In this document: positions 1 to 64,000 of the stretch, one piece after another | Layout of the letters: the number at the start of each line of letters is the position of its first letter | Position numbering within the stretch: the stretch's first letter is position 1 | NCBI RefSeq assembly: GCF_016859125.1 | Contig: NZ_CP069338.1 | Span: 6,573,501-6,637,500 of the forward strand | Source of the DNA: Archangium violaceum | Lineage (GTDB): Bacteria > Myxococcota > Myxococcia > Myxococcales > Myxococcaceae | Length of the DNA: 64,000 bases | Reading direction: 5' to 3' | Notes under the pieces: generated by a model | Told to the model about the DNA's origin: nothing | Seen by the model: the letters and a program-made list of their open reading frames with translations, nothing else | The model's database searches: none | Translations under genes and position numbers: made by a program

Positions 1-39
1 CTGCGCTCCGGCGGTGACATGAGGGAGGTGGCGGCGTGA
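1..39 (+). CDS. C-terminal end of the gene upstream of murG (probably ftsW)
   Basis: The first 12 codons read in frame [12 protein letters not shown] and end in TGA. This stop overlaps the GTG start of murG by four bases (GTGA), so the two genes are translationally coupled. In dcw clusters ftsW usually precedes murG, which suggests this is the FtsW tail. Too little sequence is present to prove it. Confidence 0.5.
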
Positions 40-1259
40 AGGTGCTCATCGCGGGCGGCGGTACGGGCGGACATCTGTACCCGGGCATCGCCCTGGCCGA
101 AGAGGTCGTCACGCGCCACCACGCCAACCAGGTGGTGTTCGTGGGGACGGAGCGGGGCCTGGAGTCCCGCGTGGTGCCCCGCGAGGGCTACCCCCTGGAG
201 CTCATCCAGGCGCAGGGCCTCAAGGGCAAGGGCTTCGTGGGCCTCATCAAGGGCCTGCTCGCGCTGCCCATGGCCTTCATCGCGTCCATCCGCATCCTCC
301 AGCGCCACAAGCCGGACGTGGTGGTGGGCGTGGGTGGCTACGCCAGCGGGCCCGTGGTGCTCGCGGCGGCGCTGATGGGCATCCCCACCGCGGTGCAGGA
401 GCAGAACGCGCTGCCCGGCCTCACCAACAAGCTGCTCGGCAGGTTCGTGCGCGTCGTCTTCACCGCCTTCGAGGAGGCGGGCGCCTTCTTCCCCTCGCGC
501 AAGGTTCAGCTCGTCGGCAACCCCATCCGCCGCAAGCTGATGGAGAACTTCCTGCGCTCGCGCGTGGCGCACGAGAAGTTCTCCCTGCTCGTCTTCGGCG
601 GCAGCCTCGGCGCGCGCGGCATCAACCAGCGGATGATCGACGCGCTGGACCACCTCCAGGACATCAAGGAGCAGCTCCACATCGTCCACCAGACGGGGAA
701 GAACGACCTCGAGTCGGTGCGCAAGGGCTACGCGGACAAGGGCTTCGCCGACCAGGCCCAGGTGGTGGAGTTCATCGAGGACATGTCCAGCGCGTACGCC
801 AGGGCGGAGCTCGTCGTCTGCCGGGCGGGCGCCACCACGCTCTCCGAGCTGACGGTGGCCAAGAAGGCCAGCATCCTCATTCCCTTCCCCTTCGCCACGG
901 ACAACCACCAGGAGGTGAATGCCCAGGCGCTGGTGAAGGCCGGCGCGGCGCTCATGTTCCGCGAGTCGGAGCTGACGGGGGAGAGGCTGGCCGCGGAGAT
1001 CCGCCGCCTCAAGGAGAACCCGGAGGCGCGCCGGCAGATGGAGAAGAAGGCGGGCCTGCTGGGCCGCCCCGAGGCCGCCAAGGAGCTGGCGGACGTGCTG
1101 GTGGACCTGATGGTGAAGACGTACGGGCCCTACGGCCGGGCCGAGGCCCGCGGCGAGGACCCCAACCCGAAGAAGCCGAAGAAGTCCAACGACGGCGAGA
1201 AGAAGCCCGGCGGCAGCGGCGAGACGCAGGCCGGTGGCAGCAGCGAGAAGCAGGTCTGA
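36..1259 (+). CDS. murG: UDP-GlcNAc:undecaprenyl-PP-MurNAc-pentapeptide GlcNAc transferase MurG
   Basis: MurG converts lipid I to lipid II on the inner face of the cytoplasmic membrane. The GT-B signature [11 protein letters not shown] lies at residues 7-17, and the C-terminal nucleotide-sugar lobe has [11 protein letters not shown] and [14 protein letters not shown]. The catalytic part ends near residue 360. It is followed by a tail of about 45 residues rich in Lys, Pro, Gly and Ser, not part of the usual MurG fold, which makes this protein (407 aa) longer than the usual 350-365. The GTG start overlaps the previous stop, and murC follows after 14 bases. Function is firm; the role of the tail is unknown. 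Confidence 0.97.
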
Positions 1260-1273
1260 GGAGAACGACACCC

Positions 1274-2704
1274 GTGACGAACACCCGCCCCGCCAGGCCC
1301 GCGAGCCTCTTCAAGACGCGCCATGCCGCCCAGGTCCACTTCGTGGGCATCGGCGGCATCGGCATGAGCGGCATCGCCGAGGTGCTGCTCAACCAGGGCT
1401 ACCGGGTGTCCGGCTCGGACCTCAAGGCCAGCGACATCACCCGCCGTCTGCAGAAGCTGGGCGCCACCATCTTCGAGGGCCACCGCGCGGAGAACCTCGT
1501 GCAGGCGGACGTGGTCGTCATCTCCTCGGCGGTGCGCAAGGACAACCCCGAGGTCGTCACCGCGCGCCAGCGGAAGATTCCCGTCATCCCCCGCGCGGAG
1601 ATGCTCGCCGAGCTGATGCGGCTCAAGTACGCCGTCGCCGTCGCGGGCAGCCACGGCAAGACGACCACCACCTCCATGGTGGCCACCGTGCTCTCCGCCG
1701 CGGGCCTGGACCCGACGGCCGTGGTGGGCGGCAAGGTGAACGTGCTCGACTCCAACGCCAAGCTGGGCAAGAGCGAGCTGATGGTGGTGGAGGCCGACGA
1801 GAGCGACGGCAGCTTCCTGCACCTGCACCCCTCCATCTCCGTGGTCACCAACATCGACCCGGAGCACATGGACCACTACGGCACGCTGGACAACCTGAAG
1901 GAGGCCTTCACGGCCTTCTGCAACCGCGTGCCCTTCTACGGCCTCAACGTCCTGTGCCTGGACAACCCCAACGTGCAGTCGCTGCTGCCGGGGCTGGAGA
2001 AGCGCTTCGTCACCTACGGCAGCTCGCACATGGCGGACTACCGGCTGGAGGGCGTGCGGCTGGAGGGCTTCACCACCCGCTTCGAGGCCTTCCGGCGCGA
2101 CGAGCCGCTCGGTGAGTTCCGCGTCCGCATGGTGGGCGCGCACAACGCCCTCAACGCCCTGGCCGTCATCGCCGTGGCCGAGGAGATGGACATCCCCCTG
2201 GACGTGGTGCGCAGCGCGCTGTCCGAGTTCGGCGGCGTGCAGCGGCGCTTCACCGTGCGCGGCGAGGTGGCCGGCGTCACCGTGGTGGACGACTACGGGC
2301 ACCACCCCACCGAGGTGCAGGCCACGCTCGCGGGCGCCCGGCGCGCCTTCGGCAAGCGGCTCGTGGTGGCCTTCCAGCCCCACCGCTACACGCGCACCCA
2401 TGATCTGCTGAAGGAGTTCGCCACCTCCTTCAACGACGCGGACCTCGTCTTCATCACCAGTGTCTACGCCGCGGGCGAGGAGCCCATCCCCGGCGCCACG
2501 GGCGACGCGCTGGTCGACGCCGTCCGCGCGCACGGCCACCGCGACGTCACCTTCGTGGAGAAGCGCACGGACATCGCCCGGACGTTGCTGCCCCGGCTGC
2601 GCGAGGGGGACATCGTCGTCACCCTGGGCGCCGGTGACATCACCCAGGTGGGCCCCGAGCTCGTCGAGCTGCTCAAGCAGCACGGCACGGTGAAGGGCGA
2701 CTAG
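1274..2704 (+). CDS. murC: UDP-N-acetylmuramate--L-alanine ligase MurC
   Basis: This cytoplasmic Mur ligase adds L-alanine to UDP-MurNAc, the first step of stem peptide synthesis. The N-terminal UDP-binding fold has [14 protein letters not shown], the ATP loop is [12 protein letters not shown], and the C-terminal domain carries [10 protein letters not shown] and FQPHRYTRT, all typical of MurC. The length (476 aa) is normal. The GTG at 1274 is chosen because it precedes the conserved N-terminus by a short basic leader and follows murG closely. murB starts three bases after the stop, consistent with one operon. Confidence 0.97.
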
Positions 2705-2707
2705 CGG

Positions 2708-3640
2708 ATGGCGGCGGTCCTCACATCGTCTCTGCCCGAGCGGCTGGGGCGCCTGACCGGTATTGACGTGACGGCGGGGGCGCCGCTCGCGCCCCTCACC
2801 AGTGTGCGCGTGGGCGGCCCGGCCGAGGCGCTCGTGCGCCCGCGTTCCCCGGACGCCCTGGTGGCCCTGCTGCGCTTCGTGCGCGAGGAGGGCGTGCCCC
2901 TCACGGTGCTCGGCGGCGGGGCCAACTCCCTGGTGGGCGATGGGGGCATTCCGGGCGTCACCCTGAAGCTGCCGGGGGACCTGTTCCCCGAGCTGGCCGA
3001 CGTGGGCGCGGAGGAGGGGAGGCTCACCCTCGGCGCGGGCGCGGCCATCGTCCGGCTCTGCAACCAGATGCGCTCCCACGGGCTGGTGGGCGCCGAGTTC
3101 CTCGCCGGCATCCCCGGCACGCTGGGCGGCGCCGTCACCATGAACGCGGGCACCAAGAACGGCGAGTGCTTCCGCGTGGTGGAGGCGGTGGAGGTGGCCA
3201 CCGCGGACGGGCTCGGGTGGCTCTCCAAGGCGGACATTCCGCACCGCTACCGGCACTCGGAGCTGCCCCCGGGCGGCGTGGTGACACGCGTGCGCTTCCT
3301 GCTGCGCAAGGGCGACATCGAGGCCTCCAGGAAGGCCATGGACGAGGACCTCGCCTACCGCAAGCGCAGCCAGCCGCTCAGCCAGCCCAACTTCGGCAGC
3401 GTCTTCACGAACCCGCCGGGCGACTTCGCCGGGCGCCTCATCGAGAGCGTGGGCCTCAAGGGCCACGTCATCGGCCGCGCGCAGGTGTCCACCCTGCACG
3501 CCAACTGGATCGTCAACCTGGGCGGCGCCACCGCCCACGATGTCCTCTCCCTCCTCACCCTCATGCGGTCGCGCGTGCGGGAGGAGCTGGGGGTCGAGCT
3601 CCAACCCGAAGTCAAGCGTGTAGGGGTCTTCCTGCCATGA
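2708..3640 (+). CDS. murB: UDP-N-acetylenolpyruvoylglucosamine reductase MurB
   Basis: MurB is the FAD enzyme that reduces UDP-GlcNAc-enolpyruvate to UDP-MurNAc in the cytoplasm. The FAD-binding (PCMH) fold is visible in VLGGGANSLVGDGG and LAGIPGTLGGAVTMNAG. The substrate-binding part has QPNFGSVFTNPPG, whose Ser is the expected catalytic proton donor, and the C-terminus has LQPEVKRVG with the conserved Glu. The short QPNFGSVF form is that of the compact type II enzymes, matching the 310-residue length. Its stop overlaps the ddl start (ATGA). Confidence 0.96.
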   Translation: MAAVLTSSLPERLGRLTGIDVTAGAPLAPLTSVRVGGPAEALVRPRSPDALVALLRFVREEGVPLTVLGGGANSLVGDGGIPGVTLKLPGDLFPELADVGAEEGRLTLGAGAAIVRLCNQMRSHGLVGAEFLAGIPGTLGGAVTMNAGTKNGECFRVVEAVEVATADGLGWLSKADIPHRYRHSELPPGGVVTRVRFLLRKGDIEASRKAMDEDLAYRKRSQPLSQPNFGSVFTNPPGDFAGRLIESVGLKGHVIGRAQVSTLHANWIVNLGGATAHDVLSLLTLMRSRVREELGVELQPEVKRVGVFLP

Positions 3641-4581
3641 GCGGATTCTCCAAGGACGAGCTGAAGCGGAAGAAGGTGGGAGTGCTGCTCGGGGGCCTGT
3701 CCTCCGAGCGCGAGGTGTCCCTGCGCACCGGCGCCGCCGTGGCCAAGGCCCTGCGGGGACTCGGCTACGACGTGGTGGAGATCGACGTGGGCAAGGACCT
3801 GCCCGCGCGCCTCACGGCGGAGAAGGTGGAGGTGGCCTTCATCGCCCTCCACGGCCGCTACGGCGAGGACGGCTGCATCCAGGGTCTGCTCGAGTGCATG
3901 TTCATCCCCTACACGGGCAGCGGCGTCATGGCCTCGTCCCTGGGCATGGACAAGGTCTTCGCCAAGCAGGTCTTCGTCGCCCACGGCATTCCCACTCCGC
4001 CCTACCGCGCCTTCCAGAGCGCCGACGAGGCCCGGGCCGCCGTGGACTCGCTGCCCTTCGGCCTCCCCGCCGTCGTCAAGCCCTCCCGCGAGGGCAGCAG
4101 CGTGGGCGTCGCCATCTGCAAGACGCGCGAGGAGTACCTCGCCGCCGTGGAGGCCGCCTCCACGCTCGCCGGCTCCATCCTCGTGGAGCAGTACGTCAAG
4201 GGCCGCGAGGTGCAGGGCGGCGTCCTCGAGAACGAGGCCCTGGGCGTCATCGAGGTGGTGGCCGCGCGTGAGTTCTACGACTACCAGGCCAAGTACCAGT
4301 CCGGTGGAACCACCCAGTACCTCTTCCCCGCACCCCTCCCGCAGGATCAGTATGAGCGTGTGAACCAGCTCTGCCTTGCCGCTCATCGTGCGCTCGGGTG
4401 CAGTGGAGGTTCCCGCTCGGACGTCATCCTGACGCCGTCCGGGGACATCTTCCTGCTGGAGATCAACACGCTGCCGGGAATGACCGAGTCCAGCCTGCTG
4501 CCGAAGATCGCCGCGGGCCGGGGCATCGACTTTCCTGGCCTCTGCGAGCGTCTCCTGCTAGGGGCCAGTCTCAAGGCTTGA
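3637..4581 (+). CDS. ddl: D-alanine--D-alanine ligase
   Basis: This ATP-grasp ligase makes the D-Ala-D-Ala dipeptide that MurF adds to the stem peptide. Visible family motifs are GGLSSEREVSLRTG near the N-terminus, VKPSREGSSVGV in the ATP-grasp core, and EINTLPGMTESSLLPK with the metal and substrate ligands near the C-terminus. The frame is open further upstream inside murB, but ATG 3637 is the start: it overlaps the murB stop as ATGA and gives the normal length of 314 aa. The gene belongs to the dcw operon. Confidence 0.96.
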   Translation: MSGFSKDELKRKKVGVLLGGLSSEREVSLRTGAAVAKALRGLGYDVVEIDVGKDLPARLTAEKVEVAFIALHGRYGEDGCIQGLLECMFIPYTGSGVMASSLGMDKVFAKQVFVAHGIPTPPYRAFQSADEARAAVDSLPFGLPAVVKPSREGSSVGVAICKTREEYLAAVEAASTLAGSILVEQYVKGREVQGGVLENEALGVIEVVAAREFYDYQAKYQSGGTTQYLFPAPLPQDQYERVNQLCLAAHRALGCSGGSRSDVILTPSGDIFLLEINTLPGMTESSLLPKIAAGRGIDFPGLCERLLLGASLKA

Positions 4582-4635
4582 GAAAACCCCCCGAAGGATC
4601 ATGAGGGCTTGCCGGTCCCTTCAGCGGGACCCGGG

Positions 4636-4659
4636 CGCTACAGCGACGTCGCTGTAGCG
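4636..4659. promoter_or_regulatory. 24-bp perfect palindrome in the ddl-ftsQ gap
   Basis: The half-site CGCTACAGCGAC is followed directly by its exact reverse complement. It sits in the 128-bp gap between ddl and ftsQ, the only sizeable gap in this part of the operon. A smaller inverted repeat (GGTCCC at 4614-4619 and GGGACC at 4626-4631) lies just before it. There is no T-run, so an operator or RNA processing hairpin is more likely than a rho-independent terminator. Confidence 0.55.
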
Positions 4660-4709
4660 AAAAACTGGCGTGGAGATCCAACCGCGCGCAGCATGCGCCG
4701 ACGCACACC

Positions 4710-5561
4710 ATGGCATTCGGTAAGTCCAAGAACCGTCGTCGCCAGGACGCCGCCCAGACGAAGGAGGCGGTGACGGGAGCCGTGCGCACGCACGGACCCG
4801 GCCTGCTCAAGGCCATCCTACTGACGGGTCTGACAGTCGCCTTGGTGTGGGGCGGCATCGAGCTGCGGCGCTGGGCGCTGAGCTCGCCGACCTTCCTCCT
4901 GAAGGAGACGACCTTCAGCGGGCTGCAGCGGGCCACGCCGGGCGAGCTGCTCAAGCTGTCCGGGCTGACGGTGGGGCAGAACCTGTGGGCGCTGGACGTG
5001 GGGGCGCTCGAGCGCGCCATGTCCACCCACCCGTGGGTGCGCGAGGTGGCGGTGCGGCGGCACTTCCCGGCCAGCGTGTCCGTGGAAGTGGTGGAGCACG
5101 CGCCGGCGGCGCTGGCGGTGCTCGGAGACCTGTACCTGCTGGACGAGGACGGCGAGCCCTTCAAGCGGCTGCAGCCCGGGGACACGCTGGATCTGCCGCT
5201 CGTCACGGGGGTGGACCGGGAGGACTACATCGCGGACGAGGCGAAGACGCGCGAGCGCTACCGCCAGGCGCTCGCGGTGGCGCACGCCTACGCGGCCACG
5301 CAGCCCGGCAAGCGCGAGCGGCTGAGCGAGGTGCGGATGGTGGCGGAGGGGATGGTGTTGGTGATGGCGGACGGGATGGAGGTGCGGATGGGGGAGGGGG
5401 AGACGGACGCCAAACTTCAGCGGCTCTCGCGCGTGCGCGAGGAGCTGCGAGCCCGCGGCCTGGCCGCGGAGGTCATCCACCTGGAGAACCGGGCCCGGCC
5501 CGGCTGGGTGGCGGTGAAGCTTTCGAGCCCTGTCTCCGAGAGGAACGGGGCCTCGCAGTAG
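4710..5561 (+). CDS. ftsQ: Cell division protein FtsQ
   Basis: FtsQ is a bitopic inner membrane divisome protein that bridges FtsK/FtsA and the FtsB-FtsL pair. The 283-residue product has a basic cytoplasmic N-terminus (KSKNRRRQDA), one membrane segment at about residues 30-50 (LKAILLTGLTVALVWGGIEL), and then a periplasmic POTRA domain (FLLKETTFSGL to VEVVEHAPAALAV). The region after POTRA is the less conserved FtsQ beta domain. ATG 4710 is the first start giving the complete basic leader. Position between ddl and ftsA supports the call. Confidence 0.9.
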   Translation: MAFGKSKNRRRQDAAQTKEAVTGAVRTHGPGLLKAILLTGLTVALVWGGIELRRWALSSPTFLLKETTFSGLQRATPGELLKLSGLTVGQNLWALDVGALERAMSTHPWVREVAVRRHFPASVSVEVVEHAPAALAVLGDLYLLDEDGEPFKRLQPGDTLDLPLVTGVDREDYIADEAKTRERYRQALAVAHAYAATQPGKRERLSEVRMVAEGMVLVMADGMEVRMGEGETDAKLQRLSRVREELRARGLAAEVIHLENRARPGWVAVKLSSPVSERNGASQ

Positions 5562-5605
5562 GAACGCGCCCCTTTCACGAGAGTGGGGGGCCTGGGAGGG
5601 TTGTC

Positions 5606-6838
5606 ATGGCGAAGCAGAAGTCCGGGGAGATCATCGTCGGCCTCGACATCGGCACGACGAAGATCTGCGCCATCGTCGGCGAGCTGACCGACAGCGGAAT
5701 CGACATCATCGGCATCGGTACGCACCCATCGAAGGGCCTCCGCAAGGGCGTGGTGGTCAATATCGAGGCGACCGTGTCCTCCATCCGCCGCGCGGTGGAG
5801 GAGGCCGAGCTGATGGCCGGTGCGGAGATCTCCCACGTGTACACCGGCATCGCCGGTGGCCACATCAAGGGCTTCAATTCGCAGGGAATCGTGGCGGTGA
5901 AGGACAAGGAGGTCCGCGAGGCGGACATCGCCCGCGTCATCGACGCCGCCAAGGCCGTGGCGATCCCGCTGGACCGGGAGGTCATCCACGTCCTGCCGCA
6001 GGAGTTCATCATCGACGACCAGGGCGGCATCAAGGAGCCCCTGGGGATGGCGGGCGTGCGCCTGGAGGCGAAGGTGCACATCGTGACGGGTGCGGTGTCG
6101 AGCGCGCAGAACATCGTGAAGTGCGCCAACCGCACGGGCCTGAACGTGGCGGACATCGTGCTGCAGCCGCTCGCGTCGGCCGAGGCGGTGCTGGGAGAGG
6201 ACGAGAAGGAGCTGGGCGTGTGCCTGGTGGACATCGGCGGGGGCACGACGGACATCGCCATCTTCTCGGGCGGCTCCATCGTGCACACGGCGGTGATTGC
6301 GCTGGGCGGCAACAACCTGACGAGCGACATCGCGATTGGCCTGCGCACCCCGGCGCACGAGGCCGAGCGCATCAAGCAGAAGTTCGGCTGCGCGCTGGCG
6401 TCCATGGTGAACAAGGACGAGACCATCGAGGTGCCGAGCGTGGGTGGGCGGCAGCCGCGGGTGCTCGGGCGGCAGATTCTGTGTGAGATCCTGGAGCCGC
6501 GCGTGGAGGAGATCTTCCAGCTCGTGCACCGGGAGATCCAGAAGTGCGGCTATGAGGACCTGCTGGCCTCGGGCGTGGTGATTACCGGTGGCTCGACGCT
6601 GCTGGCGGGAATGCCGGAGCTGGCCGAGGAAGTGATTGGGTTGCCGGTGCGCCGGGGCATGCCGCGAGGGATTGGCGGGCTGGTGGACGTGGTGAAGAGC
6701 CCGATGTACGCGACGGGCGTGGGCCTGGTGGTCTACGGGGCCAAGCACCTGGATCGGCGGATGTTCCGCATCCGCGAGGAGAACGTCTACAAGAAGGTCA
6801 AGGGCCGCATGCGCGAGTGGCTCGAGGAGATCTTCTAG
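5606..6838 (+). CDS. ftsA: Cell division protein FtsA
   Basis: FtsA is an actin-like ATPase that tethers FtsZ filaments to the membrane and recruits later divisome proteins. The actin-fold motifs are VGLDIGTTKICAIVGE (phosphate 1, residues 11-26), CLVDIGGGTTDIAIF (phosphate 2, about 206-220) and VVITGGSTLLAGM (adenosine). The C-terminus, YKKVKGRMREWLEEIF, is the amphipathic membrane-targeting helix. The frame is open far upstream, but ATG 5606 has a GGGAGG ribosome site and gives the usual 410 aa. Unusually, ftsZ does not follow; a terminator does. Confidence 0.97.
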   Translation: MAKQKSGEIIVGLDIGTTKICAIVGELTDSGIDIIGIGTHPSKGLRKGVVVNIEATVSSIRRAVEEAELMAGAEISHVYTGIAGGHIKGFNSQGIVAVKDKEVREADIARVIDAAKAVAIPLDREVIHVLPQEFIIDDQGGIKEPLGMAGVRLEAKVHIVTGAVSSAQNIVKCANRTGLNVADIVLQPLASAEAVLGEDEKELGVCLVDIGGGTTDIAIFSGGSIVHTAVIALGGNNLTSDIAIGLRTPAHEAERIKQKFGCALASMVNKDETIEVPSVGGRQPRVLGRQILCEILEPRVEEIFQLVHREIQKCGYEDLLASGVVITGGSTLLAGMPELAEEVIGLPVRRGMPRGIGGLVDVVKSPMYATGVGLVVYGAKHLDRRMFRIREENVYKKVKGRMREWLEEIF

Positions 6839-6865
6839 TCAGTCTCCGCAGTCTTGCCGTACCCC

Positions 6866-6903
6866 ACCGGGGCCGCTCTCCTCCCAGCGGCCCCGGTTTT
6901 TTT
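6866..6903 (+). terminator. Rho-independent terminator after ftsA
   Basis: A 12-bp perfect stem (ACCGGGGCCGCT at 6866-6877, AGCGGCCCCGGT at 6886-6897) encloses an 8-base loop and runs into seven T residues. It lies 27 bases after the ftsA stop and should end dcw transcription before the accessory island. Confidence 0.93.
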
Positions 6904-6999
6904 CCATTCCATTTCAGGTCTCTAGAGGAATGCGGAGGCGTAGGCCGCAGCGCGGCTGAGCTGTCATTCTCCCAAGGGCAGCGGACAGTGGACGGTTTC

Positions 7000-8313
7000 A
7001 TGGAAAATGACCGGGTTCTTCGTCTGACTCTCGCCTTGGGTCTGTTGCTGGTTCAGGCCTGCTTGATGCCCGTTGTCTCTCCTGACGGCGCTCCCTCCCA
7101 TTTCAAAGGGCCGGATGTGCAGGTGAGCCAACTGCCGGATGGTAGGCTCCGTCTTGTCCCCCCGCCGCTATCCTTGGAGCCGGCTCTACAACGTATGTCC
7201 ATGGAGGAGGCTCGGAGCGCGCTGCGCGGGTTCCGGGCGGTCCTGGTCAGTCATCCGCCCAGGAGCCTGCGGACGATTTCGTTCTCTGGCTGCGCAGGTC
7301 CGCTAGGGTCTACTCAGTGGGAGCAATCCCTGCGCGAGCAGTTCATCGCCCGCTACGGCACTCCGTTGGTCCCACTGCCCGATTGCCTGGAGGACAGTGC
7401 CTTGTTCATGGCCCTGCGCCTGTCCACCCGGTTCATGCCCGTGGGCGTGCGTGAGGCCGCCCAAGCGCTCTTCAATGACCCCGCCTTTCTCGCGGGAGTT
7501 GCGATTGCGTTGATCGTCTACCTCGTCGCCTGGGTAGCGCCCGAGCCCATTTTCACCAAGAGCTTTGCCATGGCCGCCACGGTGCTGCTGGCCTCCGTCT
7601 TCACCGTCGCGGAAATCGCCCATGTGGGTGTTGTCGCCTGGGGTCTGTACCAGGACACCCAGGGTCGTCGCACCCTGAAGGAGATCGAGGCCGCAGCAGA
7701 GCGGTTTGGCAAGGCAATGGGCGGTGTGGGTTTACGAATATTGGTGATGGTGGCGAGTTGGGGGGTGGCAAAGGGGCTTCCGAGGGTGCCTCCAGGCGGG
7801 GGTTGGGCATGGCTCAAGCAGCGGCGCCTTTCCGTGGTGGGTGGGATGGAACTGACCGAGGTCGTCTCCGTTCAGGCCACGTCTGTCCATGCCATGGCGG
7901 ATGGCTCCTTGGTAATAGCGGGTGTATCCGCCGGCACCACCGCTCAGGTATTTCGCAGTGCTTGCAAGGACGGCTCACTCAGGGTGCCAGGCTTCACCTG
8001 GCATCACCTCGCTACGAACAAGAATGAGATATCTGATTTGAGAGGTGGTCCCTGGACACCCTTGTTCACGGCGATCTTCGCTCAAGCGGGAATGACCCTG
8101 GATGCTGATGAGAACCAGGTCTTCCTGAAGGGCCACGGAGGTCCTCACCCCGAGGAGTATCACGAGGAGGTTCACAGGCGACTCAGGGAGGCCATCAAAG
8201 ACTGTAGGACCCAGCAACTGTGCCGAGCCAGGTTGGTGGATGAGTTGAAACGGATTTCAGATGAAGTCTGCACTCCCGGAACCAGACTCCACCGTTTGTT
8301 GACGAAGACTTGA
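7000..8313 (+). CDS. SitA-like polymorphic toxin lipoprotein with C-terminal AHH nuclease domain
   Basis: The 437-residue product begins with a lipoprotein signal peptide (lipobox LVQAC, Cys21). The middle part, with APEPIFTKSFAMAA and two predicted membrane helices (about 163-180 and 187-216), resembles the myxobacterial SitA5/TIGR02269 lipoproteins. SitA proteins are passed between cells by outer membrane exchange and kill recipients lacking the immunity protein. The C-terminus is an AHH-type HNH/endonuclease VII domain with W334-H335-H336, H379, H383 and Y387. ATG 7000 is chosen because it starts the signal peptide. An imm11 gene follows after 20 bases. No sitB is visible. Third codon positions look richer in A/T than in the dcw genes, suggesting transfer. 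Confidence 0.78.
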   Translation: MENDRVLRLTLALGLLLVQACLMPVVSPDGAPSHFKGPDVQVSQLPDGRLRLVPPPLSLEPALQRMSMEEARSALRGFRAVLVSHPPRSLRTISFSGCAGPLGSTQWEQSLREQFIARYGTPLVPLPDCLEDSALFMALRLSTRFMPVGVREAAQALFNDPAFLAGVAIALIVYLVAWVAPEPIFTKSFAMAATVLLASVFTVAEIAHVGVVAWGLYQDTQGRRTLKEIEAAAERFGKAMGGVGLRILVMVASWGVAKGLPRVPPGGGWAWLKQRRLSVVGGMELTEVVSVQATSVHAMADGSLVIAGVSAGTTAQVFRSACKDGSLRVPGFTWHHLATNKNEISDLRGGPWTPLFTAIFAQAGMTLDADENQVFLKGHGGPHPEEYHEEVHRRLREAIKDCRTQQLCRARLVDELKRISDEVCTPGTRLHRLLTKT

Positions 8314-8333
8314 AGCCAGGACGGAGGAGCTTC

Positions 8334-8897
8334 ATGAAATACTACGATCTGCTCAGTAACATGCGCCTCCCTGGGCGCTGGGTCCTCGCGGATCCCGTCG
8401 ATGCGCATGGACAGGCGGTCGACCCCTGGCAGTTCGACAAGGGTCGTCTCCTCAAACCTGAAGGCAAGCTCGTACTGCACCAGGTTCGTCCAGGGAGCGC
8501 GCTCGACTTCAGCTTTACCACCCTTACAATTCCGGTGGTTCATGGCCGGGTCGTATCCCTTTGTGAACGCCTGGGTCTACAGCAGCAAGTGCAGTTCCTT
8601 CCCGCACAGGTGGAAGGCCAGTCCGAGCCGTACTTCATTCTCAATTCGCTTCGCATCATCCGTTGCATTGATGATGCGCGTTGCGAAGAGGTGCGCTACT
8701 GGCGTCTGGAGGATGGAGACCCCGATAGGGTGGGGCAGTACCGTGTCGTTGCGGGCATGCGCATCGAACCGAGCAAGGTGGGCGACTCCCACATCTTCCG
8801 TCCTTGGGGTTGGAGTGTGGCCCTCCTCGTTTCGGAGCGCCTCAAGCAAGTCATGGAGGAGGAGCGCATCACGGGAACGAAGTTCGTTGAGGTTTGA
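8334..8897 (+). CDS. Imm11-family (DUF1629) immunity protein for the adjacent toxin
   Basis: The 187-residue product has the pattern I know from myxobacterial imm11 proteins: YYDLLSNMRLPGRWVLADP at the start, LTIPVVHGRV in the middle, and GWSVALLVSERLKQ then ITGTKFVEV at the end. Such genes sit directly downstream of AHH toxins and should neutralise the nuclease in siblings. ATG 8334 is preferred over the TTG at 8310 because GGAGGA lies 6 bases upstream and the conserved domain starts there. There is no signal peptide, so it acts in the cytoplasm. The substrate pairing is inferred from position. Confidence 0.8.
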   Translation: MKYYDLLSNMRLPGRWVLADPVDAHGQAVDPWQFDKGRLLKPEGKLVLHQVRPGSALDFSFTTLTIPVVHGRVVSLCERLGLQQQVQFLPAQVEGQSEPYFILNSLRIIRCIDDARCEEVRYWRLEDGDPDRVGQYRVVAGMRIEPSKVGDSHIFRPWGWSVALLVSERLKQVMEEERITGTKFVEV

Positions 8898-9019
8898 TTC
8901 CGTAGGGGCAAATTCGAGGATAGCGCAGGGGCATCAGAGGGATCCGGGACGGTAGAGGTGGCTCGGATAACAACAGCGGGAATGCAACTGCGTTCGAAAT
9001 CGTAGTTCTCCCTCCGCGC

Positions 9020-9418
9020 CTACTCTGAACCGGGAGGCTTCATTTTCATGAGTTCTTCCGGAAGAGGCGTCGGGCGAAACCTCAACCCCTGCCCGGTTCG
9101 CTGGGGGATGACACGAAAACCCTCTCCAGCGATTCTGACGAGATCTCCTTCTTTTGCCTTCCCGCTGGAGAGCCATTCGTCTGCATCCGCTCTCATCGAA
9201 AACGTTTGGGAGGGCACTATGTAGTCAACGGCGGGTGTGTAGAACTTCCGAAAGAACTCGCGATAGTCATCTAGCTGTTGGTTCTCACGGACGTAAAACA
9301 GCGCCACTGCGGCGACTCGGATTGATTCGTCTTCTGGTGAGCCTTCTTGGTATTTCGCGTTGATGGCGCGCAGGGTGTCGAGAATGGAGTCGACGTCGAA
9401 GTTGGGAGCGTATTTCAT
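9020..9418 (-). CDS. Conserved hypothetical protein, possible orphan immunity gene
   Basis: A soluble 132-residue protein starting MKYAPNFDVDSILDTLRAIN, with no signal peptide or membrane segment. I do not recognise a named domain. The N-terminal half looks helical and the C-terminal half (GDLVRIAGEGFRVIPQ) beta-rich. ATG 9418 is chosen because codons upstream of it read as non-coding. It lies on the opposite strand to the toxin/imm11 pair and ends 122 bases from it. Codon use is less GC-biased than in the housekeeping genes. Location next to a polymorphic toxin makes an immunity role possible, but nothing in the sequence proves it. Confidence 0.6.
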   Translation of the reverse strand: MKYAPNFDVDSILDTLRAINAKYQEGSPEDESIRVAAVALFYVRENQQLDDYREFFRKFYTPAVDYIVPSQTFSMRADADEWLSSGKAKEGDLVRIAGEGFRVIPQRTGQGLRFRPTPLPEELMKMKPPGSE

Positions 9419-9516
9419 TTTCGAGCCCGGATTAGTGCGCGCGAGTGGGGACGAAGGCCTCGCCTGCTGCCATGACCATGGTTCCAAGCGCGACCTCGAC
9501 TGCGTCCCTCTCAGAC

Positions 9517-10755
9517 CTATCGCGCGCCAGCCCTGGGGGCTCGGAACGCGTGCATGTGCGCAGCCTCATCGCTCATGGAGGAGTCGATCATCGCTTGCCG
9601 CAGGGAGGGCAGGGGCCAGCGCGTGGTGGCCGCGCTCTCCAAGGCCGCGTAGGCGGCTCGCTCCTCGTCGAGCACCTCCGTGGCCTGCAGGAGGCGGGCG
9701 TCGTCCCCCAGCTCGGTGGCGGCCTTCTTCATGAGCGAGAGGCCCACGAATCGCTCGACGATGGAGGACTCTTCGGAGATGCGCGAGCCGATGCGCCAGA
9801 GTGCTTCGGCCAGGCGCTGGCGCTCGGCGGGAGTGAGCGCGTCGCGCGAGGCCTCGGTGCGGCGCTGGAGCAGCACGGGCACGGGGCTGACCAGCGACAT
9901 GACGGCGAGCGTGTACGCGTGGTTCTTCGGGACGGAAACCCCGGTGGCCTCCAGGTGGCCGAGCGCGTACCGGTAGAGCGAGAGGAACCCGGTCTGGCGC
10001 CAGTCGGGGAGCTGCGAGAGGGCCTCGAGCTCCTGGAGCTCCCGGGGCGTGAAGGGGGCCTTGGCGTCGGTCCCTTCCAGCAGGAGCAGGGCGCGAAGCA
10101 GTATGGGCTCCGGGTGCTGTGCGGAGAGCGTTGCGAGGCGGGCGCGCAGGGCGCTCCGGGACCGGGCGCGCAGCGGGGCGGGCAGCTTGTCGCGCTCGAG
10201 GTACTCGACGGCGGCGACGAGCAGCTCGGGGGGCGCGGACTCGGGGAGCTGCTGGAAGAGGGCTCGGGCGCGCTCCGCATCCGGACTCATGGAGAGGGCG
10301 AGCACGAAGCGCTGCTCGGCCGAAAGCTCTCGCCGCCAGACCTGCTCGGGGCTGGGGCCCGTGGCGGCGGGCTCCGGGTCCTCCTCGAGCAGGGGCGAGT
10401 CCCTGAAGTCGGGTCGGCCGATGTCATTCCAGGCCTGGAGGAAGGCGTCGCGCCAGCCGAGCTCGGGCCGGGTGCGCCTGAGGTCGAGGAGTGACTGCAG
10501 CAGGCGCGGCTCGGGGCGCTCGGGAAGGAGCTGGCGCAGCGTGAGGATGTCGCTCGCCGCGCCGTCCAGGTTTCCGGATTCGAGCGCGGCGCAGGCGCGG
10601 ACGAATGGCGAGCGGGACGGGGCGGAGACCTCGGACGGCGCGGAGGCAGCCCGCGCTTGGAGGCCCAGGGGCCCGAGTGCGAGGACGAGCAGGGCGCGGC
10701 ACAGGGATCGCGGCAGTCGCCAGGAGCGGCCATGGAACCAGAGGTCTCGTGTCAT
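9517..10755 (-). CDS. Hypothetical secreted protein, helical-repeat-like
   Basis: The 412-residue product begins with a basic stretch and a hydrophobic core (RALLVLALGPLGLQARAASA) that looks like a Sec signal peptide with cleavage after ARA or AAS. The rest is Leu/Ala/Arg/Glu-rich, with paired helices resembling TPR-type solenoids (for example the DILTLRQLLPERPEPRLL stretch). No enzymatic motif is seen. ATG 10755 is chosen because it opens the signal peptide; an in-frame ATG at 10767 is an alternative. Both flanking genes on this strand are also lineage-specific. Function unknown; a periplasmic protein is likely. Confidence 0.65.
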   Translation of the reverse strand: MTRDLWFHGRSWRLPRSLCRALLVLALGPLGLQARAASAPSEVSAPSRSPFVRACAALESGNLDGAASDILTLRQLLPERPEPRLLQSLLDLRRTRPELGWRDAFLQAWNDIGRPDFRDSPLLEEDPEPAATGPSPEQVWRRELSAEQRFVLALSMSPDAERARALFQQLPESAPPELLVAAVEYLERDKLPAPLRARSRSALRARLATLSAQHPEPILLRALLLLEGTDAKAPFTPRELQELEALSQLPDWRQTGFLSLYRYALGHLEATGVSVPKNHAYTLAVMSLVSPVPVLLQRRTEASRDALTPAERQRLAEALWRIGSRISEESSIVERFVGLSLMKKAATELGDDARLLQATEVLDEERAAYAALESAATTRWPLPSLRQAMIDSSMSDEAAHMHAFRAPRAGAR

Positions 10756-10820
10756 GTGCCCGAGCATAACCGGGCCCCGAGCCCGCGCGGTGTTGCCAGA
10801 AGAGGGGTTCAAGTGCGCCC

Positions 10821-11495
10821 CTATCCCGCTGCGGCCCGGAGGAGCTTCGCCACCCACCCCCGGAGATACTCGAGTGTCTCCTCGGTCTGGATTTCAGGTT
10901 GGAACAGCAGGGGGTCGAAGCGCCCTTCCTCCAGCATACGCACCAGCGTCCGGTCGGCGGCGATGATCTCCGGCACGCCGCGCGGAAAGGTGGGGCGTGC
11001 ATCAGGGTCATCCCGGAGCTCGGGTGTTTCGTAGATGAACTCCAGGTAGCGGGTGTAGGCGTCGAAGAAGCGGTCCACGTTGGATGCAATGGGGAGCGCG
11101 TAGATGTCCTCGTAGGGGTCGACCTCGACGACTGGTTGGACGCCCTGCGCATCCGCCAAGCTCGGGACCGTGGCGTAGCGATAGGCCAACGCCTCCTGGC
11201 CTCCGAAGACGAGGAGGGTGCGGAACGGCTCGGGCCAATAGGGCTGCACGCCCTCGTTCTCCAAGAGGAATTCATCCATCTGGTCATCACAGGTGGCGAT
11301 GTACAGATCCAGGTGGAACGAGAGCCCGCCCAGTCGATTGTAGAAGGCGGCGAGCATCGGATCGAAAGGGCGGCCCAGGAGTGGCTCTCCGAGATTCCGA
11401 GCACAGGCTGCCGGAGGGCTCGTCCGCACCTGGATCTTGTACTTCCTGATTGCCTCCAACAGCCGCTCGAGCCCTTGCAATGGGACCATCGTCAT
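10821..11495 (-). CDS. SMI1/KNR4 (SUKH)-like candidate immunity protein
   Basis: A soluble 224-residue protein. The order of motifs, AAFYNRLGGLSFHLDLYIA then LLVFGGQEALAYRYATVPSL then VDPYEDIYALPIASNVDRF, resembles SUKH-fold proteins, a large group of toxin immunity proteins. I judged this by eye and it is not certain. ATG 11495 (or ATG 11489) is chosen because the sequence above it reads as non-coding. It is transcribed away from the small gene at 11632, and the two share a 136-bp upstream region. Confidence 0.55.
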   Translation of the reverse strand: MTMVPLQGLERLLEAIRKYKIQVRTSPPAACARNLGEPLLGRPFDPMLAAFYNRLGGLSFHLDLYIATCDDQMDEFLLENEGVQPYWPEPFRTLLVFGGQEALAYRYATVPSLADAQGVQPVVEVDPYEDIYALPIASNVDRFFDAYTRYLEFIYETPELRDDPDARPTFPRGVPEIIAADRTLVRMLEEGRFDPLLFQPEIQTEETLEYLRGWVAKLLRAAAG

Positions 11496-11631
11496 TCGCT
11501 TCCTCTGCAGCTCTGAAATCCATGAGCTTCTACGACTCCATGACTGGACCCACGGGGTTGACTGTGACCGAATATACGAAGCGCCTTCTATCTCCCGGGC
11601 AGATCTCGATGCAGGTGGTGAGCGAGCTACC

Positions 11632-12048
11632 ATGAGCCCTGTGCAACTCCACGCGGGAAGCTTGTTCGAGCACATGCGGCACATTTGTTTGCGCCCAAGG
11701 ATGTTCGCTCCGGACTTCACGCTCGATCATCTTCATATGTTCATCTACGGCTATGAGAGTGCCCTTGGTGATACAGGGCAGAAAAGCCAGCACGAGCAAT
11801 TCAGGGAATGGATCTACACGCGGCACCCAAAGTGGCGGCAGCTTTCCACCTGGTGGGGCCAGCAAGTCCACGAAGCCAACGCGTGCGACTTGGATCGCAC
11901 GCTCGAAGCAATCATCCGTCTCCTGGATGAATTCCTGGCAACGGAGGGGACCGGGTTTGTCCGCTCCCCCACTCGCGAGACCCAGTACGACATCGTCATC
12001 CAGAAGCCAAAGAGGCGTCCGAGTCGGAGTCCTCGCTCCAAGCGGTGA
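11632..12048 (+). CDS. Small hypothetical protein, possible immunity gene
   Basis: The 138-residue product starts MSPVQLHAGSLFEHM and contains FIYGYESALGD, WWGQQVHEAN and LIRLLDEFLATEG. It looks like a soluble helical protein with a basic tail (KPKRRPSRSPRSKR). I recognise no named family. ATG 11632 is chosen because the conserved-looking sequence starts there; no strong ribosome site is evident. It is divergent from the SUKH-like gene and convergent with the Uma2 gene, ending 17 bases from it. The less GC-biased codon use fits a transferred accessory gene. Confidence 0.55.
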   Translation: MSPVQLHAGSLFEHMRHICLRPRMFAPDFTLDHLHMFIYGYESALGDTGQKSQHEQFREWIYTRHPKWRQLSTWWGQQVHEANACDLDRTLEAIIRLLDEFLATEGTGFVRSPTRETQYDIVIQKPKRRPSRSPRSKR

Positions 12049-12065
12049 CGTATTGGATGCAGGAC

Positions 12066-12659
12066 TCATCTGGCCCAGAGCAGCGCCAGCTCGAGTTCGA
12101 TGGCCTCGAATGGTTCGGCGCGGATCCGCTGATCTCCGGCGAAGGATTCGACCAGGATCCAATGGTTCCCCTCGAGTCGGAACACATCGAGCGTGCGAGC
12201 CAGCGGATCCACATGCCACAGATGCCGGACCCCCTCCCGCGCGTAGATGCGCAGCTTTGGGCCCTTGTCCATGTGCCGCGTGCGCTCGGAGAGCACTTCG
12301 CACACCCAGTCCGGGGCAAGGTCGTAGTGTGCTGGCGCCTCGTCCCCTCCAAGGGCGTCCGGCAGGCGCTCACGCCTCCAGCCGGCGAGGTCTGGTACGA
12401 GCTTGTCCGGTCGGGGGCCGAAGTGAATCTCCGGCTCGTAGAGGATGACCCATCCACCTGGTCCACCCTTGCCGAGCATGAAGGGGCTTCCGATGCGCAT
12501 GCCCAGTCGGGATGCCACGTTGGTGCGGGGTCGTGCTGCGTGAGGGCTGAGGTGCAGCTGTCCGTCGATGATCTCCGCCACCATTTCCGCCGGGGCCGCT
12601 TGGAAGGCCGCCTCGACGGACGGGTCGTTGCGCTCGGTGGACTCCGACAATCCCTGCAC
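12066..12659 (-). CDS. Uma2 family putative endonuclease (DUF820, PD-(D/E)xK fold)
   Basis: The 197-residue product has the core of Uma2-type proteins: AEIIDGQLHLSPH, then YEPEIHFGP with LVPDLAGWRRE, then VCEVLSERTRHMDKGPKLRIY and GVRHLWHVDP. The acidic residues in PDLAG and CEVLS and the following Lys correspond to the PD-(D/E)xK nuclease site. These genes are abundant in myxobacteria and cyanobacteria and their biological substrate is unclear. Start GTG 12659 lies 15 bases after the stop of the upstream gene on the same strand, so the two are probably co-transcribed. Confidence 0.82.
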   Translation of the reverse strand: MQGLSESTERNDPSVEAAFQAAPAEMVAEIIDGQLHLSPHAARPRTNVASRLGMRIGSPFMLGKGGPGGWVILYEPEIHFGPRPDKLVPDLAGWRRERLPDALGGDEAPAHYDLAPDWVCEVLSERTRHMDKGPKLRIYAREGVRHLWHVDPLARTLDVFRLEGNHWILVESFAGDQRIRAEPFEAIELELALLWAR

Positions 12660-12674
12660 GCCGACCGCGGAGGC

Positions 12675-13487
12675 TCACGGTTGGATGGAGGTTGGCTCGG
12701 GCGGGCTGCGCTCGGCGACCGGCAGGTAGCACTTGCCCTGGTACTCGGCCTGGTCGTCGAAGCAGGGCGGGCGTTTCGCCAGCTCCACCCAGCACCCGCC
12801 ATTGATTTCCACCTCGCCCTTCTTGGGTTTGCAGGGGGCCTTGGCCTGATTGCCGAAGGGCTTCGCGGGAAGCGGATAGGTGATGTCCGAGGGGCTCGGG
12901 CCGTTCGTCTGGACCAGGGTGGTCGCATTCCGCGGGGCCGTGTCCCCATCCATCCCCTGGGCCGCGTGCCGCTCGTCCTGGGGACCACGAGGGTCTCCCC
13001 GTGGGCCCAGCCAGAACGCCAGACCCAGGCCGAGCACGGCGAAGGCCGCGACGGCGAGCCCCCGCTGGCTGGCGCGCAGGAGCCGGCGCCATCGTCCTGC
13101 CCATCGCTTCAGTCGTCCCATGGGGCCACGCGTCAGGTGGGCACGGGCTTCCTCTCTGTGCTCCAGGCGCTCGACGGCGCAGGTGAGCAGGTTGAGCATC
13201 TCGGCCATATTCGTCAGCCGGCCCGAGGCCGGGGCGTACTCCACCTCCACGGCGACGTAGGCGGGCGTCGAGTGTGTGTAGGCTCGCACCTGCCAGGGCT
13301 CCTCGGGCTCCCAGCCCACGACCGGGTCGGCTACGACCACCAGGGCAGGAGCCCCCGTCTGGACGTTGTGGGCTTCGTAGATCTTCCCGAGGTCCGTTCC
13401 GAGATCGTCCTGGTCATTGTTCCTGTACCGCCTGTCGATCTGGAAGGGCCCCACTCTTCCGCCCTTCATGTGTGACGTGTCCGCCAT
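12675..13487 (-). CDS. Membrane protein with kinase-N-lobe-like fragment and Cys-rich C-terminus
   Basis: The 270-residue product has a cytoplasmic part whose beginning (RRYRNNDQDDLGTDLGKIYEAHNVQTG) recalls the N-lobe of myxobacterial Ser/Thr kinases, but it lacks the Lys, HRD and DFG motifs. One membrane helix follows at about residues 144-163 (GLAVAAFAVLGLGLAFWLG). The outer domain is Pro-rich and has four Cys (APCKPKKGEVEINGGCWVE, PPCFDDQAEYQGKCYLP) that could form two disulfides. Such modules are often attached to real kinases; here the full kinase is the next gene upstream on this strand. Function unknown; a kinase accessory or sensor role is inference. Confidence 0.65.
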   Translation of the reverse strand: MADTSHMKGGRVGPFQIDRRYRNNDQDDLGTDLGKIYEAHNVQTGAPALVVVADPVVGWEPEEPWQVRAYTHSTPAYVAVEVEYAPASGRLTNMAEMLNLLTCAVERLEHREEARAHLTRGPMGRLKRWAGRWRRLLRASQRGLAVAAFAVLGLGLAFWLGPRGDPRGPQDERHAAQGMDGDTAPRNATTLVQTNGPSPSDITYPLPAKPFGNQAKAPCKPKKGEVEINGGCWVELAKRPPCFDDQAEYQGKCYLPVAERSPPEPTSIQP

Positions 13488-13557
13488 GGGCTGCCTCCTG
13501 CCTCCGTTCTACCTCGGAAGTCAGCCGGTGGCACCTTCTCTTTCGAGTCACATCCTC

Positions 13558-16500
13558 CTATTCCGGGAGCGCGCCCCAGCGCTGGTAGGCCAGCTCGAGG
13601 GTGCGCGCGTTCTCGGGCACCTGGCTCAGGAAGCGCTCGCGCAGGGCGGGGTCGGGGATGTCGCTGGCCCGGTCCTGAACGCACTCGAGGGTCTTGCGCA
13701 GGGCGGCTTCCCCCGCACCGGTGTCCGCCTGCGCGAAGCAGGTCTCCGCCAGCACCAGGCGCGTGGACACCGCGTGCACGCCCGCGTTGCCCATCTGCTC
13801 CAACCGCCGCACGCCGAGCTCCGCCTCCCGCCGGGCCTCCTCGTGGCGTCCCTGGGCGAGCAGCACGGCACTCAGGATGGTGTGGGCGTAGAGCCACTCG
13901 GTCTGGTACGTGGCCAGGAGCTCACAGGCCCTGCGCGCATGCGGCTCGGCCTCGCGCGGTGCTCCACTGGCCGCCATCACCTTCGCCACGATGGCGTGCC
14001 CCATCCCCGCCCCGAAGGCGTAGGCGTTTGGCTGGCCCAACCACTTGAGTGCCCGGTCATGGGCCTCTCGCCGGTGCTCCGGGTCGGGACTGTTGGCCAG
14101 CGCCTGATACATGAAGTGCTGGGCAGCGCTCACCACGAGGTGCTCTCCCGCTTGCTGGCCCACCCGCAACACCCAACGCATCCGTTCCGCGGTGCCGGGC
14201 ACATCCCCCAGCGCGGCCAGGGTCATCCCCGAAAGCGTCGTCAAGATGAGGACGTCCCGCTCCATGTCGAGCTCGCGGAAGTCCTGGATGCCCTGCTCGG
14301 CATGCAGGAAGGCCTGCCAGGGTCTGGCTTCGAAGCGGTGATGGTAGAAGCCCTGGACGTAGTTCGCCCAGCCTCGCGCCATGCCGCCGGTGCTCACGGA
14401 CCACATCGGTTCGAGCACGGCCCGAGCTTCCTCGCGTGCGCCGGACAGGACCGCCGAGAGGCCGATACTGACGATGGCCCAGGCGTAGGCCAGGCCCGCT
14501 TCGGGTTCCGGGGTGGTGCTCAGCACGAGTCGGGTCAGCCGGGCCGACTGTCCCTGCTGCGCGCCAGAGTAGACGTCGGCGATCATCAGCCCGCCCACCA
14601 GCCAGCACCACAGCCGGCTTCCCACCCCCAGCTCGTCCAGCACCGTGCTGCCGAACTCCAGGATCTTCGAGAAGTCATACAGCCAGAAGGCCACCACGGA
14701 CTGGAGCGCGCGCAGCCGGATGCGCTGCGGGTCCGTCATGTCGCAGGCCAGCGCCGCCTCCACGCATTGCCGCAGTGCTCCCGGCAGATCATGCCGCTCG
14801 AGGAGCCGCTCGGCGGCCTGGATGTAGAAATGGACGGCTCGTATGGGATGCTCGCCTCGATGGTAGTGCGTGGCGAGCACCAGCGGGTCGGGCTCGTCCA
14901 TTCCCTCCAGCCAGGCGCCCGCCCACCGGTGGCCCATGAGCCGGTGGCTGTCGGGAACGAGGCCGTAGGCGGCATCCCGCACCAGGGCGTGGCGGAAGCG
15001 GTACTCCGTCTCGGAGGGAAAGTGGCTGTCGGGCTGCGGTTCGATGACCTCCTGCTCCATGAGTTGCAGCAGGTGCTCGTCCACGGGCTCGCCCGAGCCC
15101 TGGCGGAGCAACACATCCTTCACCCCGCCAGACCAGAAGGTGCGGCCGAAGATGCTGGCGGCCATCAGTGTCTGGCGGGCCCCCGGCTTCATCCGCATCA
15201 GACGGGCCTGGAGCACCGCCAGCACCGTCTCCGGCACGGCTTCCCCGCGCCCCTCGGCCAGCATGCGGATGAGCTCCTCGAGGAAGAGCGCGTTGCCATC
15301 GGACTGCTCCACGGCTCGCTGGATGACGGCGTCGGGGACCTGGGACCCGAGGACATCGCGCACCAGCTGGGCGCTGGCCTTCCGGCTCAATCCCTTCAGC
15401 GACAGCTCCTGCAGGCACCGTGACCACAGGCTGGGGTAGAGCGTCTTCACTTCCGGTCGCGCGAGCGCCAACACCATGAAGGGTTGAGCGGCCAGTGCGC
15501 GCAGCAGATCATCCACCAGCTTGACGGTGAGCGCATCGCACCAGTGCAGATCCTCCAGGACCAGCAGCACCGGATGGTGGGCGCATTCCGCTTTCAGGAA
15601 GGTCGCCAGGGCCCGGCTCATCTGGGCCCTCATCAACCGCGGGTCACCGCGTGCCGTACGCAGGCGGGAGCTGTCCTCGTCCGGGAAGGGGATGGCACAC
15701 AGCTCCCCCAGGAACTCGAGGGTCTCCCGGGTCGAGTCCGTGGGCAGGTGTGGGGCCAGGCGCCGGGACAGCCGGGCGCGGCGCTCCTCCAATTCCTCGC
15801 TCTCGACGATGTCACAGAGCCGCCGCAGCGCCTGGCCCAGCAGGCTGGACGAGGCACCCGCGCTCATCGGGTCCCCGCGTCCCAGGAGGACGAGCACCGA
15901 TTGCTCCCGGCGCTCGATGCGGCGCAGGAACTCGTGGCGCAGACGTGACTTGCCCATGCCCGGGGGCGCTATCACCAGCAGGGCCTGGGCTGTCTGTTCC
16001 TCGATGCAGGAGGAGAGGGAGAACTCGAGCAGGGCCAGTTCCTGCTCGCGGCCCACACACGGCGTGGGCTTGCCCAACAGGGGGCGGGCCGCGTCGGCGC
16101 TGAGTTGCTCTCCTTGCAGCAGGAAGCTCCCCGAGCTGGAGCGGGAGAATTGGAAGCCGGCCCCGAGGAGTCCGGCGGTGACCTCGTCCATCATCACGAC
16201 GGAGCGGGTGGGCATTTGTTCGACCTGGCGCAACAGCCGGCCAGCCCTGTCCATGGCCTCGCCCACCGGTAGGCGCCCGTCGAGGATCCCGAGCCCGGTG
16301 GCCAACACCACCGTGGCTCCGGCCACCTGCTCCTTGATGGCGAGGGCACAGCGGGCCGCCAATGCCGCCTGATCGGTCGCGGTCCCGCGCTCTGGCATCA
16401 GAGTGACCACCCACGAGCCATCCGCCAGCGACTTCACCCGGGCCCCATAGGGGGCGAGCGTCGTATGCAACGACTCGCGGAACACGTGCTCTTGCTCCAT

Positions 16501-17526
16501 GTCCATTCCCTGCTCGCTCCCGGCCCCGGGAGGACGGGACACCAACAGCACGCTGACGAGCTGCTGCTCGGGCTCAGCGGAACGGGAGGGGAGGGTCATC
16601 TCCTCGGTGGGTGACACCCGCGGGTCCAGAACCGACCCGAGCTCCGAGAGGGAATTGAGCAGGTGGGTGGCATCTGGCAGCCGCCGCTCGGGATCCTTCA
16701 CCAGCATCCGGTCCACCAGCGCCTGCAGGTCGGAGGGCAGATTGGCGCGCAAGGTACGCAGCGGCTCTGGCTCGGTGTAGAGGATCTTGGCCAGCGAAGC
16801 GGCGAAGTGAGGAGCCTTGAAGGGGGCCTGGCCGGCGAGGCACTCGTACAGCACGCAGCCCAGGGAGAAGATGTCGGCGCTGGGAGGAATCTCCGTCTGG
16901 CTGGAGGCCTGTTCGGGCGCCATGTAGCCCGGAGTACCGACCACCGTGTTGGAGCGCGTCACCCCCAGCAGGCCAGGCTCGATATGGCGGGCCAGGCCGA
17001 AATCCAGGAGCACCACGTCCTCGGGGCGGCCGCCGCGCAGGAAGAGGTTGGAGGGTTTGATGTCTCGGTGGACGATGCCCTGGCGGTGCGCGGTGGCGAG
17101 GCCCTCGGCGGCGCGGCGCAGCAGGGCGAGGGTCTCGGACCAGGTCAGAGGCTGGCGCAGCAGGCGGCGGGCGAGGTCCTCGCCCTCGAGCCACTCCATG
17201 GCGAGGAAGGGCTGACCTTCCTCGGAGACACCATGGGCCACGTAGGAGACGATGGCGGGGTGGCGCAGCTCGGCGAGCAGCACGGCCTCGCGGTTGAAGC
17301 GGTAGGCCGCCTCTGGCGAGGTGATGGCATGCAGTTGCTTGAGGGCCACGGTCCGCCCGGTGTGCAGGTCCTTGGCGCGGAAGACGAACCCCATACCGCC
17401 ACGGCCCGCCAGGCCCTTGATGCGGAAGCGGCCCGCGATGACGGTTCCCCGGGGCAGAGGAGAGCGGCCTCCATCTCTGGCTGGAGGGACCGCAGGAGGA
17501 GTGGTGTGCGTATTGTCGGAGGCCAT
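13558..17526 (-). CDS. Multidomain Ser/Thr protein kinase-cyclase-like-AAA ATPase-TPR protein
   Basis: The 1,322-residue protein has a complete kinase domain (about 30-295): GLAGRGGMGFVF, VALKQL, HRDIKPSNLFL, LLDFGLA and GTPGYMAPEQ, so it should be active. A degenerate class III cyclase-like domain follows (about 320-480, ending LPVGEAMDRAGRLL). Then come an AAA ATPase with Walker A APPGMGKSRL, and about 500 residues of TPR-like helices. The layout resembles PknK-type and TOMM kinase/cyclase fusion proteins, but no microcin biosynthesis genes are present. ATG 17526 is preferred over TTG 17541. Signal input probably comes through the ATPase/TPR part. A remnant of a related C-terminus lies just upstream. 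Confidence 0.9.
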   Translation of the reverse strand: MASDNTHTTPPAVPPARDGGRSPLPRGTVIAGRFRIKGLAGRGGMGFVFRAKDLHTGRTVALKQLHAITSPEAAYRFNREAVLLAELRHPAIVSYVAHGVSEEGQPFLAMEWLEGEDLARRLLRQPLTWSETLALLRRAAEGLATAHRQGIVHRDIKPSNLFLRGGRPEDVVLLDFGLARHIEPGLLGVTRSNTVVGTPGYMAPEQASSQTEIPPSADIFSLGCVLYECLAGQAPFKAPHFAASLAKILYTEPEPLRTLRANLPSDLQALVDRMLVKDPERRLPDATHLLNSLSELGSVLDPRVSPTEEMTLPSRSAEPEQQLVSVLLVSRPPGAGSEQGMDMEQEHVFRESLHTTLAPYGARVKSLADGSWVVTLMPERGTATDQAALAARCALAIKEQVAGATVVLATGLGILDGRLPVGEAMDRAGRLLRQVEQMPTRSVVMMDEVTAGLLGAGFQFSRSSSGSFLLQGEQLSADAARPLLGKPTPCVGREQELALLEFSLSSCIEEQTAQALLVIAPPGMGKSRLRHEFLRRIERREQSVLVLLGRGDPMSAGASSSLLGQALRRLCDIVESEELEERRARLSRRLAPHLPTDSTRETLEFLGELCAIPFPDEDSSRLRTARGDPRLMRAQMSRALATFLKAECAHHPVLLVLEDLHWCDALTVKLVDDLLRALAAQPFMVLALARPEVKTLYPSLWSRCLQELSLKGLSRKASAQLVRDVLGSQVPDAVIQRAVEQSDGNALFLEELIRMLAEGRGEAVPETVLAVLQARLMRMKPGARQTLMAASIFGRTFWSGGVKDVLLRQGSGEPVDEHLLQLMEQEVIEPQPDSHFPSETEYRFRHALVRDAAYGLVPDSHRLMGHRWAGAWLEGMDEPDPLVLATHYHRGEHPIRAVHFYIQAAERLLERHDLPGALRQCVEAALACDMTDPQRIRLRALQSVVAFWLYDFSKILEFGSTVLDELGVGSRLWCWLVGGLMIADVYSGAQQGQSARLTRLVLSTTPEPEAGLAYAWAIVSIGLSAVLSGAREEARAVLEPMWSVSTGGMARGWANYVQGFYHHRFEARPWQAFLHAEQGIQDFRELDMERDVLILTTLSGMTLAALGDVPGTAERMRWVLRVGQQAGEHLVVSAAQHFMYQALANSPDPEHRREAHDRALKWLGQPNAYAFGAGMGHAIVAKVMAASGAPREAEPHARRACELLATYQTEWLYAHTILSAVLLAQGRHEEARREAELGVRRLEQMGNAGVHAVSTRLVLAETCFAQADTGAGEAALRKTLECVQDRASDIPDPALRERFLSQVPENARTLELAYQRWGALPE

Positions 17527-17574
17527 GCGGGGGGCCGACAATAACCCAGGCCCAAGGTGATCCGGACAGGGCGG

Positions 17575-17644
17575 CGTATGCGCCCGCGTTGCCCATCTGT
17601 TTCAATTGCCGCTCATCGAGTTCCGCCGCCTTCCGCGCCTCCAT
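17575..17644 (-). pseudogene. Remnant of a second kinase-TPR gene C-terminal region
   Basis: Read on the minus strand, this 70-bp piece encodes EARKAAELDERQLKQMGNAG. It closely resembles EARREAELGVRRLEQMGNAG in the TPR part of the adjacent kinase (near 13,780-13,850). It has no ORF of its own and sits just 5' of the intact gene. The likely explanation is a tandem paralogue that was deleted, leaving a scar. Confidence 0.55.
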
Positions 17645-17742
17645 GGCCCACCGGTATGTGGGTCTCCTCTGCGCTCCTGGAAGCCTCGGTCCGCTGAGTA
17701 GACGGACCTCTTCTCCCCGCGGGCGGCTCACCGGCCAGCGTC

Positions 17743-17771
17743 TTGACATGCAACCCCAAGGTTGCATATTT
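17743..17771 (+). promoter_or_regulatory. ArsR promoter with internal operator palindrome
   Basis: TTGACA (17743-17748) and a -10-like CATATT (17765-17770) are 16 bases apart. The palindrome ATGCAACC-CCAA-GGTTGCAT (17748-17767) fills the spacer exactly. A repressor bound there would block RNA polymerase. The expected transcription start is within about 10 bases of the ArsR start codon, so the mRNA is almost leaderless. Autoregulation by the ArsR protein is the natural reading. Confidence 0.75.
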
Positions 17772-17787
17772 CTCCGGGTGGATGAGC

Positions 17788-18105
17788 ATGGATCTCGTGT
17801 TCAAGGCGCTCGCCGACAAGAGCCGTCGCCAACTCCTGGACCTCTTGCACCTGGAGAATGGACGGACGCTCGGCGAGCTCTGCGAGCACCTGGACATGTC
17901 TCGCCAGGCGGTCACGAAGCACCTGACCGTGCTCGAGGAAGCCAACCTCGTCGTCATCGTGTGGCGAGGCCGAGAGAAGCTGCACTACCTGAATCCCGTG
18001 CCGCTGCATGAAATCCACGAGCGGTGGATCGGGAAGTTCGAGCGTCAGCGATTGCGCGCGCTGCACGAGCTCAAGAAAGGACTCGAAGGAGATGACGACC
18101 CGTAA
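17788..18105 (+). CDS. ArsR family winged-helix transcriptional repressor
   Basis: The 105-residue product begins MDLVFKALADKSRRQLLDLL and has the helix-turn-helix TLGELCEHLDMSRQAVTKHL followed by the wing (VVIVWRGREKLHYL). It lacks the Cys clusters of metal sensors. It belongs to the ArsR type that is co-transcribed with an SRPBCC (AHSA1-like) protein, as here, where the downstream start lies inside this gene with 14 bases of overlap. An in-frame ATG at 17782 is an alternative start. The palindrome in its own promoter predicts negative autoregulation. The inducing ligand is unknown. Confidence 0.9.
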   Translation: MDLVFKALADKSRRQLLDLLHLENGRTLGELCEHLDMSRQAVTKHLTVLEEANLVVIVWRGREKLHYLNPVPLHEIHERWIGKFERQRLRALHELKKGLEGDDDP

Positions 18106-18547
18106 GCCGCAGTTCGTCTACGTCACGTACATCCAGACGACGCCGGAGAAGGTCTGGGCCGCCCTGCAGGAGCCCGAGATGACGAAGCAGTATTGGGGCA
18201 TGCACAAGAACGTCTCGGACTGGAAGGTCGGCTCCAGCTGGACGCATCAGGACTATGAAACCGGCGAGGTGCATCTCGAGGGGAAGGTCCTGGAGGCCGA
18301 GCCTCCGAAGAAGCTGGTCGTCTCCTGGGGGAGTCCCGCGGGCGGGCCGCCGTCGAAGGTCACGTTCCTCATCGAGCCGTTCATGAACGCGGTGCGCTTG
18401 ACGGTGATGCACGACGAGCTCGCCGAGGATGGCAAGATGCTCGAGAGCATCTCGCAGGGCTGGCCGGCGATCCTGTCGAGTCTGAAGTCGCTGCTCGAGA
18501 CGGGTCAGCCGCTCGCCATGACGACGAGGCGCTGGGCGGGCCGGTAA
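18092..18547 (+). CDS. SRPBCC (AHSA1-like) domain protein
   Basis: The 151-residue product has the START/SRPBCC pattern of Aha1-C-like proteins: VYVTYIQTTPEKVWAALQEP at the start, YWGMHKNVSDWKVGSSW, then VLEAEPPKKLVVSWG and GWPAILSSLKSLLETGQPL at the end. Such proteins bind hydrophobic ligands in a deep cavity. The tight overlap with the ArsR gene means co-expression and suggests that the two share a ligand or a stress signal. Start ATG 18092 gives the complete beta-1 strand. The true ligand cannot be told from sequence. Confidence 0.88.
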   Translation: MTTRKPQFVYVTYIQTTPEKVWAALQEPEMTKQYWGMHKNVSDWKVGSSWTHQDYETGEVHLEGKVLEAEPPKKLVVSWGSPAGGPPSKVTFLIEPFMNAVRLTVMHDELAEDGKMLESISQGWPAILSSLKSLLETGQPLAMTTRRWAGR

Positions 18548-18645
18548 CGCGTCACGCGCCGTGCCTCGCTTCGAGGGTGCCCGGCTGCCCGGCATTCAGG
18601 GATGTGCGGCTTGTCCATGGACGCGCCAATGCGGAGCGTCCCCGC

Positions 18646-19122
18646 ATGGACCCGATCGAACTCTTGACGCAGCAGCACGAAGAAGCGGAGCGACTGTTCC
18701 AGCAGGTGGCGGTGGTGAGCGGGGACGAGCGGACCGTCCTGTTCCGCCGTCTCGCCTGGCTGCTCACCCTTCATACCCAGCTGGAAGAGCGGTTCTTCTA
18801 CCCGGAGGTGAAGTTGGCGGAGACCCGTGATCTGGTTCAGCACTCCTATGACGACCATGCCGAGGCCAAGGCGCTGATCTCACAGATGCTTCACCTCGAT
18901 GTCAGCGACATGCAATTCGAGCCCGCCCTGATCCGCCTCCGCACCTCAGTCGAAGCGCACGTGGCCGAGGAGCGGTCCATGCTCTTTCCCCAGGTGCGAC
19001 GGCTTCTCTCCGCCGAGCACCTCGAGCGATTGGGCGACGAGCTGCTTCGGGGAATGGACGAGCTGACCCAGCCGGGTGCGCTCCCCTCCGTCTCGCACGA
19101 GTCTCAGCTGGGCGCACACTAG
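18646..19122 (+). CDS. Hemerythrin-like HHE domain protein
   Basis: A 158-residue four-helix protein with the di-iron ligand pattern of HHE hemerythrins: QQHEEAERLF, LHTQLEERFFYPE, HSYDDHAEAK and EAHVAEERSMLFPQV. These proteins bind O2 or NO or act in iron and oxidative stress handling; which applies is not visible. ATG 18646 starts the first conserved helix and has GGAG upstream, while the longer frame reading through from 18577 looks non-coding. The gene is monocistronic and convergent with the DUF2378 gene, 78 bases apart. Confidence 0.88.
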   Translation: MDPIELLTQQHEEAERLFQQVAVVSGDERTVLFRRLAWLLTLHTQLEERFFYPEVKLAETRDLVQHSYDDHAEAKALISQMLHLDVSDMQFEPALIRLRTSVEAHVAEERSMLFPQVRRLLSAEHLERLGDELLRGMDELTQPGALPSVSHESQLGAH

Positions 19123-19200
19123 CTCGGGCCCCTGCCCGGGCACCCGCCAGGGCTCCAGGAGTGCCTGTCGGCCGTCCAGGCACGCCATGGCTGGACCGCG

Positions 19201-19743
19201 TCACCAGGTCACTTCGAGGTCGAAGTCCCGCTCGCGCCGCATCGTCACCGTGGCGGTGGGGTTGACGCCCGTCCTGCGCAGCCCCGCCTCCAGGAGCCCG
19301 GCCATGAGATCGGGCTTGGCGTCCGGATCGTTGCGGAAGGAGACGCGGTAGTGGTGCCAGCCGATTGGCAGCACCTTCACGTCGTAACGGTAGGTGTCGA
19401 GCGCCAGGAGGCTGGGGATGCGCGCGAAGAGGCGATCCGGGCCGAGCATGGGCAGGCCCATGTCCACCACCTTGCCCATCCACGTCTGCAGGAATCCCTC
19501 ACCGAGCTTGCGGCCCATCTCGCGGTAGGCGGACTCGCGATCCTTCCCGGGGTAGCAGTAGCGCCAGGCGACCTCGAGCGCCGCGTTCCAGACCTCGATG
19601 GGGTAGATGGCCTTGGGCTTGCGCGGGTCGAAGCCACACTCCCGTAGTGCGTCCGCGAAGGCCCCACTCGCCTGGAGCGAGCGGATGAACAGCCCCTCGA
19701 AGAAGCTGCCTTGCGTGGCGCGGCCGGAAAGGGAGTCCTGCAT
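19201..19743 (-). CDS. DUF2378/TIGR02265 family protein
   Basis: The 180-residue product matches the myxobacterial paralogous family TIGR02265 (DUF2378) by motif order: GSFFEGLFIRSL, FDPRKPKAIYPIEVWNAAL, REMGRKLGEGFLQTWMGK and a beta-rich end with VLPIGWHHYRVSFRNDPD. The family has many copies in each myxobacterial genome and no established biochemical role; it resembles heme/ligand-binding sensor folds at best. ATG 19743 is chosen because the upstream frame reads as non-coding. A small hairpin (CGTGCC/GGCACG, 19750-19764) lies just before the start. Confidence 0.82.
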   Translation of the reverse strand: MQDSLSGRATQGSFFEGLFIRSLQASGAFADALRECGFDPRKPKAIYPIEVWNAALEVAWRYCYPGKDRESAYREMGRKLGEGFLQTWMGKVVDMGLPMLGPDRLFARIPSLLALDTYRYDVKVLPIGWHHYRVSFRNDPDAKPDLMAGLLEAGLRRTGVNPTATVTMRRERDFDLEVTW

Positions 19744-19896
19744 GGTGCGCGTGCCGAAGGCACGAGTCTGTATACAGGACCCCGATCCTCCCGAACAGGC
19801 CACATACCTGGGCACATGCCCGGCTCCGTGCGGAAGTACACCCTGCGATTCATTGACACGCACATGGGGCGGGGTGCGTCTCTTCCCGCGAACCAC

Positions 19897-20523
19897 TCAC
19901 CCGAGTCGGCCGGGCTCCAGGTTCAGGAAGTGGAACCGCGCGACGTAGCCGGTCCCCTTGGGGCTGCACGCATACAGCCCCGCGGCGGCCATCACCCGGG
20001 GCCCGTCCTCGTGCAGGTGCGCCATGCGGATCTGCGACCAGCGGGTGCCATCCAGGGACGTCTCGACGAGGTAGTCCGCCCCCTCCCGGCGGATGCGGAA
20101 GGACACTTCGTCCACCTCCTGGGGCAGGTCCTGGGTGGCCCAGTCCGAGTAACCCTGGTTCGTCACCACGGAGCCCAGACGGTTGGGGCCATGCGGTTCG
20201 AACTCCACCGAGGTCTTCAGCCAGCAGTCCGGAGAGAAGCGCACCATCAGCCCCGCTTGATCGTACTGGTGCACGGGCTGGAAGCGGACGCGCGTGACGA
20301 GCACGAAGTCCCCCTCCACCTGCGTGTGGAGGAAGTGCCCGTTGTCCACCAGGAAGCCATAGTGCGTGCGCTGCCAGAAGTCCGTCGATGCATCGGGCGT
20401 GAGCTCGAGCCCCGCTCGTCCCGGCTGTACGGACCATCGCTTCGGCTCTTGGAACCAGCGCAGGCGTGGCTCGAGGGAGGGGCTCGTGAAGGACTCGCGA
20501 AGGGGCTGGAAGGAGGAGGTCAT
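19897..20523 (-). CDS. DUF1349 concanavalin A-like domain protein
   Basis: The 208-residue product has the order seen in DUF1349 (regulation-of-enolase-like) proteins: LRWFQEPKRW, TDFWQRTHYGFLVDNGHFL, FVLVTRVRFQPVHQYDQAGLMVR, WLKTSVEFEP and MAAAGLYACSPKGTGYVARF. This is a beta-jelly-roll lectin/glucanase-type fold. No signal peptide is seen, so it is probably cytoplasmic. The start ATG 20523 overlaps the stop of the upstream beta-lactamase-like gene as ATGA, so both are made together. The binding target is unknown. Confidence 0.85.
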   Translation of the reverse strand: MTSSFQPLRESFTSPSLEPRLRWFQEPKRWSVQPGRAGLELTPDASTDFWQRTHYGFLVDNGHFLHTQVEGDFVLVTRVRFQPVHQYDQAGLMVRFSPDCWLKTSVEFEPHGPNRLGSVVTNQGYSDWATQDLPQEVDEVSFRIRREGADYLVETSLDGTRWSQIRMAHLHEDGPRVMAAAGLYACSPKGTGYVARFHFLNLEPGRLG

Positions 20524-21581
20524 GGATTCGAAGGAGGGGAGAGCTGACGAAGGTAGTGGGTGAGGAGCGTGAGCCCGGGTTCCTCGACGGGCACGCGCTG
20601 GCGGAGCGATGCGAGGAAGGACCATGCGTGGTCCGACAGGAGGACGACACCCGTGTCCGCCTCCGCCGAGAAGCCGATGAAGCCCGCGTAGCCGCCCGTC
20701 ACCGCGGAGCGCCACACCAGGGGCCTTCCACCGACGTCGGAGACCTTCCACCCGAGCCCCACGCGTGCGCCTCGGGTCTCCACGCGCGGGAGGTGCGCGA
20801 GCCGCATGGCCCGTCCGAGCCCTGCATCGTGATGACCGAGGTTCGCGTCGAGGAAGCGCAGCAGGTCGGGCACCGTCGCTCGGAGCGCCCCCGCTCCGGG
20901 CAGTGCCGGGAAGCTCCAGCCCGGCACCGTGTTGCCTCGCGCGGAATGGCCGGGAAGCAGGCGCCGCTCCTGTTCCTCGGAGGGACGGAAGGTGGTGTCG
21001 CCGAGCTGCAGGGGCGTGCAGAGGAAGTCCCGCACGGCATGTCCGTAGTTGAGCCGCAGGCGGCGGGAGAGGACGTGGCCGAGCACGCCCATGCCGATGA
21101 CGGACTCGACGTACTTTCGCGGCGGCGGGTGCTGGGGGTGGTAGTTGCGCAGGAAGGCCCCGAACAGCTCCGCGCTGTAGTGGCCGTAGGGGTCGGCCGG
21201 GTTCTGTTGCGGGGTTCGCAGGTTCGGCGGGTCGTACGGCATGCCCGAGGTGTGCGTCGCCAGTTGCTCGAGCGTGATGCGGCCGGCGAGCTTGTCCGGG
21301 AGGAGCGGCAGGGGGAGCAGGTCCTTCAGCGGCATGTCGAGCCTCGCCTCGCCCCGGTCCACCAACAGCGCGAGGAGGGTGCCGGTGAAGACCTGGGTGA
21401 GGAAGCCCAGCTCGTACAGGGAGCTCGTGGCGGGGAGCGGCCCCTCGCGGCGGAGGGCCTGCACGTGGTGCTCTCCGTGGTGCGTGATGCCCACGCACAG
21501 CGAAGCCGAGGGGTACGCGCGCAGGTAGCGCCGGGTGGCGTGGAGGACCGCGTCGGCGGGCGAGTCAGTGGAGGTCCGCAT
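20520..21581 (-). CDS. Beta-lactamase-fold protein with degenerate active site
   Basis: The 353-residue product follows the class C beta-lactamase/serine hydrolase layout (LYELGFLTQVFTGTLLALL, ITLEQLATHTSGMPYD, PGAGALRATVPDLLRFLDANL). The catalytic motifs are altered. The S-x-x-K box that should read like GSVTKVFT is GFLTQVFT, losing both Ser and Lys. The Y-x-N position reads YVES, and the late H/K-x-G box reads RSAVTGG. It has no signal peptide. It is therefore probably a non-hydrolytic binding protein, translationally coupled to the DUF1349 protein. An alternative is an inactive copy on its way to loss, but the frame is intact. Confidence 0.85.
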   Translation of the reverse strand: MRTSTDSPADAVLHATRRYLRAYPSASLCVGITHHGEHHVQALRREGPLPATSSLYELGFLTQVFTGTLLALLVDRGEARLDMPLKDLLPLPLLPDKLAGRITLEQLATHTSGMPYDPPNLRTPQQNPADPYGHYSAELFGAFLRNYHPQHPPPRKYVESVIGMGVLGHVLSRRLRLNYGHAVRDFLCTPLQLGDTTFRPSEEQERRLLPGHSARGNTVPGWSFPALPGAGALRATVPDLLRFLDANLGHHDAGLGRAMRLAHLPRVETRGARVGLGWKVSDVGGRPLVWRSAVTGGYAGFIGFSAEADTGVVLLSDHAWSFLASLRQRVPVEEPGLTLLTHYLRQLSPPSNP

Positions 21582-21730
21582 GCAGCGTGCTCAGTCCTTC
21601 ATGGAGGCCGAAGGCCCATCCCGCGCATTCTGGGCCATCCGGGAGCGAAGGAGTAGAACGGATCCGCGACCATCGCCGGAGGACCGGGCGTTTGTTAGGG
21701 TCCCTCCGGCTCTACCCGACACACGCCCCG

Positions 21731-23065
21731 ATGACCGCAGGACCCGACCTGTTCTCCGTCTCCGTCGATGTGAACCGCTTCGCGCCCCTGGCCGAGCGGA
21801 TGCGCCCGCGCTCGCCCGAGGAGTTCATCGGGCAGTCCCACCTGCTCGGCCCTGGCGCTCCCCTGCGCCAGCTCATCGAGCGCAAGGCGATCGTCTCCTC
21901 CCTGTTCTGGGGGCCTCCGGGCGTGGGGAAGACCACGCTCGCGCGCATGCTGGCGGCGAGCGTCGACGCGGAGTTCGTCATCCTCTCGGCGGTCTCCGAC
22001 GGCATCCCCCGCATCCGCGAGGTGGTGGCCGAGGCCGAGCGCCTGCGCAACCAGTACCACCGGCGGACCGTCGTCTTCGTGGATGAGATCCACCGCTGGG
22101 CGAAGAACGTCCAGGAGCAGGCCCTGCCGCACGTGGAGAGCGGCCTGCTCATCCTCCTCGGGGCGACGACCGAGAACATCAGCTTCGAGGTGAGGCCCGC
22201 GCTCGTCAGCCGGTGCCGCGTCTTCCAGCTGCGCGAGCTCACTCCCGCGGACATCCGGGCCGCGCTCCTGCGTGCGCTCTCCGACGAGAAGCGGGGGCTC
22301 GGGGCCCGGCGGTTGACGGCCAGTGACGAGGCCCTCACCGTGCTGGCGGAGGGCAGCGGGGGTGACGTGCGCAAGGCGTTGGGCGCGCTGGAGCTCGCGG
22401 CCCAGCTCACCGCCGATGGCGCGGAGATCTCCCGGGAGACCGCCGTCCAGGCGACGGGCACGCGGCTGTCGCGGCACGACAAGGACGGGGACACGCACTT
22501 CGATCTCCTGAGCGCCCTCCAGAAGTCGTGCAGGGGCTCCAACGCCCAGGGGGCCATCTTCTGGGCGGCGCGGCTGCTCCAGACGGGGGACTACGCGGCG
22601 CTGTGGCGCCGGCTCAAGGTGATTGCCGTGGAGGACGTGGGGATGGCGATGCCCGAGGCCATCACCATCGTGCGCTCGTGCGAGGAGAGCTTCCACTCCA
22701 TCGGTATGCCGGAGGGGCGGATCTTCGTCGCCCATGCGACCCTCACGCTGGCCACGGCGAAGAAGAGCAACCGCGCCTACCTGGCGATGGATGCCGCGCT
22801 GGCGGCCGTGGAGGCCCACCCCAACGCGGCCCCACCGCTCCACCTGCGCAACGCCCCCACCGAGCTCATGAAGGAGCTGGGGTACAAGCAGGGCTATCAG
22901 CCGCCGTGGAACTACAAGGACCATTACGCGCCCGGGCAGACGTACCTCCCCGAGCCGCTGGAGCGCTCCGTCTTCTACCGGCCGAGCAAGGAGGGCCACG
23001 AGGCGGAGATCCACGAACGGATGAGCCACTGGTGGCGCGAGGACAAGGCGTCCCGGGGGGAGTGA
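21731..23065 (+). CDS. rarA: Replication-associated recombination protein RarA (MgsA)
   Basis: RarA is a clamp-loader-like AAA+ ATPase that acts at stalled replication forks. The 444-residue product has the N-terminal PLAERMRPRSPEEFIGQSHLLG, Walker A FWGPPGVGKTTL, Walker B VVFVDEIHRW, sensor 1 LLGATTENISFEV and the C-terminal tetramerisation domain (KDGDTHFDLLSALQKSCRGS, NYKDHYAPGQTYLPEPL). ATG 21731 starts the conserved N-terminus; the open frame above it is not coding. It diverges from the beta-lactamase-like gene with about 150 bp between them. Confidence 0.95.
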   Translation: MTAGPDLFSVSVDVNRFAPLAERMRPRSPEEFIGQSHLLGPGAPLRQLIERKAIVSSLFWGPPGVGKTTLARMLAASVDAEFVILSAVSDGIPRIREVVAEAERLRNQYHRRTVVFVDEIHRWAKNVQEQALPHVESGLLILLGATTENISFEVRPALVSRCRVFQLRELTPADIRAALLRALSDEKRGLGARRLTASDEALTVLAEGSGGDVRKALGALELAAQLTADGAEISRETAVQATGTRLSRHDKDGDTHFDLLSALQKSCRGSNAQGAIFWAARLLQTGDYAALWRRLKVIAVEDVGMAMPEAITIVRSCEESFHSIGMPEGRIFVAHATLTLATAKKSNRAYLAMDAALAAVEAHPNAAPPLHLRNAPTELMKELGYKQGYQPPWNYKDHYAPGQTYLPEPLERSVFYRPSKEGHEAEIHERMSHWWREDKASRGE

Positions 23066-23272
23066 GCCGGAGCCGAAGCGGGACCTCGCTCCCGTGTTTC
23101 GCCGACCTCTGAGCAGGTTCGATGTCCCCGAGCCATCAGGCCAGGAGGGGCTTGTTCGCCAGGAGGCATTCCCGTCCCGCGTTCAGCCGTGACGGTGGCC
23201 GTCTTCCCTGGGCCACGCCAGCTTCTTCTTCAAGGCTCATTCGGACGCGCGTATCCGGCAGGAGGAAGAACC

Positions 23273-23647
23273 ATGAGGAAACGAGTACTGGTCGTCACGG
23301 TGCTGACCGCGACCCTGGGGCTGGCCTGTGGGGTGAACCGGAGGCAGGCGGCGGGCGTGTTCGTGGGCGAACCGATGGTGGAGATCGGCGTCTTCACCCG
23401 GATCGGCAAGGAGGGGAATGCGTGGATGTTCGATCCCATGGCGCCCTGGGAGAAGAAGGTGCGGGTCTGGGTGCCGCCCCAGACGAGCGTTCTCGAGAAC
23501 GGCTCCGAGGTCGAGCTGGGCGCGGTCAAGCCCGGACGCAAGGTCCGGTTGGTCTACGAGCTCCGGCGCGATGGAACCGGAGTGGCCGAGCGCATCGACA
23601 TCATCAGCAAGGTGACGGGCGAGACACCTCCCGATACGGACATCTGA
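23273..23647 (+). CDS. Small lipoprotein of unknown function
   Basis: The 124-residue product has a lipoprotein signal peptide (KRVLVVTVLTATLGLAC, lipobox LGLAC). The mature part is beta-rich, with SVLENGSEVELGAVKPGRKVRLVYELR and VAERIDIIS, similar in feel to small OB- or SH3-like periplasmic domains. GGAGGA lies seven bases before ATG 23273, which fixes the start. No family is recognised. It stands alone between rarA and the ceramidase gene. Confidence 0.7.
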   Translation: MRKRVLVVTVLTATLGLACGVNRRQAAGVFVGEPMVEIGVFTRIGKEGNAWMFDPMAPWEKKVRVWVPPQTSVLENGSEVELGAVKPGRKVRLVYELRRDGTGVAERIDIISKVTGETPPDTDI

Positions 23648-23723
23648 ACGTTCTTCGGGATGACAGTGCGCCTTCTCGCGCCTGGACGGCCTCCCCCCAC
23701 GGGTCGGTAGCGTCCGCGTCCCT

Positions 23724-24551
23724 ATGTCGTCACTCAAGATGGGATTCTGGGGCGCGAACACCGCCACGGTGGACTGGTGCGAGACGAACTACCAGCACTC
23801 CCACTACATCTGCGAGCTGTTCAATTCGGCCTCCAGCCTGGCCATGGTGTTCGCGGGCGTGCTCGGTATCGCCCTCCATCGCCGCGTCCTGGAGCGCCGG
23901 TTCCTGCTCGCGTTCGCGATGGTGTCGGTGGTCGGGCTGGGGAGCATCGCGTTCCACGCGACCCTCCTCTTCCAGCATCAGATGCTGGATGAGCTCCCGA
24001 TGCTCTACCTGGCCCTCCTGATGGTCTACATCCTGGTGGAGAACCGTCCCGAGCGACGGTTCGGGATCGGATTCCCACTCGCCCTGCTCGGCTACGCGGT
24101 GCTCTCGACCTATCTCTCGGCCTTCACGCGGGGGCGCCTCCAGTTCTTCCTCTTCCAGGCGAGCTTCGCGCTGCTCGAGTTCTTCGCCCTCGCACGCGTC
24201 TACCTCATCCATCGCCGCGGCCAGGACGTGATGGCGAGACGCGTCTTCCAGCTCGGCGTCGGCTCATATGGGCTCGCGATCGTGCTGTGGCTGAGCGACA
24301 TCCACCTCTGCTCCACGCTCAATGAAACGCTTCCCGCGTATGGAATCCCCAATCCCCAGTTCCACGCGTGGTGGCACGTCTTCGTGTCCTGCGGGTTCTA
24401 CGCGCTCCTGATCGTCATCGCCCACGATCGGCTGAAGACGCTCGGACAGGCCCCTCGGCTGAGCTTCGTCGCTGGAGTGATTCCGTTCGTGCGGAGCGCC
24501 GAGCCGGATGTCGCGGTGAGCCCGGAGCAGGGTGTTGGAGGAGTCGTATAG
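23724..24551 (+). CDS. Alkaline ceramidase family integral membrane hydrolase
   Basis: The 275-residue product matches the alkaline ceramidase (CREST superfamily) family. The start MGFWGANTATVDWCETNY corresponds to the eukaryotic G-x-x-T-x-x-x-D-W-C-E-x-N-Y signature. GSIAFHATLLFQHQMLDELPMLY and HAWWHVFVSCGFY carry the His/Asp metal ligands. About seven membrane helices are visible. The predicted reaction is hydrolysis of ceramide to sphingoid base and fatty acid in the membrane. Myxobacteria are known to make ceramides, so a native substrate is plausible. It is not clearly in an operon. Confidence 0.85.
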   Translation: MSSLKMGFWGANTATVDWCETNYQHSHYICELFNSASSLAMVFAGVLGIALHRRVLERRFLLAFAMVSVVGLGSIAFHATLLFQHQMLDELPMLYLALLMVYILVENRPERRFGIGFPLALLGYAVLSTYLSAFTRGRLQFFLFQASFALLEFFALARVYLIHRRGQDVMARRVFQLGVGSYGLAIVLWLSDIHLCSTLNETLPAYGIPNPQFHAWWHVFVSCGFYALLIVIAHDRLKTLGQAPRLSFVAGVIPFVRSAEPDVAVSPEQGVGGVV

Positions 24552-24634
24552 GGCGGACTTCTCCGGACGCTTCCTCTATAAACCGCCCGGCGCTCCAGGA
24601 GTCTGGCCGGGGCGCGACACGGAGGAATTTCATC

Positions 24635-25192
24635 ATGCATCGAGCACTGGGTTGGACGGGCTGGACCGTGATGGTTGGGCTCATGGTTCCGTCGGTGGCG
24701 GTGGCTCAGCGGGCGGAGACGACCCCCGCGGCGGGGAGTGGATTCGGAGCGGCGGGGCAGATCGCCATCAGCTCCGACGCCTCGGCGAGCATCGGGTACT
24801 CCACGGCCGGTTCCGACGCGTTCTTCATCAACCTGAACCCGTCGGTCGACTACTTCCTGCAACAGAACCTCTCGATCGGCGCCGCGGTGCTCTTGTCGAG
24901 GAGCTTCAACGAGGGCCCTGACCTCACCAGCCTGGGGCTGAGCGTGCGCATGGGTTACAACCACGCCCTCGGCGAGCAGGTGTCGCTGTGGCCTCGCTTG
25001 AGCGTGGGCATCCAGCACTCGAGCATCGGAAGCGCGTCGGGCACCGCGTTCGTGGCCGATGCCTTCGCCCCCGTTCTCCTCCACCTGGTGCCCCACTTCT
25101 TCATCGGCGCGGGTCCCCGGGTGAGCTTCGTCGCCGGGGACGGCAGCGGGGTGTCGATCAGCATCGACACCACCCTGGGCGGCTATTTCTGA
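24635..25192 (+). CDS. Outer membrane beta-barrel-like protein
   Basis: The 185-residue product has a Sec signal peptide ending in VAVAQ and alternating amphipathic beta strands (SASIGYSTAGSDAFFINLNP, LSIGAAVLLSRSF, FFIGAGPRVSFVAGD) finishing in the C-terminal aromatic GGYF, as expected for a small outer membrane barrel. GGAGGA precedes ATG 24635, which opens the signal peptide. Its ligand or role is not visible. Confidence 0.75.
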   Translation: MHRALGWTGWTVMVGLMVPSVAVAQRAETTPAAGSGFGAAGQIAISSDASASIGYSTAGSDAFFINLNPSVDYFLQQNLSIGAAVLLSRSFNEGPDLTSLGLSVRMGYNHALGEQVSLWPRLSVGIQHSSIGSASGTAFVADAFAPVLLHLVPHFFIGAGPRVSFVAGDGSGVSISIDTTLGGYF

Positions 25193-25222
25193 GCAGGACG
25201 CGCTACGGCGCCGAGCACTTCG

Positions 25223-25242
25223 CCGGGCCCCGCGAGGCCCGG
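25223..25242. terminator. Possible bidirectional terminator hairpin
   Basis: CCGGGCC and GGCCCGG form a 7-bp stem around a 6-base loop in the short gap between the convergent outer membrane protein gene and kaiC. There is no T-run, so this is a weak prediction. Confidence 0.35.
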
Positions 25243-25309
25243 AAGAAGTAGGCATGGAGATCCGGCGTGAGCGACCGGGTAGCGGGCGGCGTAGCCTCCG
25301 GGGAAGGTG

Positions 25310-26749
25310 TCAGCAAGCCCGGTTCTCTTCCTCTGCCCTGGAGTTACGGGGCGCCTCCACGGTCAATCCGCCGGGGCGGATGTGCATCGTGTAGGAGTCC
25401 TCCGCGTGCGCCGAGCCTCGCATCTTCACCACGCTGATGGTGCGGGTGAGCTTTCTCTGATGCCGCTCGTAATCGAGTGAGATGATGGCGTCGGGGATGG
25501 TGGAGAGGAACGGTGCCGCCGTGTCGTCTTCGTGGACCGTGAGCGTCTGGGAGAGGAGCGCGCTGCGGCTGTGTTCCCGGACGAGGGCCGCGAAGCCGAC
25601 CATGAACTGCCGGAAGCCCCGCGCGGACGTCGAGTGCGCGATGGAGGAGATGCTGTCGAGCACGATGAGGGACGGCTTGTATTCATCGAGGCTCCTGCGC
25701 AGCTCCACCAGGAGATCCTCGGGGCTGGTGGCCTCGGGGTAGCTGCACTCCACGCGCAGGTTCCCCTTCTTCACGAACTCGTCCAGGGGGAGCCCGAGGC
25801 TCGCGAAGTTGCGCAGGAGGATGTTCCGGGTCTCCTCGAAGCCGTAGTAGGCCACGCGCTCGCCGCGGGACGCACCGGCCCTCGCGTACATGCCGGCCAG
25901 CGTCGTCTTTCCGCTGCCGGAGGGGCCGCGCACCAGCGTGATGGAGTCCCGGAGCCAGCCCCCGTTCATCATCGTGTCCAGCCCCTCGAAGCCGCTCGAG
26001 AAGCGGTTCTCCGCCGGGGGGACGTCGTTGATGCCTTGCAGGCCGAACGGGAACACCATCACCCCCTTGCTGGTGATGGTGCAGGGGTACTCCCCCTTCT
26101 GGTGGGCGCTGCGCCGGTACTTGTGGACCTCGAGCGTCCTTCGCCGCCGCTCGTCGTCCACCAGGTTGCGCAGGACGAGCACCACGTCACACAGGAAGTC
26201 CTCGACACCGAGCGTCGTCCGGGGGCCGTAGTCGTCCGGTGCTTCCGCCGTCACGAGCGCCATCAGCCCGAGCCGCCGGAAGGTGCGGATCAGCTCGAAG
26301 AACTGGTGCCGGAGCCGATCCTCGGGAGGCCTGGGGCTGAACAGGGCGGTGGCCGAGTCCAGGACGATGGCCTGCGCACCGAACTCGCTGACCGCGGCCT
26401 CGATGCGGTGCACCAGGGCGACGACGTCGTAGTCACCCGTGATGATGGTGTTCGCGTCGAGCGGGAGGGTGAGGTCGGTGAAGCGGAGCTTGCCTTCCGC
26501 CACGAGCTCCGAGGTGCCGAAGCCGAGCCCATTTCCGGTGTCGGTGAGATCCGCCGGGGTCTCCTCGACGGAGAACACCATCGTCTTGATTCCCGAACGG
26601 GCGAAGTGACTGGCGAGTTGGAGGGCGAGGATGCTCTTCGCGGCTCCGCTCTTTCCCGTCAGGAGGGTGGTTCGTCCTCGGGGAAGACCTCCGTTCGTGA
26701 TGATGTCGAGCCCGGGTACGCCTGTTGGAACCTTCTGCATCGTGATCAT
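25310..26749 (-). CDS. kaiC: KaiC-type double RecA/KaiC-domain ATPase
   Basis: The 479-residue product has two tandem KaiC domains. Domain 1 has P-loop TGKSGAAKS (31-39), where the usual Gly before Lys is Ala, and catalytic E62-E63. Domain 2 has GPSGSGKT (275-282) and E305-E306. S416-T417 in FLSTIPDAI align with the adjacent Ser/Thr autophosphorylation pair of cyanobacterial KaiC, and VVKMRGSAH matches its C-terminal region. The start ATG overlaps the stop of the Rec-KaiB gene (ATGA), so the two are made together. No kaiA is present. A timer or phosphorylation-switch role is inferred; true circadian function is not shown. Confidence 0.9.
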   Translation of the reverse strand: MITMQKVPTGVPGLDIITNGGLPRGRTTLLTGKSGAAKSILALQLASHFARSGIKTMVFSVEETPADLTDTGNGLGFGTSELVAEGKLRFTDLTLPLDANTIITGDYDVVALVHRIEAAVSEFGAQAIVLDSATALFSPRPPEDRLRHQFFELIRTFRRLGLMALVTAEAPDDYGPRTTLGVEDFLCDVVLVLRNLVDDERRRRTLEVHKYRRSAHQKGEYPCTITSKGVMVFPFGLQGINDVPPAENRFSSGFEGLDTMMNGGWLRDSITLVRGPSGSGKTTLAGMYARAGASRGERVAYYGFEETRNILLRNFASLGLPLDEFVKKGNLRVECSYPEATSPEDLLVELRRSLDEYKPSLIVLDSISSIAHSTSARGFRQFMVGFAALVREHSRSALLSQTLTVHEDDTAAPFLSTIPDAIISLDYERHQRKLTRTISVVKMRGSAHAEDSYTMHIRPGGLTVEAPRNSRAEEENRAC

Positions 26750-27462
26750 CTCTTCCGTGCGACCTGCGCGTCGTTGAGCAGATCGGTGACTGCCTGAAAC
26801 TGGTCCAGGGTTCCCAGGTAATAGGCTCGTGGCGCGGGAAAGCGCTTGACGAGCGTGGGGGTGAAGGCGATCCGGTCCTCGTCGAACGAGGGGGGGCGCT
26901 CCTTCGAGAGGTCCACGACGGCGAGCCGGACCTGCGACCGCTCATAGTTCGCGAGCAGCTTCTCGAGGTTGCGGAGTGCGCGCAGCGAGGCGGGAGAGGC
27001 CTCGCTGATGTAGAGCGTGAGATCGACCCTCACGCCCCGGACACCCTCCTCCTTCTGTTGGGTGCGCTGCAGGTTCTCCTTGGTCCGAACCAGTTCTCGG
27101 TCGCGCACCGGAGCGAGGATTTCATGGATCCTGAAGAGGAACTTATCCACGTCGATGGGCTTGCGGATGACGCGGTAGCCCGCCGTGCCATCGAGGTGGG
27201 AAGCCCCCGTGAGGACGAGGGACTCGCAGTTGAGCAGGCCGCTCTCGGCGGCCTGGGCCAGCATGCGGGCTCCGTCGAAGTCCGGGAGGTTGTAGTCGGT
27301 GATGACGAGGTGGAACCGCTCGCGGCGAAGCGTCTCGAGCCCTTCGCCCGCCGTCGCCGCGACCGTGACGTGGTAGCCGGCCGCCTCGAGCACTTCTTGA
27401 AGTGCCTCGCGGATGTCCGGGTCATCCTCGACGTACATGACTCGTAGGCCCAAAGACGCCAC
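26746..27462 (-). CDS. Response regulator receiver-KaiB fusion protein
   Basis: The 238-residue product joins a CheY-like receiver domain (about 5-118; MYVEDDPD, phospho-acceptor D56 in LVITDYNLPDFDG, K101 in VIRKPI) through a coiled linker to a KaiB thioredoxin-like domain (about 144-231; VDLTLYISEASPASLRALRN, FTPTLVKRFPAPRAYYLG). The GTG at 27462 is preferred over TTG 27474 because GGGAG lies just upstream. The fusion could let a histidine kinase control KaiB binding to the coupled KaiC. No kinase gene is adjacent. Confidence 0.88.
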   Translation of the reverse strand: MASLGLRVMYVEDDPDIREALQEVLEAAGYHVTVAATAGEGLETLRRERFHLVITDYNLPDFDGARMLAQAAESGLLNCESLVLTGASHLDGTAGYRVIRKPIDVDKFLFRIHEILAPVRDRELVRTKENLQRTQQKEEGVRGVRVDLTLYISEASPASLRALRNLEKLLANYERSQVRLAVVDLSKERPPSFDEDRIAFTPTLVKRFPAPRAYYLGTLDQFQAVTDLLNDAQVARKR

Positions 27463-27766
27463 GCTATCTCCCAAGGTGCCATGGCGTTATCAGGCTCCGG
27501 CCTGTTCGCCAGGGGGAAATGGCACCGCGCAGGACTCAACGAGCGAGTCAGCGAGGCTGGCATACCAAAGTTCAGGGGCACTGTTGGCCCAAACGCGGAA
27601 GGAGTCGGCTCGGTGGGGGTGCATGCGTCAAGCCGTTGGCACCCGCCTGTTCGGTAGAGCCCTGTCGTGGGAGCCCTCCATGCCTGGACGAGGGGATTCT
27701 GTGGCGGGGCCCGGGAGCCTTCGCTAGTCAGCGCGGCACCTCGTTCACGCGACAGGAGTGCTGCGC

Positions 27767-28780
27767 ATGAAGGCGTATGAGCTGCAGAAGACGGGTGGCA
27801 TCGACGCTTGGGTGAAGGTGGAGAGGCCCGAGCCCAGGCCCGGCCCGGGCCAGGCCCTGGTCCGTATCCGGGCGGTGTCCCTGAACTACCGGGACCTGCT
27901 CATCGTGGAGGGGCGCTACATGGGGCCCACCTCGCGTCCCATCATCCCGGTGTCGGACGGGGCCGGTGAGGTGGTCGCGGTGGGGGCGGGGGTCACCCGC
28001 GTGAAGCCCGGCGACCGCGTGGCCCCTACCTTCTTCCAGACCTGGACGAGCGGTGAGCCCACGGCGGATCTGCGGGACAAGGCGCTCGGCGCGGGGAGCA
28101 CCGACGGCGTGCTGGCGGAGTATGTCGCCCTGGATGCGGAGGGGCTCGTGCACCTGCCGGAGCACTTCTCCTTCGAGGACGGAGCCACGTTGCCCTGCGC
28201 GGCGGTCACGGCGTGGAACGCGCTGGTGCCCCAGGGCCGGCTCCAGGCGGGTCAGACGGTGCTGGCCCAGGGCACGGGTGGCGTCTCCATCTTCGCGCTC
28301 CAGTTGGCCCGGCTGTTGGGAGCGCGCGTCATCATCACCTCCAGCCAGGACGAGAAGCTGGAGCGCGCCCGGGCGCTCGGCGCGGAGGGGACCGTCAACT
28401 ACAAGAAGAACCCCGACTGGGAGGAGAAGGTCCTGGAGTTGACGGGAGGGAAGGGCGTGGACCACGTCATCGAGGTGGGCGGCGCGCAGACGCTCCCGAA
28501 GTCCATCCGCGCCTCACGCTCCGGTGGGCACATCGCCCTCATCGGCCTGCTCAGCGGGAGTTTCGGCAAGCCCGACCCTTCCGTCGCCGAGTCGAAGAAT
28601 CTCCAGATCGAGAACATCTTCGTGGGCAGCCGCGTCATGTTCGAGGACATGAACCGGCTCATCCTCCAGCACCGGATGAAGCCCGTCATCGACCGGACCT
28701 TCCCCTTCGAGGAGGCGCGCGAGGCGTTGCGCTACCTCCGGGATGGCGCCCACTTCGGCAAGGTCGTCATCGAGGTCTGA
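27767..28780 (+). CDS. Zinc-type alcohol dehydrogenase/quinone oxidoreductase family protein (MDR)
   Basis: The 337-residue product is a medium-chain dehydrogenase/reductase. It has the GroES-like N-domain (VSLNYRDLLIVEG, PVSDGAGEVVAVG) and a Rossmann domain with GTGGVSIFALQLARLLGARVI. The usual catalytic-zinc Cys (GTDxxG region) and the structural four-Cys loop are absent or altered, so a zinc-free NAD(P)H oxidoreductase is more likely than a true alcohol dehydrogenase. ATG 27767 has AGGAG upstream. The 3' end overlaps the convergent amidohydrolase gene by 14 bases. Confidence 0.88.
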   Translation: MKAYELQKTGGIDAWVKVERPEPRPGPGQALVRIRAVSLNYRDLLIVEGRYMGPTSRPIIPVSDGAGEVVAVGAGVTRVKPGDRVAPTFFQTWTSGEPTADLRDKALGAGSTDGVLAEYVALDAEGLVHLPEHFSFEDGATLPCAAVTAWNALVPQGRLQAGQTVLAQGTGGVSIFALQLARLLGARVIITSSQDEKLERARALGAEGTVNYKKNPDWEEKVLELTGGKGVDHVIEVGGAQTLPKSIRASRSGGHIALIGLLSGSFGKPDPSVAESKNLQIENIFVGSRVMFEDMNRLILQHRMKPVIDRTFPFEEAREALRYLRDGAHFGKVVIEV

Positions 28781-30167
28781 CGGTCTGCCCGTCGAGCGGA
28801 GCGGCGGGGCGGGTCACCTGGACGCCGCGCCGCCAGACGGCATGGATGGCCCGGGTGTTGCGGATGTCCTGGGTTGGGTCCGCGTCCAGCACCACGAGAT
28901 CCGCCACCAGGCCCGGCGCGATGGCGCCCCGGTCCTTCAAGCCCAGCAGCTCGGCCGAGTCGCGTGTCGCCGCACGCAGGGCCTGGGCGGGAGTCAGGCC
29001 GGCCTGGGTCATCAGCTCGAGCTCGCGGTGCTCGGCGAAACCGGGGATGCGCTGGGGCATGGCGCCCGAGTCGGTGCCGAAGCCGATCCTCACACCGGCC
29101 TGGTGCAGGGTGCGCAGGTTCTCCTGGTTGAGCTTCACCGCCTTCCGCGATTTCTCGGTGCCCGTGCTGGCGAGCGTCTCGCGCCGCCACGTGGCGTCAT
29201 CGAAGCGGCGTTGCAGGGCTGGGTCCACCGCGGCGCGGAAGAAGGGCTCGTCCATCCAGGACGGGTGCTCGGCGTAGAGGTAGTTCGCCTCGTCCAGGTT
29301 GATGGTGGCGATGTACCAGACGCCGCGCGCCTTCATGGCCTGGACGAAGGCGTCATCCACCGGCGCATCCCTCACCCCATGGCCGAGCACATCGACACCC
29401 GCCTCGACCAGCGCCTTGGCGTCATCGAGGTCGTGGATGTGAGCGAAGACCCGCAGGCCCTGGCGGTGCGCCTCGTCGATGGCGGCGCGGTAGATGTCGG
29501 GGCTCAGCTTGGGGACCGAGCCGCCCAGGCTGTCGACCCACAGCTTCACCATGTCGGCTCCCTGCCTGGCCATGTCCTGGACCGCGGCGCGCGCGGCCTC
29601 GGGCGTTTCGGGACGCGCGACCTGGTCGTCCTCGAGGCCCATGCCTCGCGCAGGCGGCGTGCCCAGGGGCGCTCCGATTCCCGGCCCCGCGCCGTAGAGG
29701 TCCGCACCGCTGGCGTTGCCGTTCAGCTCTCGTTTCAGGGAGTAGAACAGGGGCGGGTTCAGGCCCAGAGAGTTGACGGTCGTCACACCGTACTCGGCGT
29801 ACCGGGCCAGCTGCCGGGTGATGTTCTCACGGGTATAGAAACGCCGCCCCGTTTCCACGCCCGAGACGTTGCCGACGTGGGAGTGCGCCGCGATCAGCCC
29901 CGGGATGAGCGTCTTGCCGGAGTAGTCGACCACGCGCGCTCCGGCCGGGACCTGAAGCGAGCCGCGAGGCCCCACGGCGCGGATGCGTTCGCCCTCGAGC
30001 ACCACGGTCATCGGTCCGCTCACGGCATCGCCGTCGAACACGTGTGCGCCTTCCAGGACCACCACGGGGGGAGATGCGGTCGGGCCTGGCGCATGCGCGC
30101 AGCCCAGGGCGGCGTGGAAGACGAGCGCCGCGAGGGCGTGCACCAGGGGAACGAAGCGCGGGTTCAT
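28767..30167 (-). CDS. Secreted lipoprotein amidohydrolase (imidazolonepropionase-like)
   Basis: The 466-residue product carries a signal peptide with possible lipobox (HAALGC), then an amidohydrolase fold: GKTLIPGLIAAHSHVGN with the H-x-H metal pair, MVKLWVD for the bridging Lys, VFAHIHD for the third His and IGFGTDSGA for the catalytic Asp. The pieces match the prolidase/imidazolonepropionase-like branch. The start ATG 30167 opens the signal peptide. It probably cleaves a small amide or peptide in the periplasm; the substrate is unknown. It is convergent with, and overlaps, the MDR gene. Confidence 0.87.
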   Translation of the reverse strand: MNPRFVPLVHALAALVFHAALGCAHAPGPTASPPVVVLEGAHVFDGDAVSGPMTVVLEGERIRAVGPRGSLQVPAGARVVDYSGKTLIPGLIAAHSHVGNVSGVETGRRFYTRENITRQLARYAEYGVTTVNSLGLNPPLFYSLKRELNGNASGADLYGAGPGIGAPLGTPPARGMGLEDDQVARPETPEAARAAVQDMARQGADMVKLWVDSLGGSVPKLSPDIYRAAIDEAHRQGLRVFAHIHDLDDAKALVEAGVDVLGHGVRDAPVDDAFVQAMKARGVWYIATINLDEANYLYAEHPSWMDEPFFRAAVDPALQRRFDDATWRRETLASTGTEKSRKAVKLNQENLRTLHQAGVRIGFGTDSGAMPQRIPGFAEHRELELMTQAGLTPAQALRAATRDSAELLGLKDRGAIAPGLVADLVVLDADPTQDIRNTRAIHAVWRRGVQVTRPAAPLDGQTVRPR

Positions 30168-30396
30168 GAGAGCGGGCCTCCGGTCGAGAGTGACGGCCCA
30201 GGATGTTCGCCTCGCCATGACCGCGCAATGCGCGAGTGTGTCCGCGGAGCACGCGGCATGAGGACATCCTCGGTGGGGCATGAGCGGCTCCTCTGACGAG
30301 GCGGCACGCGCGCTGGCACTGAAGCATCTTGGGCCGTCAGGCCGGCTGCCCACCACCCGGGCGCACGGGCTGCTCCGCTGTCGAGTCATTTTCGGA

Positions 30397-31764
30397 ATGG
30401 GTTCGGAGGCACATCCGGTTTCCGCTGCCGTCACCTCTGCCCTGGATCCGATGCCGCCCGACCCTTTCGAGCAGAAGCCCGCTCCTGTTCCTTCTGCCCC
30501 TCGGCCGTCTGCTCTCCCCCAGAAGCACAACACGCTCGCGTCGACCCTGCCCGCGCCTTTCGTGGTCGACGCTCCCGGAACGAGCTTGACGCTCGGTGCG
30601 CTCCTCGCGCGGCCAGCCCTGGTGCCCGAGTCGCTCCTCGCCGACAACATGCCGGACCCGTATGTCCTGCGGCTGTCGGACACGAGCCCGGGAGGGCCGG
30701 AGACGCAGGGGTTGTGGCTCATCGCCACCTCGAGCAATCGCCCCTATGCCTTCCGGCTCTACCGGTGGCATGAGGACCGGGCGCGGTTCGAGGCCGCCGA
30801 GAAGGAGGGGCATCTCCTGGCCGTGTTCCCCGAGGGCCAGCTGCCCGCGTGGTGGAACCAGGGCGAGCCGGTGCCGACCGAGCCGGACCTTCCCGAGGAT
30901 CTCCTGCTCGCACGTTGGGCGCCGGAGATCTTCGAAATCGGAGAGCAGCTGGTCCTCTTCTACACCGCGCGCGACCGACAGGGCGTGCTGCGCAGTGCCT
31001 ACGCCACGAGCCGCTCCATCGAGGGCCCCTGGACGGACCACGGGCCGCTGGACGTCAACCCGCGCGTGAAGGAGCTCGTCCCCGACTACCCGGGCGGGCC
31101 CGCCGGGGACAACCCGGTGCTGGGTACCATCGACGGGACCGTGGTGCCCATCGAGGACGGCACGGGGCGCGAGCGTCAGGCCCTGGTGGTCAAGGTGGAC
31201 GGCAACGCCCTGCGCTGGGTGGAGCCGTGCACGGGCCGGTCGCGCACCGTCCCGACGCCGCTGGTCGCGCGGGAGTTCACGCTCGGGCCGGACGGGACGC
31301 TCCACTTCGTTGGTTCTCCCAACGTCATTCTCACCGACGGCCCCCATCATGGCGGGCTCGTCGAGGGACAGTTCTTCGTCCGGGAGAACGGGCAGCTCTA
31401 CGTCATCTACAGCGCCGGCTTCTTCGGCAACCACGAGTACCACACCTACGTGGGCAAGCTCGATGACGTCCTGCGCGGCCTGGTCCGGGACGAACGTCTG
31501 CTGATGGACAGCGCGAGCCCCGCGTTGGGAGGGGCGTGGAACGGTCCGGGACACCCCTCGTTGGTGAAGGAGGGCGAAGGTTTGTACTCCCTCTATCTCC
31601 ATGCGTGGCGGAGCGGGACCGACTACTGCGCCCATGGCGAGGCGCGGAAGGTGCTGCGCTTCCACCTGTCGTTCCGCGACGAGCAGGGCCTGCCGTGTGA
31701 GCCGTTCGTCGTCGAGGACCGGCAGGCCTCGCGCGGCGCGTCCCGAGTCATCGAGGCGGCCTGA
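30397..31764 (+). CDS. GH43-like five-bladed beta-propeller protein
   Basis: The roughly 455-residue product has repeated beta-propeller blades and glycoside hydrolase family 43-like points: NMPDPYVLRLSD, RWAPEIFEIGEQLVLFYTA, DNPVLGTIDG, GLVEGQFFVRENGQLYVIYS and GAWNGPGHPSLVKEG. The acidic residues in these loops may be the catalytic set, but I cannot assign them with certainty. No signal peptide is visible. The start is uncertain: ATG 30280 has a good ribosome site but its first 35 codons look non-coding, and ATG 30451 is another choice. It probably acts on an arabino- or xylo-type glycan or is a sugar-binding protein. Confidence 0.7.
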   Translation: MGSEAHPVSAAVTSALDPMPPDPFEQKPAPVPSAPRPSALPQKHNTLASTLPAPFVVDAPGTSLTLGALLARPALVPESLLADNMPDPYVLRLSDTSPGGPETQGLWLIATSSNRPYAFRLYRWHEDRARFEAAEKEGHLLAVFPEGQLPAWWNQGEPVPTEPDLPEDLLLARWAPEIFEIGEQLVLFYTARDRQGVLRSAYATSRSIEGPWTDHGPLDVNPRVKELVPDYPGGPAGDNPVLGTIDGTVVPIEDGTGRERQALVVKVDGNALRWVEPCTGRSRTVPTPLVAREFTLGPDGTLHFVGSPNVILTDGPHHGGLVEGQFFVRENGQLYVIYSAGFFGNHEYHTYVGKLDDVLRGLVRDERLLMDSASPALGGAWNGPGHPSLVKEGEGLYSLYLHAWRSGTDYCAHGEARKVLRFHLSFRDEQGLPCEPFVVEDRQASRGASRVIEAA

Positions 31765-31774
31765 CGCGCTCCGT

Positions 31775-31948
31775 TCACGGGCTCGGCGAGAGGTCCTGCT
31801 GGATGGGGACGGCGGTGTTGAGGTGCTGCTGCACCTGCCCGCGGGCCACCTGGGCGAAGTCGCGCAGCTCGGCGCGCTGGATCTGCGGTTGGATCACGCT
31901 GTCCATCAGGAACAGCGTCTTCGCGTGGAGCGCGACCAGGCTGGCCAT
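31775..31948 (-). pseudogene. C-terminal fragment of a DUF4142 protein
   Basis: Fifty-seven codons read MASLVALHAKTLFLMDSV, then IQPQIQRAELRDFAQVARG and QVQQHLNTAVPIQQ. This resembles the last third of DUF4142 proteins (MVALHxxxLxLLD, ELxxLLxxxRxxVxxHL). The usual N-terminal signal peptide and helical bundle are missing, and the sequence further 5' shows no match in any frame. A truncated remnant is the best reading; a functional small protein is less likely. Confidence 0.42.
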
Positions 31949-32040
31949 GAGCCCGTTGTCGTGGCACGAAGCGTGCGTGAGGTCGCGTGAAGAGACCTCA
32001 TCGCGCGAGTCAAGAGGCGTGATGCACCCACCGCGCCGCA

Positions 32041-32115
32041 CGGAAGCGCCGTGGTGCTTCCGCGTAAGTGCCTGTGACGACTTGGCGTCGCGACGTAGCG
32101 CTACATGTTCGTAGC
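32041..32115. promoter_or_regulatory. Cluster of inverted repeats upstream of ftsZ
   Basis: CGGAAGC/GCTTCCG (32041-32062) forms a 7-bp hairpin. It is followed by the palindrome GTAGCGCTAC (32095-32104) and by GCTAC/GTAGC (32100-32115). These lie 90-165 bases before the ftsZ start and resemble, in part, the GCTAC/GTAGC palindrome before ftsQ. No clear -35/-10 pair could be assigned. Confidence 0.4.
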
Positions 32116-32206
32116 TGAGAACTTGCCAAAGATCGCGACTTGCTGAAGATGGCGATTGCAGGTGCGCGCGCGGGCACGCGTGGCCTGCGCTGAAAGAAGG
32201 AACCAC

Positions 32207-33421
32207 ATGGACCAGTTCGACCAGAACAAGCAGGCCGCAAAGATTCGTGTCGTCGGCGTCGGTGGCGCTGGCTGTAACGCGGTCAACACGATGATCATGG
32301 CGAAGCTTGAGCGGGTCGACTTCATCGCCGCCAATACGGATGTTCAGGCCCTGGCTGCGAACAAGGCTCCCGTGCGGCTGCAGATCGGTCAGACCCTGAC
32401 CAAGGGCCTGGGCGCCGGCGCCAACCCGGAGATGGGCCGCGAGGCCGCGCTCGAGTCGCGCGATCAGATCGCCTCCATGCTCGAGGGCGCGGACATGGTC
32501 TTCGTGACCGCCGGCATGGGTGGCGGCACCGGTACGGGCGCGGCTCCCATCATCGCGGACATCGCCAAGAGCCTGGGCTGCCTCACCGTGGGCGTGGTCA
32601 CCAAGCCCTTCCTCTTCGAGGGCAACAAGCGCCGCAAGCAGGCGGAGCAGGGCCTCGTGGAGCTCAAGGCCGCGGTGGACACCCTCATCACCATCCCCAA
32701 CCAGCGGCTGCTCACGCTCAGCAACGCGCCCATGCCGCTGCTGGAGACCTTCAAGCGCGCCGACGAGGTGCTCCTCAACGCCGTTCAGGGCATCTCCGAC
32801 CTCATCCAGTACCACGGCTACATCAACGTGGACTTCGCCGACGTGAAGACCATCATGAGCGACAAGGGCCTGGCGCTCATGGGCACCGGCCACTCCTCCG
32901 GCGACAAGCGCGCTCTCAACGCCATGCAGCAGGCCATCTCCAGCCCGCTGCTCGAGGACATCTCCATCGACGGCGCCACCGGCCTGCTCATCAACATCAC
33001 GGGCGGCCGCGACATGACCCTCCAGGAGGTCAACGAGGCGCTCACGCTGGTGCACGACGCGGCCGATCCGGACGCGGAGATCATCTTCGGCTCGCTCATC
33101 GACGACAACATCCAGGACGAGGTGAAGATCACCATCATCGCCACGGGCTTCGTGTCGCGCGATGCGAAGGTGCGTCAGCCGGCTCAGGTGGTGCAGGTGC
33201 CGGTCGTCACCCGTCCCTCGCCCGTGTCGCTGAACGTGGCGCGCGAGGAGGTGGCCAGCCTGGTGCCCGCCAAGGCGGGTGTGCGCTCCATGCCCTCGGT
33301 GGAGAGCCGCTCGCTGTCCGGCCGCACCGCGGTGGTGAAGGACGCGGCGCTGCCCCTGGACGAGGATCAGTTCGACATCCCCACCTTCCTGCGCCGCCAG
33401 GGTCAGACGGAGATGCCGTGA
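32207..33421 (+). CDS. ftsZ: Cell division protein FtsZ
   Basis: FtsZ is the tubulin-like GTPase that forms the cytokinetic ring. The 404-residue product has [13 protein letters not shown] at the N-terminus, the tubulin signature GGGTGTG (105-111), the synergy loop region [11 protein letters not shown], and a variable linker. The C-terminal peptide DIPTFLRR (390-397) binds FtsA and other partners. ATG 32207 gives the normal start, [20 protein letters not shown]. It is separated from ftsA by 25.4 kb and must have its own promoter within the upstream 440 bp. Confidence 0.98.
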
Positions 33422-33461
33422 GGCGGGGGCCCCGGTCCGCGAGGGCTGGGGTCTCGCCGAG

Positions 33462-33839
33462 CTAGCGCCCGGGGAGGCGGGCCACGCTCGCCGCCCGGTG
33501 GTGGCGCCCGGAGAGGGCATCACTGCGCGAGAGCAGCGTGTCCAGCTCGCGGTAGACCTCGTCGATGCGCTCGGGCAGTCGCGGGGCGGGAACCACTCCG
33601 TCGCCGGAGAGCTGCTCCAGCAGGGAGCTCGCGCGCTGTAGCAGTTGATGGGCTCGGAGCAGGGCCCGGCCGGTGCGGGTCCCCTGGGGCGAGAAGAGGC
33701 TGCCTCCCTGATAGAGGGCCTCGACTGCCGTGCGGTTGGTGCGAAGGCGCTCGGTGACTCGCGCCCGGTACATCTCCAGCCGCCGCTCGTGGCGCGCGCC
33801 CTGGAGATCCACCACTGTTCCTGTCGTGGAGGGCTTCAC
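33462..33839 (-). CDS. Conserved hypothetical coiled-coil protein
   Basis: The 125-residue soluble product is almost all helix, rich in Arg, Leu and Glu (for example HERRLEMYRARVTERLRTN and LLRAHQLLQRASSLLEQL). No known domain is recognised. It starts at GTG 33839 and is convergent with ftsZ (40 bases apart) and divergent from accC. Because the reading frame has strong GC3 bias and no obvious competitor on the other strand, I treat it as real. Confidence 0.6.
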   Translation of the reverse strand: MKPSTTGTVVDLQGARHERRLEMYRARVTERLRTNRTAVEALYQGGSLFSPQGTRTGRALLRAHQLLQRASSLLEQLSGDGVVPAPRLPERIDEVYRELDTLLSRSDALSGRHHRAASVARLPGR

Positions 33840-33964
33840 GGCCAGGGACGCTACGCCATTTACCTACATGCCCGCAACTTCCCGGCCGGAGGTGCGTTGT
33901 CTCCTTGTCAGGTCGCAGGTGGGGGTTTAGGTTCCCTCGCCTCACAGCGGAGGGGTTGCGAGCC

Positions 33965-35314
33965 ATGTTCAAGAAGCTGCTCATCGCCAACCGGGGTGAG
34001 ATTTCCCGGCGGATCAACACCGTGGCCAGGGGGATGGGGATCTCCACCGTGGCCGTGTACTCGGATGCGGACGCGGAGCTGCCCTTCGTGCGCGAAGCGG
34101 ACGAGGCGGTGCGCATCGGGCCCGCCGCCGCCAAGGACAGCTACCTGAACATCCCCGCCATTCTCGAGGCGGCGAGGTCCACCGGCGCGGATGCGGTGCA
34201 CCCCGGCTACGGCTTCGTCTCGGAGAACGCGGATTTCGCCACCGCCTGCAAGGCCGCCGGCATCACCTTCGTGGGTCCGCCGCCCGAGGCCATGCTGCGG
34301 ATGAAGGACAAGAGCCAGGCGCGCAAGCTGGTGGCCGCCGCGGGCGTGCCCATCGTCCCCGGCACCGAGGACGTGCTCCCGGACGTGGCCTCCGCGCTGG
34401 CCGCCGCCGAGCGCATCGGCTACCCGGTGCTCTGCAAGGCCGCGGGCGGTGGCGGTGGCATCGGCATGGCCGCGGCGAAGGACGCCGCCGAGTTGGAGAA
34501 GGTCTTCCGTCAGTGCACGGACCGCGCGAAGGCCGCCTTCGGCCGCGAGGGCGTGTACATCGAGCGCTACTTCCCGGCTCCGCGCCACATCGAGGTGCAG
34601 ATCCTCGGGGATCACCACGGTCACCTCATCCACTGCCTGGAGCGCGAGTGCTCCATCCAGCGCCGGCACCAGAAGGTGGTGGAGGAGGCTCCCTCGCCGC
34701 TGTTCGCCGACGGGCGCAACGCGGAGCTGTCGCAGAAGCTCTTCACGGCGGCCATCGCCGCGGCCAAGGCCTTCGGCTACGCCAATGCCGGCACGGTGGA
34801 GTTCCTCTACTCGGATGGCGACATCTACTTCATCGAGATGAACGCCCGGCTCCAGGTGGAGCACCCGGTGACGGAGCTGACCACGGGGTTGGATCTCATC
34901 GGCTGGCAGCTGCGCATCGCCGCTGGCGAGAAGCTCACCGTGAAGCAGGAGGACGTGAAGCGGCGTGGGGCGGCGCTCGAGTTCCGCATCTACGCGGAGG
35001 ACCCCGTGAAGTTCTTCCCCTCGCCGGGCCCGCTCAAGGTGTACCAGCCGCCCACGGGCGAGGGCGTGCGCCTGGACTCGGGCTACGCCGAGGGCAACAC
35101 CGTCACGCCGAACTACGATCCGATGATCGCCAAGCTCATCGTCTCGGGCGCCACGCGCGCCGAGGCCATCGAGCGCTCCATCCAGGCGCTCCAGGGCTTC
35201 CGCATCGAGGGCATCAAGACGAACATCCCCCTGCACCTGCGCATTCTGCAGGAGCCTGTCTTCCGCGCGGGGGACCTGAACACGCGCTTCCTGGAGCACC
35301 ACGCGAAGCCGTAA
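33965..35314 (+). CDS. accC: Biotin carboxylase subunit of an acyl-CoA carboxylase
   Basis: The enzyme uses ATP and bicarbonate to carboxylate biotin on a carrier protein. The 449-residue product starts MFKKLLIANRGE and has CKAAGGGGGIGM (ATP-grasp glycine loop), RHIEVQILGDHHG, ECSIQRRHQKVVEEAPS and EMNARLQVEHPVTE (catalytic loop), all canonical. A BCCP gene follows after 43 bases and an enoyl-CoA hydratase gene after that. Fatty acid synthesis is the default role. The short BCCP and the hydratase neighbour also fit a catabolic acyl-CoA carboxylase; the carboxyltransferase genes are not in the window. Confidence 0.94.
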   Translation: MFKKLLIANRGEISRRINTVARGMGISTVAVYSDADAELPFVREADEAVRIGPAAAKDSYLNIPAILEAARSTGADAVHPGYGFVSENADFATACKAAGITFVGPPPEAMLRMKDKSQARKLVAAAGVPIVPGTEDVLPDVASALAAAERIGYPVLCKAAGGGGGIGMAAAKDAAELEKVFRQCTDRAKAAFGREGVYIERYFPAPRHIEVQILGDHHGHLIHCLERECSIQRRHQKVVEEAPSPLFADGRNAELSQKLFTAAIAAAKAFGYANAGTVEFLYSDGDIYFIEMNARLQVEHPVTELTTGLDLIGWQLRIAAGEKLTVKQEDVKRRGAALEFRIYAEDPVKFFPSPGPLKVYQPPTGEGVRLDSGYAEGNTVTPNYDPMIAKLIVSGATRAEAIERSIQALQGFRIEGIKTNIPLHLRILQEPVFRAGDLNTRFLEHHAKP

Positions 35315-35357
35315 GTAGGGGACGCACAACACGCAGCACTCCAGGAGGAGCACAGCG

Positions 35358-35570
35358 ATGGCGGACGTGGCGGCGCACATCACCGGGACGGTGTGGAAGA
35401 TCGAGGTGCAGGTCGGACAGGCGGTCTCCGCGGGGGACACGCTCGTCATCCTCGAGTCCATGAAGATGGAGATGCCGGTCGAGGCGCCCGAGAGCGGCAC
35501 GGTGAAGGAGATCCGCTGCAAGGAGTCCCAGCCGGTCAACGAGGGCGACGTCCTCGTGGTGCTCGGGTAG
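35358..35570 (+). CDS. Short biotin carboxyl carrier protein
   Basis: The 70-residue product is only the biotinyl domain, with the biotin-accepting Lys36 in ILESMKMEMP and the flanking GTVWKIEVQVGQAV and PVNEGDVLVVLG strands. It lacks the Pro/Ala-rich N-terminal part of typical AccB proteins (about 150 aa). GGAGGA precedes ATG 35358. It must be the partner of the biotin carboxylase just upstream; a role in acetyl-, propionyl- or methylcrotonyl-type carboxylation cannot be separated by sequence. Confidence 0.93.
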   Translation: MADVAAHITGTVWKIEVQVGQAVSAGDTLVILESMKMEMPVEAPESGTVKEIRCKESQPVNEGDVLVVLG

Positions 35571-35585
35571 AGCGGGACGCGCGCG

Positions 35586-36359
35586 GTGCAGCCATCCTCC
35601 CTGCTCGTCGAGGACCGGGACGACGGTGTCCGGGTCCTCACCCTGTCCAACCCGGCGCGGCGCAACGCGCTCGACGACAGCCTGGTGGCCCGGCTGGACG
35701 AGGCGCTGGCCTCGGCTCCCGGCAAGGTGCGCGCCGTGCTCATCCGGGGAGCGGGAGGGACCTTCTGCTCGGGCTATGACCTGAACCTGCTGGCGGCGCC
35801 CACCGAGGACCGCCTGCCGGATGACGGGCTGATGGCGTGCTTCTCGCGACTGGAGTCGCTCCCGCTGCCCAGCGTCGCGCTGGTGCAGGGGTGGGCCTTC
35901 GGAGCGGGCTTCGATCTGGCGGCCGCGTGTGACTTCCGGGTGGGAGCGGAAGACGTCGTCTTCAGCATGCCCCCGGCGCGGCTGGGCATCGTCTACTCGC
36001 CGGACGGGCTGACGCGCACGGCCCGGCTGGTGGGCGTGGCCCGCGCGAAGAATCTCTTCCTCACCGCTCGGCGGCTGGATGGGAAGGAAGCGCTGGCCTG
36101 GGGCCTGTTGGACGAGTGCCTCCCGGCCGCGGACGCCGAGACGCGCGCCCTGGAGCTGTGCCGGACGCTCGCCGCGCAGGCGCCCCTGGCGGTGGCGGGG
36201 ATGAAGGAGACCTTCCGGTTGCTCACGCGGGCGGCGCTGTCCGACGCGGAGCGGGCGCACCTGCGCGAGGTGCGGGCCCGGGCCTTCGCCAGCGAGGACG
36301 CCCGGGAGGGCAGGGCGGCGTTCCTGGAGAAACGCACGCCCCGCTTTCGCGGCCAGTGA
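35586..36359 (+). CDS. Enoyl-CoA hydratase/isomerase family protein
   Basis: The 257-residue crotonase-fold product has NPARRNALDDSLVARLDEAL, the first oxyanion loop GAGGTFCSGYDLNLL and the second WAFGAGFDLAAACDFRVG. The position of the usual first catalytic Glu is filled by Gly/Phe (GAGFDLA) and the second region reads MPPARLGIVYSPDG, so hydratase activity is not certain; an isomerase or other crotonase reaction is possible. The start GTG 35586 is 15 bases after the BCCP stop, giving one operon with the carboxylase genes. Confidence 0.87.
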   Translation: MQPSSLLVEDRDDGVRVLTLSNPARRNALDDSLVARLDEALASAPGKVRAVLIRGAGGTFCSGYDLNLLAAPTEDRLPDDGLMACFSRLESLPLPSVALVQGWAFGAGFDLAAACDFRVGAEDVVFSMPPARLGIVYSPDGLTRTARLVGVARAKNLFLTARRLDGKEALAWGLLDECLPAADAETRALELCRTLAAQAPLAVAGMKETFRLLTRAALSDAERAHLREVRARAFASEDAREGRAAFLEKRTPRFRGQ

Positions 36360-36383
36360 GGCGGGCCGCCCCCTGACGGCGGC

Positions 36384-36977
<594 letters not shown>

Positions 36978-37064
36978 GAATCTTCTCCTCGTGTGAGGGG
37001 CGGGGGCCCGCAGCCCGGGAAGCCGCACACGCCAGGGGGGTGGCGTGCGCGGCGCTCTTCCGGG

Positions 37065-38861
37065 CTACTTGCCACCTCCCGGTTGTTTCTGACTCTTCTC
37101 GTAGTCGGCAACCAGCTTCTTCACGCCAGCGGCCATCTCATGGTCGGGCGCGAGTCGTAGGAACTCGCGGTAGTACTGAGCGCCTTCGTCCGGACGCTTG
37201 CGCCGGGCCACCGTCGCGCCCAGTGCGAGATAGCAGGGCGCGTAGTTGGGCTCGAGGGCGATGCATTTCTTCAGGACGGACTCGGCCTCGGGAAGCTGCT
37301 GCTTGCGCACCAGCGTCACGCCATCGTCGTAGAGCTGCTTGACCTGCTGCTCCGTGGAGGGGCGGCGCGCCGTGCCCGTTGCCGTGCCACCCGCGGGAGG
37401 CTTGCTGGTACCGGACTTCGCCGACGTCTCGAGCGCGGCCTCCACCTTTTCCTTGAGCGCGGTGTGCTCCTCGGCGAAGGCGAGCGTGCCCTCGGAGGCC
37501 TCGAGGTACTTCTGGGCCTCCGGGAGCCGGTTCGCGTCGAACTCCTTCTGCGCCTGGTCGATGTTGTGCTTCGACTCCTGCTCGGCCCGGGCCTGCTTCA
37601 GCAGTTCCTCGGCCTCGGTGGGGCGCTGGCCCTTGGCGTCCTGGACGGACTCGAGCGTGGCCACCGCCGTGTCGAAGTCACGCGCGTCGATGGCGGCCCG
37701 GGCGCTCTGGAGCTTCTCCTCGATGGGGAGGGAGGACCCGGCGGGTTGCTTCTCCGCGCCGGATGCCGGCTCCTGGCGCGCCTGCGCCGGATTGGACGGC
37801 TGCGCCTGCCGTGGCTTCTTCTCCACCGCGACCGGCTGGGGCGGGACAACGGGGGTGGCGGGGGTCTCTCCCAGGAGGAACCAGGCCACGCCTCCGCCCA
37901 CGCCGAGCAGGACGCAGCCCACGAGGGCCAGCACGAGCCCCTTCTTCGATCCCTTGGAAGTCCCCTCGTGCGTCAGTCCCTCGGCGCTCTGGCCCGGGCC
38001 GATGAAGCGCAGCTTCACGTGGCCCAGCTCGATGAGGTCTCCGTGCGAGAGCGGCGCCTGCGCGTAGCTCTCACCGTTGACGGCCATCCCGTTGGCCGAC
38101 TGCATGTCGATGATGCGCCACTCGCCCGAGTCCTCGCGGACGATCTTGGCGTGCGTGCGCGACAGCGAGCGGTGGTCGATGGTGATGTCGTTGTCGTCGG
38201 TGCGGCCGATCCGCACCTCCGTGCGGAGGCAGGCGAACTCCTGCCCCTTGAGCTCGGCGCTCACCACCAACAGGTGCGGGGCTTCCGCCGCGTCCACCGG
38301 GGACACCCTGCGGGGCCGGTTCATCTCCACCTGATCCATCCGGATCACCGCGGTGGAGTTGCGGCGCTGCTCGGACGGAGTGGGTGTGGGCGCCTCGTCC
38401 TCTTCCTCCTCCTCCTCGTGGCGGGCGGCGGGGACGTCCGGCTCCGTCTGGGCGGCTTTGGCCTGCAGCTCGTCCATGGCGGCCTGCAGGGCCGCCGCGG
38501 GCAGCCGGATGGTGGGCGCGCCTACCTGATGCTGCGGCTGGGGCGGAGGTTGGGGTGGGGGCTGGGCGGCGGCTTCGCGCTGCACGGCCAGGTCGTAGTC
38601 GCCGATCTGGATGAGGTCTCCGTCCGCGAGCTGGGCATGCCCCTGGATGCGCTCACCGTTGATGCGCACCCCGTTGTAGCTGCCCAGGTCCTCCACCAGT
38701 ACGTGCCCGTTCTGGCGCACCAGGCGTGCATGGCGACGCGACACGTTTCGCTCGGTCAGGCGGATGGTGTTTCCCTCCTGACGACCGATCGTGATCTCGT
38801 CCCGCACGAAGGGGACTACAGTCTTTCGCCCCTCGTCGTCTTCGATGATGAGCTTCAGCAC
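37065..38861 (-). CDS. Membrane protein with two FHA domains and C-terminal TPR
   Basis: The 598-residue product has an N-terminal FHA domain (about 1-85: GRQEGNTIRLTERNVSRRHA, DLGSYNGVRING), a Pro/Gln/Glu-rich linker, and a second FHA domain (about 200-290: RIGRTDDNDITIDHRSLSRT, SANGMAVNG). One membrane helix follows (GLVLALVGCVLLGVGGGVAWFL region), then TPR-like repeats in the periplasm. FHA domains bind phosphothreonine, so it is probably a target or scaffold of Ser/Thr kinases. The GTG start at 38861 begins the first FHA strand. It lies next to the REC-XRE regulator. Confidence 0.85.
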   Translation of the reverse strand: MLKLIIEDDEGRKTVVPFVRDEITIGRQEGNTIRLTERNVSRRHARLVRQNGHVLVEDLGSYNGVRINGERIQGHAQLADGDLIQIGDYDLAVQREAAAQPPPQPPPQPQHQVGAPTIRLPAAALQAAMDELQAKAAQTEPDVPAARHEEEEEEDEAPTPTPSEQRRNSTAVIRMDQVEMNRPRRVSPVDAAEAPHLLVVSAELKGQEFACLRTEVRIGRTDDNDITIDHRSLSRTHAKIVREDSGEWRIIDMQSANGMAVNGESYAQAPLSHGDLIELGHVKLRFIGPGQSAEGLTHEGTSKGSKKGLVLALVGCVLLGVGGGVAWFLLGETPATPVVPPQPVAVEKKPRQAQPSNPAQARQEPASGAEKQPAGSSLPIEEKLQSARAAIDARDFDTAVATLESVQDAKGQRPTEAEELLKQARAEQESKHNIDQAQKEFDANRLPEAQKYLEASEGTLAFAEEHTALKEKVEAALETSAKSGTSKPPAGGTATGTARRPSTEQQVKQLYDDGVTLVRKQQLPEAESVLKKCIALEPNYAPCYLALGATVARRKRPDEGAQYYREFLRLAPDHEMAAGVKKLVADYEKSQKQPGGGK

Positions 38862-39496
38862 GGGTTGGGTCCCCTTACAGCTATAGCAGAACGCCCCTGA
38901 GCATCTCAAGGAGGGCATCCACCCCAAATGACAGGGATTTTCCCGCAGGAAGGAGCCTGCGGGGGTCGGTTGTCTATCGGACAGATGGCCGCGAGCCCGC
39001 TCAGGATGCCCCGCATATAAGGAGGACCTGATGGGGGCGGGACGCCGCTGCCCACCTCGGGGGTGAGAATGGAGGGAATGGTACGGTGCGTGCACCAGGC
39101 GAGCCGTCGTGCGCCTGATGGTTCTCCGGCCCCTCCCAGACGCGCGCTCCAGGCCCTCAGGGCGGTGCCACTCCGGGCCTCGGTGACGAGCAGCCGGTGG
39201 GTGTTGATCCACGGCGTGCCCTTGCCGCGGCTGGGGCAGCAGGACGCGCTCGAGGGGGCGATCGCTCTTCCGTGCCATCCACGTCCAGCTCATGCGTGGG
39301 GGCGGCGAGACAGCGTTGGGAGTCAAGACACATGCCCTCGCCCGGTGAGCGACCCGGCGAGGGGGGCGATGTGCAGATGGATGTGCAGTTCCGGGCACGA
39401 TGCGCGGCAGACTGCTCGGCGCCGGGCTCCGGCGGAGGTCGACCGGAGCGGGAGGCAGGGATATAAGGCCGCGACCCGCGCCAGGCGCGTGGGCCC
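38862..39496. other. 635-bp region without a convincing gene
   Basis: I see no frame with coding character on either strand. A strong ribosome-binding sequence AAGGAGG (39019-39025) precedes ATG 39031, but that frame is only 11 codons before TGA. It could be a leader peptide for the genes downstream or chance. The region must hold the promoters for the FHA gene and the GT39 operon. Confidence 0.5.
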
Positions 39497-41806
39497 ATGC
39501 GGATGGAGGCGTGTTTCCCCGTGTCGAGCAACGGAGCTGAGCAGGAGCCGCAGACCTTCACCGAGGCCATCCTCGGCAAGGGCATCCACCAGGAGTCATG
39601 GGCGAAGCGCTGGATGGCGTTGGAGCCGTCGCTGCGCGTGGCGCTGGCGACGGCCGCCTTCGCGGCACTGCTCTTCATCCCCTACCTGGGCGCGGTGGGC
39701 CTGTGGGACTGCTGGGAGCCACACTACGGCGAGGTGGGTCGCGAGATGATCCAGCGCCGCGACTACGTGTTCCCCTTCTGGGAGAACGCGTGGTTCTTCT
39801 CCAAGCCACCGCTCACCATGTGGATGCAGGCGCTGGGGATGCAGGTGGTGGGCGCGATGCGCAGCGAGGGCGCGCTGGGGCTCTACACCGAGTGGGGCAT
39901 GCGGATCCCCTTCGCGCTGCTGAGCATCACGGCGGTGTCGCTGCTGTCGATGGCGGTGGCGCGCGTGGTGAACCGGCGCGCGGGCCTGGCCACGGGCTTC
40001 GTGCTGGCCACCATGCCGCTCTACTTCCTGCTCACCCGGCAAACGGTGACGGACACGCCCTTCGTCACCACGCTGGTGTGCGCCATGGCGTGCGCGATCA
40101 TCGGCCAGCTCGACGACACCACGAAGCACCGCGCCGGCTGGTGGTACGCCTTCTACGTCTTCGCGGGCCTGTCCACCCTGGCCAAGGGTCTGCTGGGCGT
40201 GGGCCTGCCGGCCGTCATCCTCGTCCTCTACGCGCTCTTCGCCGTCATCCCCTACGACGCGGCGAGCCTCAACGCGCACCTGCGCTGGCTGCTGGAGGGC
40301 TCCTTCCGCGCCGAGGTCCGCGAGGGCAAGCAGCCCATGCCGGTGTTGTGGGGGCAGATGTACAAGATGAAGCTGGGCACCGGCATCCTCGTGTTCTGCG
40401 CGGTGGCCGTGCCCTGGTACCTGGTGCTGAGCCTCTTCGACGGCGTGGACGACGAGGGCAAGCTCTTCTGGTACCGCTTCTTCATCCACGACCACCTCAA
40501 CCGCCTGAGCGCGGGCGTGCACACCACCACGCCGGGCGGCACCTTCATCTACTTCATCGAGCAGGGGGGCTTCGGCATCTTCCCCTGGGTGGCGCTGGTG
40601 CCGGGGGCCTTCGCGCTGGTGTCCCGGCTGCGGCCCCGCTCGAGTGACAAGGCGGACCACCTGGCCCTCATCGCCGCGCTGTGGGTGGCCTTCTCCTTCA
40701 CCCTGCTGGCCTCCTCGGCCACCAAGTTCCACCACTACGTCTTCCCGGTGTTGCCGGGCCTGGCCGTCCTCATCGCCCTCTTCGTGAACAAGCTGTGGGA
40801 GGAGGGCATCTCCGCCCACGTGATGAGCCTCGTCTTCGGGCTCGTCCTCTTCATCCTCGTGGGCCATGACCTGGCCAACAACCCGAAGAACTTCACCGAC
40901 CTCTTCGTCTACAACTACGACCGGCCCTACCCCTTCGACCTCGTCACCAAGCCCATCGCCATGTTCGCCTCCCGCCCGCTGTGGGTGGGGGACCTGGTGA
41001 CGCTGGTGCTGCTCTGCGTGGGCGCCTACCTCGCGGTGGGTGTGTTCCAGGCGAAGTCCGGCTCCTCGGTGTACGCGCGCGCGGTGGCGCTGCTGTGCCT
41101 GGCGGTGGGCGGCGCCTTCCTCGTGCCCATGGCCATGCGCGGGGTGCCCGCCACGCCGCTGATGGGCGTGGCCCTGTTCCTCGTGGGCGCCTGGGTGGCG
41201 TGGCAGGCCTACCGGGCGCCGGTGGACGCGCGCACGTCGTTGTGGCTCTTCGCCTCGGCCCTGCTGCTGGTGGGCGCGATGTCCGCCGTGCGTGGCTTCC
41301 GCGCCCCGGTGGCGAGCGACTCGCTCCTCAAGTCCCTGTCCGCGCCCGTCAACGTGAAGATGGCCCTGGGCTTCGTCTTCACCGTGGCCGGTGGCCTGGC
41401 CGTGGTGGCGGCGCTGCAGCGCGCCCGGGTGATGCTGTACGGCACCTTCTGGGCGCTCGCGGCCGGCTTCGCCCTCTGGTTCAACTGGGGCCACTGGGTG
41501 GACCTGTCCCACCACTGGACGCAGCGAGACCTGTTCTGGCGCTACTACGCCCAGCGCAAGCCGGACGAGCCCATCACCGCCTTCATGATGAACTGGCGCG
41601 GAGAGACCTTCTACTCGCGCAACCAGGTGAAGCAGATCCGCGAGCCGGGCAAGCTCAAGCCCTTCGTGTCGCAGCCCGGCCGCGAGTGGGCCCTGGTGGA
41701 GCACAACCGGCTCGGCGTGCTGCGGCAGGCCGCGGGCACCGACAAGGTCATCACCGTCATCGACCGCGACATCAACAACAAGTTCGTCCTGGTGAGCATC
41801 GATTGA
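39497..41806 (+). CDS. GT39 family (ArnT/PMT-like) membrane glycosyltransferase
   Basis: The 769-residue product has about a dozen membrane helices and the family signature on the first outer loop, GLWDCWEPHYGEVGREM, where the acidic residues bind metal and sugar-phospholipid. FFSKPPLTMWMQALGM and TRQTVTDTPFV are also typical of ArnT/Pmt-like transferases that move a sugar from a polyprenyl carrier to a lipid or protein. The ATG at 39497 is in frame with the first helix; ATG 39503 is an alternative. Its stop overlaps the ABC transporter start. The acceptor is unknown. Confidence 0.87.
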   Translation: MRMEACFPVSSNGAEQEPQTFTEAILGKGIHQESWAKRWMALEPSLRVALATAAFAALLFIPYLGAVGLWDCWEPHYGEVGREMIQRRDYVFPFWENAWFFSKPPLTMWMQALGMQVVGAMRSEGALGLYTEWGMRIPFALLSITAVSLLSMAVARVVNRRAGLATGFVLATMPLYFLLTRQTVTDTPFVTTLVCAMACAIIGQLDDTTKHRAGWWYAFYVFAGLSTLAKGLLGVGLPAVILVLYALFAVIPYDAASLNAHLRWLLEGSFRAEVREGKQPMPVLWGQMYKMKLGTGILVFCAVAVPWYLVLSLFDGVDDEGKLFWYRFFIHDHLNRLSAGVHTTTPGGTFIYFIEQGGFGIFPWVALVPGAFALVSRLRPRSSDKADHLALIAALWVAFSFTLLASSATKFHHYVFPVLPGLAVLIALFVNKLWEEGISAHVMSLVFGLVLFILVGHDLANNPKNFTDLFVYNYDRPYPFDLVTKPIAMFASRPLWVGDLVTLVLLCVGAYLAVGVFQAKSGSSVYARAVALLCLAVGGAFLVPMAMRGVPATPLMGVALFLVGAWVAWQAYRAPVDARTSLWLFASALLLVGAMSAVRGFRAPVASDSLLKSLSAPVNVKMALGFVFTVAGGLAVVAALQRARVMLYGTFWALAAGFALWFNWGHWVDLSHHWTQRDLFWRYYAQRKPDEPITAFMMNWRGETFYSRNQVKQIREPGKLKPFVSQPGREWALVEHNRLGVLRQAAGTDKVITVIDRDINNKFVLVSID

Positions 41807-42720
41807 GCGGCATCTCCGTCCAGGGGGTCGCCAAGCGCTTCGGTGCGCGCACCGCGGTGGAGGGGTTGACCTTCGACGTCCGCCCGGGCGAGGTGTTCGG
41901 CCTGCTCGGGCCCAACGGCGCGGGGAAGACGACCACGGTGCGCATGCTCACCGGGCTCCTCCAGCCCTCGGAGGGCGAGGCGCGCGTCTGGGGCCACTCG
42001 GTGCGCACGGATGGCGAGTCGCTGCGCCGCGTGGTGGGCCTGCTCACCGAGCAACCCGGGCTCTATGAGCGGCTCAGCGCGCGCGACAACCTGCGCTTCT
42101 TCATGAAGCTGCACGAGTTGGACGAGCGCGAGGCCTGGCCACGTGCCCTCGCCTACCTGGAGCGCTTCGGGCTGGCGGGCCGGGAGAACGACCCCTGCGG
42201 GAGCTTCTCCAAGGGCATGCGGCAGAAGCTGGCCATCGTGCGCACGCTGGTGCACGACCCCAAGGTCATCTTCCTGGACGAGCCCACGAGCGGGTTGGAT
42301 CCGGAGTCGGCGCGCACCGTGCGTGACGCGGTGGCGGAGTTGGCGGCGGAGGGGCGCACCATCGTGCTGTGCTCGCACAACCTGGCCGAGGTGGAGCGGC
42401 TGTGCACGCGGGTGGCGGTGGTGAAGGGACGGTTGCTGGCGATGGCCCCGTTGAAGGAATTGCGGCGAGCGGGCAGCGCGCTGGACGTGAAGGTGGAGGG
42501 CGGGGCCGAGCGCTTCGTCCCGGCGCTGGCGGCGCTGCCCTTCGCCCCCAACGTGCTCGCCGAGGGCGCGCGGCTGCGGGTGATGCTGGAGGACGAGTCG
42601 CACGCCCCGGACGTGGTGGCGTGTCTGGTGGGCGCGGGAGCGCGTGTGCACAGCGCGGTGCCGGCCCAGCGTCCGCTCGAGGAGGTCTACCTGGAGCTCA
42701 TCCGCGAGGGGAGGGTCTGA
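41803..42720 (+). CDS. ABC-2 type transporter ATP-binding protein
   Basis: The 305-residue product has Walker A GPNGAGKTTT, signature SFSKGMRQKLAIV, Walker B VIFLDEPTSGLDPE and H-loop CSHNL. This is the DrrA-like type that pairs with ABC-2 permeases. The start is TTG 41803, which overlaps the stop of the glycosyltransferase (TTGA), so translation is coupled. The permease follows after two bases. The substrate is not predictable; the operon suggests a glycoconjugate or lipid exporter. Confidence 0.93.
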   Translation: MSGISVQGVAKRFGARTAVEGLTFDVRPGEVFGLLGPNGAGKTTTVRMLTGLLQPSEGEARVWGHSVRTDGESLRRVVGLLTEQPGLYERLSARDNLRFFMKLHELDEREAWPRALAYLERFGLAGRENDPCGSFSKGMRQKLAIVRTLVHDPKVIFLDEPTSGLDPESARTVRDAVAELAAEGRTIVLCSHNLAEVERLCTRVAVVKGRLLAMAPLKELRRAGSALDVKVEGGAERFVPALAALPFAPNVLAEGARLRVMLEDESHAPDVVACLVGAGARVHSAVPAQRPLEEVYLELIREGRV

Positions 42721-42722
42721 GC

Positions 42723-43523
42723 ATGGCGTTCCATTCCCGTCGCGCGCTGGCCGTCTTCTGGAAGGACTTCCTGGATCTGCGCAGGAACCCGTCGCTGCTG
42801 CTGGCCATGGCGGCGCTGCCCATGGTGCTGGTGGTGGTGCCGATGATCGTCGTCTGGACCTACGTGAGGGATCCGAACGACACCAACCTGCGGGTGCTCG
42901 CGCTCTACTACGATCCGAGCCTGCCCCTGGGCGCCAACGCGGGGCGCTTCCTGGTGGAGCGCACGCTGCTGGACTGGTTCGGCATGTTCCTGGTGATGCC
43001 GGTGTTCGTCCCCATCCTCATCTCCTCGCAGAGCGTGGCGGGGGAGAAGGAGCGGCGCACTCTGGAGCCGTTGCTGGCCTCGCCGGTGACGGCGGTGGAA
43101 CTGGTGGCGGGCAAGAGCCTGGCCTCGCTGGTGCCCGCGGTGCTGATTACGTGGGTGGCCTTCGCGCTGCTGTGCGTGGGCGTGGACGTGGTGGCGTGGC
43201 CGTTGGGCCAGGGGCTCCTGATGCCCAACATGCTGTGGCTCTTCGGGGTGATGGTGCTGGCGCCGCTGTTCGCCTTCTTCGGCAACGGTGTGGCGGTGCT
43301 CATCTCCGCGCGCGTGGCCGATGCGCGCACGGCCCAGCAGCTCTCCGCCCTGGTGGTATTGCCGCTCGTGGGGCTGGTAGCGGGACAGGTGGCCGGTTTC
43401 CTGAACGCCGGGCCAGGCTATTATGCCCTGCAGGGCGCGGTGGTGTTGCTGCTTGACGCGGTGCTTCTCTGGGTCAGCGTCCGTTTGCTGGAGCGCGAGC
43501 GCCTCATCAGCCGCTGGGGGTAG
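42723..43523 (+). CDS. ABC-2 type transporter permease
   Basis: The 266-residue product has an N-terminal cytoplasmic segment (RRALAVFWKDFLDLRRN), then six predicted helices, and the ABC-2 motif VAGEKERRTLEPLLASPV between the second and third. It is the membrane partner of the ATPase just upstream, and probably works as a homodimer. ATG 42723 is two bases after the ATPase stop. Confidence 0.92.
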   Translation: MAFHSRRALAVFWKDFLDLRRNPSLLLAMAALPMVLVVVPMIVVWTYVRDPNDTNLRVLALYYDPSLPLGANAGRFLVERTLLDWFGMFLVMPVFVPILISSQSVAGEKERRTLEPLLASPVTAVELVAGKSLASLVPAVLITWVAFALLCVGVDVVAWPLGQGLLMPNMLWLFGVMVLAPLFAFFGNGVAVLISARVADARTAQQLSALVVLPLVGLVAGQVAGFLNAGPGYYALQGAVVLLLDAVLLWVSVRLLERERLISRWG

Positions 43524-43708
43524 CCGGGCGGACGCTCCCCTACCGGGTTGACTGGCCAAGGGTGCGGAACCTCTGGCATGTTCCGGGGGGCAGGCCGGTT
43601 GCAGTGCGATCGGCGGGCATGCAATGGACCCGGTCGCTATGCGTTAGAGGGGTAGGCGGCGTTGGGCTCCCGGTGTCGACGCGGTCTCTAGGAGGCGACG
43701 AAAGCACG

Positions 43709-44758
43709 ATGGGATTCTTCGGTGGAATCAAGGACGAGGCGAAGCGCAACTTCATCGCGCGCGCCGATGAGGCGAAGGGCGAGATTGTCTACAAGTATCC
43801 GGAGAAGAACATCCGGATGCTCACCCAGCTCACCGTCGATGCCGACGAGATCGCTCTCTTCGTGAAGGACGGGAAGGTGGAGGGCAAGCTGGGGCCGGGG
43901 CGGCACCAGTTGGACACCAGCAACATCCCGTTCCTGTCGCGCCTGGTGGAGGGCTTCACCGGCGGCAACCTGTTCATCTCCGAGGTGTTCTTCGTCTCCA
44001 CGCGCGAGTTCACGGGCGTGAAGTTCGGCGGCCCCATCGGTGACGTGCGCGACCCGGAGACGGGGCTGGGCATTGGGACGATGGTGTACGGCGACTTCTC
44101 CATCCGGGTGACGGAGGCGGAGAAGCTGGTGGTGGGCCTGGTGGGCATGGGCCGCACGAGCAACGCGGACTTCCTGGGCTGGTTCAAGGGCCAGGTGCTC
44201 AAGGTGACGCGGGATCGCATCGCCGAGCTGCTGGTGAAGAAGCGCTGGCCGCTGCTGGACGTGACGAGCGGCGCGTACACGGAGGAGATCGAGACCGAGG
44301 TCATCGCGGGTCTCAAGCCCCACGTGGACACCTACGGCCTCACCGTGGTGCGGATGGGCAACTTCCACGTCAGCATCAAGGAAGAGGACGAGGCGACGCT
44401 GAAGAAGCTGTCGAAGGACGTGGCGTACTCGCGTCTGGCGGGTGGTTTCCAGCAGTACGCGCAGGGTCAGGCGATGCTGGGCGCGTCCGAGGGCATGGCC
44501 AAGGGCGGTGGCGGCTCGGATGGCGCGCTGCAGGGAATGGGGATGGGCATGGGCTTCGGAATGGCCCAGATGTTCGCCAACCAGCAGAACCAGCAGCAGC
44601 ACCACCCGCAGCAGCAGCCTCCTCCGCAGGCGGCGGCCCCGGCTGACACGCGCAGCCCGGCGCAGCGGCTGAAGGAGCTCAAGGAGCTGAAGGACGCGGG
44701 CGTGCTGTCGGACGACGAGTACAACACCAAGCGCGCCGAGCTGATGAAGCTCCTGTAG
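43709..44758 (+). CDS. SPFH domain protein with SHOCT C-terminus
   Basis: The 349-residue product has an SPFH/band-7-type domain (EIVYKYPEKNIRMLTQLTV to VAYSRLAGGFQQYAQG) similar to virion-core-like YdjI proteins. A Gly/Met/Gln-rich linker follows (GMGMGMGFGMAQMF, QQNQQQHHPQQQPPP) and then a C-terminal SHOCT motif (LKELKDAGVLSDDEYNTKR). It has no membrane segment, so it should be a soluble or peripherally membrane-bound scaffold. ATG 43709 is chosen at the start of the conserved region. A REP-like repeat follows the stop. Confidence 0.87.
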   Translation: MGFFGGIKDEAKRNFIARADEAKGEIVYKYPEKNIRMLTQLTVDADEIALFVKDGKVEGKLGPGRHQLDTSNIPFLSRLVEGFTGGNLFISEVFFVSTREFTGVKFGGPIGDVRDPETGLGIGTMVYGDFSIRVTEAEKLVVGLVGMGRTSNADFLGWFKGQVLKVTRDRIAELLVKKRWPLLDVTSGAYTEEIETEVIAGLKPHVDTYGLTVVRMGNFHVSIKEEDEATLKKLSKDVAYSRLAGGFQQYAQGQAMLGASEGMAKGGGGSDGALQGMGMGMGFGMAQMFANQQNQQQHHPQQQPPPQAAAPADTRSPAQRLKELKELKDAGVLSDDEYNTKRAELMKLL

Positions 44759-44764
44759 CCCCAT

Positions 44765-44803
44765 CCCCTCTCCCTCTGGGAGAGGGACGGGGTGAGGGTA
44801 GAG
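44765..44803. repeat. REP-like palindromic element
   Basis: CCCTCTCCC-TCT-GGGAGAGGG (44766-44786), followed by ACGGGGTGAGGG, matches the widespread extragenic REP type with CCCTCTCCC arms and a GGGTGAGGG tail. It lies between convergent genes and may also act as a transcription end. Confidence 0.65.
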
Positions 44804-44884
44804 GAGTCCACGAGTTGTATCCCGAGGCCTCCGTCCGTGTTCAGGGCGGGGGCCTTCGTGTTTCAGGCGCCCCACCGAGTGGAG

Positions 44885-46846
44885 TCAGTGGGTCTTCTTG
44901 CTGCTCCGGGTCTTCCGTCCGTGCTCCGGACGGGCGCTCTCTTTCTTCCTGGAGGTCGTGGCCCTCGAGGAGCGGGCGTGCCGGGTCTGGGTCTTGCTGA
45001 GCTTCGAGACCTGGGTCCTGGAGGCCGAGGGCGGAGCCGTCGGAGCCGGAGTAGGAGCCGGAGTAGGAGCCGGAGCCGGAGTGGCGGGAGTGGGCTCGGG
45101 AGCAGGAGTCACGGGCGCCTCCGCCGGAGCGGGCTCCTGCGCCGGGGCCTCGGGGGCCACCGGGGTGTTCTCCGGAGAGGCCGGGGCGGTGGGCTTCGAG
45201 GTCCCGCTCTCCTCGCGGACATCCAGCTTGATGGGCACGCCCAGGGTGGCGCCGAGCCGCAGCAGCAGCACGTCCGGGGCAATGCCCTTCTCGCCCATGG
45301 CCTCGGCCACCTCACGGGCGGAGAGCGCGTTGCCGTGGGCCCACAGCTCCTTGAGGAACTTGCCGGCGTCCGGCTCGTGCCACCAGGACGGGCCGAAGCG
45401 CGCCTTGAGCTGGCCCTGGAGCTGGCCCGCGAGGAACCACGCGCGGAAGTTGTCCGCGGACTGGAAGAAGTCCTCCTGGTCCACCAGGTAGCGCGCGACG
45501 TCGTTGTCCGTCGCGGGCATCTCGTCCACGCGCTCGAGGATGCTCCTGTACAGCTCGCGGGGATCCACGTCCTCCTCCTGCTGCCGGTGCAGCGCGAGCT
45601 GGTACAGCAACTTGCCCGCGGCGCGGCGGATGAGGAACAGCTTGTGGGCGCTCGTCGCCGCCAGGTACGTGGCGCGGTCCTTGCCCGTCAGCCCCGCGTG
45701 CTCCTCCAGCCACACCGGGTCCTCCGACAGGTCCTCGAAGAGGGCCGCGTACGCCTCGGTGACGGTGGGGTTGCCCAGCTTGGCCAGCTCGAAGCGGGGC
45801 TCCTTCGTGAAGGCATAGTGCAGCGCGTGGCCGAACTCGTGCAGCAGCCGCGCCTGCTCCAGTGCGCCCTCGACGGGCCGTACCGACAGCCGCACGTCCT
45901 CGGGCACTTCGACTCCCAGCGTCAGCGGGCGCGGGTTCTTGCGCTTCACGTCGTCGCGCGCGTCGATGCGCACGTTCTTCATCTCGCCCAGGTCGATGCC
46001 CATCCCCGCCAGGGTGCCGTGCGCGCGCAGCAGCAGCTCGCCCTTGGGGAAGAAGCCGTCCACCTCGCGCGGGCGGAACAGCCGCGGCAGGTCCGCCCGG
46101 GTGAGGCTCGTGAAGGGCATCCCCAGCTCGCGCTGGGCGAGCCGCTCCATCACTTCCTTGTAGGGCGCCTCGGTGGCCTGGAGCACCTCCTCGGCCAGCA
46201 GGCCCAGCCGGCCCAGGTCCGCCTGCCGCAGCTCGCCGCCGAAGGCCTCGTACGAGGTGTAGCCCAGCTCGCGCAGCAGCTGCTCCGTCCGCTCCTCGCG
46301 GCGGTGGATGAGCGGGTTGAGCCGCTCCAGCGCGGGCGTGGCCGCGACGTAGAGGGCCTTGCGCCTCGGTGCGCTGCGCTCGTTGGCGAGCAGCCGCTCC
46401 AGGTCTCGCCAACGCACCTCGCGGCCGTCCACCTGGAAGGTCAGGGACGCCTCCAGGTTGGCGATGGCGTCGTTCACCTCGGCCAGCTGCTGCGACAGGT
46501 ACTCGCCCGCGAAGTGCGACTGGAGCGCGGTGAGGGCACGCAGCTCGCGCGCGTCCGTGGTGCGCTGGCGCAGTTGATCGATCTTCCGGATGTTGTCGAG
46601 GCTGAACAGCGCCTCCTTGCCGACGTACGTGGAGGCCACGTCCGCCCGGGCTCCCTCGGCCCAGAAGCGCCACACCAGCAGTTCCTGCGACTTGAGGAGG
46701 TCCTCGGCCTCGGCGGCGAGCCGGGCCACTTCGGCGGCCAGCTTCTGCTCCTCGGTGAGCGGAGGAGCGGCGGACTTTGTCGTGGCGCACCCGCCGAGGG
46801 AGCTGAGACCGAGGAGAAGGACGAGTGCGGGAAGCCTTGGGCGCAT
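44885..46846 (-). CDS. Zinc metallopeptidase lipoprotein (M3/M2-like) with disordered tail
   Basis: The 653-residue product has a lipoprotein signal peptide (LLLGLSSLGGC). A long helical peptidase domain follows, with LLHEFGHALHYAF and the downstream Glu in TVTEAYAALFEDL, the zinc ligand set of gluzincins. It resembles the M3/M2 oligopeptidases. The last 100 residues are unusual: a Pro/Ala/Thr-rich stretch (APEPTPATPAPAPTPAPTP) coded by a hexamer repeat, then a basic Arg/Lys/Ser tail. ATG 46846 opens the signal peptide. It diverges from epmA with a 30-bp gap. Confidence 0.88.
   Translation of the reverse strand: MRPRLPALVLLLGLSSLGGCATTKSAAPPLTEEQKLAAEVARLAAEAEDLLKSQELLVWRFWAEGARADVASTYVGKEALFSLDNIRKIDQLRQRTTDARELRALTALQSHFAGEYLSQQLAEVNDAIANLEASLTFQVDGREVRWRDLERLLANERSAPRRKALYVAATPALERLNPLIHRREERTEQLLRELGYTSYEAFGGELRQADLGRLGLLAEEVLQATEAPYKEVMERLAQRELGMPFTSLTRADLPRLFRPREVDGFFPKGELLLRAHGTLAGMGIDLGEMKNVRIDARDDVKRKNPRPLTLGVEVPEDVRLSVRPVEGALEQARLLHEFGHALHYAFTKEPRFELAKLGNPTVTEAYAALFEDLSEDPVWLEEHAGLTGKDRATYLAATSAHKLFLIRRAAGKLLYQLALHRQQEEDVDPRELYRSILERVDEMPATDNDVARYLVDQEDFFQSADNFRAWFLAGQLQGQLKARFGPSWWHEPDAGKFLKELWAHGNALSAREVAEAMGEKGIAPDVLLLRLGATLGVPIKLDVREESGTSKPTAPASPENTPVAPEAPAQEPAPAEAPVTPAPEPTPATPAPAPTPAPTPAPTAPPSASRTQVSKLSKTQTRHARSSRATTSRKKESARPEHGRKTRSSKKTH
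45042..45083. repeat. In-frame hexamer tandem repeat (seven GGAGCC/GGAGTA units)
   Basis: Seven consecutive hexamers, alternating mainly GGAGCC and GGAGTA, code for Ala-Pro and Thr-Pro pairs on the minus strand in the metallopeptidase tail. Unit number could change by slippage without shifting the frame. Confidence 0.85.
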
Positions 46847-46876
46847 GGGATGCGCAATGTAACTTCCGCGCCGCTC

Positions 46877-47863
46877 ATGCCCAATCAACTCCAGTGGCGC
46901 TCGGCCGCCGCCCGGCAGGCACTCTACGGAGCCCTCCGCCGTTTCTTCACCCAGCTCGGCTACCTCGAGGTGGACACACCGCTGCTCGTCCCCACGCCGG
47001 GGATGGAGCCCCACATCACCGCCTTCGAGTCGCCCTTCGTGCCCGAGACGGACGTGGGCCAGCGCCGCACCCTCTATCTGCACACCAGCCCCGAGTACGC
47101 CATGAAGCGGCTGCTCGCCGATGGCGCGGGTCCCATCTTCCAGATTTGCAAGGTATTCAGGAACGGGGAGGTCTCGAGGACCCACAACCCCGAGTTCACG
47201 ATGCTGGAGTTCTACCGGCCCCGGGCGGACTACCACGCCATCATGGCGGACCTGGAGGGGGCGCTGGCGGAGGCGGACCGGACGGTGGGCGGCGATGGCT
47301 TCTTCACCCGCACCCCCTATGAGCGGCTGTCCGTGAGGGACGCGGTGCTCCGGACGACGGGCATCGACTTGAGGGCCTGTGCGGATGGCCCCTCCCTGAA
47401 GCGGGCGGCGGAGGCGGCTGGGGTGCGCACCGGGGACGCCACCAGCTTCGACGATGTGTTCTTCCACCTGTTCCTGCAGAAGGTGGAGGGGACGTTGGGT
47501 TGGGAGCGGCCCACCTACCTGACGGAGTACCCCGCCTCCATGGCCTCGCTGGCGCGGCTCAAGCCGGGGGAGCCCTCGGTGGCGGAGCGCACGGAGCTGT
47601 ACGCGAAGGGGCTGGAGCTGGCCAACGGCTTCTCCGAACTGACGGACGCGGTGGAGCAGCGGGCTCGGTTGCTGGAAGAACAGGAATTCCGGCGTGTGAC
47701 GGGCAGATCCGTCTACCCACTGGACGAGCGGTTCCTTGACGCGGTAGGCCGCATGCCGCCTTCGGCGGGGATCGCCGTGGGGCTGGACCGTATCTTGATG
47801 TTGTTGCTGGGTGTGGAGGCCATTTCGGATGTCCTCCTCTTTCCGGCGCACGAATTCGTCTGA
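46877..47863 (+). CDS. epmA: EF-P lysine aminoacylase EpmA (GenX)
   Basis: EpmA is a truncated class II lysyl-tRNA synthetase paralogue that puts beta-lysine onto elongation factor P. The 328-residue product starts with the catalytic core (no OB-fold anticodon domain): LGYLEVDTPLLVPTPGMEPH (motif 1), FRNGEVSRTHNPEFTMLEFY (motif 2) and GIAVGLDRILMLLLG (motif 3). No efp or epmB gene is in the window. ATG 46877 is preferred; ATG 46850 is in frame but adds little. Confidence 0.92.
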   Translation: MPNQLQWRSAAARQALYGALRRFFTQLGYLEVDTPLLVPTPGMEPHITAFESPFVPETDVGQRRTLYLHTSPEYAMKRLLADGAGPIFQICKVFRNGEVSRTHNPEFTMLEFYRPRADYHAIMADLEGALAEADRTVGGDGFFTRTPYERLSVRDAVLRTTGIDLRACADGPSLKRAAEAAGVRTGDATSFDDVFFHLFLQKVEGTLGWERPTYLTEYPASMASLARLKPGEPSVAERTELYAKGLELANGFSELTDAVEQRARLLEEQEFRRVTGRSVYPLDERFLDAVGRMPPSAGIAVGLDRILMLLLGVEAISDVLLFPAHEFV

Positions 47864-47907
47864 AGTGAAGGACCCCGGGCGCGCATGGCACTCGGGATGG
47901 AAGTGAC

Positions 47908-48573
47908 ATGGCCACCAAGAAGCAGCAGACCCACAGTTTCCAGGCACACCCCTGGCACGGCATTGCCCCCGGCGACGAGACCCCCGAGGTCGTCACCACG
48001 TACATCGAGATCGTCCCCACCGACACGGTGAAGTACGAGCTGGACAAGGAGTCGGGCCTCCTCCGTATCGACCGCCCGCAGCGGTTCTCCAGCCAGTGCC
48101 CCACGCTCTACGGGTTCATCCCCCAGACGTTCTGTGACGAGCTGGTGGCGAAGCGCTGCGCCGAGCGCACCGGCAACAGGGACATCAAGGGTGATGGGGA
48201 TCCGCTCGACATCTGCGTGCTGACGGAGAAGGTGATTCCGGCCGGCGGGCTGCTGGTTCGCGCGGTGCCGGTGGGTGGCTTCCGCATGGTCGATGGCGAC
48301 GAGGCCGACGACAAGATCATCGCCGTGCTGGAGTCGGACCTCGTCTTCGGGGCCCTGCAGCACGTCGCGCAGCTGCCGACCACGCTGGTGGAGCGCCTCA
48401 AGCACTACTTCCTCACCTACAAGCAGATTCCCAGTGAGGCCAAGCGCGCGGTGGAGATCGTCGAGATGTACGATCGCTCCGAGGCGCACGAGGTCATCAA
48501 GCGCAGCATGAAGGACTACCAGCGCGTGTACGGCCAGGCTCCGGCGCGCAAGTCCCGTGGCCGCAAGGGCTAG
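47908..48573 (+). CDS. ppa: Inorganic pyrophosphatase
   Basis: Soluble family I pyrophosphatase that hydrolyses PPi to phosphate. The 221-residue product has the catalytic acidic cluster GDGDPLDICVL and DGDEADDKIIAVL, and LYGFIPQTF. It is somewhat longer than the 175-180 of typical bacterial enzymes, mostly by a longer N-terminus and a basic C-terminal tail (APARKSRGRKG). ATG 47908 follows a GGAAGTG ribosome site. It is convergent with and overlaps the TonB-like gene by four bases. Confidence 0.93.
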   Translation: MATKKQQTHSFQAHPWHGIAPGDETPEVVTTYIEIVPTDTVKYELDKESGLLRIDRPQRFSSQCPTLYGFIPQTFCDELVAKRCAERTGNRDIKGDGDPLDICVLTEKVIPAGGLLVRAVPVGGFRMVDGDEADDKIIAVLESDLVFGALQHVAQLPTTLVERLKHYFLTYKQIPSEAKRAVEIVEMYDRSEAHEVIKRSMKDYQRVYGQAPARKSRGRKG

Positions 48574-49709
48574 CGCACCTCGAGCAGTCGCACGCGCTTG
48601 TAGAGCCGGCGGTCGAGCGGCATCCGCATGTCCGTGAGCTTCATCTCCGCGTCGAATTCGACGCTGAGTGTGGGGACGGGCGGACTGATGGAGACGATGA
48701 GCTCGATCTGCCACAGGCTCACGAGCCGCGTGCGGCCCTGGAGGGCCTCGGGTGGAGGAATGGGGAGTCGCTCGGCGGCGGCGCGGATGTCGGCGATCGC
48801 CTCACGGTCCACCTGGGCGTCGTTGCTGGGGGTGACGAGCTCCACGCTGAGCAATCGGCCCTCGGTGTCCTGCACCACACGCACGGTGGCGCGGCGGGTG
48901 GCCCGGAATTGCTCCTTCATCTGCCGGCGCAGGGAGCGGCGGGCCTCGAGCGTGGGATCTCCCCCGGGCGGTAGCCGGTCGTTGGCCTCCGGGGTGTCCG
49001 TGTCGAGCGGAGAGCCCGTGTTGGCGTAGGCCGAGGCGCGATCCGACCAGACGCGCATCCACTCCTTCGAATTGCCGCGGGTCTGTTGGAGGAAGCCCTG
49101 GAGGCCCTTGGCGGAGACGGCGCGCTCGGCGTCCCAGTGCTTCAGCAGGGATTTGCCCAGGTCGGAGAAGTAGGGGTGCACCAGGCCGCGATCCACCTTC
49201 CCGCGGCGCACGCCCTCCATGACCAGGTCGGCCACCTTCTCCTCCGGCGTGGAGGGGACGGGCACGCCCGCGTCCGGCACGTCGACGCCCTTGTCGGGGC
49301 TCCATGACAGCGAGGGGGAGGGGAGGAGCCGCGAGGGGCCCGGGCGGAGACCCTCGGCACGGGGGGCGTCCGCGAGGGGCATGTCACCCGCGGTGGAGGC
49401 GGGGACCTCGGTGGGGGTGGGCGGCGAGACCGGCGGGGGCTTCGTCTCGGCGCGCGCGGGGGGCGGCGGGGCGCGGGGTGGCTTCGCCGGAGGGGCTCTC
49501 GGAGGCGCGGGCTTCGGAGGCTCGGGCCTCGGAGGCTCGGGCGGGGGCGCCACGTCCACCTCGACGAACTGGAGTGTCGCCTGGGCGGGGACCGGAGCCG
49601 TCCGCGGCCCCTCGAGGGGGGAATGCCGCGCCTCCATCCACAGCCAGACCCCGGCGTGCAGCCCGAGGCTGAGGACGAGGGGGAGCAGCAGTCGGCGGGA
49701 GTCCGGCAT
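48570..49709 (-). CDS. TonB-like periplasmic-spanning protein
   Basis: The 379-residue product has one N-terminal membrane helix (LLLPLVLSLGLHAGVWLWM). A long Pro-rich linker follows (PPEPPRPEPPKPAPPRAPP) and then a TonB C-terminal-like domain with RATVRVVQDTEGRLLSVELV and VDREAIADIRAAAERLPIP. These features fit an energy transducer that spans the periplasm. ATG 49709 is preferred over the GTG three bases upstream. No exbB/exbD genes are adjacent. It might be an alternative periplasmic coupling protein. Confidence 0.8.
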   Translation of the reverse strand: MPDSRRLLLPLVLSLGLHAGVWLWMEARHSPLEGPRTAPVPAQATLQFVEVDVAPPPEPPRPEPPKPAPPRAPPAKPPRAPPPPARAETKPPPVSPPTPTEVPASTAGDMPLADAPRAEGLRPGPSRLLPSPSLSWSPDKGVDVPDAGVPVPSTPEEKVADLVMEGVRRGKVDRGLVHPYFSDLGKSLLKHWDAERAVSAKGLQGFLQQTRGNSKEWMRVWSDRASAYANTGSPLDTDTPEANDRLPPGGDPTLEARRSLRRQMKEQFRATRRATVRVVQDTEGRLLSVELVTPSNDAQVDREAIADIRAAAERLPIPPPEALQGRTRLVSLWQIELIVSISPPVPTLSVEFDAEMKLTDMRMPLDRRLYKRVRLLEVR

Positions 49710-49757
49710 CACGGCGCCGATTCAAGCACCCTTCGCCTCCTTCCCGACCCCCACGTC

Positions 49758-49782
49758 AGAAAGAGTATTGCCGACTCTTTCT
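49758..49782. promoter_or_regulatory. Perfect inverted repeat, likely NrtR operator
   Basis: AGAAAGAGT (49758-49766) and ACTCTTTCT (49774-49782) are exact reverse complements with a 7-base spacer. They lie 34 bases before the start of pncB in an otherwise GC-rich stretch. The downstream operon encodes an NrtR-type repressor, so this is the natural operator candidate. The match to published NrtR motifs could not be checked. Confidence 0.65.
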
Positions 49783-49815
49783 CCGCTCGTTAGATTCCCC
49801 GGCGGGAGGCACACC

Positions 49816-51267
49816 ATGGGGAGTCCGCTGCTCGCGACGGACGGCTACAAGTTCAGCATGGCGGAGGCTGGCTGGCCGCTGCGCCGGGAGACGTTCTACT
49901 ACTCACATCGCAAGGGAGGGCAGCAGGTCGTGCCGTTGGATCTCGAGTCCTACGTGCGGGGCCTGCTCCCGGAGCCTGTCGAGAGCGACTACTCCTACCT
50001 GGCCCGCAACAGCTACGAGATGGGCGCGGGCTTCAAGGCGGCCATCCAGCAGAAGCAGAAGCTGGTCATCCGGGCGCTGCCCAAGGGCACGCGCTTCTAC
50101 GCGCGGGAGCCGGTGTTCTCGGTGACGGGACCCTCGGCGATGGTGTCGTGGCTGGAGCCGCTGCTGCTGCAGCTCAACTTCCGCATCCAGATCGCCACGC
50201 AGGCGCTGGCGGACCGAGAGGCCCTGGCGAAGGCGCTCGCGGTGCTGTCGTGCGAGGAGGAGAAGCGCATCGCCCTGGAGACGCTGGACGCGGTGGGGGT
50301 GAAGCCGGTGCCCATCACCGTGGACGCCGAGGGCTACCACGCGCGGGTGCTGGCGGTGGTGCGCGAGCTGGTGGAGGCGGTGAAGGACCCGAGCCGCATC
50401 TTCGAGGTGGGTCTGCGCGCGGCCACGTGCCTGGAGCAGCATGAGATCGCCCTGAGGGCCTGCAAGGACGCCGGGGTGATGCGCACCAGCAACGTGCTGC
50501 TGGCGCGGAAGCTGGGGATGATTCCGGTGGGCACCATGGGTCACGAGCACGTGCAGCGCTACGGCTCGGACGAGGCGGCCTTCCGCGCCATCCGCGAGCG
50601 GCGGCCGGAGCGCTCCAGCTACCTGCTGGACACCTATGACACGCTGGCCTCGGGCCTGCCGTCGGCCTTCCGGCTCGTTCACGAGGACCCGGAGGCGGGG
50701 GACTCCATCCGCTTCGACTCGGGAGACAAGAAGAAGCAGTACACGCAGGCGGTGTCGCGGGCGAAGGAGGAGGGCATCAAGCCGGTGCTCATCCTGGAGG
50801 ACGGACTGGACGCGCAGGCCACGCGCGAGTTCGAGGAGCTGCGCCAGCAGTTCGGCTGGGAGCCCTCGAAGCAGTTCTACGGTTACGGCGGCTTCATCGT
50901 GGCGCGCACCATGGCGTGCCCCTACACGCGGGACCGGGTGGCGGCGGTGTACAAGCTGGCGCGCACGGGTCACCAGCCGACGATGAAGTTCGGCAACGAG
51001 CTGGCCGAGGGCAAGCAGAGCATTCCGGGCGTGCCGGTGGTGTTCCGGCGCCGGAGCGGCTCGGGGCCCATCGGGCTCATCGGGCAGGAGGGCGAGCCGG
51101 TGCCCGAGGGCTACGAGCTGCTCTCCGGCACCACGCCCGAGGCCGCCGCCGCCATCCCCGCGCCCGGTACCGGGGAGCTCCGTGTCGCGTACACGCCGGC
51201 CACGCAGGCCCTGGTGGACGAGCTGCGCCACCGTCACTTCCCGAAGGGCCCCGCGCACCATTCTTGA
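49816..51267 (+). CDS. pncB: Nicotinate phosphoribosyltransferase
   Basis: The enzyme converts nicotinate and PRPP to nicotinate mononucleotide in the NAD salvage pathway. The 483-residue product starts MGSPLLATDGYKFSMAEAGW and has LLDTYDTLASGLPSAFRLV, IRFDSGDKKKQY, ILEDGLDAQATREFEEL and FGNELAEGKQSIPG, which mark the active site of this family. ATG 49816 is the first in-frame start after the operator. The nicotinamidase-like gene follows after 18 bases. Regulation by the NrtR product two genes further on is expected. Confidence 0.95.
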   Translation: MGSPLLATDGYKFSMAEAGWPLRRETFYYSHRKGGQQVVPLDLESYVRGLLPEPVESDYSYLARNSYEMGAGFKAAIQQKQKLVIRALPKGTRFYAREPVFSVTGPSAMVSWLEPLLLQLNFRIQIATQALADREALAKALAVLSCEEEKRIALETLDAVGVKPVPITVDAEGYHARVLAVVRELVEAVKDPSRIFEVGLRAATCLEQHEIALRACKDAGVMRTSNVLLARKLGMIPVGTMGHEHVQRYGSDEAAFRAIRERRPERSSYLLDTYDTLASGLPSAFRLVHEDPEAGDSIRFDSGDKKKQYTQAVSRAKEEGIKPVLILEDGLDAQATREFEELRQQFGWEPSKQFYGYGGFIVARTMACPYTRDRVAAVYKLARTGHQPTMKFGNELAEGKQSIPGVPVVFRRRSGSGPIGLIGQEGEPVPEGYELLSGTTPEAAAAIPAPGTGELRVAYTPATQALVDELRHRHFPKGPAHHS

Positions 51268-51285
51268 AATTCCCTGGAGGACGTC

Positions 51286-52257
51286 ATGCCGTTGCCCCTT
51301 CCCGAATTCCATGACGACGAGCGCGTGGGTTCGCTGTTCCTGGAGCGAGCCGCGCGGGTGACCGAGGAGGCCCGCCGCTACGCGGCGACGCACCGGATCC
51401 GGCCGGCGAGCGAGGACCGCGTGCGCATCGCCGCCTTCGGTATCGACGTGCAGGTGGCTTTCTGCCAGCCCGAGGCGAGCCTCTTCGTCCCGGGCGCGGT
51501 GGAGGACACGCGGCGCACGCTGCGCTGGCTGTACGCGCACCTGGATCGCATCACCGGGCTGGTGTTCTCGCTGGACACGCACCGCGTCTTCCAGATCTTC
51601 CACCCGGCGTGGTGGCAGGACGCGGAGGGCCGGCCGCCGGCGCCGATGACGGCCATCCTGGCCGCGGACATTCGGGCGGGGAAGTGGCGGGCCACGCGCC
51701 ACCCCGAGGAGAGCCTGGCCTACTGCGAGCGCCTGGAGGCCACGGGCAGGTACGTGCTGACGGTGTGGCCGTACCACGCGCTGCTCGGAGGGCTGAGCCA
51801 CGCGCTGCTCCCGTCGGTGATGGAGGCGAGCCTCTTCCACTCGGTGGCGCGGGACACGCAGACGCGCTTCGAGCAGAAGGGCGAGGAGCCGCTGACGGAG
51901 AACTACTCGGTGCTGGCGCCCGAGGTGACGGAGGTGTCGGGGCGCAAGGTGGGCGAGTTCAACCAGGAGCTCTTCGACCATCTGCTCACGTTCGACCGGG
52001 TGTACGTCTTCGGGCAGGCGAAGTCTCACTGCGTGTTGTCGACGCTGTTGGACCTGAAGCAGCACATCGAGGCGACGGACCGCTCGAAGATGGGGCGCAT
52101 CCACATCCTCGAGGACGCGATGAGCCCGGTGCCGGCGCCGCCGTTGGACCCATTGCCGCCGGGGTTGGACTTCCCGCGCGTCGCCAACGAGGCGATGCGG
52201 ACGTTCCGGGAGGCGGGGATGAAGGTGGTGCGGACCACCGACCCGCTGGACGTGTGA
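51286..52257 (+). CDS. Nicotinamidase-like cysteine hydrolase (isochorismatase family)
   Basis: The 323-residue product has an isochorismatase fold: FGIDVQVAFCQPEASLFVPG with the first catalytic Asp, SLDTHRVFQIFHPAWW for the zinc ligands, and the nucleophile Cys in YVFGQAKSHCVLSTLLDL. It is longer than PncA of E. coli (213 aa), and the Lys of the triad could not be placed with certainty. Its location between pncB and an NrtR regulator argues for nicotinamide deamidation to nicotinate. GGAGG precedes ATG 51286. The NrtR start overlaps its stop (GTGA). Confidence 0.86.
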   Translation: MPLPLPEFHDDERVGSLFLERAARVTEEARRYAATHRIRPASEDRVRIAAFGIDVQVAFCQPEASLFVPGAVEDTRRTLRWLYAHLDRITGLVFSLDTHRVFQIFHPAWWQDAEGRPPAPMTAILAADIRAGKWRATRHPEESLAYCERLEATGRYVLTVWPYHALLGGLSHALLPSVMEASLFHSVARDTQTRFEQKGEEPLTENYSVLAPEVTEVSGRKVGEFNQELFDHLLTFDRVYVFGQAKSHCVLSTLLDLKQHIEATDRSKMGRIHILEDAMSPVPAPPLDPLPPGLDFPRVANEAMRTFREAGMKVVRTTDPLDV

Positions 52258-52967
52258 GGGCGCCGGAAGTCCTTCAGGCGCGCGAGACGCTGGCTGCGTA
52301 CGCGCGCCCGGCGGTGGCGGTGGACCTGGTCATCCTGACGCTGGTGGACGGCGCGCTGAACGTGCTGCTGGTGCGCCGGGGCGGGCCTCCCTTCGAGGGG
52401 AAGCTGGCGCTGCCCGGCGGCTTCCTGCGGGTGGGGGACGGGGTGGAGGACCAGGGCGAGGACCTGGACGTGGCGGCGGCGCGCGAGCTGGAGGAGGAGA
52501 CGGGGCTGGGGACGGAGGGCGTGTTGCTGGAGCAGTTCGCCACGTTCGGCAGGCCGGGGAGGGACCCTCGCATGAGGGTGCTCTCGGTGGCGTACTACGC
52601 GCTGGTGCGGCCAGATCTGGCACGGCGGGTGCGCGCGGGCGGAGACGCGGCGGAGACGTGCTGGCAGCCGGTGGCGGGGCTGCGCGAGGGCGCGCTGGCC
52701 TTCGACCACGAGGACATCCTCCAGGTGGCGTTGGAGCGGATGCGGGAGAAGCTGGACACGTCGACGCTGGCGTTCTCGCTGGTGCCGGAGACCTTCACCA
52801 TTCCGGAGCTGCGCGCGGTGTTCTCCGCGGTGAAGGGCGAGCCGCAGGATCCGGGCAACTTCCGCCGCAAGGTGGCGCGGCTCATCGAGGATGGGGTGCT
52901 GGAGAAGGCACCGGGAGTGCGGCGGACGGCCTCGAAGCCCGCAGCGCTCTACCGGTTCCGCGCGTGA
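52254..52967 (+). CDS. nrtR: NrtR-type transcriptional regulator (Nudix plus winged helix)
   Basis: The 237-residue product has a Nudix-type ligand domain (LPGGFLRVGDGVEDQGEDLD, AARELEEETGLG) followed by a C-terminal winged helix (LVPETFTIPELRAVFSAV, FRRKVARLIEDGVL). This domain pair defines NrtR, a repressor of NAD synthesis genes released by ADP-ribose. In regulators of this type the Nudix box binds rather than hydrolyses; here the REx2EExGx pattern (RELEEETG) is still present, so some catalysis cannot be ruled out. GTG 52254 overlaps the upstream stop. Confidence 0.9.
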   Translation: MRAPEVLQARETLAAYARPAVAVDLVILTLVDGALNVLLVRRGGPPFEGKLALPGGFLRVGDGVEDQGEDLDVAAARELEEETGLGTEGVLLEQFATFGRPGRDPRMRVLSVAYYALVRPDLARRVRAGGDAAETCWQPVAGLREGALAFDHEDILQVALERMREKLDTSTLAFSLVPETFTIPELRAVFSAVKGEPQDPGNFRRKVARLIEDGVLEKAPGVRRTASKPAALYRFRA

Positions 52968-52986
52968 TGGACGAGAATCCCCGGGC

Positions 52987-54012
52987 ATGGGTCATCCCTC
53001 CATCGAGAACAAGACGCCGTTCGTCTTCGAGTTCATGGGTGTCGCGGACGAGGAGGGACGGCCTCATGTCCTCCTGCTGGCCAAGGCCACCTACGACCTG
53101 GGAACGACGGGGCTGGTGCTCGCCGAGCAGCAGGTGCCGGTGAACTGGGGTGGGGAGGCGTGGGGCAAGCCCGGGGAGTCCAGCGACAAGTACGAGCCGG
53201 AGTGTGCCTTCATCAAGCCCGCCACGGACGTGGTCCTCATCGGTCACGCGCACGCCGGGCAGAAGGAGGCCACCGAGGTTCAGGTGTCCTTGCAGGTGGG
53301 TCCGCTGAAGAAGGTCGTCCGGGTGGTGGGGGAGCGGACGTGGTTCAAGAGCCTGGGCCAGGTTTCCATGACGAAGCCGCTACCCTTCTCCCGCATGCCG
53401 CTCACCTGGGAGCGGGCCTTCGGCGGTTGGGATCGGACGAACCCGGATCCGAAGAAGCACACCTTCGAGCCCTGCAACCCCGTGGGGGTGGGCTTCCGGG
53501 CCAGCTCGAGGAACTTCGAGGAGGGACTGCGACTGCCCAACCTGGAGGATCCCCAGGTGCCGCTGCGTGAATTCGGTCAGCGCGTCCCACCGGTGGGCTT
53601 CGGTTTCACCTCGCCGCACTGGCAGCCTCGCGCGGCGTATGCCGGCACCTACGACGAGGCGTGGGCGAAGGAGCGCAAGCCGCTGCTGCCGAGGGATTTC
53701 GATCGGCGCTTCTTCAACGCCGCGCCGCCGGGGCTCGTGGCTCCGGGTTACCTCCAGGGCAACGAGCCGGTCACCCTCGTGAATGTCTCGTCTCGAGGCC
53801 GGCTCGCCTTCTCCCTGCCCGGCCAGCCAGCACCGAACGTCACGGCGGTCGTCGCGGGCGGAGCCGACCTGAATCCACGGTTGGTCCTGGATACGGTCAT
53901 CCTCGACACGGATGCCCATCGCGTGATGTTGCTGTGGCGAGGTAGTATACCGCTGTTCGGGGGTGTGCGTGATTTGCGGGCCCTCGTCCTGTCGTCCGCG
54001 ACCGCCAGCTGA
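52987..54012 (+). CDS. DUF2169 protein, T6SS effector adaptor-like
   Basis: The 341-residue product matches DUF2169: VFEFMGVADEEGRPHVLLLA near the start, YEPECAFIKPATDVVLIGHA and MPLTWERAFGGWDRTNPD, and FNAAPPGLVAPGYLQGNEPV. DUF2169 proteins are found with T6SS PAAR and toxin genes and are thought to help load effectors onto the spike. ATG 52987 starts the conserved sequence; the frame upstream is the NrtR tail in another register. It is the first gene of the effector operon. Confidence 0.87.
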   Translation: MGHPSIENKTPFVFEFMGVADEEGRPHVLLLAKATYDLGTTGLVLAEQQVPVNWGGEAWGKPGESSDKYEPECAFIKPATDVVLIGHAHAGQKEATEVQVSLQVGPLKKVVRVVGERTWFKSLGQVSMTKPLPFSRMPLTWERAFGGWDRTNPDPKKHTFEPCNPVGVGFRASSRNFEEGLRLPNLEDPQVPLREFGQRVPPVGFGFTSPHWQPRAAYAGTYDEAWAKERKPLLPRDFDRRFFNAAPPGLVAPGYLQGNEPVTLVNVSSRGRLAFSLPGQPAPNVTAVVAGGADLNPRLVLDTVILDTDAHRVMLLWRGSIPLFGGVRDLRALVLSSATAS

Positions 54013-54027
54013 GGAGGATGGAGTCCC

Positions 54028-54492
54028 ATGGCCAATACCGTTGGCGTGAACAAGATGTCCGTGGTGACCAAGGACTCCAATGGAGTCTCCGCGGCCTTCC
54101 CGGATGTCTGTAAGACGCCCAGCCCGGGTGGGCCCATCCCCATTCCCTATCCCAACGTCGCGAAGTCCTCGGACACCGCGCAGGGCACCAAGAAGGTCTC
54201 GGTGGAGGGCAACCCGGTGTGCGTGAAGGACTCGAACTTCAGCACCAGCACGGGTGACGAGGCGGGCACCGCGGGCGGTGGCGTGGTCTCCGGCAAGACG
54301 AAGGGCAAGGCCGAGTTCGTCAACTTCTCCTTCGATGTGAAGTTCGAGGGCAAGAACGTGGCGCGCGCCATGGACCTGATGCTGCACAACGACAAGAACA
54401 CGCCGCCCTTCCCGGTGATCCAGCCGCCCGTCATCGCCCTCGGGAAGGATGAGGGAAAGGCCGTCTGTGCCGTCTGTGAGAAGGATCTCTAG
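54028..54492 (+). CDS. DUF4150 PAAR-like spike tip protein
   Basis: The 154-residue product has the PAAR-like pattern MANTVGVNKMSVVTKDSNGV, PDVCKTPSPGGPIPIPYPN, VEGNPVCVKDSNFSTSTGDEAG and a C-terminal part with paired Cys (AVCAVCEKDL). DUF4150 proteins cap the VgrG needle of T6SS and connect effectors to it. GAGGA lies before ATG 54028. It follows DUF2169 by 15 bases and precedes DUF6484 by 20. Confidence 0.9.
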   Translation: MANTVGVNKMSVVTKDSNGVSAAFPDVCKTPSPGGPIPIPYPNVAKSSDTAQGTKKVSVEGNPVCVKDSNFSTSTGDEAGTAGGGVVSGKTKGKAEFVNFSFDVKFEGKNVARAMDLMLHNDKNTPPFPVIQPPVIALGKDEGKAVCAVCEKDL

Positions 54493-54512
54493 TTCGAAAG
54501 GGGGGCGATTCC

Positions 54513-55034
54513 ATGGGCGCTCGTGAGGACGATTCGGAGGTTCAGGTCCCGGCGGTTCGCGAATCCATCCTGGGGAGTCGCGCGGGTTGGGTCGTTGGCA
54601 TCGACGGCAGTGGAAGGCCGTTGGTGGATTTCGAGGGCAATGAGGCCGGCCCCGTCGCCGCGCTGTTGGCCGCCGTCGTGGACGCCCAGGCCCTGAAGGC
54701 CGCGGCGGACCGGCGTCAGCGGGCGGTGCTCCTCTTCGAGAACGGTGATCCGCTTCGGCCCTTTCTCATGGGGCTCGTCCAGGAGCCGAGCCCGACCCCT
54801 CTGCTGGACGAACTGCTGGAGCAGACGCCCGCGCAGGAGGCGAGCCGGCCGACGGAGGCCTGGGTCGACGGTCAGCGGGTGACCATCGAGGGCAAGGAGG
54901 AGGTCGTCATCCGGTGTGGTGCGGCGAGCATCACCCTCCGGCGTAACGGCAAGGTCGTCATCAAGGGCACCTTCGTGGAGACGAGCGCCAGCGGCAAGAA
55001 TCGCATCAAGGGCGGCTCGGTCGAGATCAACTAG
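54513..55034 (+). CDS. DUF6484 protein with VgrG-like C-terminus
   Basis: The 173-residue product has the DUF6484 N-terminus (AVRESILGSRAGWVVGIDGS, RPLVDFEGNEAGPVAALLAA) and a C-terminal beta stretch (CGAASITLRRNGKVVIKGTF, then VETSASGKNRIKGGSVEIN) that looks like the end of the beta-helix of VgrG proteins. It sits between the PAAR-like gene and TIGR02270 in the T6SS operon. A role in building or adapting the spike is inferred, not shown. Confidence 0.8.
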   Translation: MGAREDDSEVQVPAVRESILGSRAGWVVGIDGSGRPLVDFEGNEAGPVAALLAAVVDAQALKAAADRRQRAVLLFENGDPLRPFLMGLVQEPSPTPLLDELLEQTPAQEASRPTEAWVDGQRVTIEGKEEVVIRCGAASITLRRNGKVVIKGTFVETSASGKNRIKGGSVEIN

Positions 55035-55039
55035 CCGCC

Positions 55040-56356
55040 ATGAGTGATCGGTCCGACCCCCTCTTGAACTGGGACATCCAGGAGGAACATCTCGACGAGG
55101 CCGCCTTCTTCTGGGGCCAGTGGGAGCGCTCCCTCTCCGCTCCCGACGAAGTGCTCCCCGACGTCGCGGTCGGTGAGGAGCGGTTGCTGGCCCGCCTGGA
55201 CGCGCTCGTCCTGGGGGGACCGCGAGTGGCCGAGAGGTTGCTGATGCCGGCGCTTGCCTCGGATGAGCCCGAGCGTCTCTCCTCCGCCGCCTTCACGCTC
55301 CTGTTCGACGCCTCGTCCCGACGGGGCTCCGATGCGGTGCTCAGCGCCCTGCGTGACGCGGCTCCCGATGCATGCGCCGCCATCCTGAGGGCCCTCGAGG
55401 TCCTCCCCACCGCCTCGCTTCCGGCCTGGGTGGAGTCGTTGCTGGCCCAACCCGAGCCATCACTCCAGGCCCTGGCGTTGGATGTGCTCGGTGCACACAG
55501 CCTCTCTCCCGGGCTCGAGTTGACGGGCTTTCTCTCGGAGGAGGATCCGCGGCTGTCCGCCGCCGCCCTGCGCGCCTCGGTGCGCCTCCGAGCGCGGTTG
55601 GATCGAAAGGTGCTGCAACGCTTCTGGTCCTCGTCCGAGTCCTCCGTGCGTGACGCCGCCATCCTCGCCGGCCTCATCCAGGGGCAGCGCGAGGCGTGGA
55701 TGTCCTGCCGGCAGGTCGTGGAGGCGCGCGGGCCCGACCTCGAGCTGCCCCTGCTGTTGCTCGCGCTGGGTGGAGACGCCGGGGAGCTGGCTCCGCTCCG
55801 GGGGCTGCTCGACGTGACGGCGCTTCGTCCACACGTCCTCTGGGCCCTCGGGTTCAGTGGACGCGTGTCCGCGGCCGAAGCCTGCCTGGCGTATCTGGGT
55901 GACGAGGCGGTGGGCCACCTGGCGGCCGAGGCGTTCTGCTCCATCACGGGGCTGGAGCTCTCGGGCCGGTTCCTGGCCGGGGATCCGTTCCTGGAGGACG
56001 AGGAGCCCGGGTCGGAGGCGCCCTTGGGTTCGCATCCCATGCCGGGCCCGGGTCTGCCCCTCCTCGATGCACGGCTCGTGCGGGACTGGTGGGTGGAGTC
56101 CAGGACGCGGTTCAATCCCGAGACACGCTACCTGCGTGGGCGGCCCTGGAGCCCCGCCGTCCTGCTCCAGGGGCTGTGGACGGAGCCCATGCGGCGGCGG
56201 CATGGCCTGGCGCTGGAGGTCGCCCTTCGGAGCCAGGGCACCTTCCAGGCGCGCACGCGTCGTTTCGCGCGCCACCAGCTCGCGGTGTTGGAGACGCTTC
56301 GCACCACGCCTCCCTCCCTGTCCTCGGGTCCGTTCGTGAGGGGGCTCGCTTCATGA
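55040..56356 (+). CDS. TIGR02270 family protein, HEAT-like repeats
   Basis: The 438-residue product matches the TIGR02270 family by its start (WDIQEEHLDEAAFFWGQWE, RLLARLDALVLGGPRVAERL). It is built of Leu/Ala-rich helix pairs like HEAT repeats (LSAALRASVRLR-type units). The family is known from myxobacteria and some other T6SS-bearing bacteria and has no proven activity. The gene lies six bases after DUF6484, and its stop overlaps the start of the ketosynthase-like gene (ATGA). A structural or chaperone role for the effector is plausible. Confidence 0.85.
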   Translation: MSDRSDPLLNWDIQEEHLDEAAFFWGQWERSLSAPDEVLPDVAVGEERLLARLDALVLGGPRVAERLLMPALASDEPERLSSAAFTLLFDASSRRGSDAVLSALRDAAPDACAAILRALEVLPTASLPAWVESLLAQPEPSLQALALDVLGAHSLSPGLELTGFLSEEDPRLSAAALRASVRLRARLDRKVLQRFWSSSESSVRDAAILAGLIQGQREAWMSCRQVVEARGPDLELPLLLLALGGDAGELAPLRGLLDVTALRPHVLWALGFSGRVSAAEACLAYLGDEAVGHLAAEAFCSITGLELSGRFLAGDPFLEDEEPGSEAPLGSHPMPGPGLPLLDARLVRDWWVESRTRFNPETRYLRGRPWSPAVLLQGLWTEPMRRRHGLALEVALRSQGTFQARTRRFARHQLAVLETLRTTPPSLSSGPFVRGLAS

Positions 56357-57546
56357 TTCCCTCCGGGTCTTCCCCCACGCTGCCCCTGGGCTCCATCGCC
56401 ATCACCGGTCTGGGGTTGACCACCTCCATCGGACTGGACGTGGTGGCGAGCTGCATGTCGGCGCGGGCGGGCGTGACGCGCTGGACGCCGCTCGATATCG
56501 AAGAGCCCGACCTCGACACGCTGGAGAGCGTGCCGTTGAAGGGACATGCCGTGCGTGGCCTCACCGATGGCTTCGAGGGAATCGGGCGGCTCCTGCGGCT
56601 GGGGAACACGGCGCTGGCGGACCTGCTCGACTACGCGGGGCTGGCTTCGGCGGTCCCTCCGCGCACGGGCTTCTTCGTGTGTCTGCCGGGAGACTTCCAC
56701 GCCACCCAGCGGCTTGAGGCCGAGCTGCTCTCGGGCCCCGCGCCGGACGAGGTCGCACGGGCCTCGTTCCAGGAGCACTTCGAGGAGCAGCGGCAACTCC
56801 AGGCGAGGCTGGAGGGACGCATGGTCTCGGAGTTGCTGTCCCGCAACGGGCTGTCCATCCACCCCTCGCTGCGGGCCTGTTTCTTCGGGGGACCGGCCAC
56901 CTTCGCTCGTGCCGTGGAGCTGGCGGTCCATCGACTTCGGACGCGGGAGCTCGACCGCTGCATCGTGGGGGGCATCGACTCGTTCGTGCACGGGGCCGTC
57001 CTGAGGGACGTCTACGAGCTGGGCCTGTTGCGGACGCAGGAGCAGCCCTCGGGCTTCTTCCCGGGCGAGGCGGCCGCGTTCATCCTGTTGGAGAGGGCGG
57101 ACGCGGCCCGTGGGCGTGGGGCCCGTGTCGAGGCCCTGCTCGGGCCGGTGGCCCTCGCGGAAGAGCCGTTCCACCGGTTGTCGGGCGCGTCGCCGCAGGG
57201 GGTCGCCCTCGCCCACACGGCGGAGGCGTGTCTTCGGGAAGGCCAGGCGCGGCCCGGTCTCGTCATCGTCAATCTCAATGGGGATGACTTCCGGGCCCAG
57301 GACTTCGGTGGCGCGCTCGTGCGCCTGGGGCGCGAGCGTCTGCCCGAGTCCTTCCAGCAGTGGTATCCGCCGGCGTCTTTTGGAGAGCTCGGCGCCGCGA
57401 CCGGGGCCGCCTCGGTGTGCCTGGCGGTCCGGGGGTTCGTGCGTGGGTACGCGGGGGGCCGGAGTGCTCTCGTGCTGTTGGTGGGGGACGATGAGGCGCG
57501 TGCGGCACTGCTCGTCGAGGATGTAAGAGCGTCAAGCCCGAGGTAG
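56353..57546 (+). CDS. Beta-ketoacyl synthase-fold pseudoenzyme in T6SS operon
   Basis: The 397-residue product follows the thiolase/KAS fold: IAITGLGLTTSIGLDVVASC at the start, the nucleophile region HPSLRACFFGG with Cys176, CIVGGIDSFVHGA, and FFPGEAAAFILLERAD. The two catalytic His are replaced: the H-G-T-x-T position reads NLNGDD (N309), and the G-H position near the C-terminus reads FGELGAATG (E345). Chain elongation is therefore unlikely. It is co-transcribed with the effector genes and may fold or carry an acyl ligand for the effector. Confidence 0.85.
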   Translation: MIPSGSSPTLPLGSIAITGLGLTTSIGLDVVASCMSARAGVTRWTPLDIEEPDLDTLESVPLKGHAVRGLTDGFEGIGRLLRLGNTALADLLDYAGLASAVPPRTGFFVCLPGDFHATQRLEAELLSGPAPDEVARASFQEHFEEQRQLQARLEGRMVSELLSRNGLSIHPSLRACFFGGPATFARAVELAVHRLRTRELDRCIVGGIDSFVHGAVLRDVYELGLLRTQEQPSGFFPGEAAAFILLERADAARGRGARVEALLGPVALAEEPFHRLSGASPQGVALAHTAEACLREGQARPGLVIVNLNGDDFRAQDFGGALVRLGRERLPESFQQWYPPASFGELGAATGAASVCLAVRGFVRGYAGGRSALVLLVGDDEARAALLVEDVRASSPR

Positions 57547-57550
57547 AGCC

Positions 57551-58609
57551 ATGAGCAACGCGGAAGCAATGCGGCGTGCGTTCGAGGAGTACAAGAAGCG
57601 GGCCGATGCGGCCCGTCAGGCCAGGCAGGATGCGACGCGGGCTCGCAAGCTGGCGAACCAGGCCGAGGACAAGCTGCAGCAGGCCGAGAAGGACTACGCC
57701 AAGGCGCAGCAGGAGGGGAAGGGGAAGACCAAGGCCAAGGAGGCGCTGAAGGAGGCCGAGAAGCCCTCCAAGGCGGCCCAGAAGGCCGAGAGCAAGGCCG
57801 AGACCGCCGAGAAGAACCGGCACCTGGCCAGGCTGAAGACGAAGGACACGCACCAGCCAGGAGAGGACAACGGGTGTGTCACCCGCTGCGTCTGGGAGCA
57901 GGGTGGGCGTCCTCCCAACTACCGGCCCCGGTGCCTCTTCGATGGGCACAACCACAAAGAGAACGCCATCAAGTACCACGTCGGCAATGATCAGAGCTGG
58001 TTCAACCTGAGCTTCGATCGAGCGGGCAGCCGCGCTCGTAAGCGGCTCGAGGCCCAGGCCAAGGCCATCCACCTTTCACGGCGGGCCGACAAGAACAACC
58101 CCATCGCGACGCCTGGCGCCTGGGACATGGGGATGAGTGGCGCGAACTTCTGGTCGAGCAGCAAGACGCCCTGGCACCACGAGGCCCACCACATCATCCC
58201 GACGGATGTGCTCTATGCTGCCTTCGGGGAAGACCTGAGCCTGTTGCAGCAGCTCAAGTACAACATCAACAAGGGCGTCAACATCATCGTCCTGCCCCGG
58301 CGGCTGGCGTTCGGCAGGATCTACCTGCTGCCCGCCCACAACAACAGCCACGCGGGCTACAGCATCGAGGTCGAGAGTCGCGTCAACCGGGTGCGCTCCG
58401 CCGCGAGCAAGCAGCAGGAGAAGAAGGAGGGCCACCCGGATGTCTCCGATGCTCCCAACAACAGCTGGAAGTCCCAGCTCGAGGATCATTCGAAGCAGCT
58501 CCGGAAAACCATTCGCCGGGCGGGAATCCTGCTGGGGCTGACCGCCGATGCCTCCAACACGCTGGAGGATGTCTTCAAGTCCCAGGATCGGGGTTCCGCA
58601 TCCGTTTGA
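57551..58609 (+). CDS. T6SS effector with C-terminal AHH nuclease domain
   Basis: The 352-residue product has a long N-terminal coiled coil (about 1-95, rich in Lys/Ala/Glu, KRADAARQARQDATRARKLA). A Cys-containing middle part follows (CVTRCVWEQGG, RCLFDGHNHKEN), then an AHH nuclease domain with A212-H213-H214, N244 and H263-x3-H267-x2-Y270. AHH domains are HNH-type DNases or RNases. There is no signal peptide, as expected for T6SS cargo. It is followed by imm11 and Imm49 genes. The domain is the same family as in the SitA-like toxin at 7.0-8.3 kb, although the sequences differ outside the motif. Confidence 0.88.
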   Translation: MSNAEAMRRAFEEYKKRADAARQARQDATRARKLANQAEDKLQQAEKDYAKAQQEGKGKTKAKEALKEAEKPSKAAQKAESKAETAEKNRHLARLKTKDTHQPGEDNGCVTRCVWEQGGRPPNYRPRCLFDGHNHKENAIKYHVGNDQSWFNLSFDRAGSRARKRLEAQAKAIHLSRRADKNNPIATPGAWDMGMSGANFWSSSKTPWHHEAHHIIPTDVLYAAFGEDLSLLQQLKYNINKGVNIIVLPRRLAFGRIYLLPAHNNSHAGYSIEVESRVNRVRSAASKQQEKKEGHPDVSDAPNNSWKSQLEDHSKQLRKTIRRAGILLGLTADASNTLEDVFKSQDRGSASV

Positions 58610-58687
58610 GCACGCGTCCGGGCTCGTGCCGGGCTCTCGCTTCTGATACTTCGCGCAACCACCTTCACGTCGATTCGGGTCCGCCCC

Positions 58688-59290
58688 ATGACCGCCGCCA
58701 CGCACGACTACTTCATCCTCACCATGGACTACAGCGAGGAGTACTGCCGCATCGATGCGCCTCTACCCAGGCCCCTGGACAAGAAGTGCTGGAGGGCGGC
58801 CGAGGGCGAGCGGATGGGGACGGAGTATCCGGCGGGTGTGCGGCTGGCGATGTCCAAGCGGCATCGGGGGTTGGTCATTCCAGAGTACATCCCCAACACC
58901 CTCCTGATGCCCATGGTGACCGGCAAGCTCAAGACGTTGCTCGAGCAGGAGTCCGGGGCGGAGATCGAGTTCCTCCCCTTCGCGCTCTACAACCACAAGG
59001 GCCGGGTCGCCGATCCGGAGTGCTTCATCGCCAACGTCATTGGCACCAGGGAGTGGGCCGACATGACGAGGACCCGGGGTGAGAAGTCCATCATCTCGCC
59101 GGGGACCTTCGAGGCGCTCCACCTGCTCCACCTGGATTCCGCGAAGGTCGACCCGCAGGCGAAGCTCTTCCGGCTGAACATCATCCCGCGCTTCCTCATC
59201 GTCCGGGACGACCTGCGCGCCGCCTTCGAGCAACACGGCATCAAGGGGATGAAGTTCACCGCCATGGGCGAGAGGTGCCGGCTCGTTTGA
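58688..59290 (+). CDS. Imm11 family (DUF1629) immunity protein
   Basis: The 200-residue product matches Imm11/DUF1629: DYFILTMDYSEEYCRIDAPL, RLAMSKRHRGLVIPEYIPNT, and the C-terminal IIPRFLIVRDDLRAAFEQHG followed by IKGMKFTAM. It is 78 bases downstream of the AHH effector and should protect the producing cell from it. It shares the family, though only distantly, with the immunity gene at 8.3 kb. ATG 58688 starts the conserved domain. It acts in the cytoplasm. Confidence 0.85.
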   Translation: MTAATHDYFILTMDYSEEYCRIDAPLPRPLDKKCWRAAEGERMGTEYPAGVRLAMSKRHRGLVIPEYIPNTLLMPMVTGKLKTLLEQESGAEIEFLPFALYNHKGRVADPECFIANVIGTREWADMTRTRGEKSIISPGTFEALHLLHLDSAKVDPQAKLFRLNIIPRFLIVRDDLRAAFEQHGIKGMKFTAMGERCRLV

Positions 59291-59305
59291 GCCGGGGAGG
59301 CTGAT

Positions 59306-60112
59306 ATGCCGATGGACCTGGAGACCATTGCGGACAACGCCCGCTTCTCCCTGGATCAGGCCCTGCGCATCATCAAGCACGGGGGCGTGGCCGAGCGCTC
59401 TGGAAAGGCCTACGGCGCGGCCTCGCTCATGTACCACCGGCTCGCCTTGTGCGAGCTGCTCTCCGAAGCCCGTGCTGACCGCTTCCAGGTCCACCTGTGC
59501 AAGTCCGCGCTCGTGCGCCTCCACCTCGTCCGGCTCGTCTCCTCGGGGCGGTCCTTTCATCCCTCCACCACGTGCGCGGGCGCGAACTTCTCCTTCGTGG
59601 ATGCGGTGGTGGCGGGGCAGCTCGGGCTGGCGGCGGACATCGCTCGCCTGACGACGGACAAGCACGAGCCCACCGCCGAGTACGAGGACGACTTCCTCCT
59701 GCACCGCTTCCTGCAGAGGAACTTCCTGCACCTGCACGCCGCGGAGTCCTATGACTTCACGGCGCTCTTCGATCGCTGGGAGCGGGTGCTCGAAGGGGAG
59801 CGCACCCCATACTTCGACGTGTGCCAGGCCCTGTTCCGCCGAGACGCGGCCGGGTTCGGGGACGCCCTTCTCACGGTCATCGAGGAGCGGGCCCGCTCCT
59901 TCCAGCAGAAGGACGAGCACTCGGAGGAGGCACGCCGGACGGACGGGGCCGTGTTCATGAATGGCCTGGCGCTGTTGCGGATGGCGGAGATGAGCGGGCT
60001 GCCGGCACAGCGGGAGTACCCGAACATCCCCAGCCTGGCGCGCCTGCCGCCCGGCACGATGCAGCTGTCCCCCAACGCCTGGATGAATCCCGATGAGGGA
60101 CTCCCCGGGTAA
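59306..60112 (+). CDS. Imm49 family immunity protein
   Basis: The 268-residue helical product has the Imm49 pattern: AYGAASLMYHRLALCELLSE, EYEDDFLLHRFLQRNFLHLH, FDRWERVLEGERTPYFDVCQ and GLALLRMAEMSGLPAQREYP. Imm49 proteins occur next to polymorphic toxins. It is 15 bases after imm11. Two immunity genes after one toxin suggest either joint protection or a spare defence against a second toxin. ATG 59306 follows GGGGAGG. It is convergent with vgrG, 27 bases apart. Confidence 0.82.
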   Translation: MPMDLETIADNARFSLDQALRIIKHGGVAERSGKAYGAASLMYHRLALCELLSEARADRFQVHLCKSALVRLHLVRLVSSGRSFHPSTTCAGANFSFVDAVVAGQLGLAADIARLTTDKHEPTAEYEDDFLLHRFLQRNFLHLHAAESYDFTALFDRWERVLEGERTPYFDVCQALFRRDAAGFGDALLTVIEERARSFQQKDEHSEEARRTDGAVFMNGLALLRMAEMSGLPAQREYPNIPSLARLPPGTMQLSPNAWMNPDEGLPG

Positions 60113-60139
60113 CTTCTCCGGGGAGGGTGATGCCGCGGG

Positions 60140-62404
60140 TCAGTTCTCGGAGATCTTCGAGCCCTTGATGACGACGTCGCCGCTGGCGGTGACCTCGATC
60201 TTCGCGCCCTTGATGACCACGTCGCCGTTCTTCTTCACCTGCAACGTCGCCGAGCCCACCTTCAGGGTGAACTGATCCTGGGCCACCAGGGAGATCTCCT
60301 TGGCGGAGAGCGTGTAGCTGTCCTTGACGGCGTGGTTGTGCTTGCCGCCCACGCTCACCAGCAGATCCTTCTCCACCTTCAGGGTGCGGTTCTTGTCGAC
60401 CTGCTCGGACAGGTCTCCACCGACTTGCAGCGTGCGCGAGCCCTTGACCGTCTCGGACTTCTTCGCGCCCACCACCTCCACCTTGGCGCCGCCCACCTGC
60501 TCGGACTTGAGGCCACCCACCAGTTGGTTGAGTGCCCCGCCCACCGTGACGGCGTAGCCGCCGCCGACGTTCAGCATCTTCCCCAGGCCCACCGTCTCCG
60601 AGGAGGCCAGCGCCACCGTCACGCTCTGGTTGCCGCTCACGGAGATGGACTGGTCTCCCACCACGGACTCGGTGTGGTTGCCCATCACCGTCGTCGAGCG
60701 ATCCTTGACGACCTCCAGGCTCTGGTTGCCGCCGATGACGGTGTCGTCGTTCTTCTTCACCTCGAGCGACTGGTTGCCCTCGATGGTGCGGCTGCGGTCC
60801 TTCTTGACGAGCAGCGTCTCGTTGCCGCCCACCATCTGCGTCTTGTCGTTCTCGACGACGATGTTGAAGTCCTTCTGGGCGTGAAGGTAGATCTCCTCCT
60901 CGCCCGCCGAGTCCTCGATGCGCAGCTCGTTGAAGCCGTTGCCGCCGGGGCTGGAGCTGGAGCGCAGGGTGCTCTGCGTCTTGTTGTCGGGCAGCGAGAT
61001 GGGCGCCGGGTTCTGCCCGTTGTAGACGCTGCCGGTGACGATGGGCCGGTCCGGGTCGCCCTCGAGGAACTCCACCACCACTTCATGGCCGATGCGGGGC
61101 AGGTACAGCGCGCCCCAGCCCGGTCCCGCCCAGGCCTGGCTCACGCGGATCCAGCACGAGCTCTTGTCGTTGTTCTGGCCCTCGCGGTCCCAGTGGAACT
61201 GGACCTTGATGCGGCCGTGCTCGTCGGTGTGGATCTCCTCGCCCGAGGGACCCACGACGATGGCCGTCTGGGCGCCCGCGATGGTCGGGCGGGGCGTGGC
61301 TCGCGGCGGGCGGTAGGGCACCGACGCGGGGATGCACACGAACTCGTTGCGGTAGCCCTCCTGCTTGTCATACGCCGTCTGCCCGTGGGTGAGCACCTCC
61401 GGCTGGCTGCCCGAGTGCCTCACGGAGATGAGCAGGTAGCCGCTGTTGAGCGCGGGCACCGGGTGGTCGCCCATCTCGAACGTGTGGCCCGCGAGCAGGC
61501 GCCGGCAGTTGCTGGCTCCCGTCACCATCTCCGAGCGCGCGCGCAGCTCCTCCATGCGCACCTTGGCGAGCCCCTTGCCCACGCCCGCATCCTCGTAGCG
61601 CGCCGGGTAGTCGTAGATCTCGAGCGCGGCCTCGCCCCCGTCGGCCGCGGTGTCGGTGGTGAGATCCAACGCGGGCCGGGTGAAGTCGAAGTCGCGCAGG
61701 GTGACGGCACCGGGCTGGATCTCCAGCCGCGCGGCGAACTCGTGAATGGACTCCTGCTCCGCCACCATCTTGCTGCGCTCGCGGAAGACGAGCGTCGCCT
61801 CACCGGCCATGGCCGAGCACGTGAGCGAGGCGTCGTTGAGCACCATCTTGTGCCCGCCCTCGGTGTGCTCGAAGTAATAGAAGATGCCCTCCTCCTCGAG
61901 CAGCCGGGACACGAAGTCGAGGTCGGACTCTCGGTACTGCACGCAGTAGTCGCGTTTGGCGTAGGAGCCATTGAGCGACAGCTTGTGCTCCACCATGCCC
62001 TCGTTGAGGACCTTGTGGACGATGTCCGGGACGGTCATCTCCTGGAAGATGCGGCTCTTGCGGGTGTGCCGGAGCGTCCACAGGCGGGGCACCACCGTGA
62101 CGCGGTAGCGCTGGCGCTCCGGTCCCCGGTTGGCGTCCCAGCGCACCACGCGCGACGCGATGCCATGGAAGAAGCGCGCCGTCCCGTCACCGAGCTGCAC
62201 CTGCAGCAGCGCGTTCTGGCCCAGCAGTGCCTTCTCGTCCACGTCCACGTCCGGAGGCGCCGCCAGGGTGACCTCGACGGAGTAGGGCTGGGAGACCGTC
62301 TCGTCGGCCTCGAATCCCACGACGGCCAGCTCGCCCATGGCGTGGGGACCGATCTGGAATTCGAACTCGGGCTGATTGGCCTGGAGTGCAGCGGTCGCGA
62401 TCAC
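60140..62404 (-). CDS. vgrG: T6SS spike protein VgrG (TssI)
   Basis: The 754-residue product has the gp27-like part ([40 protein letters not shown]-type region), the gp5-like OB fold ([40 protein letters not shown]) and a long C-terminal beta-helix of VxGNQSLEVxK-like repeats ending [11 protein letters not shown]. It has no additional effector domain. The trimeric spike should carry the DUF4150 tip. The GTG start at 62404 follows GGGGGGAA. It lies opposite the effector operon, and its DUF6484-like end is similar to the DUF6484 protein. Confidence 0.95.
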
Positions 62405-62625
62405 GAACTTCCCCCCTTTGGGTAACTCGACTCCTGCGAGTGTACCCTGTCTTCGGGTCCGTTCGCATCACCTCGGACCACGTCAGGAAAGACACGAGAG
62501 GCACGAAACTCCTCGGGGCCCAGCGAGCGAGCGCCCCACGGACTCGGAAACGCTCGGATGGGTAATGGTTCGCGTGGACGGTCGTGGCGGGTATGGCCGG
62601 GAGAATATAAATCCGGGACTCGCTC

Positions 62626-63432
62626 ATGACCTCCCTGGATAGGAAGACGCGAGGACGCACCTCCCACGGGCGCCTCCAGGCTCTCGACGTGTACCTGCTC
62701 CACCAGGAGCGCGAGCTGTTGACCCGGAGCGAGGGCGCGTGGGGGCGGGCCGCCTTCGTGGACCTGGGTTTCGGCGAGCATCCATGGACCACGCTCGAGA
62801 GTGCCCGGGCCTTCCGCGAGCTCAACCCGAGGCTTCCCGTGGTGGGCGTGGAATTGGAGCCCCAGCGCGTGGAGTCCGCCCGGGAGCATGCCGACGCGCT
62901 CACCGACTTCCGGCAGGGTGGCTTCGATCTGCCCCTGGGGCCCGGGGAGACCGTCCGCCTCATCCGCGCCATGAACCTGCTGCGCGGGTACCGCCCCGAG
63001 GAGGTGCCCGGCATCCACCAGAAGCTGGGCGGGGCGCTGCTCGAGGGCGGGCTGCTCGTCGAGGGCAGCACGGACACGTCCGGAGCCGTGCTGGTGGCGC
63101 ACCTGCTCCGGCGCGTTCCGGAGGGGCTCTCGCGCGAGGCCCTGCTGTTCCATACCGATTTCAGCCGCGGCTTCGCGCCCGTCCTCTTCCGCGACTGGTT
63201 ACCCCGGGACTTCCGTCGCCGGGTGAAGCCCGGGGAGCCCATCCACGCCTTCTTCGCCCAATGGATGGAGACCTGGCAGGAGGCACGCGAGGTGGGTCCC
63301 CTGGAGCCTCCCGAGGCCTTCCACCACTCCGTCCTCCGGCTGGCCACGCGCGTCGAGGGCCTTGTCACGGACGCGTGGCTGCTCGCTCGGGGCTACCTAC
63401 TCTGGAAGCCTCCCGGCGGTGTTTTCCGCTAG
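62626..63432 (+). CDS. Putative SAM-dependent methyltransferase
   Basis: The 268-residue product has a Rossmann-like SAM motif (AAFVDLGFGEHPWTTLESAR with VVGVELEPQRVESA) and a later LLEGGLLVEGSTDTSG strand. No target-recognition domain is seen. The conserved part begins near the start, so ATG 62626 is chosen; TATAAA (62606-62611) just upstream would give an almost leaderless transcript. It diverges from vgrG by 221 bp and is the last complete gene. Confidence 0.72.
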   Translation: MTSLDRKTRGRTSHGRLQALDVYLLHQERELLTRSEGAWGRAAFVDLGFGEHPWTTLESARAFRELNPRLPVVGVELEPQRVESAREHADALTDFRQGGFDLPLGPGETVRLIRAMNLLRGYRPEEVPGIHQKLGGALLEGGLLVEGSTDTSGAVLVAHLLRRVPEGLSREALLFHTDFSRGFAPVLFRDWLPRDFRRRVKPGEPIHAFFAQWMETWQEAREVGPLEPPEAFHHSVLRLATRVEGLVTDAWLLARGYLLWKPPGGVFR

Positions 63433-63446
63433 CATGCGCCCCCACC

Positions 63447-64000
63447 GTGGCCCCGATCCGTTCCGCCCTCTGGTTGCTCCTCGCAGTCCTCTCCCTTTCC
63501 TCCGTGCGGGCGTGGGCCCAGTCCTACGACGGCGCGCGCAGGGAAGAGGTGGATGCTGGCGTCCATACCCCGGTGCTGACGAAGGCACCCGAGCTCATCC
63601 ACTTCGTGGAAGCCGTCTACCCGCCCGAGGCCGCGGCGATCGGCAAGACGGCCTCGGTGGAGATGCTCGTCACCATCGATGAGAAGGGCGCGGTGTCCGA
63701 CGCGCAGGTGGTGTCGCCCGTCGGCGATGGCTTCGACGAGGCGGCGCTCGCGGCGGTGCGGCAGTTCCAGTTCTCCCCGGCCGAGGTCGACGGCGCGCCG
63801 GCCCCCATTCAAATCCAGTACGTCTACAACTTCGTCCTCCAGCCGCCGAAGCCGGAGGAGTCCGCTCCGCCGCCGCCCCCTCCGCAGGCGACCCTCACCG
63901 GGCAACTGCTGGAGCGGGGCAGCCGCTCGCGCGTGGGTGGAGCCACGGTGCGCTGCGGGGATGACCCGGAGGCCTCCGAGGCCCTCTCGGACGAGGAGGG
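63447..64000 (+). CDS. TonB-domain protein fused to a carboxypeptidase-like regulatory domain (start only)
   Basis: Reading from GTG 63447 gives a signal peptide (SALWLLLAVLSLSSVRAWAQ). A TonB C-terminal-type domain follows (VYPPEAAAIGKTASVEMLVT, FDEAALAAVRQFQFSPAEVD), then a Pro-rich link, then the start of what looks like a carboxypeptidase regulatory-like (CarboxypepD_reg) domain (ATLTGQLLERGSRSRVGGAT). The window ends in frame at residue 184, so the gene is partial. In myxobacteria this layout usually precedes a TonB-dependent receptor barrel. It starts 14 bases after the methyltransferase stop. Confidence 0.72.
   Translation, partial: MAPIRSALWLLLAVLSLSSVRAWAQSYDGARREEVDAGVHTPVLTKAPELIHFVEAVYPPEAAAIGKTASVEMLVTIDEKGAVSDAQVVSPVGDGFDEAALAAVRQFQFSPAEVDGAPAPIQIQYVYNFVLQPPKPEESAPPPPPPQATLTGQLLERGSRSRVGGATVRCGDDPEASEALSDEE

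Follow-up and report, generated by a model that had tools for sequence, protein, structure and literature searches.

Closest described Kai systems

The role of KaiB and KaiC outside cyanobacteria, and the input that they receive, is a long-standing question. SasA joins a thioredoxin-like KaiC-binding domain to a histidine kinase. The protein described here, Rec-KaiB, resembles SasA in combining a predicted domain of this thioredoxin-like type with a two-component part; it carries, however, a receiver and no kinase domain. Going by the available text of PMC11372060, the closest published case is KaiA3, the receiver-KaiA fusion of the Synechocystis KaiA3B3C3 system: a phosphorylatable receiver is fused to a Kai protein and is encoded beside kaiB and kaiC, and no cognate kinase is known, as for Rec-KaiB. 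KaiA3 differs by its KaiA-like output half and by having KaiB as a separate protein, and KaiA3B3C3 oscillates (PMC11372060).

Non-cyanobacterial KaiB-KaiC systems, such as those of Rhodobacter and Legionella, also consist of a KaiA-less pair, and the available text of PMC10808063 reports a crystal structure of Legionella KaiB in the switched fold and mentions another natural KaiB of that fold. In these systems KaiB stands alone, without a receiver, and the extended C-terminus noted for Rhodobacter KaiC in the accessible part of PMC11372060 is absent from the KaiC described here. Natural examples of a KaiB favouring the KaiC-binding fold are KaiB-TV4 and others for which the switched state is predicted or demonstrated; they are not described as receiver-fused in the text available of PMC10808063. 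The pseudo-receiver of CikA, positioned on fold-switched KaiB, likewise pairs a receiver-fold domain with KaiB, but it does so in trans and has no phosphate acceptor, whereas Rec-KaiB is one chain with an acceptor (available text of PMC12632262 and PMC6378743). A search of the open-licence literature (titles, abstract beginnings and literal phrases) found no published description of a receiver-KaiB fusion.

The rec-kaiB/kaiC gene pair

The window, which is the whole stretch of 64,000 nucleotides that was analysed, contains two overlapping genes on its minus strand. The first, rec-kaiB (26746-27462, 238 aa), encodes a receiver (REC) and a KaiB domain in one protein, and the second, kaiC (25310-26749, 479 aa), a KaiC with two ATPase domains, CI and CII. 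They share the ATGA at 26746-26749, in which the rec-kaiB stop overlaps the kaiC start. The rec-kaiB start codon is a GTG with GGGAG immediately 5' of it; an in-frame TTG at 27474, 12 bases upstream of the GTG, is a possible alternative start. Both Pfam domains of Rec-KaiB lie above their cut-offs in this single ORF (Response_reg, 55.5 bits for a cut-off of 30.2; KaiB, PF07689, 42.9 bits for a cut-off of 27), and the Pfam KaiC ATPase matches the kaiC product in two stretches (299.7 bits). The fusion, the overlap and the two ATPase domains of KaiC, all put forward in the preliminary description, are thus confirmed.

Pfam finds no HisKA or HATPase match in Rec-KaiB, SasA-type kinase domains being absent, and the second domain is a KaiB and not the KaiA C-terminal domain of KaiA3. 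Rec-KaiB scores below the cut-offs of the circadian KaiB equivalogs (NF006798, 34.8 for 110; TIGR02654, 34.3 for 145.3). KaiC narrowly passes the circadian equivalog cut-off of NF006799 (409.8 for 408) and lies under that of TIGR02655 (319.3 for 546.25).

The receiver half

The receiver domain (residues ~6-118; 27109-27447, minus strand) gives a model that is closest to CheY-like receivers (VIA-align, 3crn_B: Z 18.4, rmsd 1.8, 119 residues aligned). Residues D13, D56, T85 and K101 are invariant in the eight Rec-KaiB copies that were aligned out of nine: the acidic pocket, the acceptor Asp, the Thr/Ser and the Lys of REC domains are all present. D56 (codon at 27295-27297, minus strand), which had been singled out together with K101 before any comparison, is the expected phosphate acceptor. 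In the full-length AlphaFold2 model, a long predicted helix (residues 105-138; 27049-27150, minus strand) continues from receiver helix 5 into the linker, with low confidence at residues 131-142. The pTM of this model is 0.54 and the placement of the domains is therefore not fixed by it. Compared with the PDB, the full-length model retrieves receivers only among the 50 matches listed. In BFVD, the best matches are receivers and thioredoxins.

The origin of the receiver was sought in the receiver genes that lie beside stand-alone kaiB genes, a derivation left unsupported by the 30-33% identity found over ~110 residues. The closest receiver in the same genome is a lone REC (G000 794517-794867), at 45%.

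The presence of an intact receiver in a conserved, KaiA-less REC-KaiB/KaiC module makes control of Rec-KaiB by a putative histidine kinase the natural reading of the sequence. A conserved adjacent kinase was considered and rejected, as no histidine kinase is found among the ten neighbouring genes scanned: two in the window (zinc dehydrogenase, serine hydrolase), four at the G080 locus (TetR, hydrolase, exonuclease, globin), two at the G045 locus (a protein with weak Ig/PKD matches, serine hydrolase) and two at the G046 locus (HSP20 and DUF1501 proteins). At the remaining rec-kaiB loci, neighbours were compared by BLAST only. To note, the serine hydrolase gene (beta-lactamase family) of the window (20520-21581, minus strand) is located ~3.7 kb from kaiC with opposite-strand genes in between, and that of G045 (L033) lies 13 bases after kaiC.

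The KaiB half

In T. elongatus KaiB, the double substitution G89A/D91R shifts the protein to its KaiC-binding fold (PMC8059507, PMC6378743); as reported in the available text of PMC8059507, this variant is mainly in the switched fold and displays a fast binding phase. The equivalent positions in the KaiB domain of Rec-KaiB (residues ~146-231; 26770-27027, minus strand) were placed with a PDB alignment ending at residue 86 (V of EKV) and with stand-alone KaiBs: L228-L229-N230 (26773-26781, minus strand) corresponds to G89-L90-D91. The G89 position is a Leu in all eight aligned Rec-KaiBs and a Gly in 23 of 29 stand-alone KaiBs, a hand-picked subset of the fetched loci. At the D91 position, Asn is found three times and Ser, Glu, Asp, His and Arg once each, so that Asp occurs in 1/8 fusions vs 17/29 stand-alone proteins. 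From the alignment, Rec-KaiB appears to lack the residues that hold the ground-state fold of a metamorphic KaiB. The Gly is missing from every aligned fusion, yet six of the 29 stand-alone KaiBs also lack it, and its loss is therefore not special to the fusion. Furthermore, the conserved KaiB residues R74 and R75 are replaced in all eight Rec-KaiBs and D79 is kept in two, and the KaiB surface is therefore changed, which speaks against an unaltered mode of binding.

Both models give the KaiB half a beta-alpha-beta-alpha-beta-beta-alpha order, the thioredoxin-like order of fold-switched KaiB. Among the 50 matches listed, the closest solved structures are fold-switched KaiBs (5jwr_D, Z 13.9; 5jwo_B, 13.3), followed by Legionella KaiB (12.9) and by Rhodobacter KaiB bound to KaiC (12.4); thioredoxins are found from Z 12.1 downward, the N-terminal domain of SasA (SasA-N, 1t4y) scores 10.5, and ground-state KaiB entries do not occur among these 50. 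AlphaFold2 is considered a weak judge of fold-switching proteins in the text available of PMC11344769.

KaiC and its relatives

The KaiC of the window was compared within a set of 38 sequences: 7 cognates of Rec-KaiB, 9 KaiCs encoded beside a stand-alone kaiB, 21 not linked to kaiB and one broken fragment from G007. A CI loop (residues 100-113; 26411-26452, minus strand) aligns with the approximate region of the KaiB-docking B-loop. It is present in 7/7 cognates and in 9/9 KaiCs beside a stand-alone kaiB, and is gapped in 21/21 unlinked paralogues. The Ser-Thr pair is found in 7/7 cognates vs 0/21 unlinked paralogues. In the window it is S416-T417 (25499-25504, minus strand), as initially proposed, and aligns with the phospho-pair of S. 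elongatus KaiC (S431-T432 in the numbering of PMC11832031). Both catalytic Glu pairs are also kept. The CI Walker A reads GKSGAAKS (residues 32-39; 26633-26656, minus strand): the AKS noticed earlier as a departure from GKS/T is correct to the letter, but it is an ordinary variant, AKS occurring in 5/7 cognates and AKT in 3/9 of the other KaiB-linked KaiCs compared. AKS as a mark of a dead CI domain is rejected on the same counts.

The available text of PMC11832031 states that myxobacterial KaiCs miss the B-loop and resemble the A-loop, that kaiB is rare among myxobacteria, and that both phospho-sites occur in nine of the myxobacterial KaiCs. Unlike in that general statement, the loop is present in the KaiB-linked class of KaiCs among the sequences compared. 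In a FastTree phylogeny of 37 KaiCs, from which the G007 fragment was dropped, the cognates form a single clade (support 1.0), itself nested in a clade of KaiB-linked sequences (0.994); support is 0.795 at the node that unites the cognates with L038, L039, L059 and L064. With 479 residues instead of 518-519 in cyanobacterial KaiCs, the protein ends in residues that no longer match the latter, and a KaiA-binding C-terminal region is not recognisable in the alignment.

Other kaiC genes of the genome

The genome (12.68 Mb, single contig) contains one KaiB match and six kaiC genes, five further PF06745 matches being short and weak. KaiA was not detected, as the preliminary description had it: PF07688 has no match in the 12.68 Mb, while the control in S. 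elongatus is positive. According to the available text of PMC3164672, almost all non-cyanobacterial kaiC genes are near signalling genes. The other five kaiC genes of this genome all adjoin two-component genes. Four of them (L166, L167, L168, L169) share four bases with the REC gene that lies downstream, ATGA in three cases and GTGA in one, and their REC partners are three lone RECs and one REC-HisKA-HATPase. The fifth, a triple-domain kaiC (L170 4115-6328, minus strand, 737 aa), precedes a gene for a GAF-GAF histidine kinase; G043, G045 and G047 also contain KaiC-like ORFs, of 739-741 aa. The rec-kaiB/kaiC pair is the only one in the genome with a KaiB, and the only one in which the receiver is located upstream and fused to KaiB.

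Distribution and conservation

The preliminary description had proposed to look for receiver-KaiB fusions in other genomes. The profile used to detect receivers was derived from the Rec-KaiB family. Nineteen of the 195 Myxococcota genomes searched have a KaiB-like match, and REC-KaiB occurs in nine of these (9/195), the other ten having no receiver in the KaiB frame. Fused copies are found in G000 (the genome of the window), G043, G045, G046, G047, G080, G083 and G137; in the metagenome-assembled genome G007, KaiB follows a receiver across a frame break, and a KaiC of 65% identity lies on a separate short contig, also with frame breaks. None was found in the Pseudomonadota sample, where 35 of 398 genomes have a KaiB-like match (54 matches): the seven matches in open frames of at least 200 aa were inspected and lack an in-frame receiver, and the remaining 47 lie in frames of insufficient length for both domains. 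None is fused either in the class sample (13 of 385 genomes, 17 matches), which shares some genomes with the former. Phage records yield three matches, to the receiver part only, and among the 20 matches listed of 140 matched plasmid records, none covers 80% of the query. A contig scan with one narrow pattern retrieves two Rec-KaiB loci (L044, L045) and two short matches (L046, L047) in genomes without a KaiB match. The fusion may occur in phyla beyond those sampled.

The ATGA overlap of rec-kaiB and kaiC is present in 7 Myxococcota genomes. Flanking genes vary between sub-groups of these loci, so the pair has been maintained in differing genomic surroundings. When the window, G045 and G047 are compared with one another, dN/dS is 0.02-0.05 for the receiver, 0.28-0.29 for KaiB and 0.24-0.26 for KaiC; the values are 0.47, 0.24 and 0.35 for the G046/G043 pair, and 0.23, 0.37 and 0.32 for G080/G083. 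The corresponding values for the window and G046, which is more distant, are 0.67, 0.52 and 0.30, at a dS of 0.9-1.05. With the same 4-base overlap in 7 genomes and dN/dS below 1 in every pair compared, the fusion is more than a chance event.

In G044, a genome of the same genus, the alignable parts of the region share 75-95% identity with G046. Insertions and deletions are seen, one of which, at L141 ~8375, has removed rec-kaiB and the first ~407 codons of kaiC; what is left of kaiC is a 3' stub corresponding to residues 408-474. This is a natural joint loss of rec-kaiB and of most of kaiC. Conversely, G137, which belongs to another family and is 96% complete, possesses a Rec-KaiB, while a protein search finds no match to this KaiC; its PF06745 matches are four in number, all partial, and two exceed the cut-off.

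Possible mode of action

Since all eight aligned copies have another residue at a fold-switch position of cyanobacterial KaiB and KaiA is missing, the "clock-like" character attributed to the module at first is unsupported, and the earlier interpretation as a whole holds in part. With its slow step seemingly gone and no KaiA, a clock is unlikely here, and KaiB-KaiC may act as a signal-controlled switch rather than a daily clock. Our tentative reading, the probability of which we place just short of even, is that of a response regulator with a pre-switched KaiB output, in which phospho-D56 gates the co-made KaiC. Rec-KaiB would be an atypical response regulator whose KaiB output is already in the KaiC-binding thioredoxin-like fold. 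An unlinked histidine kinase would phosphorylate D56, and the resulting change, relayed via the helix-5 linker, would affect docking of the KaiB half on the CI loop, either its occurrence or its cooperativity. Docking, in turn, would set the ATPase and the Ser416/Thr417 state of KaiC. Because KaiB need not refold, the hours-long cyanobacterial delay would be removed and the module would work as a signal-gated switch.

This switch reading is favoured by the fusion and the overlap in 7 genomes, the invariant receiver quartet, the Leu at G89 and the switched-fold model, as well as by the docking loop and Ser-Thr pair of the cognates, their monophyly, the joint loss in G044 and the other kaiC genes beside two-component genes. 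It is weakened by G137, by the R74/R75/D79 changes, by a Gly loss that is not fusion-specific, by the limits of AlphaFold2 on fold-switchers, by the absence of a kinase among the neighbours scanned and by the pTM of the full-length model. As the CikA pseudo-receiver binds switched KaiB in trans, an intramolecular receiver-KaiB contact that forms or dissolves upon phosphorylation is by analogy a concrete possibility. A fuller proposal is doubtful: mutation would have abolished the slow KaiB fold-switch in this lineage, and a covalently attached phospho-receiver would have taken its place by alternately masking and exposing a KaiB that is permanently switched, so that a bacterium without KaiA would possess a KaiC switch gated by phosphorelay.

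The main rival, itself unlikely, reverses the signal in a SasA-like manner: the KaiB half would sense KaiC, the nucleotide or phosphorylation state of which would recruit and cluster Rec-KaiB and change receiver phosphorylation or kinase access, making the receiver a KaiC output. The predicted constant thioredoxin-like fold would suit this role, resembling SasA-N at a Z level with thioredoxins, as would the four kaiC genes that overlap a downstream REC. Yet the best match in both sequence and structure is KaiB and not SasA-N, and the receiver is here upstream of KaiB and in the same chain. Less probable is a KaiB half that no longer serves KaiC and acts as a thioredoxin-like output for another partner, kaiC being a historical or loose companion: such a protein would fit the Rec-KaiB of G137 and the residues lost at R74, R75 and mostly D79, but not an overlap maintained in 7 genomes despite differing flanks, a pair lost together in G044 and a docking loop kept in every cognate. 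A true timer or oscillator, in which Rec-KaiB and KaiC cycle daily or hourglass-like with the phase set by receiver input, is highly improbable: KaiC retains the docking loop, the Ser-Thr pair and both catalytic Glu pairs, and KaiA3 works in a real oscillator (available text of PMC11372060), but KaiA is absent from the genome, the fold-switch Gly is replaced in all eight aligned Rec-KaiBs and the KaiA-binding region of KaiC is not recognisable, even though myxobacterial KaiCs generally resemble the A-loop in the accessible part of PMC11832031.

If the fuller proposal above is true, the locus represents a KaiBC core rewired from a clock to a signal-response device. The locus would, moreover, let one ask in a natural setting which step turns KaiBC into a clock, because the proposed slow step, KaiB refolding, seems gone while the phospho-sites and docking loop of KaiC are kept. 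With its phosphorylation handle, its altered fold-switch residues and the KaiC made along with it, this natural KaiB puts the question of KaiB/KaiC function and input outside cyanobacteria within direct experimental reach.

Receiver proteins beside stand-alone kaiB genes

In the myxobacterial genomes G109 and G128, a protein with two receivers and a helical-looking C-terminal domain is encoded just upstream of kaiB-kaiC (L038 6594-8009 and L039 8416-9687, both plus strand). Its C-terminus aligns, at 25-26% identity, with single-receiver proteins of 288-292 aa (L149 602-1468 and L152 593-1471, both plus strand), the genes of which overlap kaiB in two Pseudomonadota genomes. A profile of these possible KaiA3 C-termini (A4) matches no KaiA in the PDB and nothing in the genome of the window, so the KaiA3 naming of both protein sets is a lead only. 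These proteins may be KaiA3 relatives, a finding that would then be new for myxobacteria. In several Pseudomonadota loci (L074, L077, L080, L146 and others), kaiB genes are found in adjacent pairs.
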